From Williamsia limnetica (GTDB lineage: Bacteria; Actinomycetota; Actinomycetes; Mycobacteriales; Mycobacteriaceae), in assembly GCF_003217475.1 (NCBI RefSeq), contig NZ_QJSP01000004.1, forward strand, positions 186,001-250,000: a stretch of 64,000 nucleotides of DNA, written 5' to 3'. The position numbers and the translations under genes are program-made. The notes beneath the pieces are model-generated. The model searched no databases. It saw nothing but the letters and a program-made list of their open reading frames with translations, and was not told the origin of the DNA. Positions 1-64,000 of the stretch are shown one piece after another. Every line of letters starts with the position of its first letter. Position 1 is the stretch's first letter.

Positions 1-1467
<1,467 letters not shown>

Positions 1468-1801
1468 CTTTTTCGCCCTTAACATCGCACCCACGTGGGG
1501 CGCACCGTTTCAGCAGAGGATACGGCATGTGAGCTGGGACTTACCCTGTCGGGCAAGCCTAGAACCACGTCCACCAGCGCTGACACTCCACAGGTGGGCT
1601 GCACCTCTTACTCCAGGCCAGCGCCGTTGCTGACCGCAGATGATCGGAAGATCATTGCACGGAGGATCACCCCGGCAATGAGCATCGAATCATTTTCTCA
1701 CGCCACCCTCGTCGTATTGAAATCGGCGAGCTCGAAAGCCCTCCGACACGGGCCTGCAGAACTCGACTTACAGGCGCAAAAGGGGTAGCGGAGCCCGCTG
1801 G
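1468..1801. other. 334-bp intergenic region upstream of gltB
   Basis: No convincing gene is present; short open frames here have no recognisable domain or ribosome site. It must hold the gltB promoter, reading to the left, and it ends at the stop of the response regulator gene. A short inverted repeat (ATGATC-ggaa-GATCAT) lies near 1640-1655. I could not recognise a GlnR box, riboswitch or other named element. Confidence 0.5.
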
Positions 1802-2413
1802 TCAGAGCCAGCCCCGCTGCTGGGCGATACGGGCGGCCTGGGCCCTGGTCTCCGCACCGGTCTTGCCGATTGCGCTGGACAGATAGTTGCGCACGGTTCC
1901 CGCCGACAGGTGGACCTGCGCGGCTATCTCGGCCACCGGCGCCCCGGCCAGGGCGATGGTGAGCACGTCGCGTTCGCGTTGGGTCAGCGGATTGCCTCCG
2001 GCGGTGAGGCTTTCCGTCGCGAGCGTGGGATCGATCACCCGCAGGCCGGCATGGACGCGGCGTACCGCGTCGGCCAGTTCGGCGGCGGGGGTGTCTTTGA
2101 CGACAAAACCCGACGCGCCTGCCTCCACCGCCCGACGCAGATATCCCGGCCTTCCGAAGGTGGTGACGATGAGGGTCCGGACCGTCGGGAGTTCGGCGTG
2201 CACGAGTGCCGCCACCTCGATCCCGTCCGCGCCGGGCATTTCGATGTCGAGCAGGCAGACGTCGACGGCCGCCCCACGGGCCGCATCGAGTACCTCGTCG
2301 CCTCGCCCCACCTGCGCCACCACGTTCAGGTCGGGCTCCAGGCTCAGCAGCGCGGCGAGTGCTCCGCGAACCAGTGCCTGATCGTCGGCCAGCAACAGTC
2401 GTATCTCACTCAT
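1802..2413 (-). CDS. NarL/FixJ (LuxR-type) response regulator
   Basis: Transcriptional response regulator of 203 residues. The N-terminal receiver domain (about 1-118) has the acidic pair in LLADDQ, the phospho-acceptor Asp in CLLDIEMPG, the Thr in IVTTFG and the Lys in VVKDTP. The C-terminal LuxR-type helix-turn-helix has LTQRERDVLTIALAG and LSAGTVRNYLSSA. The ATG overlaps the kinase stop by one base (TGATG), so the pair is translationally coupled. A GTG one codon upstream is an alternative start. It is the last gene of the 1.8-6.3 kb operon and probably controls it, perhaps through the palindrome at 6350-6367 (inference). It resembles DesR-type regulators that sense membrane or drug stress. 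Confidence 0.93.
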   Translation of the reverse strand: MSEIRLLLADDQALVRGALAALLSLEPDLNVVAQVGRGDEVLDAARGAAVDVCLLDIEMPGADGIEVAALVHAELPTVRTLIVTTFGRPGYLRRAVEAGASGFVVKDTPAAELADAVRRVHAGLRVIDPTLATESLTAGGNPLTQRERDVLTIALAGAPVAEIAAQVHLSAGTVRNYLSSAIGKTGAETRAQAARIAQQRGWL

Positions 2414-3489
2414 CACACCTGCACCTCGATCGTTGTGCCTGTTCCCGGCTCCCCGGCGACACGCAGGGTGCCCCCGGAGGCATGGACGCGTTCGCGCAGC
2501 CCGCGCAGGCCATTCCCGTCGGCTCGGCCGGTCAAGCCGACGCCGTCGTCAGAGATCCGAATCATGTTCTCTTCCAGCGTGACCCACGCTTGCGTAGCAC
2601 CCGAATGGCGAACTACGTTGGTGGCGGCCTCGCGCAGCGCCCAGGCGAACAGGACCCGGTGGGCCGGGTTCACCACCTCGACATCACCGGGCAGGGACGG
2701 CTCGATCTGAGCCGCCACGAGCGCGGTGCGGGCCGAGAGCAGTTCGGTGGCCAGATCCGGCGAACGCAGCCCCCCGACCGTCGCCCGGATCTCGGCCAAG
2801 GCCTCGCGTGAGATTCGATGCAGATCAGCCAGTTCCGCTTTCGCCGCGTCCGGATCGACGTCGACGAGCCGGCCCGCGAGCTCTGATTTCACCGTCATCA
2901 CGGTGAGAGAGTGGCCGAGGATGTCGTGGACGTCGCGAGCAACCCGTTCCCGCTCCGCCACCACTGCCAGCTGCTCGTTCAGTCGTCGTGACGCTGCGAC
3001 GGTTTGCTCACGTAACTCCTCCCGGGACCGCAGAACGCGGACAGCGAGCAGCGTCGGGCCGACCACCAACAGCATCACCACGATGCCGGTGTCGACGGAC
3101 CAGCCGGTGACGACCTCCGGCGCGATGATCGCGGCGCCGAGCAAGACCACACAGGTCGCGACCGCGATCGGCAGAGCGAACGCGAATGCCGACACCGCCA
3201 TCAGATACGGCGCGAGAGAGAACACGTCCTCGCCGAGTGTCACCATCGCAGCTGCTGCCAGAGCGATCAGCAGCACGAAGACTGCGATCGATCTGCGTGC
3301 CCGTACCTCTTCTGGGAGATCTCGCCGAAACAACACGTAGACGCAGGCGAGCACATAGACCAGCGCGAAGCATCCGAGCACGATCAGGGTGACGATGCGC
3401 TCGGTTCGACTGAGCGTGTCCGAGGACACCACCGACGCAATGGGGTAGATCAGGAACAACAGCCAGACGGCGGCAAAGCCCCACCGCAC
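2413..3489 (-). CDS. DesK-like sensor histidine kinase
   Basis: Membrane sensor kinase of about 358 residues with a HisKA_3 dimerisation domain. The phosphorylated His is in RVARDVHDILGHSL, and a HATPase domain contains REAATNVVRHS, ISDDGVGL and GNGLRGLRERV. Five to six hydrophobic segments fill the N-terminal half, from FAAVWLLFLIYPIASVV onward. The frame stays open far upstream into the thioesterase gene, so the start is not certain. I chose the GTG at 3489 because it lies just before the first membrane segment and after the preceding stop. No strong ribosome site is visible there, and a start inside the thioesterase gene cannot be excluded. It forms a coupled pair with the downstream regulator. 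Confidence 0.88.
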   Translation of the reverse strand: MRWGFAAVWLLFLIYPIASVVSSDTLSRTERIVTLIVLGCFALVYVLACVYVLFRRDLPEEVRARRSIAVFVLLIALAAAAMVTLGEDVFSLAPYLMAVSAFAFALPIAVATCVVLLGAAIIAPEVVTGWSVDTGIVVMLLVVGPTLLAVRVLRSREELREQTVAASRRLNEQLAVVAERERVARDVHDILGHSLTVMTVKSELAGRLVDVDPDAAKAELADLHRISREALAEIRATVGGLRSPDLATELLSARTALVAAQIEPSLPGDVEVVNPAHRVLFAWALREAATNVVRHSGATQAWVTLEENMIRISDDGVGLTGRADGNGLRGLRERVHASGGTLRVAGEPGTGTTIEVQV

Positions 3490-3511
3490 GTCTCGCCACA
3501 GGTCGAGGCGA

Positions 3512-4162
3512 CTAGGTCTGCGTCCCCCAGAGGTTTCCTTCGCCGCGGGCCCACTTGGGGACGATGAAGACCCCGCTCGCCTCCACGGTGACTCCTTCGG
3601 CATCAGAGATGCTCCCCACGACGAAGGTCTTGTATTCCTCGTCGCGGTCGATTCGCGCCTCGACCCGAAGATGCCCCAGCGGTGTTGCGCGCAGGAACTT
3701 GATCTCGATCGTCCCGGTGAGGTTGGTCCGGCGCCCGAAGCTGCCGGTCTCTCCGAGGATGTGGTCGAGCAGCAGGGCAGCCACACCACCGTGAACGAGG
3801 CCGGGAGGGCCCTCGTAGGCGGCGCCCAGGTCGACTTCTGCCCACGAGCTGCCCTCCCCGTCGTGATTGATCACCATCGGCGGCGCCGCGGCGTTGCGTA
3901 GTCCTACCGCCGCATTGCCCCACGCCATGCTCTTGCCCGTCGGAGTGACGCGCACCCCGTACGGACCGTCGAGTTGTTTTGTCCGCAGTCGCGCGGTTGC
4001 CGCCTCGATCTCGGCCTGCACGCCGAGGAGCGTGTCCTCGTCGACCTCCGTGCGGATGGTCGCGTCCACCAGGTCACGAACAGCCTCGGTGAACGAGCCG
4101 TACAGGCCACGAAGCCGGTCGAGTTCTGCGTCGTCGACATCCTCTTGCGCGAAGTGCAACAT
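3512..4162 (-). CDS. PaaI-type hotdog thioesterase
   Basis: A 216-residue protein whose C-terminal 120 residues form a hotdog fold acyl-CoA thioesterase domain of the PaaI/4HBT group. The signature GPPGLVHGGVAALLLDHILG carries the conserved His-Gly-Gly and the acidic residue of the active helix, and TIEIKFLRATPLG forms the typical strand. The N-terminal 90 residues are helical and acidic. The substrate is unknown. It sits 54 bp downstream of the ABM gene and 22 bp upstream of the chosen kinase start, inside the exporter/two-component operon. A role in hydrolysing an acyl or aryl thioester linked to the exported compound is an inference. Confidence 0.85.
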   Translation of the reverse strand: MLHFAQEDVDDAELDRLRGLYGSFTEAVRDLVDATIRTEVDEDTLLGVQAEIEAATARLRTKQLDGPYGVRVTPTGKSMAWGNAAVGLRNAAAPPMVINHDGEGSSWAEVDLGAAYEGPPGLVHGGVAALLLDHILGETGSFGRRTNLTGTIEIKFLRATPLGHLRVEARIDRDEEYKTFVVGSISDAEGVTVEASGVFIVPKWARGEGNLWGTQT

Positions 4163-4216
4163 GCAAGAACTAGAACATGTTTCTGTTTTGGTTGTCCAGG
4201 ATCAAATTCGCAGAGG

Positions 4217-4513
4217 TCAGATGTTGTCGTCGGTGTGGTACGACGTGAGGCTGGGAGCGCCTGCCAGCAGCGGGCCCAGTTCGGTGATCGCACCTTCACC
4301 CGCCCGGAACTCGCGGTACTTCGCGTCCTGTTCCACCGACGCCCACCGCTCGAGGATCACCCAACGCGTCGGATCCGCCGCATCGACGAGGACCTCGACG
4401 GATTCGCATCCGTCGAATGCCCGTGTCTCGTTCAGAGCCCGCTTGAACACCGCCGTCGCTTCTTCGAGGGCTTCGGGCTTGAACTTGACTTCGAGGAGGG
4501 CAGTGAGGGACAT
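4217..4513 (-). CDS. ABM-type (antibiotic biosynthesis monooxygenase) domain protein
   Basis: A 98-residue single-domain protein of the dimeric alpha/beta ABM family. It begins with TALLEVKFKPEALEEATAVFK and contains WVILERWASVEQDAKY, the usual strand-helix layout. The family includes cofactor-free monooxygenases (ActVA-Orf6 type), haem-degrading enzymes and quinol monooxygenases such as YgiN, so the reaction cannot be named from sequence alone. Its ATG is preceded by a weak purine-rich site. It lies 49 bp after the ABC permease and 54 bp before the thioesterase. Operon membership suggests detoxification of a quinone or polyketide-like compound (inference). Confidence 0.85.
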   Translation of the reverse strand: MSLTALLEVKFKPEALEEATAVFKRALNETRAFDGCESVEVLVDAADPTRWVILERWASVEQDAKYREFRAGEGAITELGPLLAGAPSLTSYHTDDNI

Positions 4514-4562
4514 GTGGACTCTCCGGTTTGTGGTTGCGACGTGTGGTCCCTGTTGAAGTTAC

Positions 4563-5363
4563 CTACTGACGCGCCGTGCTCTTGCGGTAGTAGTGAATTG
4601 CCGCATATCCGAAGATTGCTGCCCATGCCGCAATGTTCACGAAGCACACCAGCAGCGAGATGTGATCGCCGTATGCGGTGACGCCCCCGGTGATCGGGTA
4701 GTTCGCCAGTTGGCTCACCCCGAACATCGGCGTGAACATGGAGAACGTCAGCATCGCGCCCTTGAGCGGGACGAACACGTTGCCCGCGAAGGCCAGCAGG
4801 GTCAGGACCCCGCCGAGCACCTGCGTCGCGGCATCAGATCGCAGGGCGCTGCCGACCGCCAGGCCGAATGCGGCGAACAGCCCCGAACCGAGCCACCCCA
4901 GCAGGACGGCGGCGACCCAGTCGCCGATCGGAGCACTCGCTCCCGTGGCGACTCCGACTGCCGACAACAGGATCAGAGGGAGCGCTGCGACGGTCAGTGC
5001 CACGAGCACTTTCGACACCACATAGGCGGCTGGTGTCATGGGCGTCATCCGCAGTGTTCGTGTCCAGCCGGCCTGCTGTTCCAGGGCCACCGATGCCGCA
5101 GTGGTGGTCGTGGCGAGGATCGCACCATAGATCGCCATGTGGATCATGACGTACGCCGCGGTGTCCGCACTGCCTATCTTGTCGCTGCCGTAGTCCGCGG
5201 TGGCCCCGAAGATGAGGTACATCAGGGTGGGCACGGCCAACGTGAAGATCGTTGCTCGTCGGTTACGCATCACCCGGCTGAGGTCGAGGCGGACATACGT
5301 GGTGGAGAAGCCTCGCTGGACTGCGTGCCGCGAGCGAGCGGTCGGGGTGGTCAGGGTGGTCAT
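4563..5363 (-). CDS. ABC-2 type exporter permease
   Basis: Integral membrane permease of 266 residues, the partner of the ATPase encoded just upstream. It has a cytosolic N-terminus rich in Thr/Arg and six predicted membrane segments. These include RRATIFTLAVPTLMYLIFGA, a segment around AVLLGWLGSGLFAAFGLAVG and a last one at NIAAWAAIFGYAAI. The layout fits DrrB-like half exporters. The ATG overlaps the ATPase stop, giving translational coupling. The likely role is export of a hydrophobic drug or lipid. The substrate is not readable from the sequence. Confidence 0.92.
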   Translation of the reverse strand: MTTLTTPTARSRHAVQRGFSTTYVRLDLSRVMRNRRATIFTLAVPTLMYLIFGATADYGSDKIGSADTAAYVMIHMAIYGAILATTTTAASVALEQQAGWTRTLRMTPMTPAAYVVSKVLVALTVAALPLILLSAVGVATGASAPIGDWVAAVLLGWLGSGLFAAFGLAVGSALRSDAATQVLGGVLTLLAFAGNVFVPLKGAMLTFSMFTPMFGVSQLANYPITGGVTAYGDHISLLVCFVNIAAWAAIFGYAAIHYYRKSTARQ

Positions 5364-6292
5364 CAGCTGATCCTTTCGGGGGTTGCGGTCTGCGAGTGCT
5401 CGCTGGTCAGCGCGACGAAGGCGTCTTCGAGGTTGTGAGAGGTGATCTCGACCTCGCGAGCGCCCGTCGCGGTGAGCAGATGGCGGGCCAGCGCATCGGA
5501 GTCGGGCGTATGGAGGTGGTGGCGCCCACCGCGCTCGCTGACGTCGGTCAGTTCCGGGAACGTCGCGCGGACCATTTCGAGATCGTTGGGATTGAGGATT
5601 GCCGAGACGGTCCGGCCGCTTGCCTGGGCGCGGATACTCGCCGTCGATCCGTCCGCGACGATCTGACCTTTCGCCACCATGACGATGCGGTCGGCGAAAT
5701 CGTCCGCCTCTTCCAGGTAGTGGGTCGCGAAAACCACGGTCCGGCCGCTCTGGGCGTCGGCGCGCATCGTCGCCCAGAAGGACCGACGTGATTCGACGTC
5801 CATCCCGGCTGTCGGTTCGTCGAGCACGATCAGGTCGGGATCGGGCAACAGCGCCAATGCGAACTTCAGTCGCTGCTGCTCACCACCGGAGCACTTGGAG
5901 ACCTTGCGGTCGGCGATGTCCGTCAGCCGGGCTCGCTCGACGACCCGGTCGACGGCGGCGGCTGCCCCGAAGGTGCCTGCAACGATGCGTACGGTCTCGG
6001 CAACGGTGAAGTCGGGCAACAATCCCCCGGTTTGCATGACGGCGGCGATTCGTCCGTTTCCCGCAGCTGTCACGGGATCGGTACCGAAGACTCGGACGCT
6101 CCCCGAATCCGGTGTGGACAGTCCGAGCATCATGTCGATGGTGCTCGTCTTGCCTGCGCCGTTCGGGCCCAGGAACGCGACTATCTCGCCCGCCCCGATG
6201 CGCAGGTCTATGCCGTTGACAGCCCTGACGGGCCCAGTGGATGAAGCGAACGTCTTTGTCAGTCCGCTCAATTCGATTGCGGGTGTGTTCAT
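5363..6292 (-). CDS. ABC exporter ATP-binding protein (DrrA-like)
   Basis: Nucleotide-binding subunit of 309 residues. Walker A is GPNGAGKTSTID, the ABC signature is degenerate (SKCSGGEQQRL), Walker B is LIVLDEPTAGMD, and the switch His is in FATHYLEEAD. After about residue 215 a C-terminal extension typical of drug-resistance ATPases is present. It is the first gene of the operon that runs down to the response regulator at 1802, and an 18-bp palindrome lies 58 bp upstream of its ATG. That arrangement suggests that the two-component system senses the export substrate or its damage and autoregulates the operon. Confidence 0.95.
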   Translation of the reverse strand: MNTPAIELSGLTKTFASSTGPVRAVNGIDLRIGAGEIVAFLGPNGAGKTSTIDMMLGLSTPDSGSVRVFGTDPVTAAGNGRIAAVMQTGGLLPDFTVAETVRIVAGTFGAAAAVDRVVERARLTDIADRKVSKCSGGEQQRLKFALALLPDPDLIVLDEPTAGMDVESRRSFWATMRADAQSGRTVVFATHYLEEADDFADRIVMVAKGQIVADGSTASIRAQASGRTVSAILNPNDLEMVRATFPELTDVSERGGRHHLHTPDSDALARHLLTATGAREVEITSHNLEDAFVALTSEHSQTATPERIS

Positions 6293-6349
6293 GAGAAGAA
6301 CATTGCTGCATCCGGGACGGGCCCACCCACTGCCGATGTCACGAGAACC

Positions 6350-6367
6350 GCATGACAGATGTCATGC
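6350..6367. promoter_or_regulatory. Candidate operator: 18-bp perfect palindrome upstream of ABC/two-component operon
   Basis: Arms GCATGACA and TGTCATGC flank a 2-bp centre. The palindrome lies 58 bp upstream of the ABC ATPase start, in the only sizeable gap before the operon. A further GATGTCA half site occurs at 6335-6341. Dyads of this size suit a dimeric NarL/DesR-type regulator such as the one encoded at the end of the operon. The link is an inference. Confidence 0.6.
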
Positions 6368-6504
6368 CGCTGCTATCTCCCGTCGACGGAGAGGATCACA
6401 CTATGGAGTTTTCAAACATCAAGCCGCGCAGGGGTTGACCTGTGCTGCGGTAGTACCTTCGCGCTGCGTCGTCGTGTGGAGCTTCTCGTGAACTTGTGGG
6501 CCGT

Positions 6505-7788
6505 TTAGGCGGCGAGCGGTTCGTTGGTCATGGTGCGTGTGGCATGGGACCGCATGGGCGTGCTGGTGCCGGGTTTGATGAACCAGGGGTGGCCGTCGTG
6601 TCCGAGGAACACGGTCCAGCCTTTGTGGTGGATGTAGTTGTGATGCCGTCTGCACAACAGAACTGTGTTGGTCAGGCTGGTCTCACCACCGTGACTCCAG
6701 AACGTGATGTGATGGGCATCGGTCCAGCCGGCGGGGCAGCCGCAGCCGGGGAACGCGCAGCCTTTGTCCCGGGCGATGAGGGCTTTGCGAATGGCGGGTG
6801 TGACCGTCCGAAACTCACGCCCCACCTCCAGGGGTACGGCGTTGTTGTCGAGCAAGATCTTGGTGATCACCGAATCACACGCGGTCATCTGCGCGGTCGG
6901 CACCGAGACCGGACCCGTCCACTCGAACGTCGCGGGCGCGGTCGGGACTTTCGCGCCCACGATGCCGTTCATCTGAAACGCCAGAAGCTGCTCCGCCGAG
7001 ACGGTCATCGTCACCCGAGGTTTGACGCCGCCTTCGGTGGGCCGGTCGTGGTGGGCGAAAAACACGTCCAGGATTTTTCCGAGGGCTTCGGCGAGACGCT
7101 GCGAGGTGCTGCGCGGGTCGGGTGACCCATCCGGTTCAGGCACGGGCTTGGCCAGCGGACGCAACGCGGTCGCCAGTTTCTCCCCGAGGGTTTTGTCCAC
7201 GTCCAGGGTGCCGTGGGTGCGGCCGTCATCGCCGGTACCGAACGACACCTCGTTCAGCTCATCATTCTCCGCATCGGGCACTTCTTTGTCCGGCGGCGAC
7301 AAGGCGATCGCCATCTCATGGGCCCGTTCAATGACCGCGGCCGGCGTCGAGATACGGGCCTCGGTCAACAACCCACGGACACAGTCGTCCCGATCGGACT
7401 CCGACAGGTCCGGGTCGCGGCGGTCGATGTGATGCAAGCCTTTGACGATGGCGTCCACGTGCTCCCCCGACAGAGTCCCATCCACGGCATACGCAGCGAC
7501 CGAGGGAATGGAGCCGAGGGCGCGACCGACCCGTACGTAGCGGTGCGCGACAGCCGGTGATACCTGCACCGATTGCAGCAATGCCGCGGTCGAATCCGCA
7601 CCGAGTGTCTTGGCCACACCACGCTTGTCGAGATCAGCGGTGAACCGAAACAGCAATGCGTCCAACACATTCTTCGCCCGCAGCGCGCACACCGTCTCCT
7701 CCGACAACGCCACATCGTCGAGCGGCGCGAGCAGCAATGGATCAGCCGCCATCGTTGATAAGTGTTCGAACAACCCCCGAAAGTTCAT
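6505..7788 (-). CDS. DUF222 / HNH endonuclease domain protein (13E12 family), intact copy
   Basis: A 427-residue member of the multicopy actinobacterial 13E12 family. The N-terminal DUF222 region (about 30-310) contains RYVRVGRALGSIPSVAAYAVDG and GEHVDAIVKGLHHID. The C-terminal HNH motif has CAFPGCGCPAGWTDAHHI, then LTNTVLLCRRHHNYIH. The Cys pairs and His residues for metal and catalysis are all there. In mycobacteria members are linked to REP13E12 elements, but no flanking repeats are seen here. Function is unproven; nuclease activity is inferred from the HNH motif. Two broken relatives lie at 21422-23068 and 60284-61579. Confidence 0.9.
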   Translation of the reverse strand: MNFRGLFEHLSTMAADPLLLAPLDDVALSEETVCALRAKNVLDALLFRFTADLDKRGVAKTLGADSTAALLQSVQVSPAVAHRYVRVGRALGSIPSVAAYAVDGTLSGEHVDAIVKGLHHIDRRDPDLSESDRDDCVRGLLTEARISTPAAVIERAHEMAIALSPPDKEVPDAENDELNEVSFGTGDDGRTHGTLDVDKTLGEKLATALRPLAKPVPEPDGSPDPRSTSQRLAEALGKILDVFFAHHDRPTEGGVKPRVTMTVSAEQLLAFQMNGIVGAKVPTAPATFEWTGPVSVPTAQMTACDSVITKILLDNNAVPLEVGREFRTVTPAIRKALIARDKGCAFPGCGCPAGWTDAHHITFWSHGGETSLTNTVLLCRRHHNYIHHKGWTVFLGHDGHPWFIKPGTSTPMRSHATRTMTNEPLAA

Positions 7789-7980
7789 GACTCAAATCTA
7801 CTGCAATCTCGGCATTCGCACAAGGGTTCGAATGTATCGATTTCATTGTCTTACAACGGTTTTCGAAGTACCATGAGCTGTCCGCAAGAGAATATCAAAG
7901 GGGTACGACATCGCCGGAAACGAACGAGTAGGGCCCGCTCGGCGGCGATTTCGGCACGCTCGGCGGCTACGGGAGGACAA

Positions 7981-8754
7981 TTGTCAGACACTGTGATCCG
8001 CATCGGTCCCGCTTTGGCTGTTGCAGTTGTGTTGTCGGCGATCGCCGCCACCGCAATCGCCTACCTGGGAAGGACCGGGCATCATCGCGCAGTGGCGTGG
8101 GCGTCGGTGCGCGCCGCCGTCCAACTCGGGTTGTTGGCGCTGGTTCTCGGCGTCCTGGTCCAGCATCTCTGGGCATCAGCAGGATTCGTTGCCATCATGG
8201 CGCTTGTCGCGGCGTGGACCTCCGCGGGACGCGTGCTAGACCGTCGACCAACGGTGGGCGAGGCCGCCACAATGCTGCTTCCGGTGGCCGCCGCGTCGAT
8301 CGTGGTGGTCGCCATTCTGGTTGCGGCCGGGGTACTTCCGTCCACCGGGCTGGCTGTGATACCCAGTGCCGGCATCATGATCGGTGGGGCCATGAACACC
8401 ACGTCGCTCGCGGGCCGTCGCGCCTTCGACGAACTCTCGGCTCGCCGAGGTGAGGTCGAAGCGGCGATGTCACTGGGCATCTCCGACTATCACTCACGGA
8501 TGGAGGTCTGCCGCAGCGCCGCGGCAACCGCACTCGTCCCCGCGCTCGACCAGACCCGCACGGTGGGTTTGGTGACCATTCCCGGAGCATTCGTCGGGAT
8601 GGTGCTGGGCGGTGCATCACCGGCGGACGCAGCGGTCATGCAACTGTTCGTGCTCTTCTCGATCCTCGCGGTGAGTTCTTGCGCGCTGGTACTGACCACC
8701 GAGCTCGTCGGTCGCGCGACGCTGCCCCGCGCCGCGGAAGCCCGTCACGTTTGA
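7981..8754 (+). CDS. FetB/UPF0014-type ABC permease (iron export-like)
   Basis: A 257-residue polytopic membrane protein of the UPF0014 family, to which E. coli FetB, an iron exporter permease, belongs. It has about seven membrane segments. Family hallmarks are VRAAVQLGLLALVLGVLVQ near the start, PSAGIMIGGAMNTTSLAGRRAFDEL in the middle, and TVGLVTIPGAFVGMVLGGASP. I chose the TTG at 7981 because a GGGAGG ribosome site lies 4 bases upstream and the length then fits the family; an upstream ATG at 7873 would add an Arg-rich tail. A FetA-like ATPase is not adjacent, which is unusual. The transported ion is uncertain. Confidence 0.88.
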   Translation: MSDTVIRIGPALAVAVVLSAIAATAIAYLGRTGHHRAVAWASVRAAVQLGLLALVLGVLVQHLWASAGFVAIMALVAAWTSAGRVLDRRPTVGEAATMLLPVAAASIVVVAILVAAGVLPSTGLAVIPSAGIMIGGAMNTTSLAGRRAFDELSARRGEVEAAMSLGISDYHSRMEVCRSAAATALVPALDQTRTVGLVTIPGAFVGMVLGGASPADAAVMQLFVLFSILAVSSCALVLTTELVGRATLPRAAEARHV

Positions 8755-8777
8755 GGGTCGTCGCCGGTCTGTCCGGT

Positions 8778-9197
8778 ATGACCCCACTGATCCGCTTCGG
8801 CCTGTTCATCCTCTTCGTCGTCGAGTTTGTCGTCGGACTCTGGAACCAGGTGTTTCCGGCGTCGTTCTACGACAACTTCCCGACGGTCGACCTCACCCCG
8901 CCGTACAGCGAGCACTACGCGCGTGACTTCGGCGGCGCCACGCTTGGTATCGCATTGTTGCTTCTCATTGCGCTGATCAAGCCACGCGCGGCCTTCGTCA
9001 TCCCTGCCGCCGCCGCATACACCGTCTTCGCACTGCCCCACTTCCTGTTCCATCTGGGCCACACCCACGGCGCGACGACATCCGAAGTGGCCGCTCTGAC
9101 GTTCGCCAACGCGTTCGTGTTGCTCGTGGGTGTCGGCGTGATCGTCCTGACCGTGCTGCGCGATCGCCGCTCCCCCGCCACGGAACCACCGAGTTGA
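8778..9197 (+). CDS. Four-segment small membrane protein, unknown
   Basis: A 139-residue membrane protein that I do not assign to a named family with confidence. Four hydrophobic stretches are visible: FGLFILFVVEFVVGLWNQVF, LGIALLLLIALIKPRAAFVI, AAAYTVFALPHFLFHLGH and AFVLLVGVGVIVLTVL. The loop after the first carries YDNFPTVDLTPPYSEHYARDFGG, and the third segment is followed by HLGHTHG, a His-rich end. The start is the ATG at 8778, 23 bp after the FetB-like gene, so the two are probably co-transcribed. It resembles small DUF4345-like membrane proteins in layout. Confidence 0.75.
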   Translation: MTPLIRFGLFILFVVEFVVGLWNQVFPASFYDNFPTVDLTPPYSEHYARDFGGATLGIALLLLIALIKPRAAFVIPAAAAYTVFALPHFLFHLGHTHGATTSEVAALTFANAFVLLVGVGVIVLTVLRDRRSPATEPPS

Positions 9198-9351
9198 GGC
9201 GCGATGTCCACCTATCGGCGGACATGGGATTCATCCCCTCAACGGTCCATTGGCCCGACACCGGTTCATCCTCCCGGGGCACATAGTTGATTCATCGCCG
9301 ACAACAAGCCGGAGAGAATCACGAGAAGTACTGCCAGACAGGGAGAATGAA

Positions 9352-9834
9352 ATGACAAACACCACACGACGCACCCTGAACCGCATCGGCGCCGGTTGCC
9401 TGGGAATCGCAGCGACTGCGGCGATCGGATTCGGGGTAGCGGGCGCAGCCAACGCCGGCACCGTCCCCGTCACGCACCCGGGTGAGCCGTCCATCGCCAT
9501 GACGATCAGCAACAACACCAACCAGACCGAGTATCTCGTCGGGAACGAGTCGTCATCGGGCGGTTGGGTGAATGGCCCCAAGGACACCCTGGCGCCCGGG
9601 GAGAGCGAGACCATCGTTGCGGTCGCGGGATCCGAGAACATTCTGGAGACCGATGTGGAGTACCAGATCGGGGCGACCGGTCCGGTCGCGACGTACCGGG
9701 TCGTCGATTCGCAGATGGATGGGGCGAGCACCTTCGGCTCGGGCATCAACGGTGACGGGTCGACGAATTACGTCCTCATCCCAGGCATCCAATCAGCGTT
9801 CCCCAACGCCAACGCCACCTTCACCCTCAAGTGA
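9352..9834 (+). CDS. Secreted protein of unknown function
   Basis: A 160-residue protein with a clear Sec signal peptide: basic start MTNTTRRTLNRIG, hydrophobic core around GCLGIAATAAIGFGVAGA, and an ANA-G type cleavage site near residue 34. The mature part (about 125 residues) is beta-rich and contains no Cys. Motifs such as ISNNTNQTEYLVG and GESETIVAVAGSENI recall secreted immunoglobulin-like or lectin-like folds, but I cannot name a family. The ATG has a GGGAG site 7 bases upstream. A strong hairpin follows the stop, so it is likely a monocistronic unit. Confidence 0.82.
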   Translation: MTNTTRRTLNRIGAGCLGIAATAAIGFGVAGAANAGTVPVTHPGEPSIAMTISNNTNQTEYLVGNESSSGGWVNGPKDTLAPGESETIVAVAGSENILETDVEYQIGATGPVATYRVVDSQMDGASTFGSGINGDGSTNYVLIPGIQSAFPNANATFTLK

Positions 9835-9845
9835 CTACCAGGGCT

Positions 9846-9878
9846 GGCCGGGAGTGCACCCGTTGTGCGCTCCCGGCC
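9846..9878 (+). terminator. Hairpin downstream of the secreted-protein gene
   Basis: Perfect 9-bp arms GGCCGGGAG and CTCCCGGCC, extended by inner pairing, lie 12 bp after the stop codon at 9834. There is no T-run, so this is a terminator-like hairpin of the type common in high-GC actinobacteria rather than a classical one. Confidence 0.55.
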
Positions 9879-9951
9879 GCGGTGTTGACTTCAAGCCGAC
9901 GTGAAGTCGCAGACTGGGCGCAGCACCCGCCCGACGACACGAGGGATCACG

Positions 9952-10368
9952 ATGACTTTCACGAACGCCGAGATCGAGTACCTGACCAGCCAAGATCTCG
10001 GCAGATTGGCAACCATGCAGCCGAACGGGACCTTGCAGGCAAGCCCGGTTGGTTTCACGTGCAACATTGATCTCGGCACCATCGACATCGGTGGTTTCAA
10101 CATGGCAGCCAGCCAGAAGTACAAGAATCTGGCGACCAATCCGACGGTTGCCTTCGTCGTCGACGACATCGCCTCCAGAGATCCCTGGAGAGTGCGCTGC
10201 CTGGAGATCCGCGGCAGGGCCGAGCAGGTCGAGTCCGGGTCAGAGCGCGGCAATCAGGGACCGTTGATCCGGATCCATCCGACCAAGATCATCTCTTTCG
10301 GCCTCGCCGCCGGCGACATGGACGTCGAGCCCCATCAGATCACGCCGCACAAGCGGAACCTCCAATAG
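9952..10368 (+). CDS. PPOX-class (pyridoxamine 5'-phosphate oxidase fold) oxidoreductase
   Basis: A 138-residue split-beta-barrel flavin/F420-binding protein. Typical elements are LGRLATMQPNGTLQASPVGF near the N-terminus, NLATNPTVAFVVDD in the middle and LEIRGRAEQVE on the cofactor-binding strand. In actinobacteria this group often uses F420, and the closest description is PPOX class F420-dependent family protein. The ATG at 9952 aligns with the family start. It ends 2 bp before the stop of the convergent LysR gene. The substrate is unknown. Confidence 0.88.
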   Translation: MTFTNAEIEYLTSQDLGRLATMQPNGTLQASPVGFTCNIDLGTIDIGGFNMAASQKYKNLATNPTVAFVVDDIASRDPWRVRCLEIRGRAEQVESGSERGNQGPLIRIHPTKIISFGLAAGDMDVEPHQITPHKRNLQ

Positions 10369-10370
10369 GT

Positions 10371-11219
10371 TCAGCTCGCGTAGGACTTGCGCATCATCGC
10401 CAACAGATCGTCGATGCGGTCCGGCGGCGCGTCGCGTTGCCAGGCAAGCCACACCGACACCGGCTCGACGTCGACGACGCGTCGGTACACCATGCCGGGC
10501 CTACGATACTGGTGCACGGTGGATTCCGGCGTCATACCGATGGCCTGACCCGCGGCGATCGCCGTCATCCACTCGTCGATGTTGTGGGTCGTCCGAACCT
10601 CTACCGGCCTGCCTGCGAACAAGTCGCCCGAGGTGGTCCCCACGAGCGGATCCACCGCAATGATCCTGTCTTCCAGATCTTTCAGGTTCAGCCGCCGGCG
10701 TCGAGCCAATGGGTCCGATGCAGCGATTGCGGCATAGCGATTCTCGGTGCCGATCAGTTCGGTGGCGATCCTGCGCACCGAAGGCACTCGCCGAAGCACC
10801 GCCGCTTCTACCAGCCCCTCGTGGAGACCGGCGCTCGCGCTCGTGGACTGCACGAACACCAGCGGGTTGCCGGGATGTCGGGCCGACCAATCCCTTTGCA
10901 CGGCAACGGTGTGCGCGCCGAGCACGGCGAAGTGATAGCCGATCCGGAACTCACCGGCGGGGCGCGACAACGACTCCTCCAGTCGCGCGACCTCGTCCAG
11001 CACCCGCCGGGCGTGTACGAGCACTCTGGAACCCGCAGTGGTGAGCGTCGCCTCCCGCGGGCCTCGGTGGAGGAGCCGCGCGCCGATCGATGCCTCGAAC
11101 CCCGCGACCGCACGCGACACCGCGGCCTGCGAGAGCTGCAGGGCGATTGCCGCGTCGGTGAAGGTGCCTTCGTCGACCACCGCGACGAAAGCTCGGAGCT
11201 GATGCAGATCCGTTGCCAT
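10371..11219 (-). CDS. LysR-type transcriptional regulator
   Basis: A 282-residue LysR-type regulator. The winged helix-turn-helix lies at residues 1-60 (LHQLRAFVAVVDEGTFTDAA, LSQAAVSRAVAGFEASIGARLLHRG), and the co-inducer-binding domain follows. The ATG at 11219 fits the family start (MATDLHQLRAF); upstream in-frame codons extend the frame only into the promoter. It is divergent from the EamA-type transporter at 11289 with 69 bp between, the classical layout for LysR control of an exporter. The gap holds the 8-bp palindrome CGCATGCG at 11235-11242, a possible part of its site. Confidence 0.93.
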   Translation of the reverse strand: MATDLHQLRAFVAVVDEGTFTDAAIALQLSQAAVSRAVAGFEASIGARLLHRGPREATLTTAGSRVLVHARRVLDEVARLEESLSRPAGEFRIGYHFAVLGAHTVAVQRDWSARHPGNPLVFVQSTSASAGLHEGLVEAAVLRRVPSVRRIATELIGTENRYAAIAASDPLARRRRLNLKDLEDRIIAVDPLVGTTSGDLFAGRPVEVRTTHNIDEWMTAIAAGQAIGMTPESTVHQYRRPGMVYRRVVDVEPVSVWLAWQRDAPPDRIDDLLAMMRKSYAS

Positions 11220-11288
11220 ACGCCAAGCGTATAACGCATGCGCGTCAGGCATTTTTGCTGTGGGCGTACGCGGGCAAGACTGGGTGAC

Positions 11289-12254
11289 ATGAGCACCGAT
11301 CCAGGTGCGGTCGCAGTCTCGGGGGCCGCCACCGTAGCGCCGTCCGATACACGTGCCACCGCGGGCGGTGTCGCGCTGATGCTGACCGGTGGACTCAGCA
11401 ATCAAATCGGTGCGGGTCTCGGCGCACATGCCTTCGCGGCGGTCGGTCCGGCGGCCGTGGTCGCAGTGCGGCAGGTCGTGGCCGCAGCAGTGTTGCTCGC
11501 CATCGCCCGACCGCAGGTGCGAGCACTCCGGTGGCCCCAGTGGCGGCCGGTGCTGTTGCTCGCCATCACCGTCTCGACCATGAATCTGACCCTCTACCTC
11601 GCCATCGACCGCATCGGGCTGGGCCTGGCGGTGTCGCTGGAGTTCCTCGGCCCGCTGCTGGTGGCCATGTTCGCCTCGCGGCGGCGAGCCGATCTGATCT
11701 TCGTGGTGATCGCGGGCGCCGGGGTCTACATCCTCGTCTGGCCCAGCCCGTCCACGGACTACCTCGGCGTCGGGTTGGGCCTCATCGCGGCTGCGGGGTG
11801 GGCGTCGTACATCGTGCTCAACCGTGTCGTCGGCACGCGGTTACCGGGTCTGGACGGGGCCGCCTTGGCCACCACCGGTGCCACCCTGATCTACCTCCCT
11901 GTACTCGTACTCACCATCTCGGCCGGAAAGCTGACGGGGTCGACGCTCTGGTTCACGATCGGCGCCGGCGTGCTCGCATCAGCGGTGCCCTATGCCGTCG
12001 ACCTGCTGGCGCTTCGGCGGGTGCCCACCGGGCTGTTCGCGATCTTCACCAGCTTCAACCCGGTGGGGGCCGCCATCGCGGGAATGGTGGTGCTCGGGCA
12101 GTTTCTCGGCCTTCACGAGTGGCTCGGCATCGCGCTCATCTCGGGCACCAACATCGCAGTCATCGCCAGGTCGCGAGGTCGCCGGCCGCCCTCGGATCCT
12201 GCACCCGAGCAGACTGATTCGCCGATGACGCGCCCGGTCGTGACAACCCCTTAG
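11289..12254 (+). CDS. EamA/DMT-superfamily exporter (RhtA-like)
   Basis: A 321-residue inner-membrane permease with ten predicted membrane segments arranged as two EamA repeats. The second begins near YLGVGLGLIAAAGWASYIVLNRVVG. Motifs LYLAIDRIGLGLAVSLEFLGPLLVA and ALRRVPTGLFAIFTSFNPVGAAIAG match the RhtA group that exports threonine/homoserine and related metabolites. The ATG at 11289 is in frame after the LysR promoter gap. Control by the divergent LysR protein is inferred from the arrangement. The substrate is not determined. Confidence 0.9.
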   Translation: MSTDPGAVAVSGAATVAPSDTRATAGGVALMLTGGLSNQIGAGLGAHAFAAVGPAAVVAVRQVVAAAVLLAIARPQVRALRWPQWRPVLLLAITVSTMNLTLYLAIDRIGLGLAVSLEFLGPLLVAMFASRRRADLIFVVIAGAGVYILVWPSPSTDYLGVGLGLIAAAGWASYIVLNRVVGTRLPGLDGAALATTGATLIYLPVLVLTISAGKLTGSTLWFTIGAGVLASAVPYAVDLLALRRVPTGLFAIFTSFNPVGAAIAGMVVLGQFLGLHEWLGIALISGTNIAVIARSRGRRPPSDPAPEQTDSPMTRPVVTTP

Positions 12255-12284
12255 ACTCGGCGGGACACCGGAGGAGGTGATCCG

Positions 12285-12530
12285 ATGCTCGAGATCCGAC
12301 CCAACTGCGAATGCTGCGACCGCGACCTGCGGCCAGAGGACGAAGCCTGGATCTGCACCTTCGAGTGCACGTGGTGTCCGGCGTGCGCCGCTGGATTCCC
12401 CGATCGTCGCTGTCCCAACTGCGGCGGCAACCTGTCCGTACGACCGATCCGGCCCGCAGCTCTGCTGGTAAGGCACCCAGCTTCGACGACACGGGTGACG
12501 AGCGACAGTTGCGGTGAACGCTCGGGCTGA
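12285..12530 (+). CDS. DUF1272 zinc-ribbon-like protein
   Basis: An 81-residue Cys-rich protein of the DUF1272 family. The hallmark MLEIRPNCECCDRDL start is followed by CTFECTWCPACAAG and CPNCGGNL, so nine to ten Cys residues form two probable zinc sites. The last 25 residues are Ser/Thr-rich and not conserved in the family. A GGAGG ribosome site precedes the ATG. It lies 30 bp after the EamA gene. Its function is unknown. Confidence 0.88.
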   Translation: MLEIRPNCECCDRDLRPEDEAWICTFECTWCPACAAGFPDRRCPNCGGNLSVRPIRPAALLVRHPASTTRVTSDSCGERSG

Positions 12531-12547
12531 TCGGGGCCCCGCCGAAC

Positions 12548-14173
12548 CTACTTCGTCGAGGCCGACGACGAACGTACCTTTGCCCGCAGCGCGAACAACT
12601 GTTGCTCGTCTTCGGTTGCACCGGTGACCGTGTGAGCGAGCGCGGCCGTGATGAGATCGTGGTCGGAGTCGGTCCACCTCTCGCGATGCTGGTGTTCGAA
12701 TTCCCCCCACGACGGGACGGTGAACTGTTCGACTCGAACGTCGGAGTCGCCGCCGTGGCAGTACAGACCCCACGAGTACGCCCCGGTCCGGCGACGAGCT
12801 CTGCCCACCGCGATCATCTCCTGCTCGAACTGCTCGAGTTCGCCCGGCCGCACTCGGAACGTGTTGGTGATGATGACGGGGCCGTCCTCCGGTTCGGGCC
12901 CGAACACAACCATCGGCGTCGGCCACGCAGTGGACACCCCACGCGGCAGCGTCCCGGTCTCGGGGCGCAGCGGCAGCGCCTTGACACTCGCTGCCGCGAT
13001 GACCAGCAAGACAGCCGAGATCAACAGACCGGTAGCAAAGCCGGTGTGCGAGGCGATCACGCCCCAGATGAACGAGCCGAGCGCTTGGCTACCCATGAAC
13101 ACGAGCAGGTATATCGACATACCCCGAGCCCGGACCCACGGGGCGAGCGACAGCTGGATGGAGGCATTCAGCGTGGTCAGGGTACCGATCCAAGCCGCTC
13201 CGGCAACCAGTAACAGGGGCAGCACCGCCCAGATCGGGAGGTAGGCCACCGCCACGACCCCCACCGCATAGGCGACGGCCGATCCGACCAGAACACCGTT
13301 CGCCGACAACTTCTTACGCACCCGGGGGTACACGACGACCCCGATGAGCGCGCCGGCACCGAGTAGCCCGAGCACCAGGCCGTAACCCGACGCCCCGAAG
13401 TGTAGGTTCTCCGACGACGCCAGCGGTAGCAGCGCCCACAGCGCGGAGGCCGGGAAAGCGAACAACGCTGAGCGCAACATGATCCGGCGAACGACCGGCG
13501 CTGACTGGATGTAGTGCATTCCGGTGACCATCGACCGCCCGAACCGTTCGCGGTCGACCGCCTTGTTGTCTGCTGGTCGCCGCCACCAGATCAATGCGCC
13601 AATGATCGCAAGGAACGTCAGTGCATTGATTGCGAAGACGGCACCCGGTCCCGCCGCTGCCACCAGTACGCCACCGATCGCCGGGCCGACGGCGCGAGCG
13701 CCGTTGACCGTCACGCTGCCCAGGGCGGACGCGGCCGGAATCTGTTCCTTGGGAACCAGTTCCGGCTGGATTGCCTGCCAGGCAGGAGCCGACAGTGCCG
13801 ATCCACACCCGAGGAGGAAGGTCATCGCCAGCAGCATCACCGGTGTCAAGACGTCTGTCCAGGCCAAGAAGGTCAGCACCCCCGCGGCAAGCGCGGTGTA
13901 CACGCTCACGGCGATGAGTAGCCGGCGCCGGTCGAGCAGGTCGGCCAGGCCGCCCGCCGGAAGCGCCAGGAACAGGGTGGGGAGCAGACTCGCCGTCTGC
14001 ACGAGCGCGATGATGACCGCGCTGCTGTGGTGCTCCACCAGGAACCACTGCGCGCCAACGGTTTGCATCCACAGGCCGATGTTCGACACCAGCTGGGCGA
14101 TGAAGAGCATCCGGTAGATCCGGTTACGCAGTGGCGCCCATGCCGGATTTCCGGTCGACGCGGCGGTGGTCAT
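12548..14173 (-). CDS. MFS exporter (EntS/MFS_3 type) fused to an ABM-like domain
   Basis: A 541-residue fusion. Residues 1 to about 415 are a 12-segment major facilitator of the EntS-like group, beginning with NRIYRMLFIAQLVSNIGLWMQT and containing LADLLDRRRLLI between segments 2 and 3. From about residue 430 a ferredoxin-like domain follows, resembling ABM/NIPSNAP proteins: VIITNTFRVRPGELEQFEQEM, then RRTGAYSWGLYCHGGDSDVRVEQFTV. The ATG at 14173 overlaps the VOC stop by 4 bp (ATGA). It is the last gene of the 12.5-16.2 kb operon. Export of a small toxic or siderophore-like compound is the likely role. Earlier in-frame codons would run into the VOC gene. Confidence 0.9.
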   Translation of the reverse strand: MTTAASTGNPAWAPLRNRIYRMLFIAQLVSNIGLWMQTVGAQWFLVEHHSSAVIIALVQTASLLPTLFLALPAGGLADLLDRRRLLIAVSVYTALAAGVLTFLAWTDVLTPVMLLAMTFLLGCGSALSAPAWQAIQPELVPKEQIPAASALGSVTVNGARAVGPAIGGVLVAAAGPGAVFAINALTFLAIIGALIWWRRPADNKAVDRERFGRSMVTGMHYIQSAPVVRRIMLRSALFAFPASALWALLPLASSENLHFGASGYGLVLGLLGAGALIGVVVYPRVRKKLSANGVLVGSAVAYAVGVVAVAYLPIWAVLPLLLVAGAAWIGTLTTLNASIQLSLAPWVRARGMSIYLLVFMGSQALGSFIWGVIASHTGFATGLLISAVLLVIAAASVKALPLRPETGTLPRGVSTAWPTPMVVFGPEPEDGPVIITNTFRVRPGELEQFEQEMIAVGRARRRTGAYSWGLYCHGGDSDVRVEQFTVPSWGEFEHQHRERWTDSDHDLITAALAHTVTGATEDEQQLFALRAKVRSSSASTK

Positions 14174-14568
14174 GACGACGCACCTGACTCGACGCCCGCA
14201 GACCTCGGCGCTTCCCGGATCGCAAAGAGATTTCCGAACGGATCGAGCAGCTGGCACAGCCTCTCGCCGGTGAAGACGGTTTTCGGGCCCCGGTGGGCCA
14301 CTGCGCCGTGCGCGGTCCAGTCGGCGACGATCGCGTCGACGTCCGACACAGTCCAGTACGCGGAGACGCCCGTCGGCCCCGGTGAGTTGAACTCGTCGGA
14401 CTTGTGGATGGTCAGCCTGACCCCGTCGATGTCGAAGGCGACCAGGGCACCACCCCGCACCACCGGTTCGCGTCCGAGACGGGTGGTGTACCACTCGACC
14501 GCTTCATCGAACTGGTCGACGAAGTAGAAGATGTTGCCGATCGGCCCCAGGGTGAGTGCTCCGGTCAT
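14170..14568 (-). CDS. VOC (glyoxalase/bleomycin resistance/dioxygenase) family protein
   Basis: A 132-residue metalloenzyme-fold protein. Paired beta-alpha-beta-beta-beta modules are visible: IGNIFYFVDQFDEAVEWYTTRLGREP, DIDGVRLTIHKSDE, SAYWTVSDVDAIVADWTAHG and LCQLLDPFGNLFAIREAP. The C-terminal PFGNLF strand is typical of the family. The His and Glu metal ligands are not fully conserved, so a binding or resistance role is as likely as catalysis. It is coupled by ATGA overlap to the MFS exporter, which favours a resistance unit. It lies 39 bp after the alpha/beta hydrolase. Confidence 0.88.
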   Translation of the reverse strand: MTGALTLGPIGNIFYFVDQFDEAVEWYTTRLGREPVVRGGALVAFDIDGVRLTIHKSDEFNSPGPTGVSAYWTVSDVDAIVADWTAHGAVAHRGPKTVFTGERLCQLLDPFGNLFAIREAPRSAGVESGASS

Positions 14569-14607
14569 GGCTTCGAGCCTTCCGTTCCGCTGTCGAGATC
14601 CAGTGTT

Positions 14608-15357
14608 TCAGGACAGGGCGCCCGCGGCCGGGGCTTCCTGCGGCGAGGTCACTTCGGACAGGGCTTCCTCGATCACGGCGACGACCTCTGCCGGCTTGGC
14701 GATCATCGCCAGGTGCGGAGCGTCGATCTCGACGACCTTGCGCAGGCCGGCACGCTCGTATCCGAAGCGCTCGACGTCCGGGTTGATGGTGTGGTCGTCG
14801 CGGCTGACGATGCCCCAGCCGGGCTTGGTCTTCCATGCGGCGACCGGTGCAGCCTCACCGAAAGCAGCTGCGGCCAAGGGTCGCTGAGATACTGCGAGCA
14901 CCTCTGCCTCTTCCTGGGTGATTCCGGCGGCGAAGATTTCGTGGAAGGTCTTGATGTTCACCGATACGTCGGTGCCGGGTTCGGCTCCCTCGATCGGGAA
15001 CGGCGAGTAGACGAGATTGGCTGCCAGATCGGAGTCGGGGAATCGACCCTGCAGTTCGCCGAGGCTCTCGCCTTCTTCAAGCGCGTAACCGGCAACGTAG
15101 ACAAGTCCGACGACGTTCTCTGCGACCCCGGCGACGGTGATGACTGCTCCGCCGTAAGAATGTCCGGCCAGGAGTACGGGGCCCTCGATCTGCTCGACGA
15201 ACGAGCGGATGTAGGCCGAATCACCGATCAGGCTGCGGTTCGGCACCGGCGGGACGAGCACGGTGTGGCCTTTGTCGAGCAGGCGTCGGGTGACCGGCGC
15301 CCAGCTGGCGCCGTCGGCGAATGCGCCGTGGATCAGAACGATTGTCGGTGTGGTCAT
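14608..15357 (-). CDS. Alpha/beta hydrolase (EstC/salicylate-esterase-like)
   Basis: A 249-residue alpha/beta hydrolase. The oxyanion strand IVLIHGAFADGASW comes first, the nucleophile elbow is GHSYGGAV, and the distal His is in EIDAPHLAMI. This lid-less small type is close to plant methyl-salicylate esterase-like bacterial proteins annotated as alpha/beta fold hydrolase. It is transcribed after the haloperoxidase-type gene with 39 bp between and before the VOC gene. The reaction is probably hydrolysis of a small ester. The substrate is unknown. Confidence 0.9.
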   Translation of the reverse strand: MTTPTIVLIHGAFADGASWAPVTRRLLDKGHTVLVPPVPNRSLIGDSAYIRSFVEQIEGPVLLAGHSYGGAVITVAGVAENVVGLVYVAGYALEEGESLGELQGRFPDSDLAANLVYSPFPIEGAEPGTDVSVNIKTFHEIFAAGITQEEAEVLAVSQRPLAAAAFGEAAPVAAWKTKPGWGIVSRDDHTINPDVERFGYERAGLRKVVEIDAPHLAMIAKPAEVVAVIEEALSEVTSPQEAPAAGALS

Positions 15358-15396
15358 GGTTTGCTCCTGCGAGTGAAGTGGGACGCGATGCGGGTC

Positions 15397-16218
15397 TTAT
15401 TCGGCGATGAACTTGAGAATGTCTGTGTCCAGTGCCTTCTGGTAGTCGCCGTAGATTCCGTGTGGAGCTCCGGGGTAGACCTCGAGGCGGCCGTTCTTGA
15501 CGAGCTCGATGGACTTCTTCGCGGCCGCGGCGATGGGCACGATCTGGTCGTCGTCACCCTGAGCGATGAGGATCGGGACGTCGAGTGCTTTGAGGTCGTC
15601 GGTGAAGTCGGTTTCGGAGAACGCCTTCACGCAGTCGTAGGCTGCCGCGAGGTTGACGAGCATGCCCTGCCGCCAGAAATCGTCTTTGGCTCCCTGCGAG
15701 ACCTTGGAGCCTTCGCGGTTGGCGCCGAAGAACGCCTCGGCGAGGTCCTTGTAGAACTGCGAGCGGTCGGTCAGGACACCGTTGCGGATGTCGTCGAGCG
15801 CCTCGATCGGGGTGCCTTCGGGGTTGGTGTCCGACTTCAGCATGACCGGGGGCACGGCGCCGGCGGTGATCACCTTGACGACGCGGCCTTTGCCGTACTG
15901 GGCCGCGTAGCGGACCACTTCGCCGCCACCGGTGGAGTGCCCGACGACAACCAGGTCTTTGAGGTCCAGCGCTTCGACGAGTTCGGCGAGATCCTTGGCG
16001 TAGGTGTCCATGTCGTTGCCCTGGTAGGTCTTCGACGAGCGGCCGTGTCCGCGACGATCATGGGCGATTGCCCGGTAGCCGGCGTCCGCGAGCAGCTTGA
16101 GCTCCACCTGCCAGGCATCCGACGAGAGCGGCCAACCGTGGCTCAACAGCACGGGCTGGCCGGTGCCCTGCTCGGTGTAGTAGATCTCTGTTCCGTCGGT
16201 GGTGGTGATGTACGGCAT
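15397..16218 (-). CDS. Cofactor-free haloperoxidase-type alpha/beta hydrolase
   Basis: A 273-residue serine hydrolase of the non-haem chloroperoxidase/perhydrolase group. Motifs are VLLSHGWPLSSDAW, DRRGHGRS, nucleophile GHSTGGGEVVR, acid in QGDDDQIVP and His in GAPHGIYG. Length and motifs match Streptomyces and Pseudomonas chloroperoxidases, which act on esters or generate peracids. The ATG has a strong AGGAGGACACC site. It is the first gene of a four-gene unit (this gene, second hydrolase, VOC, MFS-ABM). The 151 bp upstream to 16370 must contain the promoter; I see no clear operator there. Confidence 0.93.
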   Translation of the reverse strand: MPYITTTDGTEIYYTEQGTGQPVLLSHGWPLSSDAWQVELKLLADAGYRAIAHDRRGHGRSSKTYQGNDMDTYAKDLAELVEALDLKDLVVVGHSTGGGEVVRYAAQYGKGRVVKVITAGAVPPVMLKSDTNPEGTPIEALDDIRNGVLTDRSQFYKDLAEAFFGANREGSKVSQGAKDDFWRQGMLVNLAAAYDCVKAFSETDFTDDLKALDVPILIAQGDDDQIVPIAAAAKKSIELVKNGRLEVYPGAPHGIYGDYQKALDTDILKFIAE

Positions 16219-16369
16219 GGTGTCCTCCTGCGGTTGGTGTCTCGCTCTTGTGAGAACAACTCTCGTCCATTCGGACGCGGACGTCGTCGCTGCTGGCGTC
16301 CAAACAAGGGGAGGTATTTCGGCGGGTGGGCATACCAGCTAGCCGGTAGTCGGCCGAATCAAGCTCGGG

Positions 16370-18202
16370 TCACCTGGGCGAGACAGGTATCCGTGCCACC
16401 AGACTGGTACCGACGCCCTGTGGACTCGTGATCGTCAAAGTTCCACCCACGGTGTCGATTCGGTCGTGCAACCCGATCAGTCCCGACCCGTTGCCTGCGT
16501 CTGCGCCGCCGTCACCATCGTCGGTGACCGTCAAGTCCAGGAAACCGTCCTCCGACGCCGCGGAGATCGAGATCTCTGTTGCATGCGCGTACTTCGCGGT
16601 GTTCATCAACGCCTCGGCGACGACGTAGTAGGCGGCCACCTCCACGGTGTCGGGCAGGCGGGTGGGTATCGAGATCGTCAGTGACACCGGCACCGGTGAC
16701 CGTCGCGACAGGGTCTTGAGCGCGGGACCGAGCCCGCCGCGGGACAGGATCGCCGGATGTATCCCTCGCGACAGTTCCTGTAGATCGGTGTGCACATGGG
16801 ACAGCGTTTCGACGCTGCGGTCCAGCTGTTCTCGCAGATCCTGGTGTTCGGGCGGCACCGCCATCTGAGCCGCACGCAGTTCCATGCCGAGCGAGACGAT
16901 GCGTTGCTGAGCGCCGTCATGCAGGTCTCGTTCGATCACTCGCCGCGCCTGATCGGCGGCCGCCACGACCCGAGCCCGCGACTGGGTCAACTGGGCGCGG
17001 GTCTCGCTGTTGTAGACGGCGGTGGCCACCAGTTCGGCGAAGTCCGTCACCCGCTCCTCGACGTCCGGCGCCGGCCTACGGTCGGCAGCACCGATGATGA
17101 TTGCGCCCCAGGTGCACCCGTCGATCTTGATCGGTACGCCGAGCCCGAAGCGGAACCCCCGTCGTATCAATCGCTCGGCCATCGGACCCGTCGCCTCCGC
17201 GTAGTCGACGGCCACGCTCGTCCCGGCAGCCTTGACGAGGGTGCTCGCGTTGTGTCCACCGAGCGGCAAGCGCTCCCCCACGATGAGGTGATGACCTCGG
17301 GGGCCACCGTCCCACGCCGCGAGCACCACACAGGATTCGTCGTCGCCGAAACGCACCAACGACACATGCTCGACGTCCAGCCCATTCGCGAGTTCCGCTG
17401 CTGCGGCCGGGTATACGACGTCGGGCTCTCCCCGCTGGGCGACCAGCGTCGCGACCCGCCGCAAGGCTGCCTGCTGGCGTGCCAGGGATTCGGTGTGTTC
17501 CCCCAATTCGTGCCGGTCGCGCGCCGCTGCGAGTAGCGCTTCGAGCGCGGGCACGATCCGCCGGACGCGTCGCGTATCCGACGCCGAGAGCACCGCGGGT
17601 ACCAGCAGCGACCCAGCGGGAACACCCTCGTCCAGCAGATCGATCCGCTGCTGGTCGGGCGTCACGGAAGCATCGGCAGGGCCGAGGACCGCATAGGGAG
17701 AGGGGAGGTCGAGAACCTCGGTCAGGCGAGCGCTCGCGGTGCTGAACATCTCCGGCGACATCGGCTCGCGCAACATGGTTCGCGCAAAGGCCGCCATCAT
17801 GTCGGCTTCCCGGCGTCGTTGATCGGATTCTGCTGCACGAAGCCGAGATTGGCCTACCAGAACATTGGTGAGCAGCGCGACGCTCGTGAACACGATCACC
17901 GCAGGCAACAAACTCTGACTGTTCTCTGAAACATGGACGTACGCATAGGCAGCAGCACTTGCGATGGAGGTCGCGATCGCGATACCGAAGCCCCACCCCG
18001 CCGACAACACCAAGACGCCGAACAAGAAGACAGCACCGAACGCACTGTCGGGAGCGATCCGTTCCAGCAGGAACACGATCACCATCTCGAGTGCGATCAA
18101 CCCTGCCGCGACAGCGATCCCCCACGCGACGGGCGGGGTGCTCGGGCGCAACACAGTGGTGACAAGCCGATCTCGCCAGGTCCCACCGTCGTGATCACGC
18201 AC
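16370..18202 (-). CDS. GAF-domain sensor histidine kinase
   Basis: A 610-residue membrane kinase. Three to four N-terminal membrane segments (about 25-120) resemble the DUF4118/MASE type. A long linker follows, then a GAF domain (about 240-385) and a HisKA_3 domain with the His in RVIERDLHDGAQQRIVSLG. The HATPase domain has EALMNTAKYAHA and VTDDGDGGAD, with GSGLIGLHDR. It is divergent from the receiver-only protein at 18255 (52 bp gap), and the LuxR-type regulator at 18680 is the likely second partner. The ligand of the GAF domain is not evident. Confidence 0.93.
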   Translation of the reverse strand: MRDHDGGTWRDRLVTTVLRPSTPPVAWGIAVAAGLIALEMVIVFLLERIAPDSAFGAVFLFGVLVLSAGWGFGIAIATSIASAAAYAYVHVSENSQSLLPAVIVFTSVALLTNVLVGQSRLRAAESDQRRREADMMAAFARTMLREPMSPEMFSTASARLTEVLDLPSPYAVLGPADASVTPDQQRIDLLDEGVPAGSLLVPAVLSASDTRRVRRIVPALEALLAAARDRHELGEHTESLARQQAALRRVATLVAQRGEPDVVYPAAAAELANGLDVEHVSLVRFGDDESCVVLAAWDGGPRGHHLIVGERLPLGGHNASTLVKAAGTSVAVDYAEATGPMAERLIRRGFRFGLGVPIKIDGCTWGAIIIGAADRRPAPDVEERVTDFAELVATAVYNSETRAQLTQSRARVVAAADQARRVIERDLHDGAQQRIVSLGMELRAAQMAVPPEHQDLREQLDRSVETLSHVHTDLQELSRGIHPAILSRGGLGPALKTLSRRSPVPVSLTISIPTRLPDTVEVAAYYVVAEALMNTAKYAHATEISISAASEDGFLDLTVTDDGDGGADAGNGSGLIGLHDRIDTVGGTLTITSPQGVGTSLVARIPVSPR

Positions 18203-18254
18203 ACGGCGATCGTAGTGCGTCTGCGGTCATCGAGCGGAAGTACCGCTAGCGGGA

Positions 18255-18671
18255 ATGCCTCACAGCGCGTTCTCTGACACCCTCGGAAGAGTGAAGCCTC
18301 CTGACCATCGCTGTCTGATCGTGGACGACAGCACCGCATTCTGCGTCGCGGCGCGCGGAGTGCTGGAGGCTGCCGGGATGACGGTCGTGGGGACGGCGTC
18401 GACTCTTGCCACCGCAATCGAGTCTGCGCGGTCCTCTCGTCCCGATCTGATCTTGGTCGATATCGACCTGGGCGGAGAAAGCGGTTTCGACGTCGTCGAG
18501 GCACTCCACGACGACGACCCGCGGTTCACCATGATCTTGGTGTCGACGCACGACGAAGAAGATTTCGCGGACATGGTGGAATCGAGTTCAGCGGTCGGAT
18601 TCCTGCCGAAGTTCGAGCTGTCTGCCGATCGCATTCTGGGAATTGTCGCCCGCGAAAGGAACGGTGCCTGA
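18255..18671 (+). CDS. Stand-alone receiver (CheY-like) protein
   Basis: A 138-residue receiver domain without an output domain. All phosphotransfer residues are present: acidic pair in LIVDDS, acceptor Asp in LILVDIDLGG, Ser/Thr in ILVSTHDE and Lys in FLPKFEL. The start is uncertain. The ATG at 18255 gives 12 extra residues, while the GTG at 18291 (VKPPDHR) would give the minimal domain; neither has a good ribosome site. It lies between the kinase and the LuxR-type regulator, convergent with the latter (8 bp between stops). It may act as a phosphate sink or intermediate in that pathway (inference). Confidence 0.85.
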   Translation: MPHSAFSDTLGRVKPPDHRCLIVDDSTAFCVAARGVLEAAGMTVVGTASTLATAIESARSSRPDLILVDIDLGGESGFDVVEALHDDDPRFTMILVSTHDEEDFADMVESSSAVGFLPKFELSADRILGIVARERNGA

Positions 18672-18679
18672 CCTCTTGG

Positions 18680-19357
18680 TCAGCTCATGGCGTCGAGGTA
18701 GAGGATGACCGCACGGACTCGCCGGTGGTCCTCGGACGTCTCGTTCAGGTCGAGCTTGTTGAGGATGCTCCGGACATGCTTCTCGACCGTGCCCTCGGTT
18801 ATCCACAGCCGCTTGGCGATACCGGAGTTCGAGAGTCCTTCGGCCATCAACGTCAAGACGTCGCGCTCGCGGCTGCTCAGGACCGCCAGTGGATCGTCAC
18901 GCCGCTTCGCGGCGATCAGTTCGTGGACGAGCGCGGGGTCGATGACCGAAGCGCCGTTCGCCACCCGGCTCAGCGTGTCGACGAAGTCCGCGATGTCGGT
19001 GACCCGGCTCTTGAGCAGGTACCCGATTCCCTTGCCGCTGTCGAGCAGTTCCAGCGCATGGTCGACCTCGACATGTGCCGACAGAAGCAGCATCGCGACA
19101 TCGGGAAACTCCTGTCGGATCACCTTGGCGGCATCTAGACCTTCGGCGCTGTGCGACGGTGGCATTCTGATGTCGATGATGGCCAATTGCGGAGGCGCCT
19201 TGCGGACCAGCGCGAGGAGTTCATCGGCATCACCCGCCTGTCCGACCACGTCGAGCCCCGACTGGCTCAGCAGACTCGCCAGGCCTTCCCGCAGCAGCAG
19301 ATCGTCATCTGCCACCACCACCTGAAGTCCGTCCACACCGTGTCCTTCCGTCCGCAC
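18680..19357 (-). CDS. NarL/FixJ (LuxR-type) response regulator
   Basis: A 225-residue DNA-binding response regulator. The receiver has VVVADDDLLLREG, the phospho-acceptor in AIIDIRMPP, and K in LLKSRV. The output helix-turn-helix is LSSRERDVLTLMAEGLSNSGIAKRLWITEGTVEKHVRSI. It is the probable target of the GAF kinase at 16370-18202, although the receiver-only gene separates them. The ATG is followed by a short hydrophilic lead. Regulated genes are not evident, but the adjacent haloperoxidase operon is a candidate. Confidence 0.93.
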   Translation of the reverse strand: MRTEGHGVDGLQVVVADDDLLLREGLASLLSQSGLDVVGQAGDADELLALVRKAPPQLAIIDIRMPPSHSAEGLDAAKVIRQEFPDVAMLLLSAHVEVDHALELLDSGKGIGYLLKSRVTDIADFVDTLSRVANGASVIDPALVHELIAAKRRDDPLAVLSSRERDVLTLMAEGLSNSGIAKRLWITEGTVEKHVRSILNKLDLNETSEDHRRVRAVILYLDAMS

Positions 19358-19461
19358 TGCGCTCGGTTGATCCTAGTGTCGCGAGGAGGAAATCTCTTAC
19401 CAGGCGAACCCGCGGCCGATTGCCTTTCCCGACGAGAACACAATGGTGTCAAAATGGCTTC

Positions 19462-20064
19462 ATGGCCGCCGTCGTACGTCCCTACCGGGGTGTCGCCGCA
19501 CAGACGCGTCGAGATCAGCGCCGCGAACAGTTGCTGCAGTCGTGCCTCGATCTGGTGGCCGAGTCAGGCGCCACCACGATCACCGTCGACTCGATCAGTG
19601 CCAGGGCGGGCCTGTCGAAGCGCTACTTCTACGAGAGCTTCCGCGACCGCGACGCCATCCTCGTGGAGGCGATCGACGACGTTCTCGGGCCTCTGGGTAC
19701 CGCGCTCGTTGAGCAGCTCCCTGCCGAGCTGTCCACCGACGAACGTATCGCGCATGTTGCGTCATCCCTGGTCAAGGCCCTGACCGCAGATCCCCGCGCG
19801 GCATATCTCTATACCTCGGCGTCGGGGAACACCACATTGGAGGCGCGTCGGCGTCAGATCGTCGATGAGCTGACGCCCCTGCTCATGACCGAGGTCCTCG
19901 GCACCGATCCAGACAACCCGCGAGATCGCGCCTCGACCATCCTGATGGTCGCCGGTGCGACTGAACTTCTCGACCGCTGGCTACGGGACACACTCGCATT
20001 GACCGAGGACGAGTTCATCGAGACCTTGACTGCACTGGGGCAGAGGCTCGTCGGTCCGATATAG
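19462..20064 (+). CDS. TetR-family regulator
   Basis: A 200-residue TetR-type repressor. The N-terminal helix-turn-helix spans about residues 15-60 (REQLLQSCLDLVAESGATTITVDSISARAGLSKRYFYESF). The C-terminal half is the helical ligand-binding domain with a DRWLRDTLALTEDEFIETL tail. The ATG at 19462 (MAAVVRPYRGV) is preferred over an upstream in-frame ATG at 19420. It follows the divergently read LuxR-type regulator (104 bp gap) and does not face an obvious target gene. The target is unknown. Confidence 0.9.
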   Translation: MAAVVRPYRGVAAQTRRDQRREQLLQSCLDLVAESGATTITVDSISARAGLSKRYFYESFRDRDAILVEAIDDVLGPLGTALVEQLPAELSTDERIAHVASSLVKALTADPRAAYLYTSASGNTTLEARRRQIVDELTPLLMTEVLGTDPDNPRDRASTILMVAGATELLDRWLRDTLALTEDEFIETLTALGQRLVGPI

Positions 20065-20096
20065 GTGTTGTTGCGATCGACGGAAGAGTCTCGGGC

Positions 20097-20642
20097 CTAT
20101 TCACCCACCGAATCGACCGCAGCGACGATCAGTGCATCCACGTCGGCGTCGAAAAGATCCAGCGCTCGAGTCGAGGTGAGCATCGCAATCCCGTGGACGG
20201 AAGCCCAGAGCCCCAACGCGCGTTGCGACTCCGCCTGCCCACCGACCAGCTTCGCCAGCGCATCGACAACCGGGACCGTCTTGTCACGAAGGTCTTCTCC
20301 GGCACCCTCGAGCAGATCGTGCCGGAATATCAGCGTGAACATATCTGGACGACGCCGCGCGAAAGCGACGTACAGGCGGGCCATCTCGAGTAGTCGTGCG
20401 CGGGTCGGCTCCGTAGAACCCGACAGCGCGGGTCCGAGTTCAGCTCGCAGATCGGCGAATCCCGCTTCCGCGATCGCAGCCAGCAGCGCGCGATGGGTCG
20501 GGAAGTAGCGCCTCGGCGCGCCGTGGGATACGCCGGCGGCGCGTGTGATCGCCCTGAGCCCGACGGCCGCCACTCCACCATGCTCGAGAAGTTCCACGCC
20601 TGCCTGAACGAGCCGCGCCCGCGTACCAAGATCCTCAGCCAT
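20097..20642 (-). CDS. TetR-family repressor of the acyltransferase promoter
   Basis: A 181-residue TetR-type protein with the helix-turn-helix at about 8-55 (RLVQAGVELLEHGGVAAVGLRAITRAAGVSHGAPRRYFPTH). A TetR_C-like domain containing RRRPDMFTLIFRHDLL follows. I chose the ATG at 20642 (MAEDLGT); a second ATG at 20660 is in frame. Neither has a Shine-Dalgarno sequence, because the operator pair at 20643-20681 directly abuts the start, so a leaderless mRNA is likely. It is divergent from the PlsC-type acyltransferase and very probably represses both genes. Confidence 0.92.
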   Translation of the reverse strand: MAEDLGTRARLVQAGVELLEHGGVAAVGLRAITRAAGVSHGAPRRYFPTHRALLAAIAEAGFADLRAELGPALSGSTEPTRARLLEMARLYVAFARRRPDMFTLIFRHDLLEGAGEDLRDKTVPVVDALAKLVGGQAESQRALGLWASVHGIAMLTSTRALDLFDADVDALIVAAVDSVGE

Positions 20643-20681
20643 GTAGACATTGTCTATCATTTGGACGTAGACAATGTCTAC
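20643..20681. promoter_or_regulatory. Tandem TetR operators in the TetR/plsC divergent promoter
   Basis: Two near-identical 15-bp dyads, GTAGACATTGTCTAT (20643-20657) and GTAGACAATGTCTAC (20667-20681), have centres exactly 24 bp apart. The second is a perfect 7+1+7 palindrome; the first has one end mismatch. They fill most of the 69-bp gap between the TetR start and the acyltransferase start. This spacing, just over two helical turns, suits cooperative binding by two TetR dimers. Confidence 0.85.
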
Positions 20682-20711
20682 GCATGCAATCGACGAAGGG
20701 GCTCACTCACG

Positions 20712-21329
20712 ATGTGGTACTGGATACTCAAGTTTGTGCTGGTAGGACCCGCGCTGCGAATGGTCGCCCGCCCACGTGTATCCGGTATCCATCACATACC
20801 AGAGCGAGGCCCGGTCATCATTGCGGCCAATCATCTGGCCGTGATCGACTCGTTTGTCTTGTGCCTCGTCATCAACAGGCGGCTGACTTTCCTCGCCAAA
20901 AACGAGTACTTCACGCGGCCTGGCTTACGCGGCGCCCTGCAACGCTGGTTCTTCACGGCTGCAGGTCAGGTACCCGTCGACCGTTCGGGCGGAACCGCCG
21001 CGACCACTGCCTTGGATGCCGCGACGTCGATCCTGGAGTCCGGTGGTGTCTGGGCCATCCACCCTGAAGGCACGCGGTCACCGGACGGGCATCTGCATCG
21101 CGGACGGACGGGCGTCGCCAGAGTTGCCGCCCTGACGGGCGCGCCGGTAATCCCCGTTGCCCTACAGCGCACTGCGCGGGTACGTCCCTGGCACCGCACT
21201 CGTGTCATGATCGGACCGCCGTCGGAACTGCGCAGAGAGAGCGTTCGCGCCGGCACCGATCAGCTGATGATGCAGATTCGCGAGATGTCCGGGCAACGGT
21301 ATGTCGATACCTACGCACGTCGGAGGTAG
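20712..21329 (+). CDS. PlsC-type 1-acylglycerol-3-phosphate acyltransferase
   Basis: A 205-residue acyltransferase that would acylate lysophosphatidate or a related glycerolipid at the membrane. It has the catalytic H-x4-D block in IIAANHLAVIDSFV and the substrate block in VWAIHPEGTRSPDG. A middle segment, ARVAALTGAPVIPVAL, is also typical. An N-terminal hydrophobic helix (WYWILKFVLVGPALR) is the probable membrane anchor. The ATG at 20712 has an AAGGGG site about 10 bases upstream. Control by the divergent TetR protein through the tandem operators is strongly suggested. Lysolipid or fatty acyl-CoA would be a plausible inducer (inference). Confidence 0.93.
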   Translation: MWYWILKFVLVGPALRMVARPRVSGIHHIPERGPVIIAANHLAVIDSFVLCLVINRRLTFLAKNEYFTRPGLRGALQRWFFTAAGQVPVDRSGGTAATTALDAATSILESGGVWAIHPEGTRSPDGHLHRGRTGVARVAALTGAPVIPVALQRTARVRPWHRTRVMIGPPSELRRESVRAGTDQLMMQIREMSGQRYVDTYARRR

Positions 21330-21421
21330 CTTGTCCCGGCAGATCTGCACACGGCCCCACCCAAAACTGGGGTGATTTGTACTCACCCGCGGGAGAGCAA
21401 GCCGTCGACACCAACCGACCG

Positions 21422-23068
21422 CTATTCGTCAGGTGGGTCGGGTGACTGGACCCCGAGTCCTCGTTTCCGTTGTTCGAGTTGGGCTTTGCGGCGTGCGAGC
21501 ATCGCCTGCCGGGCTTCGATCAAGGCCTCGTCCGGGTGATGGGCACGGTTGACCCGTGGTGTTCGCTCGGGGTCCAGGAACGCCGGCGGGATCCACGCGC
21601 AGCGGCCGGCGTCGGGGCCGTCGGTGATCATGACCGTCTGCCACTGATGCTCACCAGGTCCCACCAGCTTGTGGTGCTGTGGGCATGCCGGGGCCAGGTG
21701 TGTGATGTCGGTGAGCCCGCCGAGGGCCCATTCGACGGTGTGGTGGGCCTCGGCCCACATCGCCGGATTCGAACATCCAGCGAACGAACAACCCCGGTGC
21801 GCAGCGAACATCGCGATACGTTGCGCCTCGCTGGCCAACCGTTTCGCCCGACCGAGGTACAGCACTTCGTTGCTGTGGTTGGCGAACACCGCCAACGCCT
21901 TATCGCTACGCGCAGCCAGCTTGATGGCATCGCTGATCGGCAACACCGTCCCCGTGGCGGTATAGACCAGATCGTGGCCGTACGGACGCGACGACCCACC
22001 AGCCAACGTCGGCAACCACTCCCGATCCTCCCAATGCGTGCCCGGGTCAGGCTCCGGCTCCGGCTTGGGCTCGGGCTCGGGTTTGGGCTCGGGGCGGGCG
22101 TCCGCTTACTGCTTGCGCAGAGCCTCGTCGAGTTGGTCTTTGGTCATATTGATGATCAACTGCACCGGCAACCCACGATGAGTCTTACCCAACTGCCCCG
22201 ACTCGAGCAGATACATGAGCATTGCTTTGAGCGCATCATGATTGCGCTGCGACTGAGTACGAAGGTCGTTGTCGGCCGCCGCCTGCAGGACCACAGGATC
22301 GAGCGCTGGATCATCAGCAGCGCCTGACGGGGACAGCTCATCGTCGGGGTTGTTCATCCCCGGCGCCGCCCACACCGCCAACATCACTTCCATCAGTGCT
22401 GTGGTTGTCGGATCCAGATGCCCGGCCACCTTCGCCATCAAATCCGTCGCCGGCTTACCCAGATCCACACCCCGCTTGCGCGCCCGATCGACATCGTCAG
22501 CGAGGGTGCCGTCGGGATCGAGATAGTCCACGATCCGCTCACCGATCGTCTTGACCTGCCCCGGCGGATACTTACTGCACAGATCCGCCAACGCCACCTC
22601 GGTGTTCGCGCGCTGCTCGGCATCGATCTTGTGCGGGATCGACGCCATCACCTCGATCACCACCCCGACATGATCAAGATCAATCACCCCCGCAGCGAAC
22701 AACTCAGCCGTCTCCGGGAACCGCGGGGCGATGACTTCACCACTGGGGGTCACCGACGGGGTCAACGCATCCATCGCCTCCACCCGCGCCCGGGCTGCAC
22801 CCGGACGCATCCGCGTCAACGACGTCAACACCGCCGCTGGAGAGGAACACCCCACCGTCGAATACGCCCGCCGCACAGATACATCCCGCAATACCGGCAA
22901 ACTGGCTGACTGCAACCGCCGCGCCGCGATCTCCAACCGCTCAGTCAACCGCACACACTCAGAATCAGAGAACGCCGTCGAATCCAGCTCGGCCAACAAC
23001 GCGATCGCAGCATCAAGCCCCGACACCGCAGCAACAACCGGCGAATCAACAACAACACCCTCCGACAC
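21422..23068 (-). pseudogene. DUF222/HNH protein broken by one in-frame stop
   Basis: A full-length 13E12-type gene (549 codons from the GTG at 23068, with a GGGGAGGGGG ribosome site) interrupted by TAA at 22108-22106. The reading frame continues unchanged through the stop. Before it lie the DUF222 part (DALTPSVTPSGEVIAPRFPETAELFAAG, QLIINMTKDQLDEALRKQ); after it come a Pro-Glu-Lys repeat linker and the HNH part (CSFAGCSNPAMWAEAHHTVEW, HLAPACPQHH). Only the stop is abnormal, so the lesion looks recent or could be a sequence error. Two separate proteins, or readthrough, cannot be ruled out. The linker is coded by a GGCTCG-like hexamer repeat at 22045-22095. Confidence 0.85.
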
Positions 23069-23254
23069 AAAGACCCCCTCCCCAGGGAACCGAGAACCAG
23101 ACGCAGACAACAACAACCAAAAAAATGATTCGCCGTCAGAAGAGTTTCTCTACGCCTGACTATACCCCAAAAAATGCGATTGTGTCGAATCTTTGTTCGA
23201 GTCAGCAGCGTGCGAAGGGGCCGTCCTGATGAGACGTCAGTTTGTCAGCAGTGA

Positions 23255-23551
23255 TCAGCTGCGGCGCCTACGCACTTTGCTGCGCAGACGCAGCGCACCG
23301 GCGCCCAGGACAGCGATGAGGAATCCTACGACCGCGGCGAGCAGCAACGCCACGCCCTGGGCGAGATCGAGATTGAGGCCGAAGAACTCGATCTGCACCT
23401 GTTCGGTGTTCTGGGTGACAAAGACGATGAAAGCGACCACCAGCACGGCGGCGACGATCAGTCCGAATATCGTCGATATACGACCGCCTCTTCTCGGGGC
23501 GGAGGTCGTGGTCGTCGTGCCGGTGCCGGTTTCGTTGATCGGGGTGTTCAT
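23255..23551 (-). CDS. LapA-domain (DUF1049) small membrane protein
   Basis: A 98-residue protein with a Thr-rich cytosolic start, a first membrane segment (IFGLIVAAVLVVAFIVFVTQN), the characteristic TEQVQIEFFGLNLDLAQG stretch and a second segment (VALLLAAVVGFLIAVLGAGA), ending in an Arg-rich tail. This is the LapA/YciS-type layout found in many actinobacteria, where its function is unknown. Flanking genes are not related. Confidence 0.88.
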   Translation of the reverse strand: MNTPINETGTGTTTTTSAPRRGGRISTIFGLIVAAVLVVAFIVFVTQNTEQVQIEFFGLNLDLAQGVALLLAAVVGFLIAVLGAGALRLRSKVRRRRS

Positions 23552-23648
23552 TTTCTGGTCCTCTCGCGTGATGATGACCGATAGCTACCCCGCTGTTTCG
23601 ATTCACAAACCGCGCCGAATCACACCAGCACTTTCGCCGAACCAGTCG

Positions 23649-25343
23649 TCAGTCCCGCGTCAGCAGCGGCAGCAGTTCTTCGGTTCTCTGGTCAGTCCAG
23701 CCCGGCGGCTGCAAGATCGCCGACCACGCGTAGGGAATCGCAGACAGGTAGTTGTGACCGTGTCCGTCGGGGACGCCGGTGGCCACCGCCATGTCCGCCG
23801 ACACCTGCAGAAACGTCACGAAAGGTATCCACTGCATCGACGACAGGACGTCACGGCCTCGGTCTTCCCGTAGCCAATCCGGTTTCTGCAGGATCAGATT
23901 GGGCGACCACCAGGCGATCGGATCGGAAGCATGCTGGAGGTAGACCACCCGCCGGTTCTCCTCCCACGGGGCGTCCGGGCGACGGAGGTCGGACTCCTCG
24001 GCGATGAAGCGAACATTTTCGCCGTTCTCGTACACCGGCAACCATTCCGGCGAACCCGGGTCGCGATTGCCGGACGTGTCGTCCCACAACGTGTTGTTGA
24101 AGGTCGGACCGACGAACAATGCTCCGTCGGTGCGGGCGGCGACGTCGGGGATGGTGCCGAACGCCGACTCCCCGCCGAAAGATCCCAGGCTCTCGCCGAA
24201 GACGACCAGTTTCGGCTGCTCGGCCTCGGGCATGTCCTGTACCCGCTTCGACACCGCCTCGAACAGTGCTTGACCGGCTTGTCGTGCGCGCTCCTGGTCG
24301 ACAAGGAAGGAAAGCCAACTCGGCAGGTACGAGTACTGCATGCTCACCGTCGCAGTGTCGCCGTTGTACATGTACTCGAGGGAGTCCACAGTTGCCCGGT
24401 TGATCCATCCAGTTCCGGTGGTCGATGCCACCGCCACGACAGCGCGGTCCAAACCCCCGGCCCGTTCCAGTTCTCGCGCAGCAAGTTCCGCGTTGGCCCG
24501 CAGGTTGTCGCCCGAACCGAGTCCGACGAAGGCGCGGACGGGCTCCATCGCCGGCGCGCCGTTGAAGTCTTCGAGTGCGTTCTGATCCGGTCCGTTGGAA
24601 ACGAAGATCCGGCCCTGTTTACCCAGCGAGCCCCACGAAACGAACGATCCCGGCCCTCCCGAACGCACTGTGCTGGTCGGCGGTGACGAATCGGCCGTCG
24701 TCTCGTCGTTCACCGCCGCGAAGGTACTGTTCAGCCACTCCATCGAATAGCGCGCCACGACACCGTTGAGTACCACCACGGTGATCGCGACCACGACCGC
24801 TGCACCGACGAACGCCGAGATACGTGGCGGTGCAATTCGATTGAGCCTGCGGACCAGCAGTCGGACCAGCGCACCCCAGGCCTGGCCGATCGTCATCAGA
24901 ATTACGAACACCACGATCGTGATCACCACACTCGTCGGGTACGCCGTCCACCGCAGATGTTCGACAGCCATGAGGTCTCGGACCTCGCTCTGCCACACCG
25001 AGAACCAATAGAACATCAGCGGGATGCAGACTGCCGACGCTGCGCCGAGTCCGATCCACCACCCACGATTCGGACTCGGCCAGGGCTCGGTCCGCGACAT
25101 CATGAATCCGGCCAACCAGGCACCGAACACCCCGAGTGCGTACCCCACGGCCGCCGATCCTCCGCTGACCACACCCTGGAACAGCGGTCCCCTGGGCAGC
25201 AAGGACGGGGTCAGCGACAGCAGGAGCAACACCACTGCCACCGCCATGCCGCTGTACGCGTACCGATTCAGTTGCCTGCGCCACCACGGCGGCGATGGCG
25301 TCGTCTCGGGGTTGCTGTCCACCGCGGTATCGGTCGTTTCCAC
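23649..25343 (-). CDS. Membrane-anchored alpha/beta-hydrolase (PF10081 type)
   Basis: A 564-residue protein. The N-terminal half (about 25-215) has five membrane segments and the conserved WSVWQSEVRDLMAVEHL loop. The C-terminal half is the catalytic domain, with the nucleophile elbow in LVVFGESLGSFGGESAF, a downstream RVVYLQHASDPIAWWSPNLI segment carrying the acid, and a GHGHNY His. The two-domain layout matches the actinobacterial alpha/beta-hydrolase family whose activity is largely uncharacterised. A role in cell-envelope lipid turnover is plausible but inferred. Confidence 0.87.
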   Translation of the reverse strand: METTDTAVDSNPETTPSPPWWRRQLNRYAYSGMAVAVVLLLLSLTPSLLPRGPLFQGVVSGGSAAVGYALGVFGAWLAGFMMSRTEPWPSPNRGWWIGLGAASAVCIPLMFYWFSVWQSEVRDLMAVEHLRWTAYPTSVVITIVVFVILMTIGQAWGALVRLLVRRLNRIAPPRISAFVGAAVVVAITVVVLNGVVARYSMEWLNSTFAAVNDETTADSSPPTSTVRSGGPGSFVSWGSLGKQGRIFVSNGPDQNALEDFNGAPAMEPVRAFVGLGSGDNLRANAELAARELERAGGLDRAVVAVASTTGTGWINRATVDSLEYMYNGDTATVSMQYSYLPSWLSFLVDQERARQAGQALFEAVSKRVQDMPEAEQPKLVVFGESLGSFGGESAFGTIPDVAARTDGALFVGPTFNNTLWDDTSGNRDPGSPEWLPVYENGENVRFIAEESDLRRPDAPWEENRRVVYLQHASDPIAWWSPNLILQKPDWLREDRGRDVLSSMQWIPFVTFLQVSADMAVATGVPDGHGHNYLSAIPYAWSAILQPPGWTDQRTEELLPLLTRD

Positions 25344-25393
25344 TCACGACATGATCCTCCGGGAGCAGACGGTCAGGGCCCGGGGCCGTCACA

Positions 25394-25600
25394 TCAGGCC
25401 CCGTCTTCCTTCCGGACATACGCGACCAGCGCGTTGGCGTGCCCGTGTCCGAGCCCGTGATCGGTCTTCAACCAGGTCACGAGTTCGCCGTGCTTGGTCA
25501 GGGGTGAACTCCTGATCAGCGTCAGCCATTCAGCAACAGGTCGCCCGTATTTCTTCTCGATCGATGGAAAGTAGGAAGCGGGTCCTTTGGGCGCGGTCAT
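25394..25600 (-). CDS. DUF4287 domain protein
   Basis: A 68-residue protein of the DUF4287 family: ASYFPSIEKKYGRPVAEWL, then LTKHGELVTWLKTDHGLGHGHANALVAYVR, which covers the whole gene. Its function is unknown; in other actinobacteria the domain occurs alone or linked to DUF5655. The ATG at 25600 is the only start consistent with the family. It lies 50 bp upstream of the membrane hydrolase on the same strand. Confidence 0.87.
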   Translation of the reverse strand: MTAPKGPASYFPSIEKKYGRPVAEWLTLIRSSPLTKHGELVTWLKTDHGLGHGHANALVAYVRKEDGA

Positions 25601-25706
25601 GTGATGTGTCCTTCCAAAGCTCAGACGCACGCGGTGCGCGTCGTATTCGGTTGTGATGACCCTGTCCGTCGCCGGAAGTAATCGGCACGTCCGCGGTCGG
25701 TACCCG

Positions 25707-26606
25707 TTACGTGCCGATGGCGATCCCGCGGTCATTGCTGTCCGCCCACCCGGATACGAAATCCCTGAACCTGGCCGCGGCGGGACTGATCGCGGTATCG
25801 CGTTTCCAGATCAGCCCCACTTCGCGAATGTTCGCCGGGCCGTCGAGGACGATCAACGCGACCCCTGCGGGGAGTTGCGCGTCATGTTCGACCGGCATCA
25901 CCGCGACCCCGAGCCCTGCTGCGACGAGGCCCGCGACTGTCGCCAACTCAGTGGACTCGAAGGTGATCTTCGGACGAAAGTCCTCTGCCGCACAGAGCTC
26001 TTCCAGAATTCTGCGCATCCCGAAGCCGGTTTCCATCGCAACGAAGTTCTCCTCACGCACATCGGCGATCGTCACGCTCTCGCGCTGGGCCAGCCGGTGC
26101 CCATCGGGAACCGCAAGGCCGAGGTGCTGCCGCATGATGGGAGCCCATCCGACGTCGACGTTGTTCGGCCTCGGCGAGACGATGGCCACATCCGAATCAC
26201 CACCGAGAACCCGTTGCAGGATGTCCTCGGCTGCACCCTGGGCCAGCCCGAAGACGACCTGAGCGGACTCGCGCCGGAATTCTCGGATCAGCGTCGGCAC
26301 CAGCCACATGCCGAACGAGTGCAGAAATCCGAGATCGATCCGGCCCGCGACGGGATTCGCCAGTTCGGCCAGCTCGTAACGGGCGGCGTCGATCTCCGCA
26401 ACGGCCCGCCGAACGTGACCGAGATAGATCCGCCCGGCAGCATTGAGCAACAGGCGCTTTCCCTTGCGGTCGAACAACTTCACCCCGAGATCGCGTTCGA
26501 GTCGACCGAGCTGCCGCGACAGCGTCGGCTGGGTGGCATGCAGCTCGTCGGCGGCAGCGGACATGTTCTCCAGTTCTGCGAGTGTGACGAACCACGTGTT
26601 CTCCAT
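25707..26606 (-). CDS. LysR-type regulator
   Basis: A 299-residue LysR protein: helix-turn-helix NMSAAADELHATQPTLSRQLGRLERDLGVKLFDR at about 14-47, then the effector domain with a typical LGFLHSFGMWLVPTLI strand. A good AAGGAGG ribosome site precedes the ATG at 26606. It is divergent from the MFS gene at 26670 (63 bp gap) and is the likely activator of that transporter. Confidence 0.94.
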   Translation of the reverse strand: MENTWFVTLAELENMSAAADELHATQPTLSRQLGRLERDLGVKLFDRKGKRLLLNAAGRIYLGHVRRAVAEIDAARYELAELANPVAGRIDLGFLHSFGMWLVPTLIREFRRESAQVVFGLAQGAAEDILQRVLGGDSDVAIVSPRPNNVDVGWAPIMRQHLGLAVPDGHRLAQRESVTIADVREENFVAMETGFGMRRILEELCAAEDFRPKITFESTELATVAGLVAAGLGVAVMPVEHDAQLPAGVALIVLDGPANIREVGLIWKRDTAISPAAARFRDFVSGWADSNDRGIAIGT

Positions 26607-26669
26607 GCCTCCTCCTTATGCTCCCATCGTATAAGACATGTGCAATTCATTCATTTCCGCTACAGCTGC

Positions 26670-27917
26670 ATGCCTGGAACTGTGGACACAGTGAACGCAA
26701 CCGATACCTCCACCGCGCGCTGCCTGCCCGCGCCGGCCGGTCATCGGGTCGGTGAACGTGGTTACAAGCGGGCCACCCTGGCGCTGTTCGCTGCCGGCCT
26801 GGCCACCTTCATGACGCTGTACTACGTCCAGGGACTGCTGCCGGTGTTCTCCGAGCACTACGGTGTGTCGCCGGCCACGTCTGCGCTGGCGGTATCGGTG
26901 GCGACCGGACTGCTCGCCCTCGCGATCGTTCCGGCGAGTGTGCTGTCCGAGCGATACGGCCGGGTGCGCGTCATGACCATCTCGGCGGTCTCCGCAACGC
27001 TGCTGGGAGTCATCCTGCCCTGGGCTCCGACATTCGAGGTGCTGCTCGCGGGGCGGGCCCTGCAAGGACTCCTGTGCGCGGGCGTACCCGCCGTCGCCAT
27101 GGCATACCTCGCCGAAGAGATCGACGCGAGATCGTTGGGCACGGCGATGGGCACCTACGTCGCCGGAACCACGATCGGCGGTCTGGTCGGCCGCATGATC
27201 CCGACCCTCGCGATCGACATCACCGACTGGCAGTGGGCGTTGGAGATCGCCTCACTCGTAGCTTTGCTGTTCGCGGTCTGGTTCGCGCGACAGGTACCGG
27301 CGTCGCGGCAGTTCGAGCCGAAGCCGGTCGCGCCGAGCCAGACATTGCGCAACCTCGCCGCGCACCTGCGCGACACTCCACTGCTCTGCCTGTTCGGTCT
27401 GGCGTTCGTGCTGATGGGCGGCTTCGTCACCGTCTACAACTTCCTGGGCTACCGGCTCATTGCGAGCCCCTTCGATCTACCGGCGACCCTGGCCGGGTTG
27501 GTCTTCCTGCTCTATCTGGCCGGCACCGTGTCGTCGGCGACGGCAGGCCGCATGTCCGACTCCCTGGGCCGCGGTCGGGTCCTGGTCGGTGCCATGATCC
27601 TCATGGTCGGCGGACTCGCGCTGAGCCTGCCCGACTGGTTGCCCACCGTTCTCGTCGGCATATTGCTCTTCACCGCAGGCTTTTTCGCTGCGCACTCAGT
27701 CGCCAGTGGTTGGGTGAGTGCCCGGGCGATCACACACCGCGCCGAAGCATCGTCTCTGTACCTGCTCGGCTACTACCTCGGCAGTTCTGTCGTCGGCGCG
27801 CTCGGTGGGGTCGCATTCACCCTCGGTGGCTGGATCGGCGTTGCCGGATATGTCGGAGCCTTCATGGTGGCCGCGGTGGTCCTGACGTGGATTCTCGTCC
27901 GTACGACTCACCGCTGA
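26670..27917 (+). CDS. MFS transporter (YnfM-like)
   Basis: A 415-residue major facilitator with 12 predicted membrane segments. Family markers are LYYVQGLLPVFSEHYGVSPA at segment 1, LSERYGRVRVMTISAV after segment 2, and GRMSDSLGRGRVLVGAMI after segment 8. The ATG at 26670 is preferred; a GTG at 26682 is an alternative, and the long upstream open frame is antisense to the LysR gene. Its layout with the divergent LysR gene fits the YnfM type of putative drug or arabinose/sugar exporter. The substrate is not shown. Confidence 0.9.
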   Translation: MPGTVDTVNATDTSTARCLPAPAGHRVGERGYKRATLALFAAGLATFMTLYYVQGLLPVFSEHYGVSPATSALAVSVATGLLALAIVPASVLSERYGRVRVMTISAVSATLLGVILPWAPTFEVLLAGRALQGLLCAGVPAVAMAYLAEEIDARSLGTAMGTYVAGTTIGGLVGRMIPTLAIDITDWQWALEIASLVALLFAVWFARQVPASRQFEPKPVAPSQTLRNLAAHLRDTPLLCLFGLAFVLMGGFVTVYNFLGYRLIASPFDLPATLAGLVFLLYLAGTVSSATAGRMSDSLGRGRVLVGAMILMVGGLALSLPDWLPTVLVGILLFTAGFFAAHSVASGWVSARAITHRAEASSLYLLGYYLGSSVVGALGGVAFTLGGWIGVAGYVGAFMVAAVVLTWILVRTTHR

Positions 27918-27980
27918 GACCGCGCCCCGGGCACTAGACTCGTCGGTAGCCAGGTAGTACCGACACCAAGGAGCCAGCCC

Positions 27981-29375
27981 ATGCCCGACGAGTCCCCGGC
28001 AGTGATATTCGTATTGTTCGGCGCCACCGGGGATCTGGCCAAACGCATGGTTCTGCCCTCGTTCTATGAGCTGGCGGTGGAAAATCTGCTGCCCCGCTCG
28101 TGGGCCCTCATCGGGAACGGCCGCGGTCATCGTTCCGATGACGAGTTCCGAGACCACATCAAGAACTCGCTCACCGAGTTCGCCGCCGCACCCGACGACG
28201 ACCAGTGGGAGACGTTCGCGAAGAACGTACATTTCGCCGGCGGTGGGTTCACCGTCGACGACCCGGGCGATCTCCCCTCGGTCATCGACGACCTGCGCGA
28301 AAAACTGGGTGGCAGTGTCCAACTCGTCCACTACATCGCACTTCCTCCGACGACGTTCATCGACTACACCGAAGCGCTGGGGGCGCATCAACTCGCCACC
28401 GATGCCCGCGTGGTCTACGAGAAGCCATTCGGCACGTCTCCCGACAAGTTCCGCGAGCTCGACGTCGCCGTCCACAAGGTGTTCGACGAGAAGCAGGTCT
28501 ATCGAATCGACCACTTCCTCGGCAAGGAGAGCACCCAGAACCTGCACGTGCTGCGATTCGCGAACGGCATGGTGTCGGGCGTCTGGAACCGCGAACACGT
28601 CGAGCAGGTGCAGATCGATGTTCCCGAGACCCTCGACATCGACGATCGTGCCGAGTTCTACGATGCCACCGGCGCGTTCCTCGACATGGTGGTGACACAC
28701 CTGTTCCAGGTCGCCGCCGAGGTCGCGATGGAGCCACCGGTGAGTCTTGCCGCCGACGACCTGCAGGAGGCCCGCGAATCAGTGATCGGCGCGTTTCGGC
28801 CACTCGATCCGGCCGAGGTGGTCTACGGACAGTACGAGGGTTATCGAGACACCGAGGGAATCGCTGCTGACTCGACCCGGGAAACCTTCGTCGCAGCGCG
28901 CCTCTGGGTCGACACCGACCGCTGGCGCGATGTTCCGTTCATCCTGCGCACAGGCAAGATGCTCGACCACAGCGCCCAACGTGTCAGTCTCGTTTTCCGG
29001 CGTCCCGTCGATGGTCCGATCACGGATGTACCCGCCGACGGCACGGTCCTGACGTTCGACCTCAAGGGTGACGGCTCGATCGACATGACCATGACGGTGA
29101 AAGAACCGGGGTCGGGGACCGCGTTGTCGACCGGGCATCTGTCGCTGCCGCTCGATTCCGTCGCCGACGGCCTCTCGCCGTATTCCCGGCTGATCAACGA
29201 CGTTCTCCGCGGCGACCGTTCGCTGTTCACCAGGCCCGACGGGCTCGCACATGTCTGGGAGGTCGCGGCCCCCCTGCTCGCGAACCCACCTGCGCCACAA
29301 TCTTATGCGCCACACTCATCGGGCCCTGCCGCCGCTGCGGAACTCGCCGGGAGCTGTGGGTGGGTCAGCGCCTGA
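27981..29375 (+). CDS. zwf: Glucose-6-phosphate dehydrogenase
   Basis: A 464-residue enzyme of the oxidative pentose phosphate pathway, making 6-phosphogluconolactone and NADPH. It has the N-terminal dinucleotide motif FVLFGATGDLAKR, the EKPFG strand, and the catalytic signature RIDHFLGKE. The C-terminal half carries the usual WRDVPFILRTGK segment. An AAGGAG site precedes the ATG at 27981. The usual actinobacterial neighbours tal, opcA and pgl are absent, so this is a solitary and perhaps secondary zwf. Its end overlaps the convergent GlgC-like gene by 11 bp. Confidence 0.93.
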   Translation: MPDESPAVIFVLFGATGDLAKRMVLPSFYELAVENLLPRSWALIGNGRGHRSDDEFRDHIKNSLTEFAAAPDDDQWETFAKNVHFAGGGFTVDDPGDLPSVIDDLREKLGGSVQLVHYIALPPTTFIDYTEALGAHQLATDARVVYEKPFGTSPDKFRELDVAVHKVFDEKQVYRIDHFLGKESTQNLHVLRFANGMVSGVWNREHVEQVQIDVPETLDIDDRAEFYDATGAFLDMVVTHLFQVAAEVAMEPPVSLAADDLQEARESVIGAFRPLDPAEVVYGQYEGYRDTEGIAADSTRETFVAARLWVDTDRWRDVPFILRTGKMLDHSAQRVSLVFRRPVDGPITDVPADGTVLTFDLKGDGSIDMTMTVKEPGSGTALSTGHLSLPLDSVADGLSPYSRLINDVLRGDRSLFTRPDGLAHVWEVAAPLLANPPAPQSYAPHSSGPAAAAELAGSCGWVSA

Positions 29376-30600
29376 CGCGACCCGCCGGTGGTATCCGATC
29401 CCCCAGCGCGACCCGGGATCCCTTGGCGACAGAGGCATTCATGCCGATGATGGTGATCTTCTCGCTGGGCACAGGCCTGGCCCGGGGCCGACCGCCCACC
29501 GTTGCGCCGGCACCCACCACGACGCGCTCATCGACGATCGACCAGTCAACGCTCGCGTTCGCCCGTATAACACTGTCTGCGAACACGATCGAGTCGCTGA
29601 CCGTGGCGCCTCGTTCGACGACCGCGCCCGGCCCGATCACGCTACGCCGGACGTCACCCAGAATGTGGGCGCCGCTGCTGATCATGCTGTCGACCACAGT
29701 GGCGCTCGCGGCGATCCGGGCTGCCGAGCGCTGGGGTTGCCGGGTCAGGATCGGCCACCGCGAGTCGGCCAGGTCGATGGTGCCGTCGATGAGATCGCGG
29801 TGGGCCTGCATATAGGTCTCAGGGCGTCCGGCATCGATCCAGTACCCGGGCATCCGATGAGCGACCGTCTTGCCCCGGTCGACGAACCATGGCACCAGGT
29901 GCTCGCCGAAATCACCCAGCCCGGTGTCACCGTCGTCGTTGTTGTTGTCGTTGGTGTCGCCTATCAGTTCTTCCAACGCCGCCACGAGTACTTGCGGGTC
30001 GTAGACAAAGATCTCGGCCGCGATGACGTTCGTCGTAGCCTGCTCCGGTTTGTAGGCGAAGCCCGTCACCTTTCCCTTTTTGTTCGCGGTGACAGTTGCG
30101 TGCGATGACGCCTCGTCGCGGGGGCACGTCGTGGTGACCACGGTGCATTCGGCACCGGCGTCCCGATGGGTCCCAAGTGCGTCTTCGAGATCGAAGGAGT
30201 AGACGTGATCGGCGCTCATGACAATCACCACCTCCGGCGCGCGATCGGCGATCTGCCCGCGTATCCGATACAGCAGATCGGCATTCCCGGTCGCGAACCC
30301 GTCCTCGGTGTCGTCGTCACTCGTCTCCTGAGGCAGGACGAATCGGAGGCCGCCGCTCGTGCGGTCGAGATCCCACGGCCGCCCACCTGCCACCTGCTCG
30401 AGCAGCGAGTGGGCCTCGTACTGCACGCACAACCAAACCTCGTCGATTCCGCTGCGGTGCAAGCTGGAGAGCGGGAAGTCGATCAACTGGTAGTTGCCAC
30501 CGAAGGGCAGCGCCGGTTTTGCTCTGCAATCGGTCAGCACGTCCATTCGTGAACCCTTGCCACCGGCTTGCACGATTGCCACCACATCAGATCTGCCCAT
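29365..30600 (-). CDS. GlgC-like glucose-1-phosphate adenylyltransferase family protein
   Basis: A 411-residue sugar-nucleotidyltransferase. The N-terminal half has VAIVQAGGKGSRMDVLTDCRAKPALPFGG and YQLIDFPLSS as in ADP-glucose pyrophosphorylase. It also has VIVMSADHVYSFDLEDAL, and the C-terminal left-handed helix shows hexapeptide-like repeats (VVDSMISSGAHILGDVRRSVIGPGAVVERGA). An Asn/Asp run (GDTNDNNNDDGDTG) interrupts the middle. The ATG at 30600 (MGRSDVV) is preferred over a GTG at 30636. Glycogen or trehalose precursor synthesis is likely; whether it is the main GlgC is unknown. Confidence 0.88.
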   Translation of the reverse strand: MGRSDVVAIVQAGGKGSRMDVLTDCRAKPALPFGGNYQLIDFPLSSLHRSGIDEVWLCVQYEAHSLLEQVAGGRPWDLDRTSGGLRFVLPQETSDDDTEDGFATGNADLLYRIRGQIADRAPEVVIVMSADHVYSFDLEDALGTHRDAGAECTVVTTTCPRDEASSHATVTANKKGKVTGFAYKPEQATTNVIAAEIFVYDPQVLVAALEELIGDTNDNNNDDGDTGLGDFGEHLVPWFVDRGKTVAHRMPGYWIDAGRPETYMQAHRDLIDGTIDLADSRWPILTRQPQRSAARIAASATVVDSMISSGAHILGDVRRSVIGPGAVVERGATVSDSIVFADSVIRANASVDWSIVDERVVVGAGATVGGRPRARPVPSEKITIIGMNASVAKGSRVALGDRIPPAGRVRR

Positions 30601-30663
30601 GGACCCCAGTGTGCCCGTAATGTCCGGATCCGACACCCGCAGTCGCCCCCTTGGGGACCGGTG

Positions 30664-31005
30664 TCATTTCGTGGGGTCGTGTCCCCAGTTCATGAGCGAG
30701 TAGCGCCACGCCGAGTCCTTCACATCGCCCGAGGGACGTTGCGCCAGATGTCGGTGTACATAACCGACGACCTTGCGCATGTGCGCGGCGTCGTCGTCGG
30801 TCAGGTCACTTTTCTTCGAGCGCTCGATCTCCACTATCCGTCGTCCCGACGCGTGACCCGTCGACTCGCCGCCTGACCCCTTGTCTCCGACCGACTTCGA
30901 CTCAGGAGTGTCGAGAAACTCCGCCAGCTCCTTCGCCGTCATGTTCACCGCGTCTCGCCATTCGTCCCATACCTCGGCGACAGCATCGTGCGTCTTCGAC
31001 GTCAT
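30664..31005 (-). CDS. DUF3140 domain protein
   Basis: A 113-residue, charged, soluble protein of the DUF3140 family. The hallmarks are AVAEVWDEWRDAVNMTAKELAEFLDTPES at the start, a Gly/Ser/Lys spacer (VGDKGSGGESTGHASGRRIVEI) and KVVGYVHRHLAQRP near the end. The ATG at 31005 has an AGGAGAGG site. The function is unknown. A DUF3140-type protein beside DJ-1-like and other small proteins hints at a stress island, but this is only context. Confidence 0.88.
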   Translation of the reverse strand: MTSKTHDAVAEVWDEWRDAVNMTAKELAEFLDTPESKSVGDKGSGGESTGHASGRRIVEIERSKKSDLTDDDAAHMRKVVGYVHRHLAQRPSGDVKDSAWRYSLMNWGHDPTK

Positions 31006-31095
31006 CGGCTCACCTCTCCTAGATCGACGTTCCGACCGCACTCCGGAGGTACCTCGACCCGGCAACGTCGAAACGCACCCGCTGATGCCGAGCAC

Positions 31096-31689
31096 CTAGC
31101 GATCGGCGAAAGGATCATTGTCCGCATCGGTCTGCGGCTCGTACTCGATCACCGCGGCGGCATGCTCCGCGAGTTCGTTGCCGACGAGGTCGGCGATCAG
31201 TGCGGCTGTCATGTCGATTCCTGCCGCAACTCCGGAAGACGTCCACCGGTCCCGGTCGTGGACCCAACGAGCTCGCCGCTCCCAGTTGACCAAAGTTCCC
31301 TGTGTCGCAACCCAGTCGAACGACCGCTTGTTGGACGTCGCTCGATACCCGTCGAGCAGTCCTGCCGCCGCGAGAATCGCCGAACCAGTACACACGGACG
31401 TCAGCAGGTGTGCGCCGCTGACGTAGGTACGGAGCTGCTCGAGGTATCGGTCGTCGTCCACCAGTGGTCGGGATCCGATTCCACCGGGCACCATGACGAT
31501 GTCGGGTGTCGCTGCACCGACAAAGCCTGCCGCCTCGACTCGCGTCCCCTGCGAACTCGCGATCAGTCCTGCTTCGGCGGCCACCATGGTGACCCGGAAC
31601 TGCTCGGGCAGCACACTGAGGATCTCCACGGGACCAAAGACGTCGAGAAGTTCAAAGCCGTCGAACAGGACCACTGATACCTCGCGCAT
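31096..31689 (-). CDS. DJ-1/PfpI (GATase1-like) family protein
   Basis: A 197-residue DJ-1/PfpI superfamily protein. It begins with VSVVLFDGFELLDVFGPVEIL and has the nucleophile elbow TSVCTGSAILAAAGLLDG with the reactive Cys. WTSSGVAAGIDM supplies the expected third-helix motif. The layout is closest to isonitrile hydratase or the sensor half of GlxA-type regulators, but there is no DNA-binding domain. The activity is not determined; deglycase or isonitrile hydration are possibilities. Confidence 0.9.
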   Translation of the reverse strand: MREVSVVLFDGFELLDVFGPVEILSVLPEQFRVTMVAAEAGLIASSQGTRVEAAGFVGAATPDIVMVPGGIGSRPLVDDDRYLEQLRTYVSGAHLLTSVCTGSAILAAAGLLDGYRATSNKRSFDWVATQGTLVNWERRARWVHDRDRWTSSGVAAGIDMTAALIADLVGNELAEHAAAVIEYEPQTDADNDPFADR

Positions 31690-31749
31690 CTGCCGATCCT
31701 ATCGACTCGGCCCGCCGATTGATCACCACAGACATTGGTAACGCGTTCC

Positions 31750-32220
31750 TCAACCGGACGGACCGAGCCCCGCGTTGAAATGTTCGCGGTAATGTTCGGC
31801 CGCTTGCGCCAGGACCTCCGCTCCGAGTCTCGCTATCGGGATGATATCGACCACCAGGGGCTCGTGGTCGGTGCCTCTGCCGATGACGGTTCCTTTGAGG
31901 ATCCACGGAAAGCGCTCAGAATCACGAGCGATTTCAGCGTATTTGTAAATGCGTCTGGAAACCCAGTCCTGTTCCGGCCGTGGCCACCACGGCTCGGGCG
32001 TCAGCGAGGTCACGGACCAGCCGGGTAAGAGCACATCCGCCTCGAGATCGCGGCTGTGTCCGAGCATCGCATCGTCGTACGGGCCCCGTGAGTAACGAAC
32101 GAAGACCGGCGGTTCCGAGATCACGTACTGGGTCAGCCAGGTCAAGTTGTCGACAACGGGCAGCCATGTGCCGCCTCCTCCACCGGCGGCCGCATGCGCT
32201 GCGTCGACGTTCAGATCCAT
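31750..32220 (-). CDS. Conserved protein, DUF6098-like
   Basis: A 156-residue soluble protein. A Gly-rich start (AAAGGGGGTWLPVVDNL) is followed by VRYSRGPYDDAMLGHSRDLEADVLLPGWSV and by WVSRRIYKYAEIARDSERFPWILKG. The last stretch looks like the actinobacterial DUF6098 family; I am fairly but not fully sure of that name. Function unknown. It lies 60 bp upstream of the DJ-1-like gene on the same strand. Confidence 0.75.
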   Translation of the reverse strand: MDLNVDAAHAAAGGGGGTWLPVVDNLTWLTQYVISEPPVFVRYSRGPYDDAMLGHSRDLEADVLLPGWSVTSLTPEPWWPRPEQDWVSRRIYKYAEIARDSERFPWILKGTVIGRGTDHEPLVVDIIPIARLGAEVLAQAAEHYREHFNAGLGPSG

Positions 32221-32319
32221 TCCGATCCCTGTCAGGCGACGTTGATAGTGACTACGGAATCAGATACCCGTCCGCCCCCGCGGCAAACTCGCACGTGTTT
32301 AGTCATCTTCCTAACAAGG

Positions 32320-32360
32320 AACTCTGGCTTCAACAAAAGAACTCTGGGCTTCAACAGAAG
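32320..32360 (+). repeat. Imperfect tandem duplication, about 20 bp x 2
   Basis: Copies AACTCTGGCTTCAACAAAAG (32320-32339) and a 21-base copy with one inserted G and one A-to-G change (32340-32360) lie head to tail. They sit in the leader of the small gene at 32385. This stretch is less GC-rich than its surroundings. Confidence 0.8.
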
Positions 32361-32384
32361 AAATAGAACGAGAAAGGAAATGCC

Positions 32385-32600
32385 ATGCCTGCAGGACAAA
32401 CCGGTTTCGACGACCTCACCTTTGATCTGATCTCGGTGCAGTATCACTCGCTCAAAGCCGGGCACGATTATGGCCAGTATGTGCGCGATGCCCGCAATGC
32501 CGGGCGCGACGACATTGCCGAGTTCTTCGAACAGGTGATGAACCAAGATTCCGAGCGGGCCGCCCGCTGTCACGAATTCCTACGTGGGATCGAAGGCTGA
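32385..32600 (+). CDS. Small conserved acidic helical protein
   Basis: A 71-residue protein with no membrane segment: GFDDLTFDLISVQYHSLKAGHDYGQYVRDARNAG, then a helical AEFFEQVMNQDSERAARCHEFL with one Cys. The His and acidic residues spaced along helices recall a very small ferritin-like or stress protein, but I cannot assign a family. A GAAAGG ribosome site lies 8 bases before the ATG. The tandem repeat at 32320-32360 lies in its leader. It is followed by a second small gene after 2 bp. Confidence 0.72.
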   Translation: MPAGQTGFDDLTFDLISVQYHSLKAGHDYGQYVRDARNAGRDDIAEFFEQVMNQDSERAARCHEFLRGIEG

Positions 32601-32602
32601 CC

Positions 32603-32872
32603 ATGGTGAAAGTTGTCTCCACGTCGGCCACCCTTCCCGCCGCAGATGGCTTCAGGTCATCCCCCTGGGTTCGAACCACTCAGTTCCGCGTCCCGCTGGG
32701 CGAGCCCCTGTGGAACTCGGATCTGGAACGATTCACGTTCTTCGAGAAGGTCGCCCGGTCGGCGGCCGCGGCGCAGGGCCAGGAGTTCTCAGATCTGCTG
32801 GCGGTCGATGATGGTGCCCCCGGCCGTCTTTCGACGATTCGCTACCTCGTCGATGATCGGGCGTCCAGGTGA
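32603..32872 (+). CDS. Small unknown protein overlapping the ctaG-like gene end
   Basis: An 89-residue open frame starting 2 bp after the previous stop, so probably translated together with it. It begins MVKVVSTSATLPAADGFRSSP and contains LWNSDLERFTFFEKVARSAAAAQGQEFSD. Its third codon positions are GC-rich through about 32800, as expected for coding DNA here. Its last 140 bp run antisense to the 3' end of the CtaG-like gene. Family unknown. It may be a real small gene or a chance frame. Confidence 0.5.
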   Translation: MVKVVSTSATLPAADGFRSSPWVRTTQFRVPLGEPLWNSDLERFTFFEKVARSAAAAQGQEFSDLLAVDDGAPGRLSTIRYLVDDRASR

Positions 32873-33611
32873 GCAGGAGGGCGAGCGCGAGCAGGATCTC
32901 TGCGAGGTCGCCCCAGTAGTACATGAGGGTGCCCCCGTCCCGTAGTTCACTCGGCGGGGCATCCACGCGGACAAAGATCCCGGCGTACAGCATTTGCGCC
33001 AGCACCGCATGGCCGGCGATCGCGATCCCGAGGACGACGAGTCGCCGGGGTACCGATGGGCGGGACGGTCCGGGGTCTGGTCCTGCGATCATCCACGCGA
33101 ACAGGTATCCGGCGACGAAGAAATGCACGTGGACCGCGGTGTGCACGAGCGGGTATGAGTCGGCGAAGGCATACAGCGGCGTCAAGTAGAGCACCGCCAG
33201 CCCGCCCACATTTGCCACCAGCAGGGTGATCGGGTTGATGACCCACCGCAGCGGCTTCCAGGCGAGTGCATGAACGAGCGCTCGCCCTCGCCGGGCCGAG
33301 ACCGTTCGCAAGTACAGGGTCACGGGGGCGGCCATGACCAACGCCAAGGGCGCGAACATCCCGATCAGGAGGTGACCCGTCATGTGGTCGCCGAAGGACT
33401 CCGACACCGACGGGCGTAGCGCGACCATCAGGATGACGATGCCCACCACAAAGCTGGTCGTCCGCCAACGACTCCAACCGCGTGGCTCGCGCTGTTGTCG
33501 TGTCGCTACAACGAGGTAGACGATTGCAGCAGTGGCAAGCGCAGCGTAGGTGAACCACACGCCCCAGTCGGTGGAAGGCGCGGTGTTCGCTCCGTGGGCG
33601 AGGGCGTTCAC
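32733..33611 (-). CDS. CtaG-type cytochrome c oxidase assembly membrane protein
   Basis: A 292-residue caa3_CtaG family membrane protein with seven predicted segments. Markers are MTGHLLIGMFAPLALVMAAPV, then VHTAVHVHFFVAGYLFAWMIAGPDPG and AIAGHAVLAQMLYAGIF. The His-rich helices suggest copper or haem binding. The last 45 residues (after LLLTWTPDH) become Arg/Pro-rich with poor codon use, and this part overlaps the plus-strand frame at 32603-32872. That tail may not be conserved. It is coupled by ATGA overlap to the DUF2243 gene upstream. A role in oxidase or copper handling is inferred. Confidence 0.88.
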   Translation of the reverse strand: MNALAHGANTAPSTDWGVWFTYAALATAAIVYLVVATRQQREPRGWSRWRTTSFVVGIVILMVALRPSVSESFGDHMTGHLLIGMFAPLALVMAAPVTLYLRTVSARRGRALVHALAWKPLRWVINPITLLVANVGGLAVLYLTPLYAFADSYPLVHTAVHVHFFVAGYLFAWMIAGPDPGPSRPSVPRRLVVLGIAIAGHAVLAQMLYAGIFVRVDAPPSELRDGGTLMYYWGDLAEILLALALLLTWTPDHRRGSESSKDGRGHHHRPPADLRTPGPAPRPPTGRPSRRT

Positions 33612-34183
33612 GCCGCGTTACCCAGGTCCAAGGCCCGGGCAGATCGTTGGATCAGCCAGCCGACCACCACCAAGGCGAGTCCCAGTACCAGGAATCCGAG
33701 ATCCCACAGCGTCTGGTGCTCACCACTGCGGACATGGTGAATGCCGAGGACATGATGGTCGATGATGCCTTCGACCAGGTTGAACAGACCCCAACCGACC
33801 AGCACCCAACCCCACAGGGCCCGCGAAGTCCACACTCTTCGCCGTGCGGTGGTGACTCGCGAGTAGAGCAGCGCGAGCCCTACGAGTACTGCGAGCCAGG
33901 TGAAAGTGTGGAACAACCCGTCCCACACGGTGTTCATCTGCAGCCCGTGGACCGTGTCGGCCGGATAGCTGTCGACACCGATACGGTCGGTGTCGGTGCT
34001 GGTGAGCATGTGATGCCACTGCAAGATCTGGTGCAGCAGAATGCCGTCGACGAAACCGCCGAGACCGACACCCAGCACTATGCCGGGCAGCCTCAGTGAC
34101 CTCGGGTGGGCCTCCACCTCTCGATCAACGCGTACGTTCCTGCTGTCCCCGGCCGACTTCGTCATGCGAGGGCGAGTACCCAT
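33608..34183 (-). CDS. DUF2243 membrane protein with duplicated His motif
   Basis: A 191-residue protein with four predicted membrane helices. Two copies of one motif are visible: FVDGILLHQILQWHHM (residues 44-59) and LVEGIIDHHVLGIHHV (136-151). Together they give His51, 57, 58, 143, 144, 149 and 150, with a further His79 and His92. That is an obvious internal duplication, and the His residues sit at membrane ends, which suits a metal or haem site. The DUF2243 gene ends in a 4-bp overlap with CtaG. The start is M1 at 34183; M7 at 34165 is possible. Confidence 0.9.
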   Translation of the reverse strand: MGTRPRMTKSAGDSRNVRVDREVEAHPRSLRLPGIVLGVGLGGFVDGILLHQILQWHHMLTSTDTDRIGVDSYPADTVHGLQMNTVWDGLFHTFTWLAVLVGLALLYSRVTTARRRVWTSRALWGWVLVGWGLFNLVEGIIDHHVLGIHHVRSGEHQTLWDLGFLVLGLALVVVGWLIQRSARALDLGNAA

Positions 34184-34221
34184 TCACGCGCCGGAGAATG
34201 CGCCGGACATCCGAACAGCCC

Positions 34222-34632
34222 TCAGGTGACGTCGGCGCCCTTGCGCGGTGGGCACCCATCGAGCCAGGCGTTCTCCGCCTCATCGAAGACCCGCGAACGG
34301 GCGAGGAAACGAACCCCTTCGGGCGCCTCCAGGCTGAATCCGGCTCCCCGGCCCTTGACCACATCAAGGATCAGCTGCGTGTGTTTCCACAGTTCATATT
34401 GGTCGCCCTGGATCCACACCCGCACGGCGGGTAAGAGTTCGGGCAACTCGATCTCGCCGAGTAGGACGTCGCGGCTCCCTACCCGGAACTCACCCGAGGG
34501 GTAGCACATGGGCGCGGATCCGTCACAACATCCACCGGACTGGTGAATCATGAGGCCGCCGTGGAGCTCCGACAACTTGGTCAGGAGCTCCACGGCGGAG
34601 TCAGTTGCGACGACTCTGTCTGTAGCAGTCAT
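34222..34632 (-). CDS. DUF779 protein (aldehyde dehydrogenase-associated)
   Basis: A 136-residue protein of the DUF779 family with GGLMIHQSGGCCDGSAPMCYP near the start (conserved Cys cluster), then LLPAVRVWIQGDQYELWKHTQLILDVVKGRGAGFSLE. It almost always accompanies aldehyde dehydrogenases of the ExaC/AcoD type, as here. The ATG at 34632 follows an AAGGA site 6 bases away, and a GTG one codon upstream is an alternative. It lies 55 bp downstream of the dehydrogenase gene, read in the same direction. The role is unknown; the Cys cluster may bind metal. Confidence 0.92.
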   Translation of the reverse strand: MTATDRVVATDSAVELLTKLSELHGGLMIHQSGGCCDGSAPMCYPSGEFRVGSRDVLLGEIELPELLPAVRVWIQGDQYELWKHTQLILDVVKGRGAGFSLEAPEGVRFLARSRVFDEAENAWLDGCPPRKGADVT

Positions 34633-34687
34633 CACAGGTCCTTAATTCGATGAAAACTCTTGCGGCTCTGCGGTAAAGGCTCTTCGA

Positions 34688-36211
34688 TCAGAAGAAGCCC
34701 TTGGCCTCCTGAGCGTAACCCACGAGCAGGTTCTTGGTCTGCTGGTAGTGCTCGAGCATCATCAGGTGGTTCTCGCGGCCGATACCGGACTGCTTGTAAC
34801 CACCGAAGGCGGCGTGTGCCGGGTAATCGTGGTAGGTGTTGGTCCAGACGCGACCGGCCTGGATTTCACGTCCCGCACGGTATGCGGTGGCACCGTCACG
34901 CGTCCACACACCGGCGCCGAGCCCGTAGAGGGTGTCGTTGGCGATGGAGAGCGCGTCGGCGTAGTCGGAGAACTTGGTCACCGACAGCACCGGGCCGAAG
35001 ATCTCTTCCTGGAAGATCCGCATCCGGTTGGTGCCCGCGAAGATCGTCGGCTGGATGTAGTAGCCGCCTGCGAGATCACCCTCCAGCTCGACGATCTCAC
35101 CACCGGTGAGCACCTGGGCACCCTCTTCTTTACCGATCGACAGGTACGAGGAGATCTTCTCGAACTGATCGTTGGAGGCCTGCGCGCCCATCATGGTGTC
35201 GGTGTCGAGCGGGTTGCCCTGCTTGATCTTCTTGGTGCGCGCCACGGCGAGATCGATGAAGTCGTCGTAGATCGACTCCTGGATCAGTGCACGGCTCGGG
35301 CAGGTGCAGACCTCACCCTGGTTGAGGGCGAACATCGTGAAGCCCTCGAGTGCGCGGTCGCGGAAGCCGTCGTCCTGCGCCATCACATCGGCGAAGAAGA
35401 TGTTCGGGCTCTTGCCACCGAGCTCCAAGGTCACCGGGATGATGTTCTCCGATGCGTACTGCATGATCAGGCGGCCGGTGGTGGTCTCACCGGTGAAGGC
35501 GATCTTGCGGATGCGGTTGCTCGAGGCGAGCGGCTTGCCGGCCTCGACACCGAATCCGTTGACGATGTTCAGGACGCCGGCCGGGAGCAGGTCCTTGATC
35601 AGGTCGACCAGGAACAGGATCGACGCCGGGGTCTGCTCGGCGGGCTTGAGGACGACAGCGTTGCCGGCAGCGAGGGCGGGAGCCAGCTTCCAGACGGCCA
35701 TGAGGATCGGGAAGTTCCACGGAATGATCTGTCCCACAACGCCGAGCGGCTCATGGAAGTGGTACGCCACGGTGTCTTCGTCGATCTCTGAGATGCCGCC
35801 CTGCTGGGCGCGGAGAGCGCCGGCGAAGTAGCGGAAGTGATCGATGGCCAAAGGGATGTCGGCGGCGAGGGTCTCGCGGACGGCCTTGCCGTTGTCCCAC
35901 GACTCGGCGACGGCGATCTTCTCGAGGTTGGCCTCCATGCGATCGGCGATGCGCAGCAGGGCGAGGGAACGCTCGGCGACCGAGGTCCGGCCCCACATCG
36001 GAGCGGCCTTGTGTGCTGCGTCGAGCGCCAGGTCGATGTCCTCAGACGTCGAGCGAGCGACCTCGGTGAAGGTCTTGCCGTTCACCGGGGATGGGTTCTC
36101 GAAGTACTGACCCTTCACCGGCGGCGTCCACTTGCCGCCGATCCAGTTCTCGTAGCGTGATTCGAAGTTCATCACGGCGCCTGGTGTTCCGGGATTGGCA
36201 TAAACGGTCAT
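34688..36211 (-). CDS. NAD(P)-dependent aldehyde dehydrogenase (ExaC/AcoD type)
   Basis: A 507-residue aldehyde dehydrogenase that oxidises aldehydes such as acetaldehyde to acids in the cytosol. It has [23 protein letters not shown], the Glu base in LELGGKSPN and the nucleophile Cys in [11 protein letters not shown]. The C-terminal half has [10 protein letters not shown] and [29 protein letters not shown]. Length and the DUF779 partner match the group induced by alcohols and acetoin. A 25-bp palindrome lies about 92 bp upstream of its ATG, and a GAF-domain activator of the type that often controls such genes lies at 41770-43086. Confidence 0.96.
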
Positions 36212-36302
36212 GTTCGGTGCTCCTCTTTGCCTGTGTTGGCCCTCTCGTGACCCACCAGTGCGCGGCGGTCACGTGTGACGTAAGGCACACAGTACGACCG
36301 GT

Positions 36303-36327
36303 GTCGTTGCATCAAAGTTGCAACGAC
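36303..36327. promoter_or_regulatory. 25-bp palindrome upstream of the aldehyde dehydrogenase
   Basis: Perfect 9-bp arms GTCGTTGCA and TGCAACGAC are separated by TCAAAGT. It lies 92 bp before the dehydrogenase ATG, in the gap to the divergent membrane protein at 36366. The shape suits a dimeric activator or repressor. The GAF-wHTH protein encoded at 41770-43086 is a candidate binder (inference). Confidence 0.65.
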
Positions 36328-36365
36328 GATCACAGGCCCCTGATCTGCCGGGATAACCTCATCGC

Positions 36366-37019
36366 GTGATCCGCCACAACGTGCGCTCCGAGTGTTGGGG
36401 GTTCGCGGTGGGATCGACTCTGTTCGCAGTCGGCTCGGCACCGGGATTCGCGCACTGGGCGGGGGCGCCTGCCGCGAACGTCTCCTTCTTCGTCGGATCG
36501 TGGTTCTTCACATTCGCCGCGTTCGTTCAGCTCCAACTGTGTGGTTCGCTGCGTGGTCCGACCGCCTCGATCGCCGGGTCGCCGCGCGTCGGACGAGAGG
36601 TCCACCGATCCGAGTGGTGGTCGGCGATGGTGCAGTTCGCCGGCACGATCGCGTTCAACATCAGCACCGGTGCGGTGTTCATCGTGCATTCCGTGGTCGA
36701 CGCCGACCGCTTCGGCTGGCGGCCGGATGTCTACGGATCCGCGGCCTTTTTGATCAGTTGTGGCCTGGCCGTGTTCGCCACCGAGCTCTACCGGCGCCGC
36801 GACGAGCCGGACGCTCCCGGCTGGACGGCCACTGTCCTGAACACCGCCGGCTCCATCGCCTTCGGCTTCTCCGCCGTCGCCGCCTACATCGACCCCGAGA
36901 CCGGGAAAGTCGTTGCACCCTTCGTGGGCCAGGCCGGCACGTTCATCGGAGCACTCTGCTTCTTGGCCGCCTCACTCGTTTCTCTGCCACGTAAGCCGGT
37001 GGGCGCGCTAGCGTCGTAA
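36366..37019 (+). CDS. Multi-pass membrane protein, unknown
   Basis: A 217-residue membrane protein that I do not assign to a named family. Six hydrophobic segments are visible, for example FAVGSTLFAVGSAPGFAHWAGA, VSFFVGSWFFTFAAFVQL, VQFAGTIAFNISTGAVFIVH and AGTFIGALCFLAASLVSL. Two motifs of the form MVQFAGTIAFNIS and VLNTAGSIAFGFS look like an internal repeat. The GTG at 36366 is the first possible start. It runs 4 bp ahead of the phosphodiesterase gene, so it is probably in the same transcript as that gene. Confidence 0.78.
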   Translation: MIRHNVRSECWGFAVGSTLFAVGSAPGFAHWAGAPAANVSFFVGSWFFTFAAFVQLQLCGSLRGPTASIAGSPRVGREVHRSEWWSAMVQFAGTIAFNISTGAVFIVHSVVDADRFGWRPDVYGSAAFLISCGLAVFATELYRRRDEPDAPGWTATVLNTAGSIAFGFSAVAAYIDPETGKVVAPFVGQAGTFIGALCFLAASLVSLPRKPVGALAS

Positions 37020-37023
37020 GACG

Positions 37024-38193
37024 ATGAGTGAACTCGATCCGCGCCACACCCTGCCGCCCCTGTCCTGCGTCCTCGAATCGGTGGCTGCCTCTCTGGGCGC
37101 CGCCGACCTCGACAACCGGTTGCAGCTGATTCCGGCCCAGTCGGCGACCGTCCTGTTGATCGACGGCCTGGGGGCCGAGCTGGTCGCGTCGCATCCCGAC
37201 GACGCTCCTCACCTCAATGCCGCAGGTCTCGCCGATTCGACAACCGTCGCCGCCGGGTTTCCTGCCACCACGGCGGTCAGTATCACCAGCCTGTCCACCG
37301 GTCGGTCGGCGGGCACGCACGGCATCCTCGGCTACACATTCCGCGCTGGAGGCAGCGACGCCGGAACGCCGGTCCTGAACACGCTCCGCTGGTGCGTGCA
37401 TGGCGACCACGACCACGACCTCCGAAAAACCGTTGTGCCCGAAGAGTTCCAGACACAGTCGACGATTTTCGAGCGGTGCCGCGCCCAAGGATTCGACACC
37501 GTCACCATCGTGCCCGGGTACCACGAGGGTTCCGGGCTCACCCGCGCCTCGTGGCGAGGCGCGAACAGGAGAACCGCGGCCGATCACCTCGACGAACTGC
37601 AGGCATCGATCCTCGCCGAGATGATGACCGCCGCGCCGACCCTGGCCTACGCGTACTACGGAGGTCTCGATCTCTCAGGCCACCTCGAGGGACCCGGGTC
37701 GCCGGCATGGCGTGAGCAATTGCGCCTCATCGACGCGATGGTCGGCGCTCTCGCAGACAAGCTGCCCGCCGGACGCCAGGTGGTGGTCACCGGCGACCAC
37801 GGGATGATCGACACCGCCGCAGGCCGTTTCGACCTCGATCTCCACCATGAATTGGCCTTCGGAGTGACAGCCATCGCCGGGGAAGCCCGGGTACGGCATG
37901 TGTATTCCGAAGCGGGGGCAGCCGGCGACGTCCTCGACACCTGGACAACCATGCTCGGTGACCGCGCAATCGTCATGCGCCGCGACGACGCCATCGACGC
38001 CGGCTGGTTCGGATCGACGGTAGCGGGCGACCACCGGGTTCGGATCGGCGATGTGGTGGCAGCTGCCCGCGGCGACACCGCCATGATCCGGTCGGTCGCC
38101 GAACCCCTCGAGTCGGCGCTCATCGGCCATCACGGTTCCTGGGATTCCGCCGAGCAGCTCGTCCCGGCCATCGTCCTCCGCGGCACGCGGTGA
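37024..38193 (+). CDS. Alkaline-phosphatase-superfamily phosphodiesterase / nucleotide pyrophosphatase
   Basis: A 389-residue enzyme of the type I phosphodiesterase group. Metal and nucleophile residues are visible: Asp in VLLIDGLGAEL, nucleophile Thr in FPATTAVSITSLSTG, then YYGGLDLSGHLEGPGS and VTGDHGMIDTA. The C-terminal HHGS block (IGHHGSWD) completes the metal site. No signal peptide is present, so it acts in the cytosol. It overlaps the UbiA gene by 4 bp (GTGA). The pair suggests action on a prenyl or nucleotide-linked substrate, but this is inference. Confidence 0.9.
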   Translation: MSELDPRHTLPPLSCVLESVAASLGAADLDNRLQLIPAQSATVLLIDGLGAELVASHPDDAPHLNAAGLADSTTVAAGFPATTAVSITSLSTGRSAGTHGILGYTFRAGGSDAGTPVLNTLRWCVHGDHDHDLRKTVVPEEFQTQSTIFERCRAQGFDTVTIVPGYHEGSGLTRASWRGANRRTAADHLDELQASILAEMMTAAPTLAYAYYGGLDLSGHLEGPGSPAWREQLRLIDAMVGALADKLPAGRQVVVTGDHGMIDTAAGRFDLDLHHELAFGVTAIAGEARVRHVYSEAGAAGDVLDTWTTMLGDRAIVMRRDDAIDAGWFGSTVAGDHRVRIGDVVAAARGDTAMIRSVAEPLESALIGHHGSWDSAEQLVPAIVLRGTR

Positions 38194-38999
38194 ACCAGCC
38201 ACGGATCGGGGGCGCGGTTGCACTGATCCGTGCAAGCCACGCTGTCCCCGCTGTCGCGGTCACCCTGTTCACCGGCCTGCTGGCTGCCTCCGACGGCGCC
38301 GACAGCCGGACACTGATCGCCATCGTGGTCGCCATCTTCAGCGGTCAACTCCTCATCGGGTGGACCAACGACTTCCTCGACCGCAATCGTGACCGGCAAG
38401 TCGGCCGCTCCGACAAGCCCTTGGCGACAGGCGAACTCTCCTCCCGCACCGTGGTCGTCGCGATCACGGTCGCCGTCATCACCTGCGTGGTGAGCTCGCT
38501 CGCCTGCGGGTGGGCTGCGGGTACGGTCCACCTCGTGCTGGGAGTTGGATCCGGGCTCGCCTACAACGCGTACTTCAAGGCGACGGTGCTGTCGTGGATT
38601 CCGTACTTCATCGCGTTCGGCTCGCTGCCGGTCATTGCCTCGCTCGCGGTGCACCCCGGTGAATTGCCGCCCGCGTGGATGGTCGCAGGGGCGGCGCTGC
38701 TTGGCGTCGGCGCGCATCTGCTCAACGCACTGCCCGACCTCGACGACGACGCCGCGACCGGGATCGAGGGACTCCCCCACCGGCTCGGCAAGAAGCGGGT
38801 ACCGCTGGTCGCTGCCGCCCTCATGGTGACCGCGACCGCCCTGCTGGTCGTCGCCAACTCGTCGACCTGGTGGCTGTGGGTGGGGCTGGCGGTGGTCGTG
38901 GTGACGTCGGGCGCCACGATGCGGATGCCGGGCCGCGCGCCGTTCTACGGCGCCATCACCGTCGCGGCGATCAACGTCGCGATGCTGCTCCTGATCTGA
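38190..38999 (+). CDS. UbiA-family prenyltransferase
   Basis: A 269-residue membrane prenyltransferase with eight or nine helices. The first Asp-rich motif is WTNDFLDRNRDRQVGRSDKP, and the second is LLNALPDLDDDAATGIEGLP. Substrates of this family range from quinone precursors to sugar or aromatic acceptors; the substrate here cannot be read. It starts at GTG 38190 inside the stop of the phosphodiesterase gene and is translationally coupled with it. The same pairing occurs in actinobacterial chromosomes and recalls part of the cyanobacterial ebo cluster (EboC-like plus phosphatase). Confidence 0.93.
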   Translation: MNQPRIGGAVALIRASHAVPAVAVTLFTGLLAASDGADSRTLIAIVVAIFSGQLLIGWTNDFLDRNRDRQVGRSDKPLATGELSSRTVVVAITVAVITCVVSSLACGWAAGTVHLVLGVGSGLAYNAYFKATVLSWIPYFIAFGSLPVIASLAVHPGELPPAWMVAGAALLGVGAHLLNALPDLDDDAATGIEGLPHRLGKKRVPLVAAALMVTATALLVVANSSTWWLWVGLAVVVVTSGATMRMPGRAPFYGAITVAAINVAMLLLI

Positions 39000-39047
39000 T
39001 CCGGGCTGACCCTGATCCGATTCCGACGATTCGGCTAGCGTGATCAG

Positions 39048-40277
39048 ATGCCCGTTCCCACCATCCTCGCCGGGCGCTACCGCCTCCGCGATCTCCTGGG
39101 TCACGGCGGAATGGGCGACGTCTACGACGCATGGGATGAGCGGTTGGGGCGCCCGATCGCCGTCAAGGTGCTCCGGCCCGAGTTCGCCGACAGCGCCGAC
39201 GTCCGCATCCGCTTCGAGAGTGAAGCGAGCACGGCCGCCACCCTCAACCACCCCAACGTGGTCTCCGTATACGACAGCGGTGAGGACCAGGGCGTCCTGT
39301 TCATCGTCATGGAACGGTTGCCCGGCCGCACCCTGTCCGACGAGATCGAGGCGGGGCCCATGGCGCCCGATCGGATCCGCACCGTCCTGTCCGACGTCTT
39401 GTCCGCGATCGCCGCCGCGCACGCGGCGGGCATCCTGCACCGCGACATCAAGCCGGGGAACGTGCTGTTCTCGTCCGCAGGCATCGTCAAGGTCGCCGAC
39501 TTCGGGATCGCCAAAACCGCCGATTCCGCCCATACGGCCACCGGTGAGGTGCTGGGTACTGTCGCGTACCTGAGCCCCCAGCGCATCGAAGGCCGACCTG
39601 CCACCGCGGGCGACGACCTCTACGCCGTGGGAGTTGTCGGATACGAGGCCATCACCGGGCGCCGCCCCTTCGCCGGCGACAACATCGCTTCGATGGCGCG
39701 AAACATCCTGCAGCATCGCCCCGAACCCATCGCCGCCATCCGCTCCAACGTGGATCCCGCGCTGGTTCACGCGATCGAGCGGGCGATGGCGCCCGATCCG
39801 GCAGCACGGTTTCCCACAGCGGGGGCAATGCTGGGAGTTCTACACGCTCGCTCGGTGCCGGGGCCAGCGCCGGTGCCTGGGCCGGGGCCGTTGACGGGGA
39901 CGATCCCGTTCGCGGCTCCACCGCCCGGGCCCGCCCTGCCCCCGACTCGCGCGACGCCGTCTCCTCCCACGTCCGGTCGGCGGCCACTACTCATCGCCGG
40001 GGTGATCGCTGCCGTGGTCGCCGTGCTGCTCATCGGTGTGGTGGTGCTCGCCTCCCGAGGCAGCGACAGCCCTGCGACGTCGCCGTCGGGCATCCCGTCG
40101 TCGACAACGACGGCTCCGGCGCCCCCCGCCACGGGCGAGACGCCCCTCGATGACCCCACCACGACGGACACGGCGCCGGTGGTGGTTCCCGTTCCTGACT
40201 CCACCGACAACGGGAACGGGAGTGAGAACGGCAACGGCAACGAGAAGAAGCCCAAGAAGGACGACGACAAGAACTGA
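39048..40277 (+). CDS. Membrane Ser/Thr protein kinase
   Basis: A 409-residue Hanks-type kinase. The kinase domain (about 9-265) has the P-loop LLGHGGMGDVYDAWDE, Lys in IAVKVLRPE, HRDIKPGN and DFG. The activation segment ends VAYLSPQRIEG, so the usual Glu of the APE motif is Gln. A Pro-rich stretch, one membrane helix (LLIAGVIAAVVAVLLIGVVVL) and a short Thr/Pro-rich then Asn-Gly/Lys-rich extracellular tail follow. No PASTA repeats are present. It is read in the same direction as nhaA but separated by 176 bp. Confidence 0.94.
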   Translation: MPVPTILAGRYRLRDLLGHGGMGDVYDAWDERLGRPIAVKVLRPEFADSADVRIRFESEASTAATLNHPNVVSVYDSGEDQGVLFIVMERLPGRTLSDEIEAGPMAPDRIRTVLSDVLSAIAAAHAAGILHRDIKPGNVLFSSAGIVKVADFGIAKTADSAHTATGEVLGTVAYLSPQRIEGRPATAGDDLYAVGVVGYEAITGRRPFAGDNIASMARNILQHRPEPIAAIRSNVDPALVHAIERAMAPDPAARFPTAGAMLGVLHARSVPGPAPVPGPGPLTGTIPFAAPPPGPALPPTRATPSPPTSGRRPLLIAGVIAAVVAVLLIGVVVLASRGSDSPATSPSGIPSSTTTAPAPPATGETPLDDPTTTDTAPVVVPVPDSTDNGNGSENGNGNEKKPKKDDDKN

Positions 40278-40453
40278 CCGGCGGCACCACACTGTGCCGT
40301 CCACGAATTGTGGGTCGCCGCGACCGGCCGGTAGGGTTTGGACCGGTGTGCCGGGAAGTCTGGTCGGCCGCGCGCTGAAGGTCCCGCTGATGGCGGGTGG
40401 TGCGTGTTGCTCTTGTCCCGATCGACGACAACCGCGTCATGAGGTGGTTCTCC

Positions 40454-41767
40454 ATGCCCGACAACAACTCTCAGCAACCCCGCAACACCCTGTTCGCACG
40501 GGGATCCTGGTCCGAGACCGCACGTATCTCCGACATCCTCCGCAAAGAAACCGTCGGCGGCGCCCTGCTGCTGGTCGCCACCGTCATCGCCCTGGTCTGG
40601 GCCAATTCGCCCTGGTCGGATTCGTACAGCGACCTCGGTGCGTTGCACGTCGGGACCGATGCCCTGGGCGTGCACCTTGATCTGTCGCTGGCCACCTGGG
40701 CTGCCGACGGGTTGCTCGCGATCTTCTTCTTCGTCGTGGGCCTCGAACTCAAACGCGAGTTCGTCGCAGGCGACCTGCGCGATCCTGCTCGCGCCGCGCT
40801 TCCGATCGCTGCCGCGGTCGGCGGCATGATCGTGCCCGCCGTCATCTTCGTCGCGTTCACCGCACACGTCGGCGACGGCGCGATGAAGGGCTGGGCCATC
40901 CCGACCGCCACCGACATCGCGTTCGCCGTCGCGGTCCTGGCGGTCATCTCCACCCATCTGCCCGCTGCCCTGCGGACCTTCTTGCTCACCTTGGCCGTCG
41001 TCGATGACCTGCTCGCCATCTCTGTGATCGCGTTCTTCTACAGCGAAGACCTCAAGCCGAGCGCTCTGCTCATCGCCCTGATACCGCTCGCACTCTTCGC
41101 GTTCTGCGTGCAGCGACGGATCAGGTCATGGTGGATTCTCATCCCGTTGGCCGTCCTGACGTGGGTCTTCGTCCACGAATCCGGCATCCATGCCACCGTC
41201 GCCGGCGTCGTGCTCGGCTTCACCGTTCCCGTCCTGCGGAGCCAGGCTGCGGGCGGGCCCGACGCCGGGCCGGGGCTGGCGGAGCATTTCGAACACCGGA
41301 TCCGGCCGATCTCCGCCGGGGTGGCGATTCCGATCTTCGCGTTCTTCGCCGCAGGCGTCACCATCGGAGGGCTCGGGGGGCTCACCGATGCACTCACCGA
41401 TCCCATCGCGTTGGGGATCGTGTGCGGTCTCGTCGTCGGCAAGACAGTAGGCATCTTCGGCACCACCCGGTTGCTCTCCTCCGTGAGCCGGGCGTCGCTC
41501 GATGCCAGCGTCAAGTGGATCGACGTCGCAGGCATCTCCATGCTTGCCGGCATCGGCTTCACCGTGTCCCTGCTCATCGGCGATCTCGCCTACGGCTTGG
41601 GATCCGAACGGGACGAACACGTCAAGATCGGCGTCCTCGTCGGATCACTGCTCGCAGCCCTCCTGGCGTCGATGGTCCTGCGGGCGAGAAACCGTCACTA
41701 CCGCGCGATCCGCGAGCAGGAAGAGCGCGACGACGACCACGACGGGATCCCCGACATCTACCAGTGA
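40454..41767 (+). CDS. nhaA: Na+/H+ antiporter NhaA
   Basis: A 437-residue NhaA-type antiporter exchanging external H+ for internal Na+ in the cell membrane. Eleven to twelve segments are predicted. The hallmarks are [18 protein letters not shown] near the N-terminus, [16 protein letters not shown] and the paired Asp in [18 protein letters not shown]. The second half has [18 protein letters not shown] and [19 protein letters not shown]. The ATG at 40454 follows AGGTGG; an ATG at 40439 and a GTG at 40397 are further upstream. The C-terminal tail is charged with an Asp/His run ([15 protein letters not shown]). Confidence 0.95.
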
Positions 41768-41769
41768 GT

Positions 41770-43086
41770 TCAGATGCCGAAGCGACGATCCAGAAGTCGT
41801 ACGCGGCCTTTGACGAGAGCTTCGTCGCTGTGGCCCGGGGTCAGGGTCTGCGCCCAGCGCCGCCACGCGGCCAGATCCTCCCGGCCGTGGACCGACCCCG
41901 TCCAGGCCCTCAGCAATTCGGGATCGCGGGCGGTCAGCACCGCCGACCGCAGGTCTTCTTTGAGTTCTTCGAAAAGGTCCCCGAGACCCGGTGCCAGCGA
42001 CGCCGACAGCAGACCACCGCGACCGAACTTCTCGATGGCTCCGGACACATCGCCGGTCCGCAGCATGCGCCGCACCTGGCTGATGTCGGAGTCGACGGGC
42101 AGAGTCAACCGGTACGGCCTGGACGCGACGAGGTCGGCCCCGAGGTCACGGCGCAGCCGGGAGATCTCTGCGCGCACGGTGACCGGATCGATCCCGTCTT
42201 CGGCGAGCATGGTGGCGATCTCCTCGGTCCCGAGCCCGTCCGGGTACTCGCCGAGCAGCACCAAGATCTCTGCGTGCCGCCGCGACAACCGCAGCGCCGG
42301 ACCGTCGCCGGTACGCCAGAAGTAGCGGTCGCCGTCGAGGACGAGCAGCGTCGGACCCGCGGGCGCAGGTATCGCGGGGCCGCCCGCGGTGAGGGTCCGC
42401 ACCCTGAGCTCACTCTCGACCGCCGCGACCACCGACTTCACCATCGACAGCGCGAACGGTGCCGCCACGCGCTCGCCGCCGGTGACATCGATGACCCCGA
42501 TGACTGCGCCGGTCACCGGATCGTGGACCGGCGCCGCGACGCAGTTCCACTCCTGGACGGGCACCGAAAAGTGCTCCGCGCCAAAGATCTGTACCCCGTG
42601 ATCGACCTCCAGGGCCAGGCCAGGAGCATTGGTGCCTGCGACACGCTCTGCCCACAACGCTCCTTCGACAAAGTTGATGTCGCCGGCCTGATCCCTCGCT
42701 TTGTGGTCACCCTCTACCCACAACAGCCGACCCACGTCATCGGTGAGCGCCACCACTACGCCGGAGTCGGAGACTTCATCGAGCATGAGCGAACGCACCA
42801 GCGGGTAGGCGGCCGCCATGGGATGGCGAGCGCGGTACTCGAGGAAGTCGTTCCACGACATGTCGCCGTCGTCGACCATGCCCGACGGATTGACACCACC
42901 TTTGACCGACCGCATCCACGAATCGCGGACGACCGAGCGGACCGAGGTCGGGCCGGTGGCAGGGGCAAGGGTTCCGGTCTGGACGAACAGCTCGTGCGCA
43001 CGGCGGACCTGGGCGAGCCGGGTCGCCGGGTCCTCGCCGGGACCAAGAGCGGTCCAGAAGTCCCGCGTGGGTGCGGTCTCGCCCAT
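41770..43086 (-). CDS. GAF-domain transcriptional regulator with winged helix (AcoR-like sensor part)
   Basis: A 438-residue regulator. The N-terminal 65 residues are typical of AcoR-like activators (VRRAHELFVQTG, SVVRDSWMRSVKGGV), and a GAF-like domain follows (about 85-230: VVVALTDDVGRLLWVEGDHKA, GTNAPGLALEVDHGVQIFGAEHF). Then comes a winged-helix region (about 275-345: LRLSRRHAEILVLLGEYPDGLGTEEIATML). There is no sigma-54 AAA domain. Such proteins lie beside aldehyde dehydrogenase genes in Rhodococcus and Gordonia. Control of the dehydrogenase at 34688 is plausible though 5.5 kb away. Confidence 0.88.
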   Translation of the reverse strand: MGETAPTRDFWTALGPGEDPATRLAQVRRAHELFVQTGTLAPATGPTSVRSVVRDSWMRSVKGGVNPSGMVDDGDMSWNDFLEYRARHPMAAAYPLVRSLMLDEVSDSGVVVALTDDVGRLLWVEGDHKARDQAGDINFVEGALWAERVAGTNAPGLALEVDHGVQIFGAEHFSVPVQEWNCVAAPVHDPVTGAVIGVIDVTGGERVAAPFALSMVKSVVAAVESELRVRTLTAGGPAIPAPAGPTLLVLDGDRYFWRTGDGPALRLSRRHAEILVLLGEYPDGLGTEEIATMLAEDGIDPVTVRAEISRLRRDLGADLVASRPYRLTLPVDSDISQVRRMLRTGDVSGAIEKFGRGGLLSASLAPGLGDLFEELKEDLRSAVLTARDPELLRAWTGSVHGREDLAAWRRWAQTLTPGHSDEALVKGRVRLLDRRFGI

Positions 43087-43135
43087 CGGTACTCTCCCAT
43101 CCCGGCTTCGGCCATCTGTTCAATTGTGCACCACC

Positions 43136-45307
43136 TCACACCTGTGCAGGTATGACCTGGCGATCCGATGGCTGGTTGAGGCTCGCGCCCATACTTTGTG
43201 GCGCGTCGGATCGGGTCCGCAGCGGCCACCAGGCGCGGTGGCCGAGGAGAACCAGGATCGAGGGCAGCAAGAGCAACCTGACGATGGTCGCATCGATGAG
43301 AATGGCCACCGCGAGTCCGACGCCCATCTGCTTCATCTCCACCATGCTCTGTGCGGCGAAAAGCGCGAACACCGACACCATCACCAGCGCCGCGCTGGTC
43401 ACGACTCCGGCGGTCTGGGTGACCCCGGCCCGGACAGCCACCGTCGGCGGCAGTCCCTTGTCGATTCCCTCTTTGATCCGGCTGAGCACGAACACGTGAT
43501 AGTCCATCGAGAGGCCCACCAGCACCGCGAGCATGAACATCGGGATCCACTCGACGACGGTGCCGTTGGAGGTGAAGTCGAGGAAGCCCTCTGCCCAGGT
43601 GTGCTGGAAGACCAGCGCGAGCACACCGAATGCGGCTCCGACCGACATGAGGTTCAACACGGTCGACACGACCGCGATCACCGGGCTCCGGAAGGTCGCG
43701 ATCAGCATCAGCATGGTGAGGGTCAAGATCACCGCGACCACGATCGGCAGACCGTCCGACTGGACCTTCGTGGTGTCGTACTGCTCTGCGACGTCGCCGC
43801 CGACCGCGAACTCCGCCCCTTGCACCGAATCGACGCGTTCGGGAACCACGGTGTCCCGCAGGTCGAGTAGTGCGTCCGTTGTCCTGGAATCGTTCGGCGG
43901 GTAGGTACTCGCCAGATCGAGGACGGTGGTGACGCCGGAAGCCGAGGTGATCATCGGTGCGGTGACGGTCCACGCGCCACTGTCTGTCGCCGCGGCACCG
44001 ACCTCGTTCAGGGCCGTCGCAACGGCCGCGGGATCGCCGCCATGGACGACGACTCGCACCGAAGGCCCTTCGGACGGGAACTGCTCGTTCAACTGCTGGG
44101 CGACCTGGACCTCGGGAAGATCCTGCGGCAGGGTGTCGAGTCCGGCGCCGCGCAGGGTCATCGAGAACGCGGGGACTGCGAGAGCGATCATCACGACGAG
44201 ACCGGCCAGCAGCGCGGTCATCGGCCTGCGGATGACGGGTCCGATTATGCGGGACGAAATGCCTCCTTCGCCGATCCGGTCATTGACCCGCCACAGAAGC
44301 GGCACCCGTGGGCGATCGACCCACTTACCCAGCTTCGCCAGCAGGGCAGGCAGCACGGTGAGTGATCCGACCACCGCAACCGCAACGACGATGATGGCTG
44401 CCGTCGCGAGCGAGTTGAAGGTGGCACTGCCGAGCACGTAGACCCCCGCCAGTGACGCGATGACTGCGACGCCGGAGACGATGATCGAGTGTCCCGACGT
44501 GGCCGCGGCGATCTCGACGGCATCGATCGTGTTGTGCCCCTTGCGGCGTTCCTCCCGTTCGCGTTTTAGGTAGAACAGCGAATAGTCCACTCCCACAGCC
44601 ATACCGATGAGCATCACCACCGACGATGCGGTCATCTCAGACGGAACCAGGTACGAGATGGGCGCGTAGATGCCGATCGTCGCCACGACGGAGGTGATCG
44701 CCAGCAGCACCGGGATTCCGGCCGCTATGAGCGCACCGAAGGCGAAGAGCATGATGCCGAGCGTGATCGGGATGCTGATCATCTCTGCCGAGAGCAGATC
44801 GTCGGCGACCCGTTCATTGATGGCTTCATCGGCCGAGATGTCGCCGAACTGGCCGATGGTGAGGTTCGGATGGTCAGCCGTGATCGTCGTGACCGCGGCG
44901 TTGATATCGGTGATCGAAGGGTCTTCGTCGGCCGGCGGTGCCCGCAGCGCTATCGACGACAACAGCGTTCCCTCGGGCGAGAACACTGGCGCAGACATCT
45001 CCTGTACCTCGCCGGATCCGGCGAGTTCCGCTGCGAGCTGATCCGCGGCGGCCACAGCTTCGGCACGGTCCCCGGTGATCAGCACGTACTCGGTGTCGGG
45101 CGCAGCGAGTCCCGCATCGTGAATCATCTGATCCGCCCGGCCGGACTGCCCGACCCGATAGTCGGCGTCGTCGGTGACCTGGGTCTGGATCAACGCGCTG
45201 CAAGCCACTGCCGCGATCACCAGCGCCAGCCACAGACCTATTGCGCGCCAGGGATTGTGCGCACTCCAACGGGCCACCGCCTGGGGTCCCCGCGTCATTC
45301 TTCCCAT
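43136..45307 (-). CDS. MMPL-type RND transporter
   Basis: A 723-residue transporter of the MMPL/RND family with two repeats. Each has one leading segment, a soluble extracellular loop (about 40-180 and 400-540) and a five-segment bundle. Membrane hallmarks are VVMLIGMAVGVDYSLFYLKRE and MLAVLVGLSMDYHVFVLSRIKEG, both of the GVDYS-like proton-relay type. It exports lipids or lipophilic drugs in mycobacteria. The ATG at 45307 has an AAGGAG site 5 bases upstream; an earlier frame extension has no site. It is divergent from the third two-component pair at 45527. Confidence 0.93.
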   Translation of the reverse strand: MGRMTRGPQAVARWSAHNPWRAIGLWLALVIAAVACSALIQTQVTDDADYRVGQSGRADQMIHDAGLAAPDTEYVLITGDRAEAVAAADQLAAELAGSGEVQEMSAPVFSPEGTLLSSIALRAPPADEDPSITDINAAVTTITADHPNLTIGQFGDISADEAINERVADDLLSAEMISIPITLGIMLFAFGALIAAGIPVLLAITSVVATIGIYAPISYLVPSEMTASSVVMLIGMAVGVDYSLFYLKREREERRKGHNTIDAVEIAAATSGHSIIVSGVAVIASLAGVYVLGSATFNSLATAAIIVVAVAVVGSLTVLPALLAKLGKWVDRPRVPLLWRVNDRIGEGGISSRIIGPVIRRPMTALLAGLVVMIALAVPAFSMTLRGAGLDTLPQDLPEVQVAQQLNEQFPSEGPSVRVVVHGGDPAAVATALNEVGAAATDSGAWTVTAPMITSASGVTTVLDLASTYPPNDSRTTDALLDLRDTVVPERVDSVQGAEFAVGGDVAEQYDTTKVQSDGLPIVVAVILTLTMLMLIATFRSPVIAVVSTVLNLMSVGAAFGVLALVFQHTWAEGFLDFTSNGTVVEWIPMFMLAVLVGLSMDYHVFVLSRIKEGIDKGLPPTVAVRAGVTQTAGVVTSAALVMVSVFALFAAQSMVEMKQMGVGLAVAILIDATIVRLLLLPSILVLLGHRAWWPLRTRSDAPQSMGASLNQPSDRQVIPAQV

Positions 45308-45526
45308 GTGATCTCCTTGTGCAGGAGGCGGCGTCCGCCTCGGTGGCACACCCGGTGGATTCCGGGCTGTCCTCAAGGTTGCTCGGAACACCGGCGCTGG
45401 TCAGGAGCCCTGGAACCCCCTGCCGGTGGTGAATAATCCGACCACGGGGGTAGACCTGGCACTACTGTGTTCCCCCGGGAGATGCGGTCATCATGAAGTC
45501 CTCATCCCAGGCGAGAAAGGCCCGCT

Positions 45527-46642
45527 GTGAACACCGTCGAGCGCCCCGACCTCGCAATTCGCTGGTTACGGGCAGCGATGTACGCACTCGTCACCACACT
45601 GGCGTTTCCCCTGACCGTGGTGCTCTTCGTCGTGGTGGTGGTCGCCATCCCGCTGGTACTGGTTACGGTCGGGGCGCTCGTGCTGTGGTTGTTCGTACCG
45701 TTGACCGCCGCCCTGTGCGATCTGCATCGCCGGATGGCGGCGGGCATGCTCGACCGGCCTGCCCGACGGGGTGACTACCGACTGGGCGGCAGCAAGAGCA
45801 TTCTCCGCCTGCTTCATGTCTGGAGTACAGACTCGGTGCGCTGGCGCGATCTCGGCTGGCTTGTCGTCGCCTCCACGGCAGGATTCGTTCTCTCGCTGGT
45901 GGCACTCGTGTTTGTCGTCTCCATCGTGTTCCTCCCCCTCGCCGAGCCCCTGATGCAGACGAGGGCACGACTGGACCTGTGGGCCCTGAACCGCAGCCGC
46001 AACGAGGTGCTGGCGGCTCGAGTCCACGAGGTGACCCAATCGCGCGCTGCATCTGTCGATTCCGCGGCGGCGGAACTCCGGCGGGTGGAACGTGACCTGC
46101 ATGACGGAACCCAGGCACGGCTGGCAGCCCTCGGCATGACCATCGGGCTTGCCGAGAGTCAGATCGAGAGCGATCCCGTTGCCGCCAAGCAACTGATGGC
46201 CGAGGCGCGGGGGTCGGCGACCGCCGCGCTCGGCGAATTGCGTTCGGTCGTACGCGGTATCCATCCGCCGGTGCTGGCCGACCGAGGCGTCGGCGCCGCC
46301 GTCGAGGCGCTGGCACTCGACATGCCGCTACCCATCACACTGAACCTGGGTGTGCGCGAGCGCCTTCCGGCTTCGATGGAGAACGCGGTCTATTTCGCAG
46401 TAGCCGAGACCCTGGCGAACATCGGCAAACACGCCCGCGCCCGCAACGCCTGGATCGCCATGGGTATCTTCGACGGTGTGCTGCGAGTAGAGGTGGGCGA
46501 CGACGGGATCGGCGGGGCGGCAGCCACCGGTTCCGGCCTGCACGGGGTCACCCAACGACTCGTCGCCCTCGACGGAAAAATGTTCGTACACAGTCCCGTC
46601 GGTGGTCCGACCATCGTGTCGATGGAGGTCCCGTGCGGGTAG
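45527..46642 (+). CDS. Sensor histidine kinase (Sensor-domain type)
   Basis: A 371-residue membrane kinase. Two pairs of membrane segments frame a Sensor-type (PF13796-like) domain (VVVVAIPLVLVTVGALVLW, FVLSLVALVFVVSIVFLPL). A HisKA_3 domain with the His in RRVERDLHDGTQARLAALG follows, and a HATPase domain has ETLANIGKHARA, VGDDGIGG and GSGLHGVTQRL. It starts at GTG 45527 after a GAAAGG site. It overlaps the response regulator gene by 10 bp. Its divergent placement to the MMPL gene suggests that the pair controls that exporter. Confidence 0.92.
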   Translation: MNTVERPDLAIRWLRAAMYALVTTLAFPLTVVLFVVVVVAIPLVLVTVGALVLWLFVPLTAALCDLHRRMAAGMLDRPARRGDYRLGGSKSILRLLHVWSTDSVRWRDLGWLVVASTAGFVLSLVALVFVVSIVFLPLAEPLMQTRARLDLWALNRSRNEVLAARVHEVTQSRAASVDSAAAELRRVERDLHDGTQARLAALGMTIGLAESQIESDPVAAKQLMAEARGSATAALGELRSVVRGIHPPVLADRGVGAAVEALALDMPLPITLNLGVRERLPASMENAVYFAVAETLANIGKHARARNAWIAMGIFDGVLRVEVGDDGIGGAAATGSGLHGVTQRLVALDGKMFVHSPVGGPTIVSMEVPCG

Positions 46643-47277
46643 TCATCGGCGAAGACCACGCGCTCCTGCGTGACGGACTGACCAGGATTCTCGCCGCGCA
46701 TCAGATGGAGGTCGTCGCGGCCGTCGACAACGCGACCGAACTCGACGTCGCCCTGACCGACGAATCCGTCGACGTGGCGGTGCTCGACGTCCGGATGCCG
46801 CCGACGTTCTCCGACGAGGGGCTGCGCGCCGCCATCAAGATCCGCGGCCGGCGGCCGGGCTTTCCCGTCCTCGTGCTCTCTCAGTACGTCGAACAGCTGT
46901 ATGCCCGGGAACTGCTCGAGAGCGGCGAGGGTGCGGTCGGGTACCTCCTCAAAGACCGCGTGGCAAACGTGGCCGGGTTCATCGACGCGGTTCGGCAGGT
47001 GGCCGCGGGCGGTACGGTACTGGATCCGGAGGTGGTGTCGCAGTTGCTGACCGGGCAACGAGCCGACGGGCCGCTGGAGCGCCTGTCCGTCCGCGAACGA
47101 GAAGTGTTGGCACTCATGGCCGAAGGGCGTTCCAACGCGGCCATCGCGGAGGCGATGTTCGTGTCGGAGAAGGCCGTCAGCAAGCACTCCAACAGTATCT
47201 TCACCAAGCTCGACCTACCGGTGTCCGCCGATGACAACCGCCGGGTGCTCGCCGTACTCGCCTACCTGGGTGTCTGA
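46633..47277 (+). CDS. NarL/FixJ (LuxR-type) response regulator
   Basis: A 214-residue regulator beginning with GTG 46633 inside the kinase 3' end. The receiver has VVIGEDHALLRDGLT, the acceptor in VAVLDVRMPP, and K in LLKDRV. The output domain is LSVREREVLALMAEGRSNAAIAEAMFVSEKAVSKHSNSI. The first acidic pair is Glu-Asp. The stop codon lies inside a 19-bp tandem repeat. It is the likely regulator of the divergent MMPL gene (inference). Confidence 0.93.
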   Translation: MRVVIGEDHALLRDGLTRILAAHQMEVVAAVDNATELDVALTDESVDVAVLDVRMPPTFSDEGLRAAIKIRGRRPGFPVLVLSQYVEQLYARELLESGEGAVGYLLKDRVANVAGFIDAVRQVAAGGTVLDPEVVSQLLTGQRADGPLERLSVREREVLALMAEGRSNAAIAEAMFVSEKAVSKHSNSIFTKLDLPVSADDNRRVLAVLAYLGV

Positions 47278-47311
47278 GCGCTATTCGAGTCCCTGAGCGC
47301 TATTCGGGCCC
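47274..47311. repeat. Tandem 19-bp repeat spanning the regulator stop
   Basis: Copies CTGAGCGCTATTCGAGTCC (47274-47292) and CTGAGCGCTATTCGGGCCC (47293-47311) differ at two positions and are head to tail. The first contains the stop codon of the response regulator. The second copy together with following bases can form a weak GAGCG/CGCTC stem. Confidence 0.85.
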
Positions 47312-47325
47312 CTGCCGCTCAAGCC

Positions 47326-47541
47326 CTAACCCCGCGCCACGTTGTAGAGCAGCGTACTGCCGGCCAGCAACACCCCGGAGATCACGGCCGGCCAGAGCCA
47401 GGCGTTGAACAGATCCGACCGGAATGCCACGACCACCCAACCCATGACGAGCAACGCAGTGCTCAGCGTGGTGACCACCCGGACGACAACGATCATCGTC
47501 ACGCCGACCGACCACAGAACTTCGCGAAACCCGAGCCTCAT
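47326..47541 (-). CDS. Small two-segment membrane protein, unknown
   Basis: A 71-residue protein: MRLGFREVLWSV followed by two hydrophobic segments (VRVVTTLSTALLVMGWVVVAF and WLWPAVISGVLLAGSTLLYNV). No family is recognised. It lies convergent to the response regulator gene (48 bp between stops) and is probably a small real gene, but nothing in the sequence gives a function. Confidence 0.6.
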   Translation of the reverse strand: MRLGFREVLWSVGVTMIVVVRVVTTLSTALLVMGWVVVAFRSDLFNAWLWPAVISGVLLAGSTLLYNVARG

Positions 47542-47644
47542 TGCAACACCTCGATTGTGAACAAGTACCTAATCTTGTCCAACAACCGAGGCGCTGAGAA
47601 CCATTCACCCGTGCGTCACGCGTCACATTTGGCAGAATGAACGG

Positions 47645-48061
47645 ATGAAGACCATCCTGAACGTCATCTGGCTCGTGCTCTGCGGATTCTGGATGGCGTT
47701 GGGATACGTCGCCGCCGGAATCATCTGCTGCATCCTCATCATCACGATCCCCTTCGGTATCGCGTCGTTCCGAATCGCGGCGTACGCGCTCTGGCCGTTC
47801 GGCCGTACCGTGATCCGTAAGCCGACTGCCGGGGTCGGATCAGCGATCGGCAATGTCATCTGGCTGATCTTCGCCGGTATCTGGCTGGCCATCGGGCACA
47901 TCGTCACCGGCATCGCGCTGTGCATCACCATCATCGGAATCCCGTTGGGAATCGCGAGCTTCAAGATGGTGCCGGTGTCGCTGCTTCCGCTGGGCGCGGA
48001 GATCGTCGACACCGACGGCGGCGGAATCTACGCGCCGCCGCCCCGCCAGACCGCGTACTGA
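47645..48061 (+). CDS. YccF domain membrane protein
   Basis: A 138-residue protein with two YccF repeats: ILNVIWLVLCGFWMALGYVAAG with IITIPFGIASFRIA, and IGNVIWLIFAGIWLAIGHIVTG with IIGIPLGIASFKMV. Each repeat has two membrane segments with a short cytosolic turn. The function of YccF proteins is unknown. The tail is short and polar. Read convergently with the Ddn-like gene at 48085. Confidence 0.92.
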   Translation: MKTILNVIWLVLCGFWMALGYVAAGIICCILIITIPFGIASFRIAAYALWPFGRTVIRKPTAGVGSAIGNVIWLIFAGIWLAIGHIVTGIALCITIIGIPLGIASFKMVPVSLLPLGAEIVDTDGGGIYAPPPRQTAY

Positions 48062-48084
48062 AACGCCCTGGCGCCGATCTCGTC

Positions 48085-48486
48085 CTAAGCGGGTACGAGT
48101 TCGACGACCGGGATGACCCTGGACGTCTTCTTCTCGTAGTCGGCGAATCCCGGCATCACCGCGACCTGTGCGGCGAAGAGCCGGTCACGCTCGGCGCCGG
48201 TCACCTCGGTGGCCGTGACCGGGACGGTCTCGGTACCGACCTCGATGGTGGTGGACGGCGCGGCCTTGATGTTCTTGTACCACTGCGGATCGATGTCGGC
48301 ACCGGCATAACTGCCGAAGATGTAGCGCTTGCCGTCGGCTTCCAGATACACCAGCGGTGCCACGTACTCTTTGCCGCTCTTGATGCCCTTGTGATGCAGG
48401 AGCAACAGCGGGGCGCCTTCGAAATTGCCACCCACCTTGCCGTCGTTGGCCCGGAACTCCGCGATGATGTCGTCGTTGAAACCCAT
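48085..48486 (-). CDS. Ddn-like F420-dependent nitroreductase family protein
   Basis: A 133-residue member of the deazaflavin-dependent (F420H2) quinone or nitro-reductase family. Motifs are NDDIIAEFRANDGKVGGNFEGAPLLLLHHKGIKSGKEYVAPLVYLE, a GSYAGADIDPQWYKNIKAAP strand, and RDRLFAAQVAVMPGFADYEKKTSRVIPVVEL at the C-terminus. It matches Mycobacterium Ddn-type proteins that reduce quinones and activate nitroimidazoles. The start is the ATG at 48486. Confidence 0.93.
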   Translation of the reverse strand: MGFNDDIIAEFRANDGKVGGNFEGAPLLLLHHKGIKSGKEYVAPLVYLEADGKRYIFGSYAGADIDPQWYKNIKAAPSTTIEVGTETVPVTATEVTGAERDRLFAAQVAVMPGFADYEKKTSRVIPVVELVPA

Positions 48487-48506
48487 GGTGGGAGTCTAAT
48501 CCTCGA

Positions 48507-49376
48507 TCAGCCGACGTCGTCCAGATCGAGGCCGATCGGTGTTTGAGGCGGAATCTCTCCGCTGGCGACCACGACTTTGGCGAGGGACATCAGGGCGGAT
48601 GTCAGGTCCTCGACGTCGGCGTCGCGAAGTCCGGCGTAGGCCGGTGCGGCCAGGCGATCGGTGGTCGTTTCGATCTCGCCCTTGAGTGCCCGTCCGGCCG
48701 GCGTGATCCCACCGGAATGCTCGAGGAGCCCGCGGTCGGCGAGAGCCGCTGCCAGCGTCTCCCACTCGGCTTCGGTGTAATCCCGGCTGGTCTCGAGCAC
48801 CGACCGTGGTGTGGCGGTGGCCATTGCGTGGAGCACCCCAGCCTCGCGGCCGGTGATGCCCGCGGCGGTCAGCGCCGCGACATGTCCGTCGCCGCGGTGT
48901 TCACGCAGCAGCGTCGCCGTATGCCAGAGCGCGCCGTACCGATCGCCCGGCCACGCAAGCGCGGAATTCGCGGCGAACAGTGCCCGCCCACCGAGGTCGG
49001 CCCCGGTGACGGCCGGACGCAGCAGCGCGACCACACGGTCGGCTGCGTCTTCGCCGTCCTCGCCGAGCATCCGTGTCAGTGTGGCGACTGCGGCGTCGCG
49101 CCGGACTGTCAGTGCCGTTTCGGGCGGCGCGTAGTCCCAGGCGTCGGGGAGTGCCCGAGCGACGCGCCCCGGGGCGAAGTTGTAGAACAGTGCCGTGACG
49201 ATCTCGGGACCCACGGGACCTAGCGGCGCCGACCGGCCTGCGAAGTAGCCCATCCAGAAGCCGCGGTACCCGACGGCGGCCATTGCCTCTCGGGTCTCAT
49301 CGGAGAAGTAGGTGACGGCGTGGATCGGTTCCAGCAGCCGCCACAGGCGCCGGGCGGTGGACAGGTCGATGGCCAT
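48507..49376 (-). CDS. SCO6745-family protein
   Basis: A 289-residue soluble helical protein of the SCO6745 family: LWRLLEPIHAVTYFSDETREAMAAVGYRGFWMGYFAGRSAPLGPVG near the start, then LFYNFAPGRVARALPDAWDYAP and a C-terminal winged-helix-like part (EAEWETLAAALADRGLLEHSGGITPAGRAL). The family is conserved in actinobacteria with no known activity; the C-terminal part looks like a DNA-binding winged helix remnant. It lies 20 bp from the Ddn-like gene on the same strand. Confidence 0.9.
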   Translation of the reverse strand: MAIDLSTARRLWRLLEPIHAVTYFSDETREAMAAVGYRGFWMGYFAGRSAPLGPVGPEIVTALFYNFAPGRVARALPDAWDYAPPETALTVRRDAAVATLTRMLGEDGEDAADRVVALLRPAVTGADLGGRALFAANSALAWPGDRYGALWHTATLLREHRGDGHVAALTAAGITGREAGVLHAMATATPRSVLETSRDYTEAEWETLAAALADRGLLEHSGGITPAGRALKGEIETTTDRLAAPAYAGLRDADVEDLTSALMSLAKVVVASGEIPPQTPIGLDLDDVG

Positions 49377-49439
49377 GCGTTCGAGGATGCCACTGCTGCC
49401 GCGGCTACGACACGTTTGTGCGACGCCCGATCCGATCTA

Positions 49440-49910
49440 CTACAGGGCGGCAGCCAGCTCCGCAGCGCCCAGCTCGGAGTAGGCCAGTCGATACTTCGAG
49501 CGCAGCCGATCCTGCGTGTCGGCGGGCAGACGCTCGAGCCGTTCCGGATCGGTGTTGTCAGCCAAGTCTGCGAGTTTGACCGCGAGTGCCATCTGGTCGG
49601 TCCTGATGCCGGCGTAGTAATCGATGGGCGCGACATCACTGGTGCGGGTGAGCAGGGTCACCGCGACGACGACCGATTCGGGGATCCCGGCTTTGCGCAG
49701 GTCGTTGGCGGTAAACGACGAGTCTTCGATGACGTCGTGCAGGAGTGCGGTCGCGATGTATTCGGGTTCGCGAGGCGCGACCCGCGATGCCACCGACCGC
49801 GGGTGGACTATGTACTCCCCACCCACCTTGTCGACCTGGCCGCGGTGTGCGCGCTCGGCGATGGCATCGGCGACACCGATCAATTCACGGCCGCTCAACA
49901 CCGTTGTCAT
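49440..49910 (-). CDS. HD-domain hydrolase (RelA/SpoT-HD or MESH1-like)
   Basis: A 156-residue stand-alone HD domain. The metal ligands appear in order: EYIVHPRSVASRV, ALLHDVIEDSS and VKLADLADNTDPERL. The layout and spacing match the hydrolase half of RelA/SpoT and MESH1-type small alarmone hydrolases (ppGpp-degrading), but no synthetase domain is present and the substrate is unproven. The ATG at 49910 is preferred; the longer frame would run into the GrpB promoter. It is divergent from the GrpB-family gene with 43 bp between. Confidence 0.88.
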   Translation of the reverse strand: MTTVLSGRELIGVADAIAERAHRGQVDKVGGEYIVHPRSVASRVAPREPEYIATALLHDVIEDSSFTANDLRKAGIPESVVVAVTLLTRTSDVAPIDYYAGIRTDQMALAVKLADLADNTDPERLERLPADTQDRLRSKYRLAYSELGAAELAAAL

Positions 49911-49953
49911 AGGCACGCTCCTCGACCTGTGTGGTGGTTTTAGGCTGGCATAT

Positions 49954-50520
49954 ATGGAACCCGACGTCGAGTTGATCGGCGGAATCGAACATCGAACGAT
50001 CATTCTGGTCGCCTACGATCCGGCGTGGCCCGCGGACTTCGCTCGCGAACGGCAGCGGATAGAGGCCGCGCTCGGTCCGGCGGCTCTCCGAATCGACCAC
50101 ATCGGCTCCACGTCGATTCCCGGCCTGTCAGCGAAACCGATCATCGACATCGACCTCACCGTCCGCGATCCTGACGATGAACCCGCCTACCTGCCTGCGC
50201 TGGAGTCTGTCGGGTATCTGCTCCGGGTCCGCGAGCCCGGCCATCGCATGGTGCGCACCCCGGAACTCGACGTGCACGTCCACCTGTGCGCCTCCGGCAG
50301 CGATTGGGAACGTCGGCATCTGTTGTTCCGGGATTGGCTGCGGCACAACGTCGAAGACCGTGACAGGTACGAGAGCCTGAAGAAGTCCCTGGCAGCCCGA
50401 GAATGGTCGGACATGAATGACTACGCCGCGGCGAAAGGTCCGCTCATCCGGGAGATCACCGGCCGGGCTGAGCAGTGGGCTCAGCGGACCGGTTGGCGGG
50501 TCCGCTCGACCGCGGGATGA
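49954..50520 (+). CDS. GrpB/UPF0157 family nucleotidyltransferase-fold protein
   Basis: A 188-residue protein of the GrpB family. Motifs are VAYDPAWPADFARERQRIEAAL, RIDHIGSTSIPGLSAKPIIDIDLTV and HVHLCASGSDWERRHLLFRDWLR. The nucleotidyltransferase-like acidic triad lies in the IGSTSIPG and PIIDIDLTV region. The activity of the family is largely unknown; some are fused to dephospho-CoA kinase in actinobacteria. It ends 9 bp from the convergent ArsR gene. The ATG is at 49954. Confidence 0.92.
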   Translation: MEPDVELIGGIEHRTIILVAYDPAWPADFARERQRIEAALGPAALRIDHIGSTSIPGLSAKPIIDIDLTVRDPDDEPAYLPALESVGYLLRVREPGHRMVRTPELDVHVHLCASGSDWERRHLLFRDWLRHNVEDRDRYESLKKSLAAREWSDMNDYAAAKGPLIREITGRAEQWAQRTGWRVRSTAG

Positions 50521-50529
50521 GCCGCTGCC

Positions 50530-50946
50530 TCATTCGTGGGGTGGTTCACCGGTCACAGTGTGATCGGCATGATTCATCGCCTCTTGCACCAACCGCACGA
50601 GGTGGCCGTCGCGGATGCGATAGATCACCCGCTGGCCTACCTTGCGGGTCTGAACCAACCCGGTGAACCTGAGTTTCGCAAGATGCTGGCTGACAGCAGT
50701 TCGCGAAGCACCGACGGCGCCGGTGAGACTGGTGACGTCGGCCTCGTCAGTGGTCAGCACCCAGAGGATGTGAAGCCTGGTCGGATCGGCGAGCATGCGT
50801 AGCGTCTCACTCGCCGCCGCCAAGCGGTCTGCATCGGGAATCACACGGTGGGAGAGGGTCTTCGGCGACACCCGAGCACTCGGCAAGGTTTCCTCGCCCA
50901 TCGCGCTCGCCTTCTCTCCGCACATGTCCCCGCAGTGGACGGTCAT
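50530..50946 (-). CDS. ArsR-family repressor
   Basis: A 138-residue ArsR/SmtB-type repressor. A short N-terminal tail has VHCGDMCGE with two Cys and a His (a possible metal site), then ASETLRMLADPTRLHILWVL and the recognition helix VTSLTGAVGASRTAVSQHLAKLRFTGLV. The wing is VGQRVIYRI. It ends with a His-rich tail (EAMNHADHTVTGEPPHE). Its ATG overlaps the MFS stop (ATGA), so exporter and repressor form one operon. The 30-bp palindrome at 52207-52236 is its probable operator. Confidence 0.93.
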   Translation of the reverse strand: MTVHCGDMCGEKASAMGEETLPSARVSPKTLSHRVIPDADRLAAASETLRMLADPTRLHILWVLTTDEADVTSLTGAVGASRTAVSQHLAKLRFTGLVQTRKVGQRVIYRIRDGHLVRLVQEAMNHADHTVTGEPPHE

Positions 50947-52193
50947 CGCTTCGGGCCCGGCATCACTGCCGCGCCGGACTCGACGCGTGTCGGCCACATC
51001 CGGGCCGCAACTACGGTGGCGAGTATAGCGAGCGCGGAAAGGATCAGCGCGGCCTCGACCTGTCCGACACCGGCACCTACCCACCCGGCGATCGGGTAGG
51101 TCAGCAGAAAACACACATGGGAGAGCGAGAACTGCGCTGCGAACGCAGCGGCCCTCCTGTCTGGCGGGCAGCCGTCGACGATCAGACGAGCCGCCGGCGT
51201 CGTCATCAGACAACCGCCGACTCCGAGCACAACCCACGTCGCCATCAGCAGGACTGGCTGCCCCGGAGCGGCGAAGAGAATCACTGACACCACGGCCAGT
51301 CCGGTCGACGTCAGCACCGCGCCCCCGAGCATCACCGTCCGCACTGCTACGGAGCGCAGGAGGCGCGGCAAGAGCAGCGCCGTGATCATCGATCCGGCGC
51401 CGAAACACCCAAGGGTGGCAGCGACCATCGCATCGCCCCCGCCGAAGGTGTCCCGGACATATACGACGGTGTTGACCATGACCAGCGACGTCCCGGCAGC
51501 GACGACCACATTGACCACGAGGAGCCCCCGCAGAGCCGGATTCGCGGCCATGTCGCGAACACCTCGCACGATGCGGTGCCGACGGGTCCCCTCCTCCGGG
51601 AGCCCCGTCGCCGGGAGCGAGAGAGCCGGCGGCAGAACCGCGCCGACCACCAGCACAGCCGACAGCACGAATCCGACCACCGTGCCGACGAACAACACGT
51701 TGTACGTGACCACCGTCAGAAGTCCGGCAGCAAGAACGGGACTCAGGACGGCTTCGAGGTCGTAGGCCAGCCGCGAGAGCGAGAGTCCGCGGTTGTAGTC
51801 ATTCTCGGTCGTCAGGACGGATGGGATGACGGATTGAAAGGCCGGGGTGAAGGTGGCCGACGCGGCTTGTAACGCGAAGACCAAGACGTAGATCAGCCAG
51901 ACCTTTTCCACGAACGGCAGACTCAGGGCGATGAGAACGCGCACGACATCGGCGCCGACGAGCAGCGTCTTCCGCGGAACTGCGACCGTCAGCGCGGAAA
52001 CAACGGGCGCCACAACAACATAAGCGACCATCTTTATCGCCAACGCCGTACCGAGAACGGCACCCGCTTGGGGTCCCGCAATGTCGAAGGCAAGCAGACC
52101 CAACCCCACCGTGAGGAGCCCGGTCCCCACCAGTGCCACCACCTGGGCCGCGAACAGATGGCGGAAAGTGCGGTTCGCCAGCACACCCCTCAT
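50943..52193 (-). CDS. MFS exporter of the ArsR operon
   Basis: A 416-residue major facilitator with 12 predicted segments. It begins LANRTFRHLFAAQVVALVGTGLLTVGLGLLAF and contains VPRKTLLVGADVVRVL and SRLAYDLEAVLSPVLAAGLL, as in the MFS_1 drug or metal exporters. Control by the ArsR repressor encoded next, and the Cys/His tails there, favour a metal or metalloid efflux role (inference). The ATG at 52193 has no ribosome site, and the operator lies 13 bp upstream, so the mRNA may be leaderless. Confidence 0.9.
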   Translation of the reverse strand: MRGVLANRTFRHLFAAQVVALVGTGLLTVGLGLLAFDIAGPQAGAVLGTALAIKMVAYVVVAPVVSALTVAVPRKTLLVGADVVRVLIALSLPFVEKVWLIYVLVFALQAASATFTPAFQSVIPSVLTTENDYNRGLSLSRLAYDLEAVLSPVLAAGLLTVVTYNVLFVGTVVGFVLSAVLVVGAVLPPALSLPATGLPEEGTRRHRIVRGVRDMAANPALRGLLVVNVVVAAGTSLVMVNTVVYVRDTFGGGDAMVAATLGCFGAGSMITALLLPRLLRSVAVRTVMLGGAVLTSTGLAVVSVILFAAPGQPVLLMATWVVLGVGGCLMTTPAARLIVDGCPPDRRAAAFAAQFSLSHVCFLLTYPIAGWVGAGVGQVEAALILSALAILATVVAARMWPTRVESGAAVMPGPKR

Positions 52194-52206
52194 GCCGACG
52201 ATGCTA

Positions 52207-52236
52207 GCTGTATGTGCGCAGTTGCGCACTTACAGC
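52207..52236. promoter_or_regulatory. 30-bp imperfect palindrome at the MFS/ArsR promoter
   Basis: Arms GCTGTATGTGCGCA and TGCGCACTTACAGC flank GT; 13 of 14 positions pair. It lies 13 bp before the MFS start, in the 54-bp gap after the DUF6328 gene. A dyad of this length fits the ArsR-type repressor encoded as the second gene of the operon. Confidence 0.75.
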
Positions 52237-52247
52237 AACGCCAGCTC

Positions 52248-52769
52248 TTAAACCGGCTGGTCGTGCGTGTCCTGCTCGTCACCGAGCTCGCGGTAACGCC
52301 ACGGGATCGCGAACCAGAACGAAAGGAACAGGACAACCGTGACCGCGCCCGCAACCCAGCCCGCCGTTCGTCCGATGACGAGCTCGAACACCAGCGTCAT
52401 GACACCGGTCAGTGCGATACCGAGCAACACCAGACCGCCGAGCGCGCAACGTTGGGACGCGTCGATGAGCGTCTTGAGGCGGTGCCGACGGAAGAGGATC
52501 CGATGCATGGAGGCAGGTGCGAGCAGCAGAATCGTCGCACCGACCGAGGCGCTCACCGTGATGAGGTAGATCGTCTGGAAAACATTGTCTTGCAGGTAGA
52601 AACGGTCCTGAAACGGGACCGTCAACAAGAATCCGGTCAGGAGTTGGACACCGGTCTGCACCACCCGTAGTTCTTGCAGGAGGCCGGACCAATTCCGGTC
52701 GAGACGCTGGGTCGGAGTCTCGTTGCGCTCTCGCCCATTCCAGTCGTCATCACCGAATTTGTCTTTCAC
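52248..52769 (-). CDS. DUF6328 family membrane protein
   Basis: A 173-residue protein. A charged N-terminus (NGRERNETPTQRLDRNWSGLLQELRVVQTGVQLLTGFLL) is followed by four membrane segments, for example YLITVSASVGATILLLAPASMHRILF and GLVLLGIALTGVMTLVFELVIG. The LDRNW-LLQELRVVQTGVQLL signature is that of the actinobacterial DUF6328 family of unknown role. I chose the GTG at 52769 because the frame upstream is antisense to the hydrolase; no strong ribosome site is seen. Confidence 0.85.
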   Translation of the reverse strand: MKDKFGDDDWNGRERNETPTQRLDRNWSGLLQELRVVQTGVQLLTGFLLTVPFQDRFYLQDNVFQTIYLITVSASVGATILLLAPASMHRILFRRHRLKTLIDASQRCALGGLVLLGIALTGVMTLVFELVIGRTAGWVAGAVTVVLFLSFWFAIPWRYRELGDEQDTHDQPV

Positions 52770-52869
52770 CTGATCATCGTCTGCCCGTTCGACCCCACTG
52801 GCAAGCGGCTGGAGATTCTTGGTGGATATGGTCCAAGGAGAGGAATGATCTGGCGACGAGGAGATGGTG

Positions 52870-53760
52870 ATGACAGCGGACGCGGCTGCTACGGCACCCC
52901 GGTGGTTCCGGACCGCCCTCGAAGAGATTCCCGAGCGACGGTCCGTCGAGGTCGCCGGTGGATCGGTCCAGCTTCGTTGCTGGGGACGTGAGAACACCCG
53001 CGGCGTCGTGTTGGTCCACGGTGGATCGGCCCATTCGGGCTGGTGGGACCACATCGCTCCACTGCTCGCTGCGTCGCATCGAGTGGTTGCGCTCGATCTG
53101 TCCGGGCACGGCGACAGCGACGTGCGGTCGCAGTATCCGCTGGGACTCTGGGCCGACGAGGTCATCGCGGCTGCGCAGGCCGGCGGTATCTCCGGCTCGC
53201 CCTACGTGGTCGGACACAGCATGGGCGGATGGGTCACCGCGGCGGTCGGGGCACTGCGGGGCTCCGACGCGGCGGGCTTGGTGATCATCGACTCGCCGCT
53301 GTTCGACGAGCCGCCGGAGGAGGTCATCCTGAGGCAGCTCAACCGTAAGTCGCGGGCCTACCCGACCAGGAGTGAGATCGTGAGCCGCTTCCGGACGGAA
53401 CCGGTGCAGGACACCCTCTTGCCTTATGTGGCGCAGCACGTTGCCGAAGAGTCCGTGCGCGAAACCGAAGCCGGATGGATCTGGAAATTCGATCCGGACA
53501 TGTTCCGCAAACGTCACCAGAGCGGCGACCGCGTGCAGTTGCGCAAGCTGCTCCCCGGGGTTCAGGTACCCGCCATCTACATCCGCTGCGAGCTCGGGAT
53601 GGTCAGCCCCGACATGGCTCGCGAGATCGCCGGACTCTTCGGGCGACCTGCGACCGTCGTCGAACTCGCCGACGCAGGTCACCACCCCATGATGGATCAG
53701 CCGCTGCCGCTGGTGGCGACCTTGCGAACCGTATTGGCGCAGTGGGACAGCCAGCGGTGA
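52870..53760 (+). CDS. Alpha/beta hydrolase
   Basis: A 296-residue alpha/beta hydrolase. It has VVLVHGGSAHSGWWDHI, DLSGHGDSD, nucleophile elbow VVGHSMGGWVT and the His in LADAGHHPMMDQP. It is closest to general carboxylester or epoxide-like hydrolases without a lid signature that would fix the substrate. The ATG at 52870 is 6 bases after GAGGAG; an ATG two codons earlier abuts that site directly. It lies 25 bp ahead of the MFS gene at 53786, in the same direction. Confidence 0.9.
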   Translation: MTADAAATAPRWFRTALEEIPERRSVEVAGGSVQLRCWGRENTRGVVLVHGGSAHSGWWDHIAPLLAASHRVVALDLSGHGDSDVRSQYPLGLWADEVIAAAQAGGISGSPYVVGHSMGGWVTAAVGALRGSDAAGLVIIDSPLFDEPPEEVILRQLNRKSRAYPTRSEIVSRFRTEPVQDTLLPYVAQHVAEESVRETEAGWIWKFDPDMFRKRHQSGDRVQLRKLLPGVQVPAIYIRCELGMVSPDMAREIAGLFGRPATVVELADAGHHPMMDQPLPLVATLRTVLAQWDSQR

Positions 53761-53785
53761 CCACCGCGTCACCGCTGCCGTACTG

Positions 53786-55150
53786 ATGGCGCCGGAAGCA
53801 ACCCGGCCACAGGGCCACGGGATCCTGCTGTTCACGCTCGGCCTGCTCACCACGATCACCGCCATCGTGAGCAGCCTCGGCGCCCCGCTCATCCCCGCGA
53901 TCGCCGATGACTTCGACATCGCCATCACACAAGCGCAATGGGCTTTGACAGCAACACTTCTCACGGCGGCGGTGGCAACGCCCATCATCGGGCGTCTCGG
54001 TGCGGGCCCGCTGCGGCGGCCGACGATCCTGACCGGCCTGGTCATCGTCACGCTCGGATCCATACTGTCCGCTGTCGAGTTCGGATTCGTCCTCATGGTG
54101 GTGGGGCGCACCATGCAGGGCGTCGGTCTCGCGTTGGTCCCGCTGGCGCTGGCCGTTGCGCGGGAGGTACTTCCGGCAAGCCGGCTGCCGTCCGCGGTGT
54201 CGATGCTCTCGGTTGCAGTGGTCGCAGGCGCGGGTTTGGGCTATCCCCTGACCGCAACTGTGGCTCAGTATCTCGGCGTATCGGTGGCCTACGCGATCGG
54301 CGCAGCGCTCAGTGCCTTCACCCTGGTGATGGCGGTGCGTTTCATCCCGGCGTCGACGTCGGCGACTCGCATGCGGGTCGACTGGTGGGGCGCGCTTCTG
54401 CTGTCCCTGGGGATGGTGGGCGTACTGCTCGCCGTCAGTCAGGGCGATCACTGGGGCTGGGGGTCGGCGCTGACCATCGGCCTCGCGGCGACCGGTGTCC
54501 TGTTCGTCTTGGTTTTTGTCGTCTGGACGCTGCGCAGCAGCAATCCGCTCGTCGACCTTCGACTGTCGGCACGGCCAGGAGTCGCTGCGCCCAACCTGAT
54601 CGCGTTCGGGGCCGGGCTCGCGATGTACACGTTGCTGACCCTGACCATCGTCATGGTGCAGAACGACGAGTGGGGGCTGGGACGGTCGATCATCATGGCC
54701 GGCCTGACACTGCTGCCGTACTCCATCATGAGCGTGACAGGGAGCCGATTCGCGCTCGCCGCCGCCCGGCGACTGGGCCCGAGGATCATCCTGCCGATCG
54801 GCTGCGCCGTCTTCATCTGCTCAACAGTCGGATTGGCGCTCGCGCACAGCAACATCGTCTGGGTGCTGATCTGGACGGGAGTCGGTGGCCTCGGCAGCGG
54901 CTTCACCTTCTCGTCGCTGGCGGTGCTCATCGTGCCCCATATCCCGCAGGAGGAGACCGGCAGCGCGATTGCCTTCAACACCGTGCTGAGGTATCTCGGC
55001 TTCTGCGTCGGCAGCGCAGCCAGTGTCGCCCTGGTGGCGGTCTACGGCGGCGGCGACCACGGCTTTGTCATGACGCTGCTGACGATGTCGTCGGTCTTCG
55101 CACTCACGGGCGTCGGGGCGTGGATCCTGACGCCGCGCGAAGTGCGCTGA
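53786..55150 (+). CDS. MFS transporter, drug-exporter type
   Basis: A 454-residue major facilitator with 12-14 predicted segments. It begins LLFTLGLLTTITAIVSSLGAPLIPAIADDFDI and has WALTATLLTAAVATPIIGRLGA, VVGRTMQGVGLALVPL and AGLGYPLTATVAQYLG, all typical of the DHA2 drug-H+ antiporters (EmrB/QacA group). Co-transcription with the preceding hydrolase is likely. The substrate is unknown. Confidence 0.92.
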   Translation: MAPEATRPQGHGILLFTLGLLTTITAIVSSLGAPLIPAIADDFDIAITQAQWALTATLLTAAVATPIIGRLGAGPLRRPTILTGLVIVTLGSILSAVEFGFVLMVVGRTMQGVGLALVPLALAVAREVLPASRLPSAVSMLSVAVVAGAGLGYPLTATVAQYLGVSVAYAIGAALSAFTLVMAVRFIPASTSATRMRVDWWGALLLSLGMVGVLLAVSQGDHWGWGSALTIGLAATGVLFVLVFVVWTLRSSNPLVDLRLSARPGVAAPNLIAFGAGLAMYTLLTLTIVMVQNDEWGLGRSIIMAGLTLLPYSIMSVTGSRFALAAARRLGPRIILPIGCAVFICSTVGLALAHSNIVWVLIWTGVGGLGSGFTFSSLAVLIVPHIPQEETGSAIAFNTVLRYLGFCVGSAASVALVAVYGGGDHGFVMTLLTMSSVFALTGVGAWILTPREVR

Positions 55151-55177
55151 AAGCGCTACTCAGTGTGGCGGGGGGAT

Positions 55178-55534
55178 TCAGCCGCGGCGTTCCACAGCGA
55201 GGTCCCTGGCGAGCAGGAAAAACGGTATCGCGGTGGCGATGCCGACCCCGAAGGTCATCACGAACGACGCGACCCACCAACGGATGATGCCGAGCTTCTT
55301 GGCCTCGACGATCGCCCAGAGGTGAAAACCCACAACCACATAGAGCAGATCGACCATCGCAAACCGGCCGGGGGCCGTCTTGTGGATGTCTCCGACGAAG
55401 AAGTCCAGGACCGACTTCGGGCCGTTCTCCTTCACGTATGGCACGGCGATCGCGTTCTGCGTCACGAACGCGGCGATGAACGTCGCCGCCAATGATCGAC
55501 GACGCCAGGTGTCGATTGTGGTTGTGTCCGGCAT
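55178..55534 (-). CDS. DUF2834-like membrane protein
   Basis: A 118-residue protein with three membrane segments: an N-terminal LAATFIAAFVTQNAIAVPYV, then FAMVDLLYVVVGFHLWAIVEAKKLG and a C-terminal VASFVMTFGVGIATAIPFFLLAR. The length and the segment spacing match the DUF2834 group of unknown function. It lies convergent to the MFS gene (27 bp between stops). Confidence 0.8.
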   Translation of the reverse strand: MPDTTTIDTWRRRSLAATFIAAFVTQNAIAVPYVKENGPKSVLDFFVGDIHKTAPGRFAMVDLLYVVVGFHLWAIVEAKKLGIIRWWVASFVMTFGVGIATAIPFFLLARDLAVERRG

Positions 55535-55580
55535 GGCTACTCCTCGGGTTGGTGGGTGTGAGCCCAGTCAACCCCGTAAC

Positions 55581-56375
55581 TCAGAGCCTGCCGAGTAACT
55601 CGGCTTTCTTCGTGGAGAATTCATCGTCGGAGAGGATGCCGCGCTGATGCAGTCCGGCCAGTGACTCGATGGCGGCGACGATGGCATCGGCGTCGCTGAT
55701 CCCGGCGAGTGGCCGCTGCGCGGGGACAGGCGGAGACTGCGTGGGCTGGGTCGGCGGCGCCTGGGGCTGGGTCGGCGGCGCCTGGGGCTGGGTCCGGGAC
55801 TGGGGTTGGGGCGGGGAGCCGATCTCCGACAAACTCGACACGTCGAATGTCCCGAACTGGCTCGTGAAGTTCACCGAACCAGAGGCGCCGCCCTGCTGTT
55901 GTTGAACTCCGCCGATCCGGTGCTCACCGGTGTCGTAAACCCGTGTCACACCGCCGGTTTGAACGGCGAGCCGGCGGGCGTTCGGAAAAATGGCATAGCG
56001 GGCGTTGTTCTGCGCGCCGGAGGAACTTGGGCTGCCGAGGTCGGCGGGCCACCAGTTGTTCGACGTGAACCCGCGCTGATCAGCAGTGGCCATCGGGGGG
56101 AAGACCGTGGTGGTGGCCAGCAGTTGCGAGAGCTCACGGCACAGACCGTCGACCCGGGCCTTGAGCCCGTTGTCGAACATGTTGCCGACCATCGTCATGC
56201 CGCCGCGCATCCACTGCCCTGATCCACCCAGTTCAGGGATGGAGAATTGCGCCATCGTGCCACCACCGTTGTTGACGGCGACCAGCATCGCGAACACTGC
56301 GTCCTGCGAAAGCGAATGACGCTGCGCGATGTCGGCGATGGCACTCTCGGCTTCGGGGGTGACCGCTGCCCTCAT
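55581..56375 (-). CDS. SHOCT-domain protein
   Basis: A 264-residue soluble protein. The N-terminal part (AVTPEAESAIADIAQRHSLSQDAVFAML) looks like a helical adaptor. The middle is beta-like with polar and Gly-rich stretches (RIGGVQQQQGGASGSVNFTSQFGTFDV). A Pro/Gln-rich linker contains the repeat APPTQPQ. The end is a SHOCT-type short C-terminal domain (IESLAGLHQRGILSDDEFSTKKAELLGRL). SHOCT is a putative nucleic-acid or oligomerisation module. The function is unknown. Confidence 0.85.
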   Translation of the reverse strand: MRAAVTPEAESAIADIAQRHSLSQDAVFAMLVAVNNGGGTMAQFSIPELGGSGQWMRGGMTMVGNMFDNGLKARVDGLCRELSQLLATTTVFPPMATADQRGFTSNNWWPADLGSPSSSGAQNNARYAIFPNARRLAVQTGGVTRVYDTGEHRIGGVQQQQGGASGSVNFTSQFGTFDVSSLSEIGSPPQPQSRTQPQAPPTQPQAPPTQPTQSPPVPAQRPLAGISDADAIVAAIESLAGLHQRGILSDDEFSTKKAELLGRL

Positions 56376-56580
56376 AGTCGTGAATCTTTCGTCGTGGCGG
56401 ATAGGTCCGCAGCCTAACTCACGTCGAGACACTCGGGCAGTCGAGAAACCGCTCTGCTCGCGCGGCGGCGCAGACTCACCCTGGCTTATGGAAATGATGT
56501 TTGCGACAATTGAGAATGAGCTTCCGCAGCGGCCGGTAGCCGCCATACTTCGCTTCTCTCCTCACGTAAAGGACACTCGC

Positions 56581-57699
56581 TTGCGCACACACAACCTTGC
56601 AGTCATCGGCGGCGACGGAATCGGACCGGAGGTCACCGCCTGCGCGTTGACCGCGATGAAGGTCGCGGCCGATCGTTTCGGATTCGAGCTGCGCACAACC
56701 GATTTCGATCTCGGATCCGAGGCATATCTCCGGACCGGAGAAGCCCTTCCGGCCGTGGTCGCGGAGCAACTGCGTGCATTCGATGCCATCGTGCTCGGTG
56801 CCGTCGGCGATCCACGAGTGGACCCTGGCGTCCTCGAGCGTGGCCTCATCGTGGCCCTGCGCACCCTGTTCCACCAGTCTGTGAACATCCGACCCGTGCG
56901 GCTCTACCCGGGTGTCGTCAGCCCGGTGACCGCGGTGACCGCCGACAACTGCGACCTCGTGATCCTGCGGGAGAACACCGAGGGCATCTACACCGGCGGC
57001 GGCGTGATGGTGAAGGACGGGACACCCGATGCGATCGCCATCCAGCATTCGATCACCACCGTCCCGGCGACGTCGGAGATCGTGGAGTTCGGCTTCCGGA
57101 TGGCCTCGGCGAGGAGAAAGCGACTGACCCTGTGCCATAAGAAGAACGTGCTGCTCTACACAGGACGGTTGTGGCAGGAGATCGTCGATCAGATCGCGGA
57201 GCGCTACCCCGACGTCGAGCACGACTACGTGCACGCCGATGCGATGTGCCAGCATCTGATCCTCGACCCGGGCCGGTTCGACGTGGTGGTCACGCCCAAC
57301 CTGTTCGGCGACATCATCAGCGACCTCGGAGCCGTCGTCCAAGGTGGGCTGGGCGTCGCCGCGAGTGCGAACTTCAACGTCTTCGGGTCTGCGCCCAGCA
57401 TGTACGAGCCGGTGCATGGTTCCGCACCGGACATCGCCGGAACCGGGCGGGCGAACCCCACCGCCGCGGTGCTGTCCGCAGCGCTCTGCCTGGCCGGGCT
57501 CGGCGAAAGGGAAGCGGCTCTCACGCTCGAGGCGGCGGCGGCGTCCGTGCTGGCCGAAGGCGGCGACAAGGCCGGGCAACAGGTGGACACCGCCGAGGTG
57601 AGCGCCCGTATCGCCGCGCGGGTGGCCGAGATCGACGTCCCGACCGCCACGGGATCACTCATGCAGACCCTGGCGTCGCTGGCACCGCAGCCTGTCTGA
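56581..57699 (+). CDS. leuB: 3-Isopropylmalate dehydrogenase-type enzyme
   Basis: A 372-residue beta-decarboxylating dehydrogenase, the third committed leucine biosynthesis enzyme, oxidising 3-isopropylmalate with NAD. Motifs are LAVIGGDGIGPEV, a RLYPGVVSPV strand, RENTEGIYTGGG, HKKNVLL and TPNLFGDIISDLGAVVQGGLGVAAS. The nucleotide site has HGSAPDIAGTGRANPTAAVLS. The TTG at 56581 follows an AAAGGAC site and fits the family start; an upstream frame of 84 codons is less likely. Tartrate or isocitrate dehydrogenase relatives cannot be fully excluded. No other leu genes are adjacent. Confidence 0.87.
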   Translation: MRTHNLAVIGGDGIGPEVTACALTAMKVAADRFGFELRTTDFDLGSEAYLRTGEALPAVVAEQLRAFDAIVLGAVGDPRVDPGVLERGLIVALRTLFHQSVNIRPVRLYPGVVSPVTAVTADNCDLVILRENTEGIYTGGGVMVKDGTPDAIAIQHSITTVPATSEIVEFGFRMASARRKRLTLCHKKNVLLYTGRLWQEIVDQIAERYPDVEHDYVHADAMCQHLILDPGRFDVVVTPNLFGDIISDLGAVVQGGLGVAASANFNVFGSAPSMYEPVHGSAPDIAGTGRANPTAAVLSAALCLAGLGEREAALTLEAAAASVLAEGGDKAGQQVDTAEVSARIAARVAEIDVPTATGSLMQTLASLAPQPV

Positions 57700-57716
57700 A
57701 GGAGAGCGGGGTCGCC

Positions 57717-58670
57717 TCAGCCGATCCGGGTGACGTCCGCATCGTGGATGTATCCGGACTCGGCGGCGTGCGCCAGATCGACCACCACCGAGTTCACCGG
57801 CGTCGGCACGCCGATCTGGGCCCCGACGCGCACGATCGACCCGTTGATGGCGTCGACCTCCGCACGCCGGCGCAGCTCTGCGTCCAGGCGCATCGACGGC
57901 TTCGCGTCACCGATGCGCAGGCCCAGGGTTCGGATGTACTCGATCGGATCTCCGACGTCGATCGTCACGCCCAGCGCGTTGGCGACGTCGAGTGCCTCGA
58001 GGGCGCAGGCCGACGCCACCCGCCACGACTTCGGGTCGTTGATGATCTGCGCGATCGTCAGACCGGTGAGAAACGAAGATCCCGAGAACGCGACATTGAT
58101 CAGCAGCTTCTCCCACACCATCTGATCGATGTCGTCGAAGATGGCGACCTTGAAACCGGCGCTCGACCACACCTGCGCTCCGAACTCCAGGCGCTCGCGC
58201 GGAAGGCCACGGTAAGCCCCGAACCGGGTGATCTCACGGCCGTTGTGGTGGGCCTGACCCGGCGTCGGGATCGACGCCCCGAACCCGCCGACGACTCCCA
58301 CCGCGATCTGGGCGGCGTCGATGGAGTGCGCCACCACCTCAGGTGAGCCGAGCCCGTTCTGAATCGTCTGCACCACCGTGTCGGGTCCGATCAGGCCTGC
58401 GGACGACTTCGCGGCAGCTTCGGCATCGAAGGATTTTGTCGCGATGATCACCAGGTCGCACACCCCGATGTCGTCTGTCGTTGTCGACATTGACGCCAGG
58501 CGAACCGTTCGGTCCCCGGAATCGCCGTAGACGCGCAGCCCATCGGCGTTCACCGCGGCTACGTGGTCTGTCCACAGCGTGACGCCGTGCACCTCGTGCC
58601 CCGCCTCCTGCATCAGCCCGGCGTACACCGAACCCATTGCGCCACAACCGACGATTGCCACCTTGGCCAT
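57717..58670 (-). CDS. Ketopantoate-reductase family protein (PanE/ApbA)
   Basis: A 317-residue NADPH-dependent dehydrogenase. The N-terminal Rossmann domain has VAIVGCGAMGSVYAGLMQEAG, and TIQNGLGSPEVVA lies in the middle. The C-terminal ketopantoate-type domain has IDQMVWEKLLINVAFSGSSFLTGLTIAQI. The family reduces 2-dehydropantoate to pantoate in pantothenate synthesis, but actinobacteria carry several paralogues with other substrates. It is convergent with the leuB-like gene (17 bp between stops). Confidence 0.9.
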   Translation of the reverse strand: MAKVAIVGCGAMGSVYAGLMQEAGHEVHGVTLWTDHVAAVNADGLRVYGDSGDRTVRLASMSTTTDDIGVCDLVIIATKSFDAEAAAKSSAGLIGPDTVVQTIQNGLGSPEVVAHSIDAAQIAVGVVGGFGASIPTPGQAHHNGREITRFGAYRGLPRERLEFGAQVWSSAGFKVAIFDDIDQMVWEKLLINVAFSGSSFLTGLTIAQIINDPKSWRVASACALEALDVANALGVTIDVGDPIEYIRTLGLRIGDAKPSMRLDAELRRRAEVDAINGSIVRVGAQIGVPTPVNSVVVDLAHAAESGYIHDADVTRIG

Positions 58671-58791
58671 GCTCGAGTCCTTCTCTGATTCGGGGGAGCA
58701 TCCAGTGGATCACACTAAGCATTCGCTCAGCTCGAGCGGACCCGGCCCGCGTAAGCTACTGAGCGAAGTAGGGGCAGTTCAGGAGGAGTAG

Positions 58792-59430
58792 ATGGCGTCG
58801 GTGCTCGATTCTGAGATGCGCGATCCGGGGGCGCCGGTTGACGTCGACGCCCCGGTCCTGTTCCCGAAGCTGCTGCCGTGGCTGTTGGCCGTGTGCGGAA
58901 TCGTCGGATTGATCGCGTCCTTCACCTTGACGGTCGAGAAGTTCGAGCTGGCATCCGATCCCGGCTACGTTCCGTCGTGCAGTATCAATCCGGTCGTGAA
59001 CTGCGGCTCGATCATGGACACCTCGCAGGCGGCGGTGTTCGGATTCCCGAACTCACTGCTCGGCATCGCAGGCTTTGCCGCCTTGCTCGCCGTCGCGGTC
59101 ATGATGGGCCGGACCCCGCAGCGGTTCGTGCTGATCGGCCTGCAGGTCGGACTGACCGCCGCCCTGGTGTTCGTCCACTGGCTCATGTTCCAGAGCTTCT
59201 ACCGCATCGGTGCGCTGTGCCCGTACTGCATGGCGGTGTGGGTCGCCGTGGTGCTGGCCTTCTGGTATGTGAGCCTGCGCAGCGCAGACGAGTTCGCCAC
59301 CACCGGACGCGCGCGGCGCGTCGTCGACCGACTGGTCTCGGTCCACTCCGTCATCCCGGTGCTGTGGGTGCTCGTCGTGATCGGGTTGATCACCGAGCGG
59401 TTCTGGTACTACTGGTCAACCCTGCTCTGA
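58792..59430 (+). CDS. VKOR-family disulfide oxidoreductase
   Basis: A 212-residue membrane oxidoreductase that passes electrons from DsbA-like proteins to menaquinone and so supports periplasmic disulfide formation. The membrane core has five segments. The external Cys pair lies in VPSCSINPVVNCGS, and the active CPYC lies in LCPYCMAVWVAVVL; the Ser in NPVVNCGSIM is also typical. A GGAGGAG site precedes the ATG. A DsbA-like partner is not adjacent, which is usual for actinobacteria that encode it elsewhere. Confidence 0.93.
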   Translation: MASVLDSEMRDPGAPVDVDAPVLFPKLLPWLLAVCGIVGLIASFTLTVEKFELASDPGYVPSCSINPVVNCGSIMDTSQAAVFGFPNSLLGIAGFAALLAVAVMMGRTPQRFVLIGLQVGLTAALVFVHWLMFQSFYRIGALCPYCMAVWVAVVLAFWYVSLRSADEFATTGRARRVVDRLVSVHSVIPVLWVLVVIGLITERFWYYWSTLL

Positions 59431-59456
59431 AGTTCCCGCCGTCCAGCCGGCATCGC

Positions 59457-60182
59457 TCATCTCTCCAGCTGGCCGGCGACGCGCTGTTCCAGTTGTTCGG
59501 TGGTGGCCACCGGTAAGACGATCAGACCGTCGAGTTCTTTGCGCGCCTTCGCGTAGGCGCTGCGCCGCTCTTCCGGACTCGCGCCCGGGTCCTGGGCGAG
59601 GTTGATCAGCCGCTGGGCACGCAGCAGGCGTTCTTGCTCGTCGACGCTGAACCCGGATCGGCGGCGTCGTTTGGCCTCGGTCTCGGCGATGTCGAACGCG
59701 GTGGCGTAGTCGTGGACCAGATCTCGATACTCCCGTTGTCTGTCGGGATCCTCCACGAGGTCATCGACCTTCTCTGGCCGCAACAGGTCCGCCCGGCGTT
59801 TGGCCCGGTGGAAGTCGACGGTCAACGGGTCGCGCAGATCGATCATCATCGGATAATCCAGCAGCGTCGCGGCATCTGTCTCGTACGCGAACCACCGCGC
59901 ATCCGTCTGATTGTGCTCGTCCATCGACTTGGCGATTGCCCGCCTCACCGCCTCGACGTCGATACGACGCTGACCCGATGCCTCCGCTTCGGCGATCTTC
60001 GCCTGCTGTTTCAGTCGGTACCGTTCCTGCCGCCGTTGCGCCCGGCGCTCGTTCGCAGCACCGACTGCCTTGAAGGCGCCGCCGACCGTGCCACCGAAGA
60101 CGAACACCAGCCACCAGTAGTTGCCGACGAAGTTCCAAAAGGCATCCACGGGTCCAGCATGCCACTGAAACCACCAGGCCAT
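59457..60182 (-). CDS. Single-span membrane protein with coiled coil, unknown
   Basis: A 241-residue protein. The N-terminus has one membrane segment (WNFVGNYWWLVFVFGGTVGGAFKAV), and an Arg/Gln/Glu-rich coiled coil follows (RRQERYRLKQQAKIAEAEASGQ). A conserved middle block reads WFAYETDAATLLDYPMMIDLRDPLTVDFHRAKRRADLLRPEKVDDL. I do not recognise a family. The start is uncertain; I chose the ATG at 60182, with in-frame candidates up to 60248. The neighbour is the VKOR gene (convergent, 26 bp). Confidence 0.75.
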   Translation of the reverse strand: MAWWFQWHAGPVDAFWNFVGNYWWLVFVFGGTVGGAFKAVGAANERRAQRRQERYRLKQQAKIAEAEASGQRRIDVEAVRRAIAKSMDEHNQTDARWFAYETDAATLLDYPMMIDLRDPLTVDFHRAKRRADLLRPEKVDDLVEDPDRQREYRDLVHDYATAFDIAETEAKRRRRSGFSVDEQERLLRAQRLINLAQDPGASPEERRSAYAKARKELDGLIVLPVATTEQLEQRVAGQLER

Positions 60183-60283
60183 GCATGCTCGACCGCGCTC
60201 CGCGGAGCGCATCAGAACCTCTTTGTCGGTGGGTCCGGATACTGTCACCGCAGAACTGAATCAGGGGTCATCAGGGGGCAGAA

Positions 60284-61579
60284 GTGTCGGTCAACGCAAT
60301 CGAGCCACAACCGTTCGGAGTGGTGGACGGGTCGTCGAACATCTTCGACACAGCCGATCCCGCAGGGTTGTCGGATGTTCAACTCACTGAACGAGTCGTC
60401 GGATACGCCAGTCAGATCGCGGCCTTGACCGCACAATTCTTCGACCTGCTCGTCGAGTTCGACAACCGTGGAGTATTGAACGGCGAAGGAATCCGTTCCT
60501 GCCCACAATGGCTCTCTTGGCGCACCGGACTGTTCCTACGCACCGCCCAAGACCACCTGCGCATCGCCCATGCACTCACCGAACTGCCACACCTGCACAA
60601 CGCATTCCACGACGGACGGCTGTCGTACTCGAAAGTTCGCGCACTGACCCGCGTCGCCACCGTCGACCGCGAACAAGAATTGCTGTCAGTAGCGCTGTCA
60701 GCAACGGCGGTACAGGTCGAGCACCTCGTTCGATCCATCGAACACGTTGACCACCGCGACGACGACAGCGCAACGAAACCAGCCGATTCCGACGCCCGGT
60801 GGCGGTGGAATGACGACGGAACGCTATCGGTGACCATGCGGCTGCGACCGGTCGACGGCGCCAGGTTCCTTGCCGGCGTGGTGCGTAGCGAGTAGCAACG
60901 CACCCGCACCGGCGACGACCACGATCTCCCTACCGACATCACCAACAGCGGGCCCGCCGAGAATGCTCCGGCGAAAACTGATCTCTGGCGGCACGTGCCT
61001 TTGAACATCGCCGACGCAGTCGTCGCGATGGCCGACGCCGCCGCGACCATGACAGACATGCCCGAATTCGCCCCCGGTGCCGAAATCGTGATCCACACCG
61101 ATGACGAGGACACCCCGAAAGATCTACATCTCGACGGCGGGCCGGGACTGTCCGAGACCGACGTCGACGAAGCGGCGTGCGGCGGATCAACGCGCACCGT
61201 CGGACATCGCAAGGACCGTCGTGGCAAGTGGGGTGTCGCGATGACTGGGGACGCAAACGCAGATTGCCCACCAGGTCTTTGCTCCGAGTGCTGTTTGAGC
61301 GGGACCGCGGATGCCGCCACCCCGGCTGCTGCCGCACCCGGCACCTACATGCACACCATGTCCGGTTATGGCGCAACGGTGGCACTACCGACGCAGACAA
61401 CCTGATCCTGTTGTGCTCGAACCACAACTCCCACCGGCTGGCAACCCAACCCGAAAATCGCACCAGACGCCGTCGAGCCCGTCGGCGGCGGACGCCTCGA
61501 CCTCGGCTACACCACCGAAGTCCTCTACGCGGCATGGGAGTTGCGCACAGGACAACACGACAGTCCAATGGCCGCGTGA
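60284..61579 (+). pseudogene. DUF222/HNH pseudogene (one stop, two frameshifts)
   Basis: Remnant of a third 13E12-type gene. The frame starts at GTG 60284 with the DUF222 start (VVGYASQIAALTAQFFDLL, FHDGRLSYSKVRALTRVATVD) and meets TAG at 60893-60895. The same frame then continues (DLWRHVPLNIADAVVAMADAAATM) to about 61240. The HNH part continues in another frame (RVLFERDRGCRHPGCCRTRHLHAHHVRLWRNGGTTDADNLILLCS). The C-terminal strand VGGGRLDLGYTTEVLYAAWELRTGQ is in a third frame and ends at TGA 61577-61579. At least three lesions exist, so it is dead. Confidence 0.88.
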
Positions 61580-61680
61580 CCGCGCCCCGCGGCGCGTGGC
61601 TGCAACTGGGCAGATCGTCACGTTGCTGTGGACACCGGCGGAAATAGCACCGCACATCGGTGATGAGTGATTGGCAATGC

Positions 61681-61715
61681 AAAAAGGTCAGGCCGCATTT
61701 CTGCGACCTGACCTT
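61681..61715 (-). terminator. Intrinsic terminator of tRNA-Leu
   Basis: Inverted repeat AAGGTCAGG / CCTGACCTT with inner CGC/GCG pairing, read on the minus strand. It is followed by a T-run (TTTTTGC) just downstream of the tRNA. It lies 28 bp past the tRNA 3' end, as expected for a simple tRNA transcript. Confidence 0.88.
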
Positions 61716-61742
61716 GATCCCGCATCTGAGCTGAACTGCTCG

Positions 61743-61828
61743 TGGTGGGCGAAGGGGGACTTGAACCCCCACGTCCCGAAGGACACTGGCACCTGAAGCC
61801 AGCGCGTCTGCCATTCCGCCACTCGCCC
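61743..61828 (-). tRNA. tRNA-Leu (anticodon CAG)
   Basis: The 86-nt sequence including the encoded CCA folds as a class II tRNA. Its acceptor arm GGGCGAG pairs with TTCGCCC, the D arm contains GGAATGGCAG, and the anticodon loop TTCAGGT gives CAG. The long variable arm is TGTCCTTCGGGACGT and the T arm is GGGGGTTCAAGTCCCCC. It reads CUG, the most used Leu codon in this genome type. An intrinsic terminator follows. Confidence 0.95.
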
Positions 61829-62144
61829 GTGGCTGCCCCACTTCGAAGTGCTTCGAAACGGAACCGGAAAACGGTAACACGACCACCCGCGGGTCCTGAA
61901 ATCCATATCCGGGTCCCCCATTCGAGCAGGTCGACTGCCGCGCACCACCCACCTACATTCTGACATCGGGCGCGACTGGCCTACCGTTCAATGAGACGAC
62001 CATCGACTCACGTCACCTGGGACAACTGGGGCTGGCGTTGCAGATGTTCTCCCTGGAGTGCCATCGCAGGGTCGGAGTCGCTATCATCAAACAGCACGAT
62101 TGGCACGCCGACACGCTGACAATTCGGAGGGAGGTCGTCTGGCC
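61829..62144. other. 316-bp region between tRNA-Leu and fhaA
   Basis: No gene can be supported. It must carry the divergent promoters of tRNA-Leu (left) and fhaA (right). A GGAGGGAGG stretch about 10-19 bases before the fhaA ATG is its likely ribosome site. I could not define -10/-35 boxes with confidence. Confidence 0.5.
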
Positions 62145-63608
62145 ATGGGAATACTTCAGAGAATCGAGCGCAAACTCGAGGGCGCTGTGGACGACGGCTT
62201 TGCCCGGGTGTTCGGTGGCAAGGTGGCTCCGCAAGAGGTCGAGAACGCTTTGCAACGCGAGGCCGAAGACAGCCTCGAAGACCTCGGCGACGGTGGCAAG
62301 CTGGCCCCCAACGCCTACACCCTGGTTGTCAGCTCGACCGACCACCAGGAGATGGCCGCAGAATACGAGCTGAATCGCAAGACTTTCTCGAAACATCTCG
62401 AGAACTTCATCCGCGACAACGGCTGGCAAACATACGGTGACGTGGTCGTGGAGTTCGCACACTCCCCGACGCTGCACACCGGGCAGTTCCGGGCTCGCGG
62501 TTCGGTCAACCCGGACGCCCGTCCGATGCCCGTTCCACCACCCGGTGCCGGCCCCCAGCAAGGGGCACCGTTCCCGCCGGGAGCGGTTCCGCCTCCGCAA
62601 CCACCCGCCGTCCCGCCCCCCGCACCACAACGCAACCGAGAAGCAGGAGCCACCCCCATGACGCAGAACTCCGGATATGACCAGCGCGGAGGATACGACC
62701 AGGGCTCCTACCCTCCAGCTGCCGCGTACAGCCAGCAGCCGTATGACGGTCAGGAGCAGGCCCCGTCGGACGGCCCCCCGCAGGCGTACAGCCAGCAGGG
62801 CGCATACGACCAGGCCGGTTACGACCAGCGCGGGTACGACCAGCAGGGTTACGACCAACGCGGGTATGACCAGCGTGGATACGACCAGCAGGGCGGGTAT
62901 GACCAGCAGGGCGGCTACGCCGCGGACCAGCAGAGCGGCTACGCACCGGGCCCGGCCCAGGATCAGGCCGGCTATCAGGCCGGTGGATACCAGCAGCCCG
63001 GCTACGCACCGGATCAGCAGAATTACGACCAACAGGGTTACGACCAGCGCGGATACGACCAGGGCTACCAGCAGGGCGGATACGACAACCAGGGCGGATA
63101 CGCACCGGACCAGCAGGGCGGCTACGACCGCGGGTACGAGCAGCCCGCGGCGTACCAGGGCGGCGGGGAGTACTCCCAGCAGCCCGGCTACGCCCAGGGC
63201 TATCAGGGCGGCGGCTATGACCAAGGTGGCTACCCCGCGGACCAGCAGGGCGGATACGCACCGGACCAGCAGGGCGGCTACGCCGCGGGCGGCGGATACG
63301 CAGCTCCCGCCGGTTACGCGCCGACCGCCATCACCCTGCTGCTCGAAGACGGCAGCAACCGGACCTTCCAGCTCCGCAACGGTTCTAATGTGATCGGCCG
63401 CGGGCAGGACGCGCAGTTCCGGCTGCCGGACACCGGTGTCTCACGCCGACACGTCGAGATCCGGTGGGATGGCTCGAGCGCGCTGCTCAACGACCTCAAC
63501 TCCACCAACGGCACCACGGTCAACGACGTGCAGGTGAGCAGCTGGGAACTCGCCGACGGAGATCGGATCCGGGTGGGACATTCCGACATCACCGTCCGGT
63601 TCCAGTGA
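62145..63608 (+). CDS. fhaA: FhaA: FHA-domain protein with long Gly-Tyr-Gln linker
   Basis: A 487-residue orthologue of mycobacterial FhaA, a PknB substrate that acts with MviN/FhaB in septal peptidoglycan control. The N-terminal domain (1 to about 125) begins [41 protein letters not shown], the DUF3662 part. A Pro-rich stretch follows, then about 230 residues of GYDQ/GYAPDQQ-type repeats. The C-terminal FHA domain (about 395-487) has [24 protein letters not shown] and [12 protein letters not shown], so phospho-Thr binding residues are present. The ATG lies after GGAGGGAGG. Confidence 0.96.
62680..63310 (+). repeat. In-frame tandem coding repeat of FhaA linker
   Basis: Degenerate 12-24 bp units coding for GYDQ, GYDQQ and GYAPDQQ are repeated dozens of times. 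Codons are mixed, so the repeats are conserved at the protein level rather than as exact DNA copies. The composition is Gly/Tyr/Gln/Asp-rich, with no His or Trp. Confidence 0.9.
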
Positions 63609-63786
63609 CCTCGCCCGGGTCCCGCACCGCCAGGTAGGAGCACTCGCCCAGGTGTCACCCAACGGGCATCCGATGTCGAAGAATCGGGTATCCGATACAC
63701 AAGTGACACATCCGAATACCTACCGGGCCGCCGCTGGGCCATAAGATGCACAGGACGTTGTTGGCTGGCCCGGGAGGTGAAAATAC

Positions 63787-64000
63787 GTGCAGGGCATAGT
63801 GCTGCAGCTGACGCGTGTCGGCTTCTTGCTGCTCTTGTGGCTGATGATCTGGGCCGTTCTGCGCGTCATACGCAGCGACGTGTATGCGGCGACCGGTCAA
63901 CGGCCGCTCACGCGGTACGAGCGCCGCAATCGAGGTGGAGCCCCCGCAAGGGTCAAAGGTGGCCCCAGATACCTCATCGTCACGCATGGCGCGTTGGCGA
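63787..64000 (+). CDS. fhaB: FhaB (N-terminal part; runs off the right edge)
   Basis: The start of the FHA-domain protein FhaB/FipA. GTG 63787 (QGIVLQLTRVGFLLLLWLMIWAVLRV) has GGGAGGTGA 6-8 bases upstream. The segment matches the mycobacterial FhaB N-terminal membrane anchor, followed by VIRSDVYAATGQRPLTRYERR and RYLIVTHGAL. The frame is open to the window end with about 71 residues; the FHA domain lies outside. It is 178 bp from fhaA in the same direction and normally precedes pstP, rodA, pbpA, pknA and pknB. Confidence 0.93.
   Translation, partial: MQGIVLQLTRVGFLLLLWLMIWAVLRVIRSDVYAATGQRPLTRYERRNRGGAPARVKGGPRYLIVTHGALA

Follow-up and report, generated by a model that had tools for sequence, protein, structure and literature searches.

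Conserved histidines and carboxylates in a duplicated DUF2243 membrane protein encoded beside a stand-alone CtaG

DUF2243 and the described copper-delivery proteins

Several bacterial membrane proteins have been connected with the supply of copper to respiratory oxidases. The C. glutamicum protein CtiP is a CopD-CtaG fusion (PMC9145763). The CopD-type domain of YcnJ and CtiP is a membrane domain with a functionally important His and has been linked to copper delivery to oxidases (PMC13344008, PMC9145763), while CtaM (DUF420), a four-helix membrane protein needed for oxidase function, has been proposed to take part in copper trafficking (PMC13344008, PMC8239418). The role of CtaG in CuB insertion is presented as tentative (PMC9145763), and the passages that treat the copper route to the oxidase in bacteria with Caa3_CtaG proteins describe it as tentative or not established (PMC9145763, PMC13344008). 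In the open-access text retrieved under the names DUF2243, COG4329, IPR018719 and PF10002, the family occurs only as a name in a list, where PF10002 is one of the 32 uncharacterised membrane families of a data set (PMC3879021). As far as searches of the open-access literature show, the residue set, the pseudo-symmetry and the genomic context of DUF2243 given below are new.

The window, that is, the whole 64,000-nucleotide stretch of Williamsia limnetica DNA analysed here, encodes an ordinary member of the DUF2243 family (Table 1). The gene starts with ATG, and its product matches PF10002 in Pfam over positions 2-139/140 (E 3.1e-51, 173.7 bits against a cut-off of 25). All of the family-conserved residues, D46, H51, H57, D88, H92, D/E138, H143 and H149, are present in the window protein; this set has been derived in the present alignments, not from Pfam. 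At an E of 0.01, the protein shows no Pfam match to CtaG, to CopD, to the CtaM family (DUF420) or to any haem family. The likeness of the locus to the CtaG/CtiP assembly factors lies in the partner gene, whose product belongs to PF09678 and keeps the family's conserved His and Asp residues, while the difference is that DUF2243 itself matches neither CtaG nor CopD and that the window CtaG is stand-alone. CopD has been compared by Pfam match only, and the duplication and the D/H motif are DUF2243's own. CtaM is also a four-helix membrane protein but belongs to another Pfam family. Upstream of DUF2243 (34222-36211, minus strand), a DUF779 gene adjoins an aldehyde dehydrogenase gene on the same strand.

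Table 1. Features of the DUF2243-CtaG locus in the window.
Feature	Position	Strand	Basis
DUF2243 (PF10002) protein, 191 aa, four predicted TM helices	33608..34183	(-)	ORF, Pfam, structure model
Repeat 1 motif, residues 44-59 (D46, H51, H57, H58), at the helix 1/loop 1 junction	34007..34054	(-)	alignment, profile, model
Helix 2 D88-G-x-F-H92 motif	33908..33922	(-)	alignments
Repeat 2 motif, residues 136-151 (E138, H143, H149, H150; H144 variable), at the helix 3/loop 3 junction	33731..33778	(-)	alignment, profile, model
D161, start of helix 4, repeat counterpart of D88	33701..33703	(-)	alignments, profile
GTGA overlap of DUF2243 stop and CtaG start	33608..33611	(-)	sequence
Stand-alone Caa3_CtaG-family protein (PF09678), 292 aa; family-conserved H76, H80, H163, H201, D235	32733..33611	(-)	Pfam, alignment, model

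An internal duplication with conserved histidines and carboxylates

The original prediction described DUF2243 as an internal duplication on the basis of an ungapped pair of motifs. The pair lies where it had been placed, with FVDGILLHQILQWHHM at residues 44-59 and LVEGIIDHHVLGIHHV at residues 136-151, and the duplication is borne out by profile-profile comparison of the two halves of the protein. Alignment of the halves of the single sequence gives a score of 56, which 3 of 5000 full shuffles and 19 of 5000 local shuffles also attain. The profile of one half aligned with that of the other gives a probability of 96, an E of 3.9e-9 and a score of 46.6, and the 58 aligned columns span both helices of the two-helix repeat unit. 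In controls with the columns shuffled in blocks of six, none of 100 profiles reaches 46.6, the best being 35.9. The repeat-equivalent pairs are D46/E138, H51/H143, H57/H149, H58/H150 and D88/D161, and the counterpart of H144 is not a His but Q52.

Conservation has been assessed in a 118-row alignment comprising the window, 80 close loci, 19 phylum-sample loci and 16 plasmid loci (18 rows, with L102 and L113 giving two rows each). A locus that represents the window again (L001) was left out, and 117 of the sequences are distinct. The His residues kept in most rows are H51 (116), H57 (117), H58 (113), H92 (113, with Ser in four rows), H143 (115) and H149 (117). The carboxylates are kept to the same extent, D46 in 116 rows, D88 in 117 and D161 in 112, and position 138 is E in 101 rows, D in 16 and a gap in one. 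H144 and H150 are variable, being kept in 81 and 98 rows; in the 80-row alignment of close relatives only, H150 is invariant and H144 is not. In a set of 44 divergent full-length rows, conservation reaches 90% or more at 18 positions, which include five His (51, 57, 92, 143 and 149) and two Asp (46 and 88). In the same rows, position 138 is D or E in 44/44, D161 and H58 are each kept in 37, H150 in 19 and H144 in 15.

Seven motif His had been listed, with an alignment suggested to see whether all are invariant. Five of them, H51, H57, H58, H143 and H149, are near-invariant in the 118 rows and are neither poorly conserved nor placed on opposite membrane faces, while H144 and H150 do not belong to the set. 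The list of seven was also incomplete, as it omitted H92, D46, D88, E138 and D161, all of which are conserved.

The structure model of DUF2243 (mean pLDDT 82, pTM 0.77) has helices at residues 31-53, 78-109, 121-145 and 157-180. Helices 1 and 3 end, and helices 2 and 4 begin, on the same side of the membrane. The mean number of K+R in loop 2 is 4.58 in the 80 close rows, against 0.97 and 0.69 in the loops on the His side, and 3.49 in the 37 other rows, against 0.59 and 1.22. By the positive-inside rule, this excess of positive charge in loop 2 indicates that the conserved His and Asp residues face outside. Conservation, the helix model and the charge distribution together support a conserved polar site on one membrane face, predicted to be directed toward the outer face of the membrane. 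Since residues 56-59 have a pLDDT below 50, so that H57 and H58 lie in or by a low-confidence loop, we infer rather than measure that the candidate ligands may share a single pocket. The pseudo-twofold symmetry suggested earlier is supported by the profile repeat, the residue conservation and the four-helix model.

The stand-alone CtaG and its pairing with DUF2243

The window CtaG scores 164.5 bits against a gathering cut-off of 27.7 for Caa3_CtaG (PF09678), and the only other Pfam family reported is DUF2070, below its cut-off. CopD is not matched by Pfam in the 292-aa protein, which is not a CtiP-type fusion. The protein was also considered as a true caa3 CtaG equivalog (TIGR02737) and rejected, with 18 bits against a cut-off of 279.35. 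The host genome holds a second CtaG domain (308 bits) in an 840-codon open frame that also contains CopD (contig C14) and resembles the C. glutamicum fusion. The window CtaG is a stand-alone paralogue beside this CopD-CtaG frame of the host. It starts with GTG, and the overlap with DUF2243 is GTGA rather than the ATGA first reported.

H76, H80, H163, H201 and D235 are retained in the paired CtaG proteins. The CtaG model has a mean pLDDT of 88. Over 70 rows, the mean K+R is 2.30, 6.06 and 1.34 in loops 1, 3 and 5 and 4.11 at the C-terminus, and 0.14, 0.44 and 0.11 in loops 2, 4 and 6. Read from an outside N-terminus with the positive-inside rule, this alternation places H76 and H80 near the outer face, which accords with the described placement of the potential copper ligands of CtaG at the outer side (PMC8239418). 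In a tree of 42 CtaG rows, the paired CtaG proteins, together with a Kocuria CtaG, split from two rows taken as CtiP-type at 100/100; the separation is a limited test because the outgroup has only these two rows, and one of them (L128) was assigned to this type solely on the length of its frame. The Kocuria CtaG comes from a Kocuria rosea plasmid (L137, 4000-5010), groups with the paired proteins of clade I and has no DUF2243 match in its locus. The stretch upstream of it holds what we take, by eye and from their motifs, to be transposase-like fragments, as if an insertion had replaced DUF2243.

CtaG lies directly downstream of DUF2243 on the same strand in 74 of the 80 close loci, 2 of the 19 phylum-sample loci and 5 of the 16 plasmid loci, and every CtaG match in the first 116 loci is downstream and on the same strand. 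The 94 DUF2243-CtaG pairs contain 91 distinct DUF2243 cores. Pairs occur in Actinomycetota, Bacillota, Deinococcota, Verrucomicrobiota and Pseudomonadota, while in one haloarchaeon SCO and CcdA genes, in place of CtaG, are found near DUF2243. Among 41 relatives (own genome included), DUF2243 is found in seven genomes, each of which has CtaG immediately downstream; searched with the window CtaG, the 41 genomes give their seven highest scores at these same paired genes. Of 396 genomes drawn evenly from the phylum, 32 have DUF2243, and eight of these have an adjacent CtaG (own genome included, one partial): 7/9 in the window's class and 1/23 outside it. Four of the 24 unpaired loci in this draw (L095, L172, L173 and L174) are fragmentary or reach the end of a contig, so that their neighbours are only partly visible. 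The predicted coupling of the two genes therefore holds in the close loci, in the seven genomes and in two clades of the DUF2243 tree, and does not extend to most of the phylum sample; pairing is common in some clades and missing from others.

In a 69-row DUF2243 tree, the paired rows fall into two distant clades. The first (10/12 rows paired) contains Bacillota, Deinococcus, Pantoea and some actinobacteria, and the second (29/32) actinobacteria, Sphingobium, Novosphingobium and Pelagicoccus. The pairing state changes five times on this tree, four of the changes being forced by well-supported branches. Because the tree has a midpoint root only, two origins and a single ancient pairing that was later lost in places are equally compatible with it. 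Of the close set, one quarter was used together with the named rows, and the tree omits copies of other loci (L001, L118, L129-L133 and L092), partial, broken or cut sequences (L113, L078, L095 and L116) and loci added later (L162-L174).

Pairs are found on plasmids of Rhodococcus, Streptomyces, Arthrobacter, Staphylococcus, Paenibacillus, Cytobacillus, Deinococcus, Pantoea, Sphingobium and Novosphingobium. The 16 plasmid loci were hand-picked for spread from 60 listed of 167 plasmid records with DUF2243, and L140 was then added; L134-L139 and L141 were picked out of 51 records for the similarity of their CtaG, so that the presence of DUF2243 in six of these seven is no free count. Other arrangements also occur on plasmids. 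A Halomicrobium (haloarchaeal) plasmid carries two DUF2243 genes in the same orientation, separated by an integrase gene (L102, 4010-7029). On one rhizobial plasmid (L103), DUF2243 is followed by a small ORF and then by an FAD-oxidoreductase fragment in place of CtaG; on another (L113), DUF2243 is split over two frames and followed by a small ORF and a succinate-dehydrogenase subunit, with no CtaG. An identical DUF2243 core is shared by a record titled Kitasatospora arboriphila NRRL B-24581 (L008) and a contig of the window's genus (G403:C3); the record may be mislabelled.

Neighbouring genes and the possible role of the pair

No third conserved gene is seen beside the pair, as the largest family among the 133 predicted flanking ORFs of the close paired loci has at most three members. 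Six of twelve plasmid pair loci (L101, L112, L114, L134, L140 and L141) hold MBL-fold genes and, variously, genes for TauE, rhodanese, DsrE, TusA, DUF302 and CsoR-type or ArsR-type regulators. The ArsR-type regulator of the Sphingobium locus is nearest to BigR, at 73.8 bits, below the curated cut-off of 155. Cytochrome c oxidase is the point at which sulfide blocks aerobic respiration, and in the presence of sulfide respiration is sustained by the BigR operon (PMC5823870).

One sulfide-type gene is enriched near the close relatives. The query, a Rhodococcus protein, has the Pfam domains Lactamase_B and Rhodanese, and no NCBIfam model scores above its cut-off for it; from this architecture we take the protein to be persulfide dioxygenase-like. 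At a threshold of 150 bits, MBL-rhodanese-like genes are present in 5 of the 80 close loci (Planobispora, Actinoplanes, Planomonospora, Aeromicrobium and Pelagicoccus) against 0.053 expected (Poisson 3e-9, a guide only, since the 41 background genomes differ from those of the 80 loci). Matches in L056 (84.8) and in plasmid locus L114 (82.9) fall below the threshold. The expected rate comes from 14 places at E 1e-40 in ~196 Mb (41 genomes, sizes rounded) and is firmer than a first control with at least two sulfide-gene families, in which 9/80 close loci and 9/240 overlapping control windows were positive; that control is weak, as it depends on one control locus (L161) and on queries drawn from pair-side loci. 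The sulfide-gene queries have no match within the 64-kb window, and no MBL-rhodanese match is found in the own genome at E 1e-40. Of the seven paired genomes among the 41, only G406 and G417 hold an MBL-rhodanese gene, ~40 kb and 1.7 Mb from the pair. As a result, the sulfide link is a minority feature and is not directly applicable to the Williamsia locus. An unpaired DUF2243 lies beside a sulfite-oxidase-type molybdopterin protein in L084 and beside a TauE exporter in L083, so a sulfur context is also seen in unpaired lineages.

A duplicated, conserved His/acidic motif in a CtaG-adjacent gene makes DUF2243 a good candidate for an unrecognised part of a copper pathway. The SCO, TlpA and CcdA genes upstream of DUF2243 on a Natrinema plasmid also speak for this reading. 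The protein would be a four-helix membrane protein built from two copies of a two-helix unit, with pseudo-symmetric candidate ligands at its outer face, D46/H51/H57 and D/E138/H143/H149, to which D88/H92 and D161 may be added. Judged from sequence, metal binding by DUF2243 is quite likely, most likely of a transition metal, and copper is probably, with less confidence, the metal bound. PmoC-type copper sites combine an Asp with two His in membrane helices; the Asp/His likeness to DUF2243 is an analogy only. DUF2243 would most likely pass the metal to the co-encoded stand-alone CtaG, or hold or reduce it for CtaG, whose own conserved His and Asp likewise map toward the outer side, and CtaG would then help to metallate a haem-copper oxidase. 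The chances that the role of DUF2243 depends on CtaG appear evenly balanced, and physical contact between the two proteins and an oxidase as the target are presumed. The pair would form an accessory, laterally moving module, separate from the CopD-CtaG fusion of the host; in some hosts it accompanies sulfide-detoxification-type genes, where the oxidase would be under attack. This account as a whole, an outward candidate metal site serving CtaG in an accessory oxidase-assembly route, is plausible and stands about as good a chance of being right as of being wrong.

The main rival is that DUF2243 is itself an enzyme, membrane-bound and metal-dependent, such as a di-metal hydrolase or oxidase with a lipid, a quinone or a sulfur compound as its substrate, and that CtaG supplies its metal. 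Mixed His/carboxylate sets are typical of catalytic metal sites, and the DUF2243 site is mixed in the same manner. The conserved residues are also about equally strict in the rows without an adjacent CtaG, which argues that DUF2243 has an activity of its own that needs no adjacent CtaG. The MBL-fold, rhodanese and TauE neighbours, and the sulfite-oxidase-type genes in one locus, would suit an enzyme as well. However, no conserved candidate substrate gene accompanies the pair, the flanking families having no more than three members, and we regard this alternative as possible though rather improbable.

A haem protein with bis-His ligation in a four-helix bundle, with a part in oxidase assembly through the handling of haem or the transfer of electrons, would account for the four helices and for the symmetric His at the helix ends. 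A haloarchaeal locus, on a Natrinema plasmid, also has cytochrome-biogenesis genes (SCO, TlpA and CcdA) upstream of DUF2243, on the same strand and 439 bases off. Haem is made less attractive by the carboxylates D46, D88 and D/E138, which are as conserved as the His; moreover, the His are mostly found at the ends of helices and in loops, not as mid-helix pairs, and no Pfam haem family is matched at an E of 0.01. Haem binding is therefore unlikely. A zinc or purely structural site, with the CtaG pairing due to co-transfer of unrelated genes, would fit the variable flanks and the plasmid-borne pairs of several phyla but is very unlikely in view of the pairing in two deep clades, the constant orientation of CtaG in the first 116 loci and the co-occurrence of the two genes in exactly the same 7/41 genomes.

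With an outward metal site serving CtaG as the preferred reading, a wider and distinctly more tentative one may be drawn for the family. DUF2243 could represent an unrecognised class of membrane metal proteins with a duplicated His/carboxylate site, which together with the stand-alone CtaG would make up a mobile system of two genes that serves to assemble or protect haem-copper oxidases when sulfide is a stress or copper is short. The neighbours of the MBL-rhodanese and sulfide type suggest sulfide stress on respiration as a condition under which a phenotype may be sought, and the pair of DUF2243 and stand-alone CtaG, present in several phyla, is a compact setting of two genes for testing where CtaG obtains its metal.
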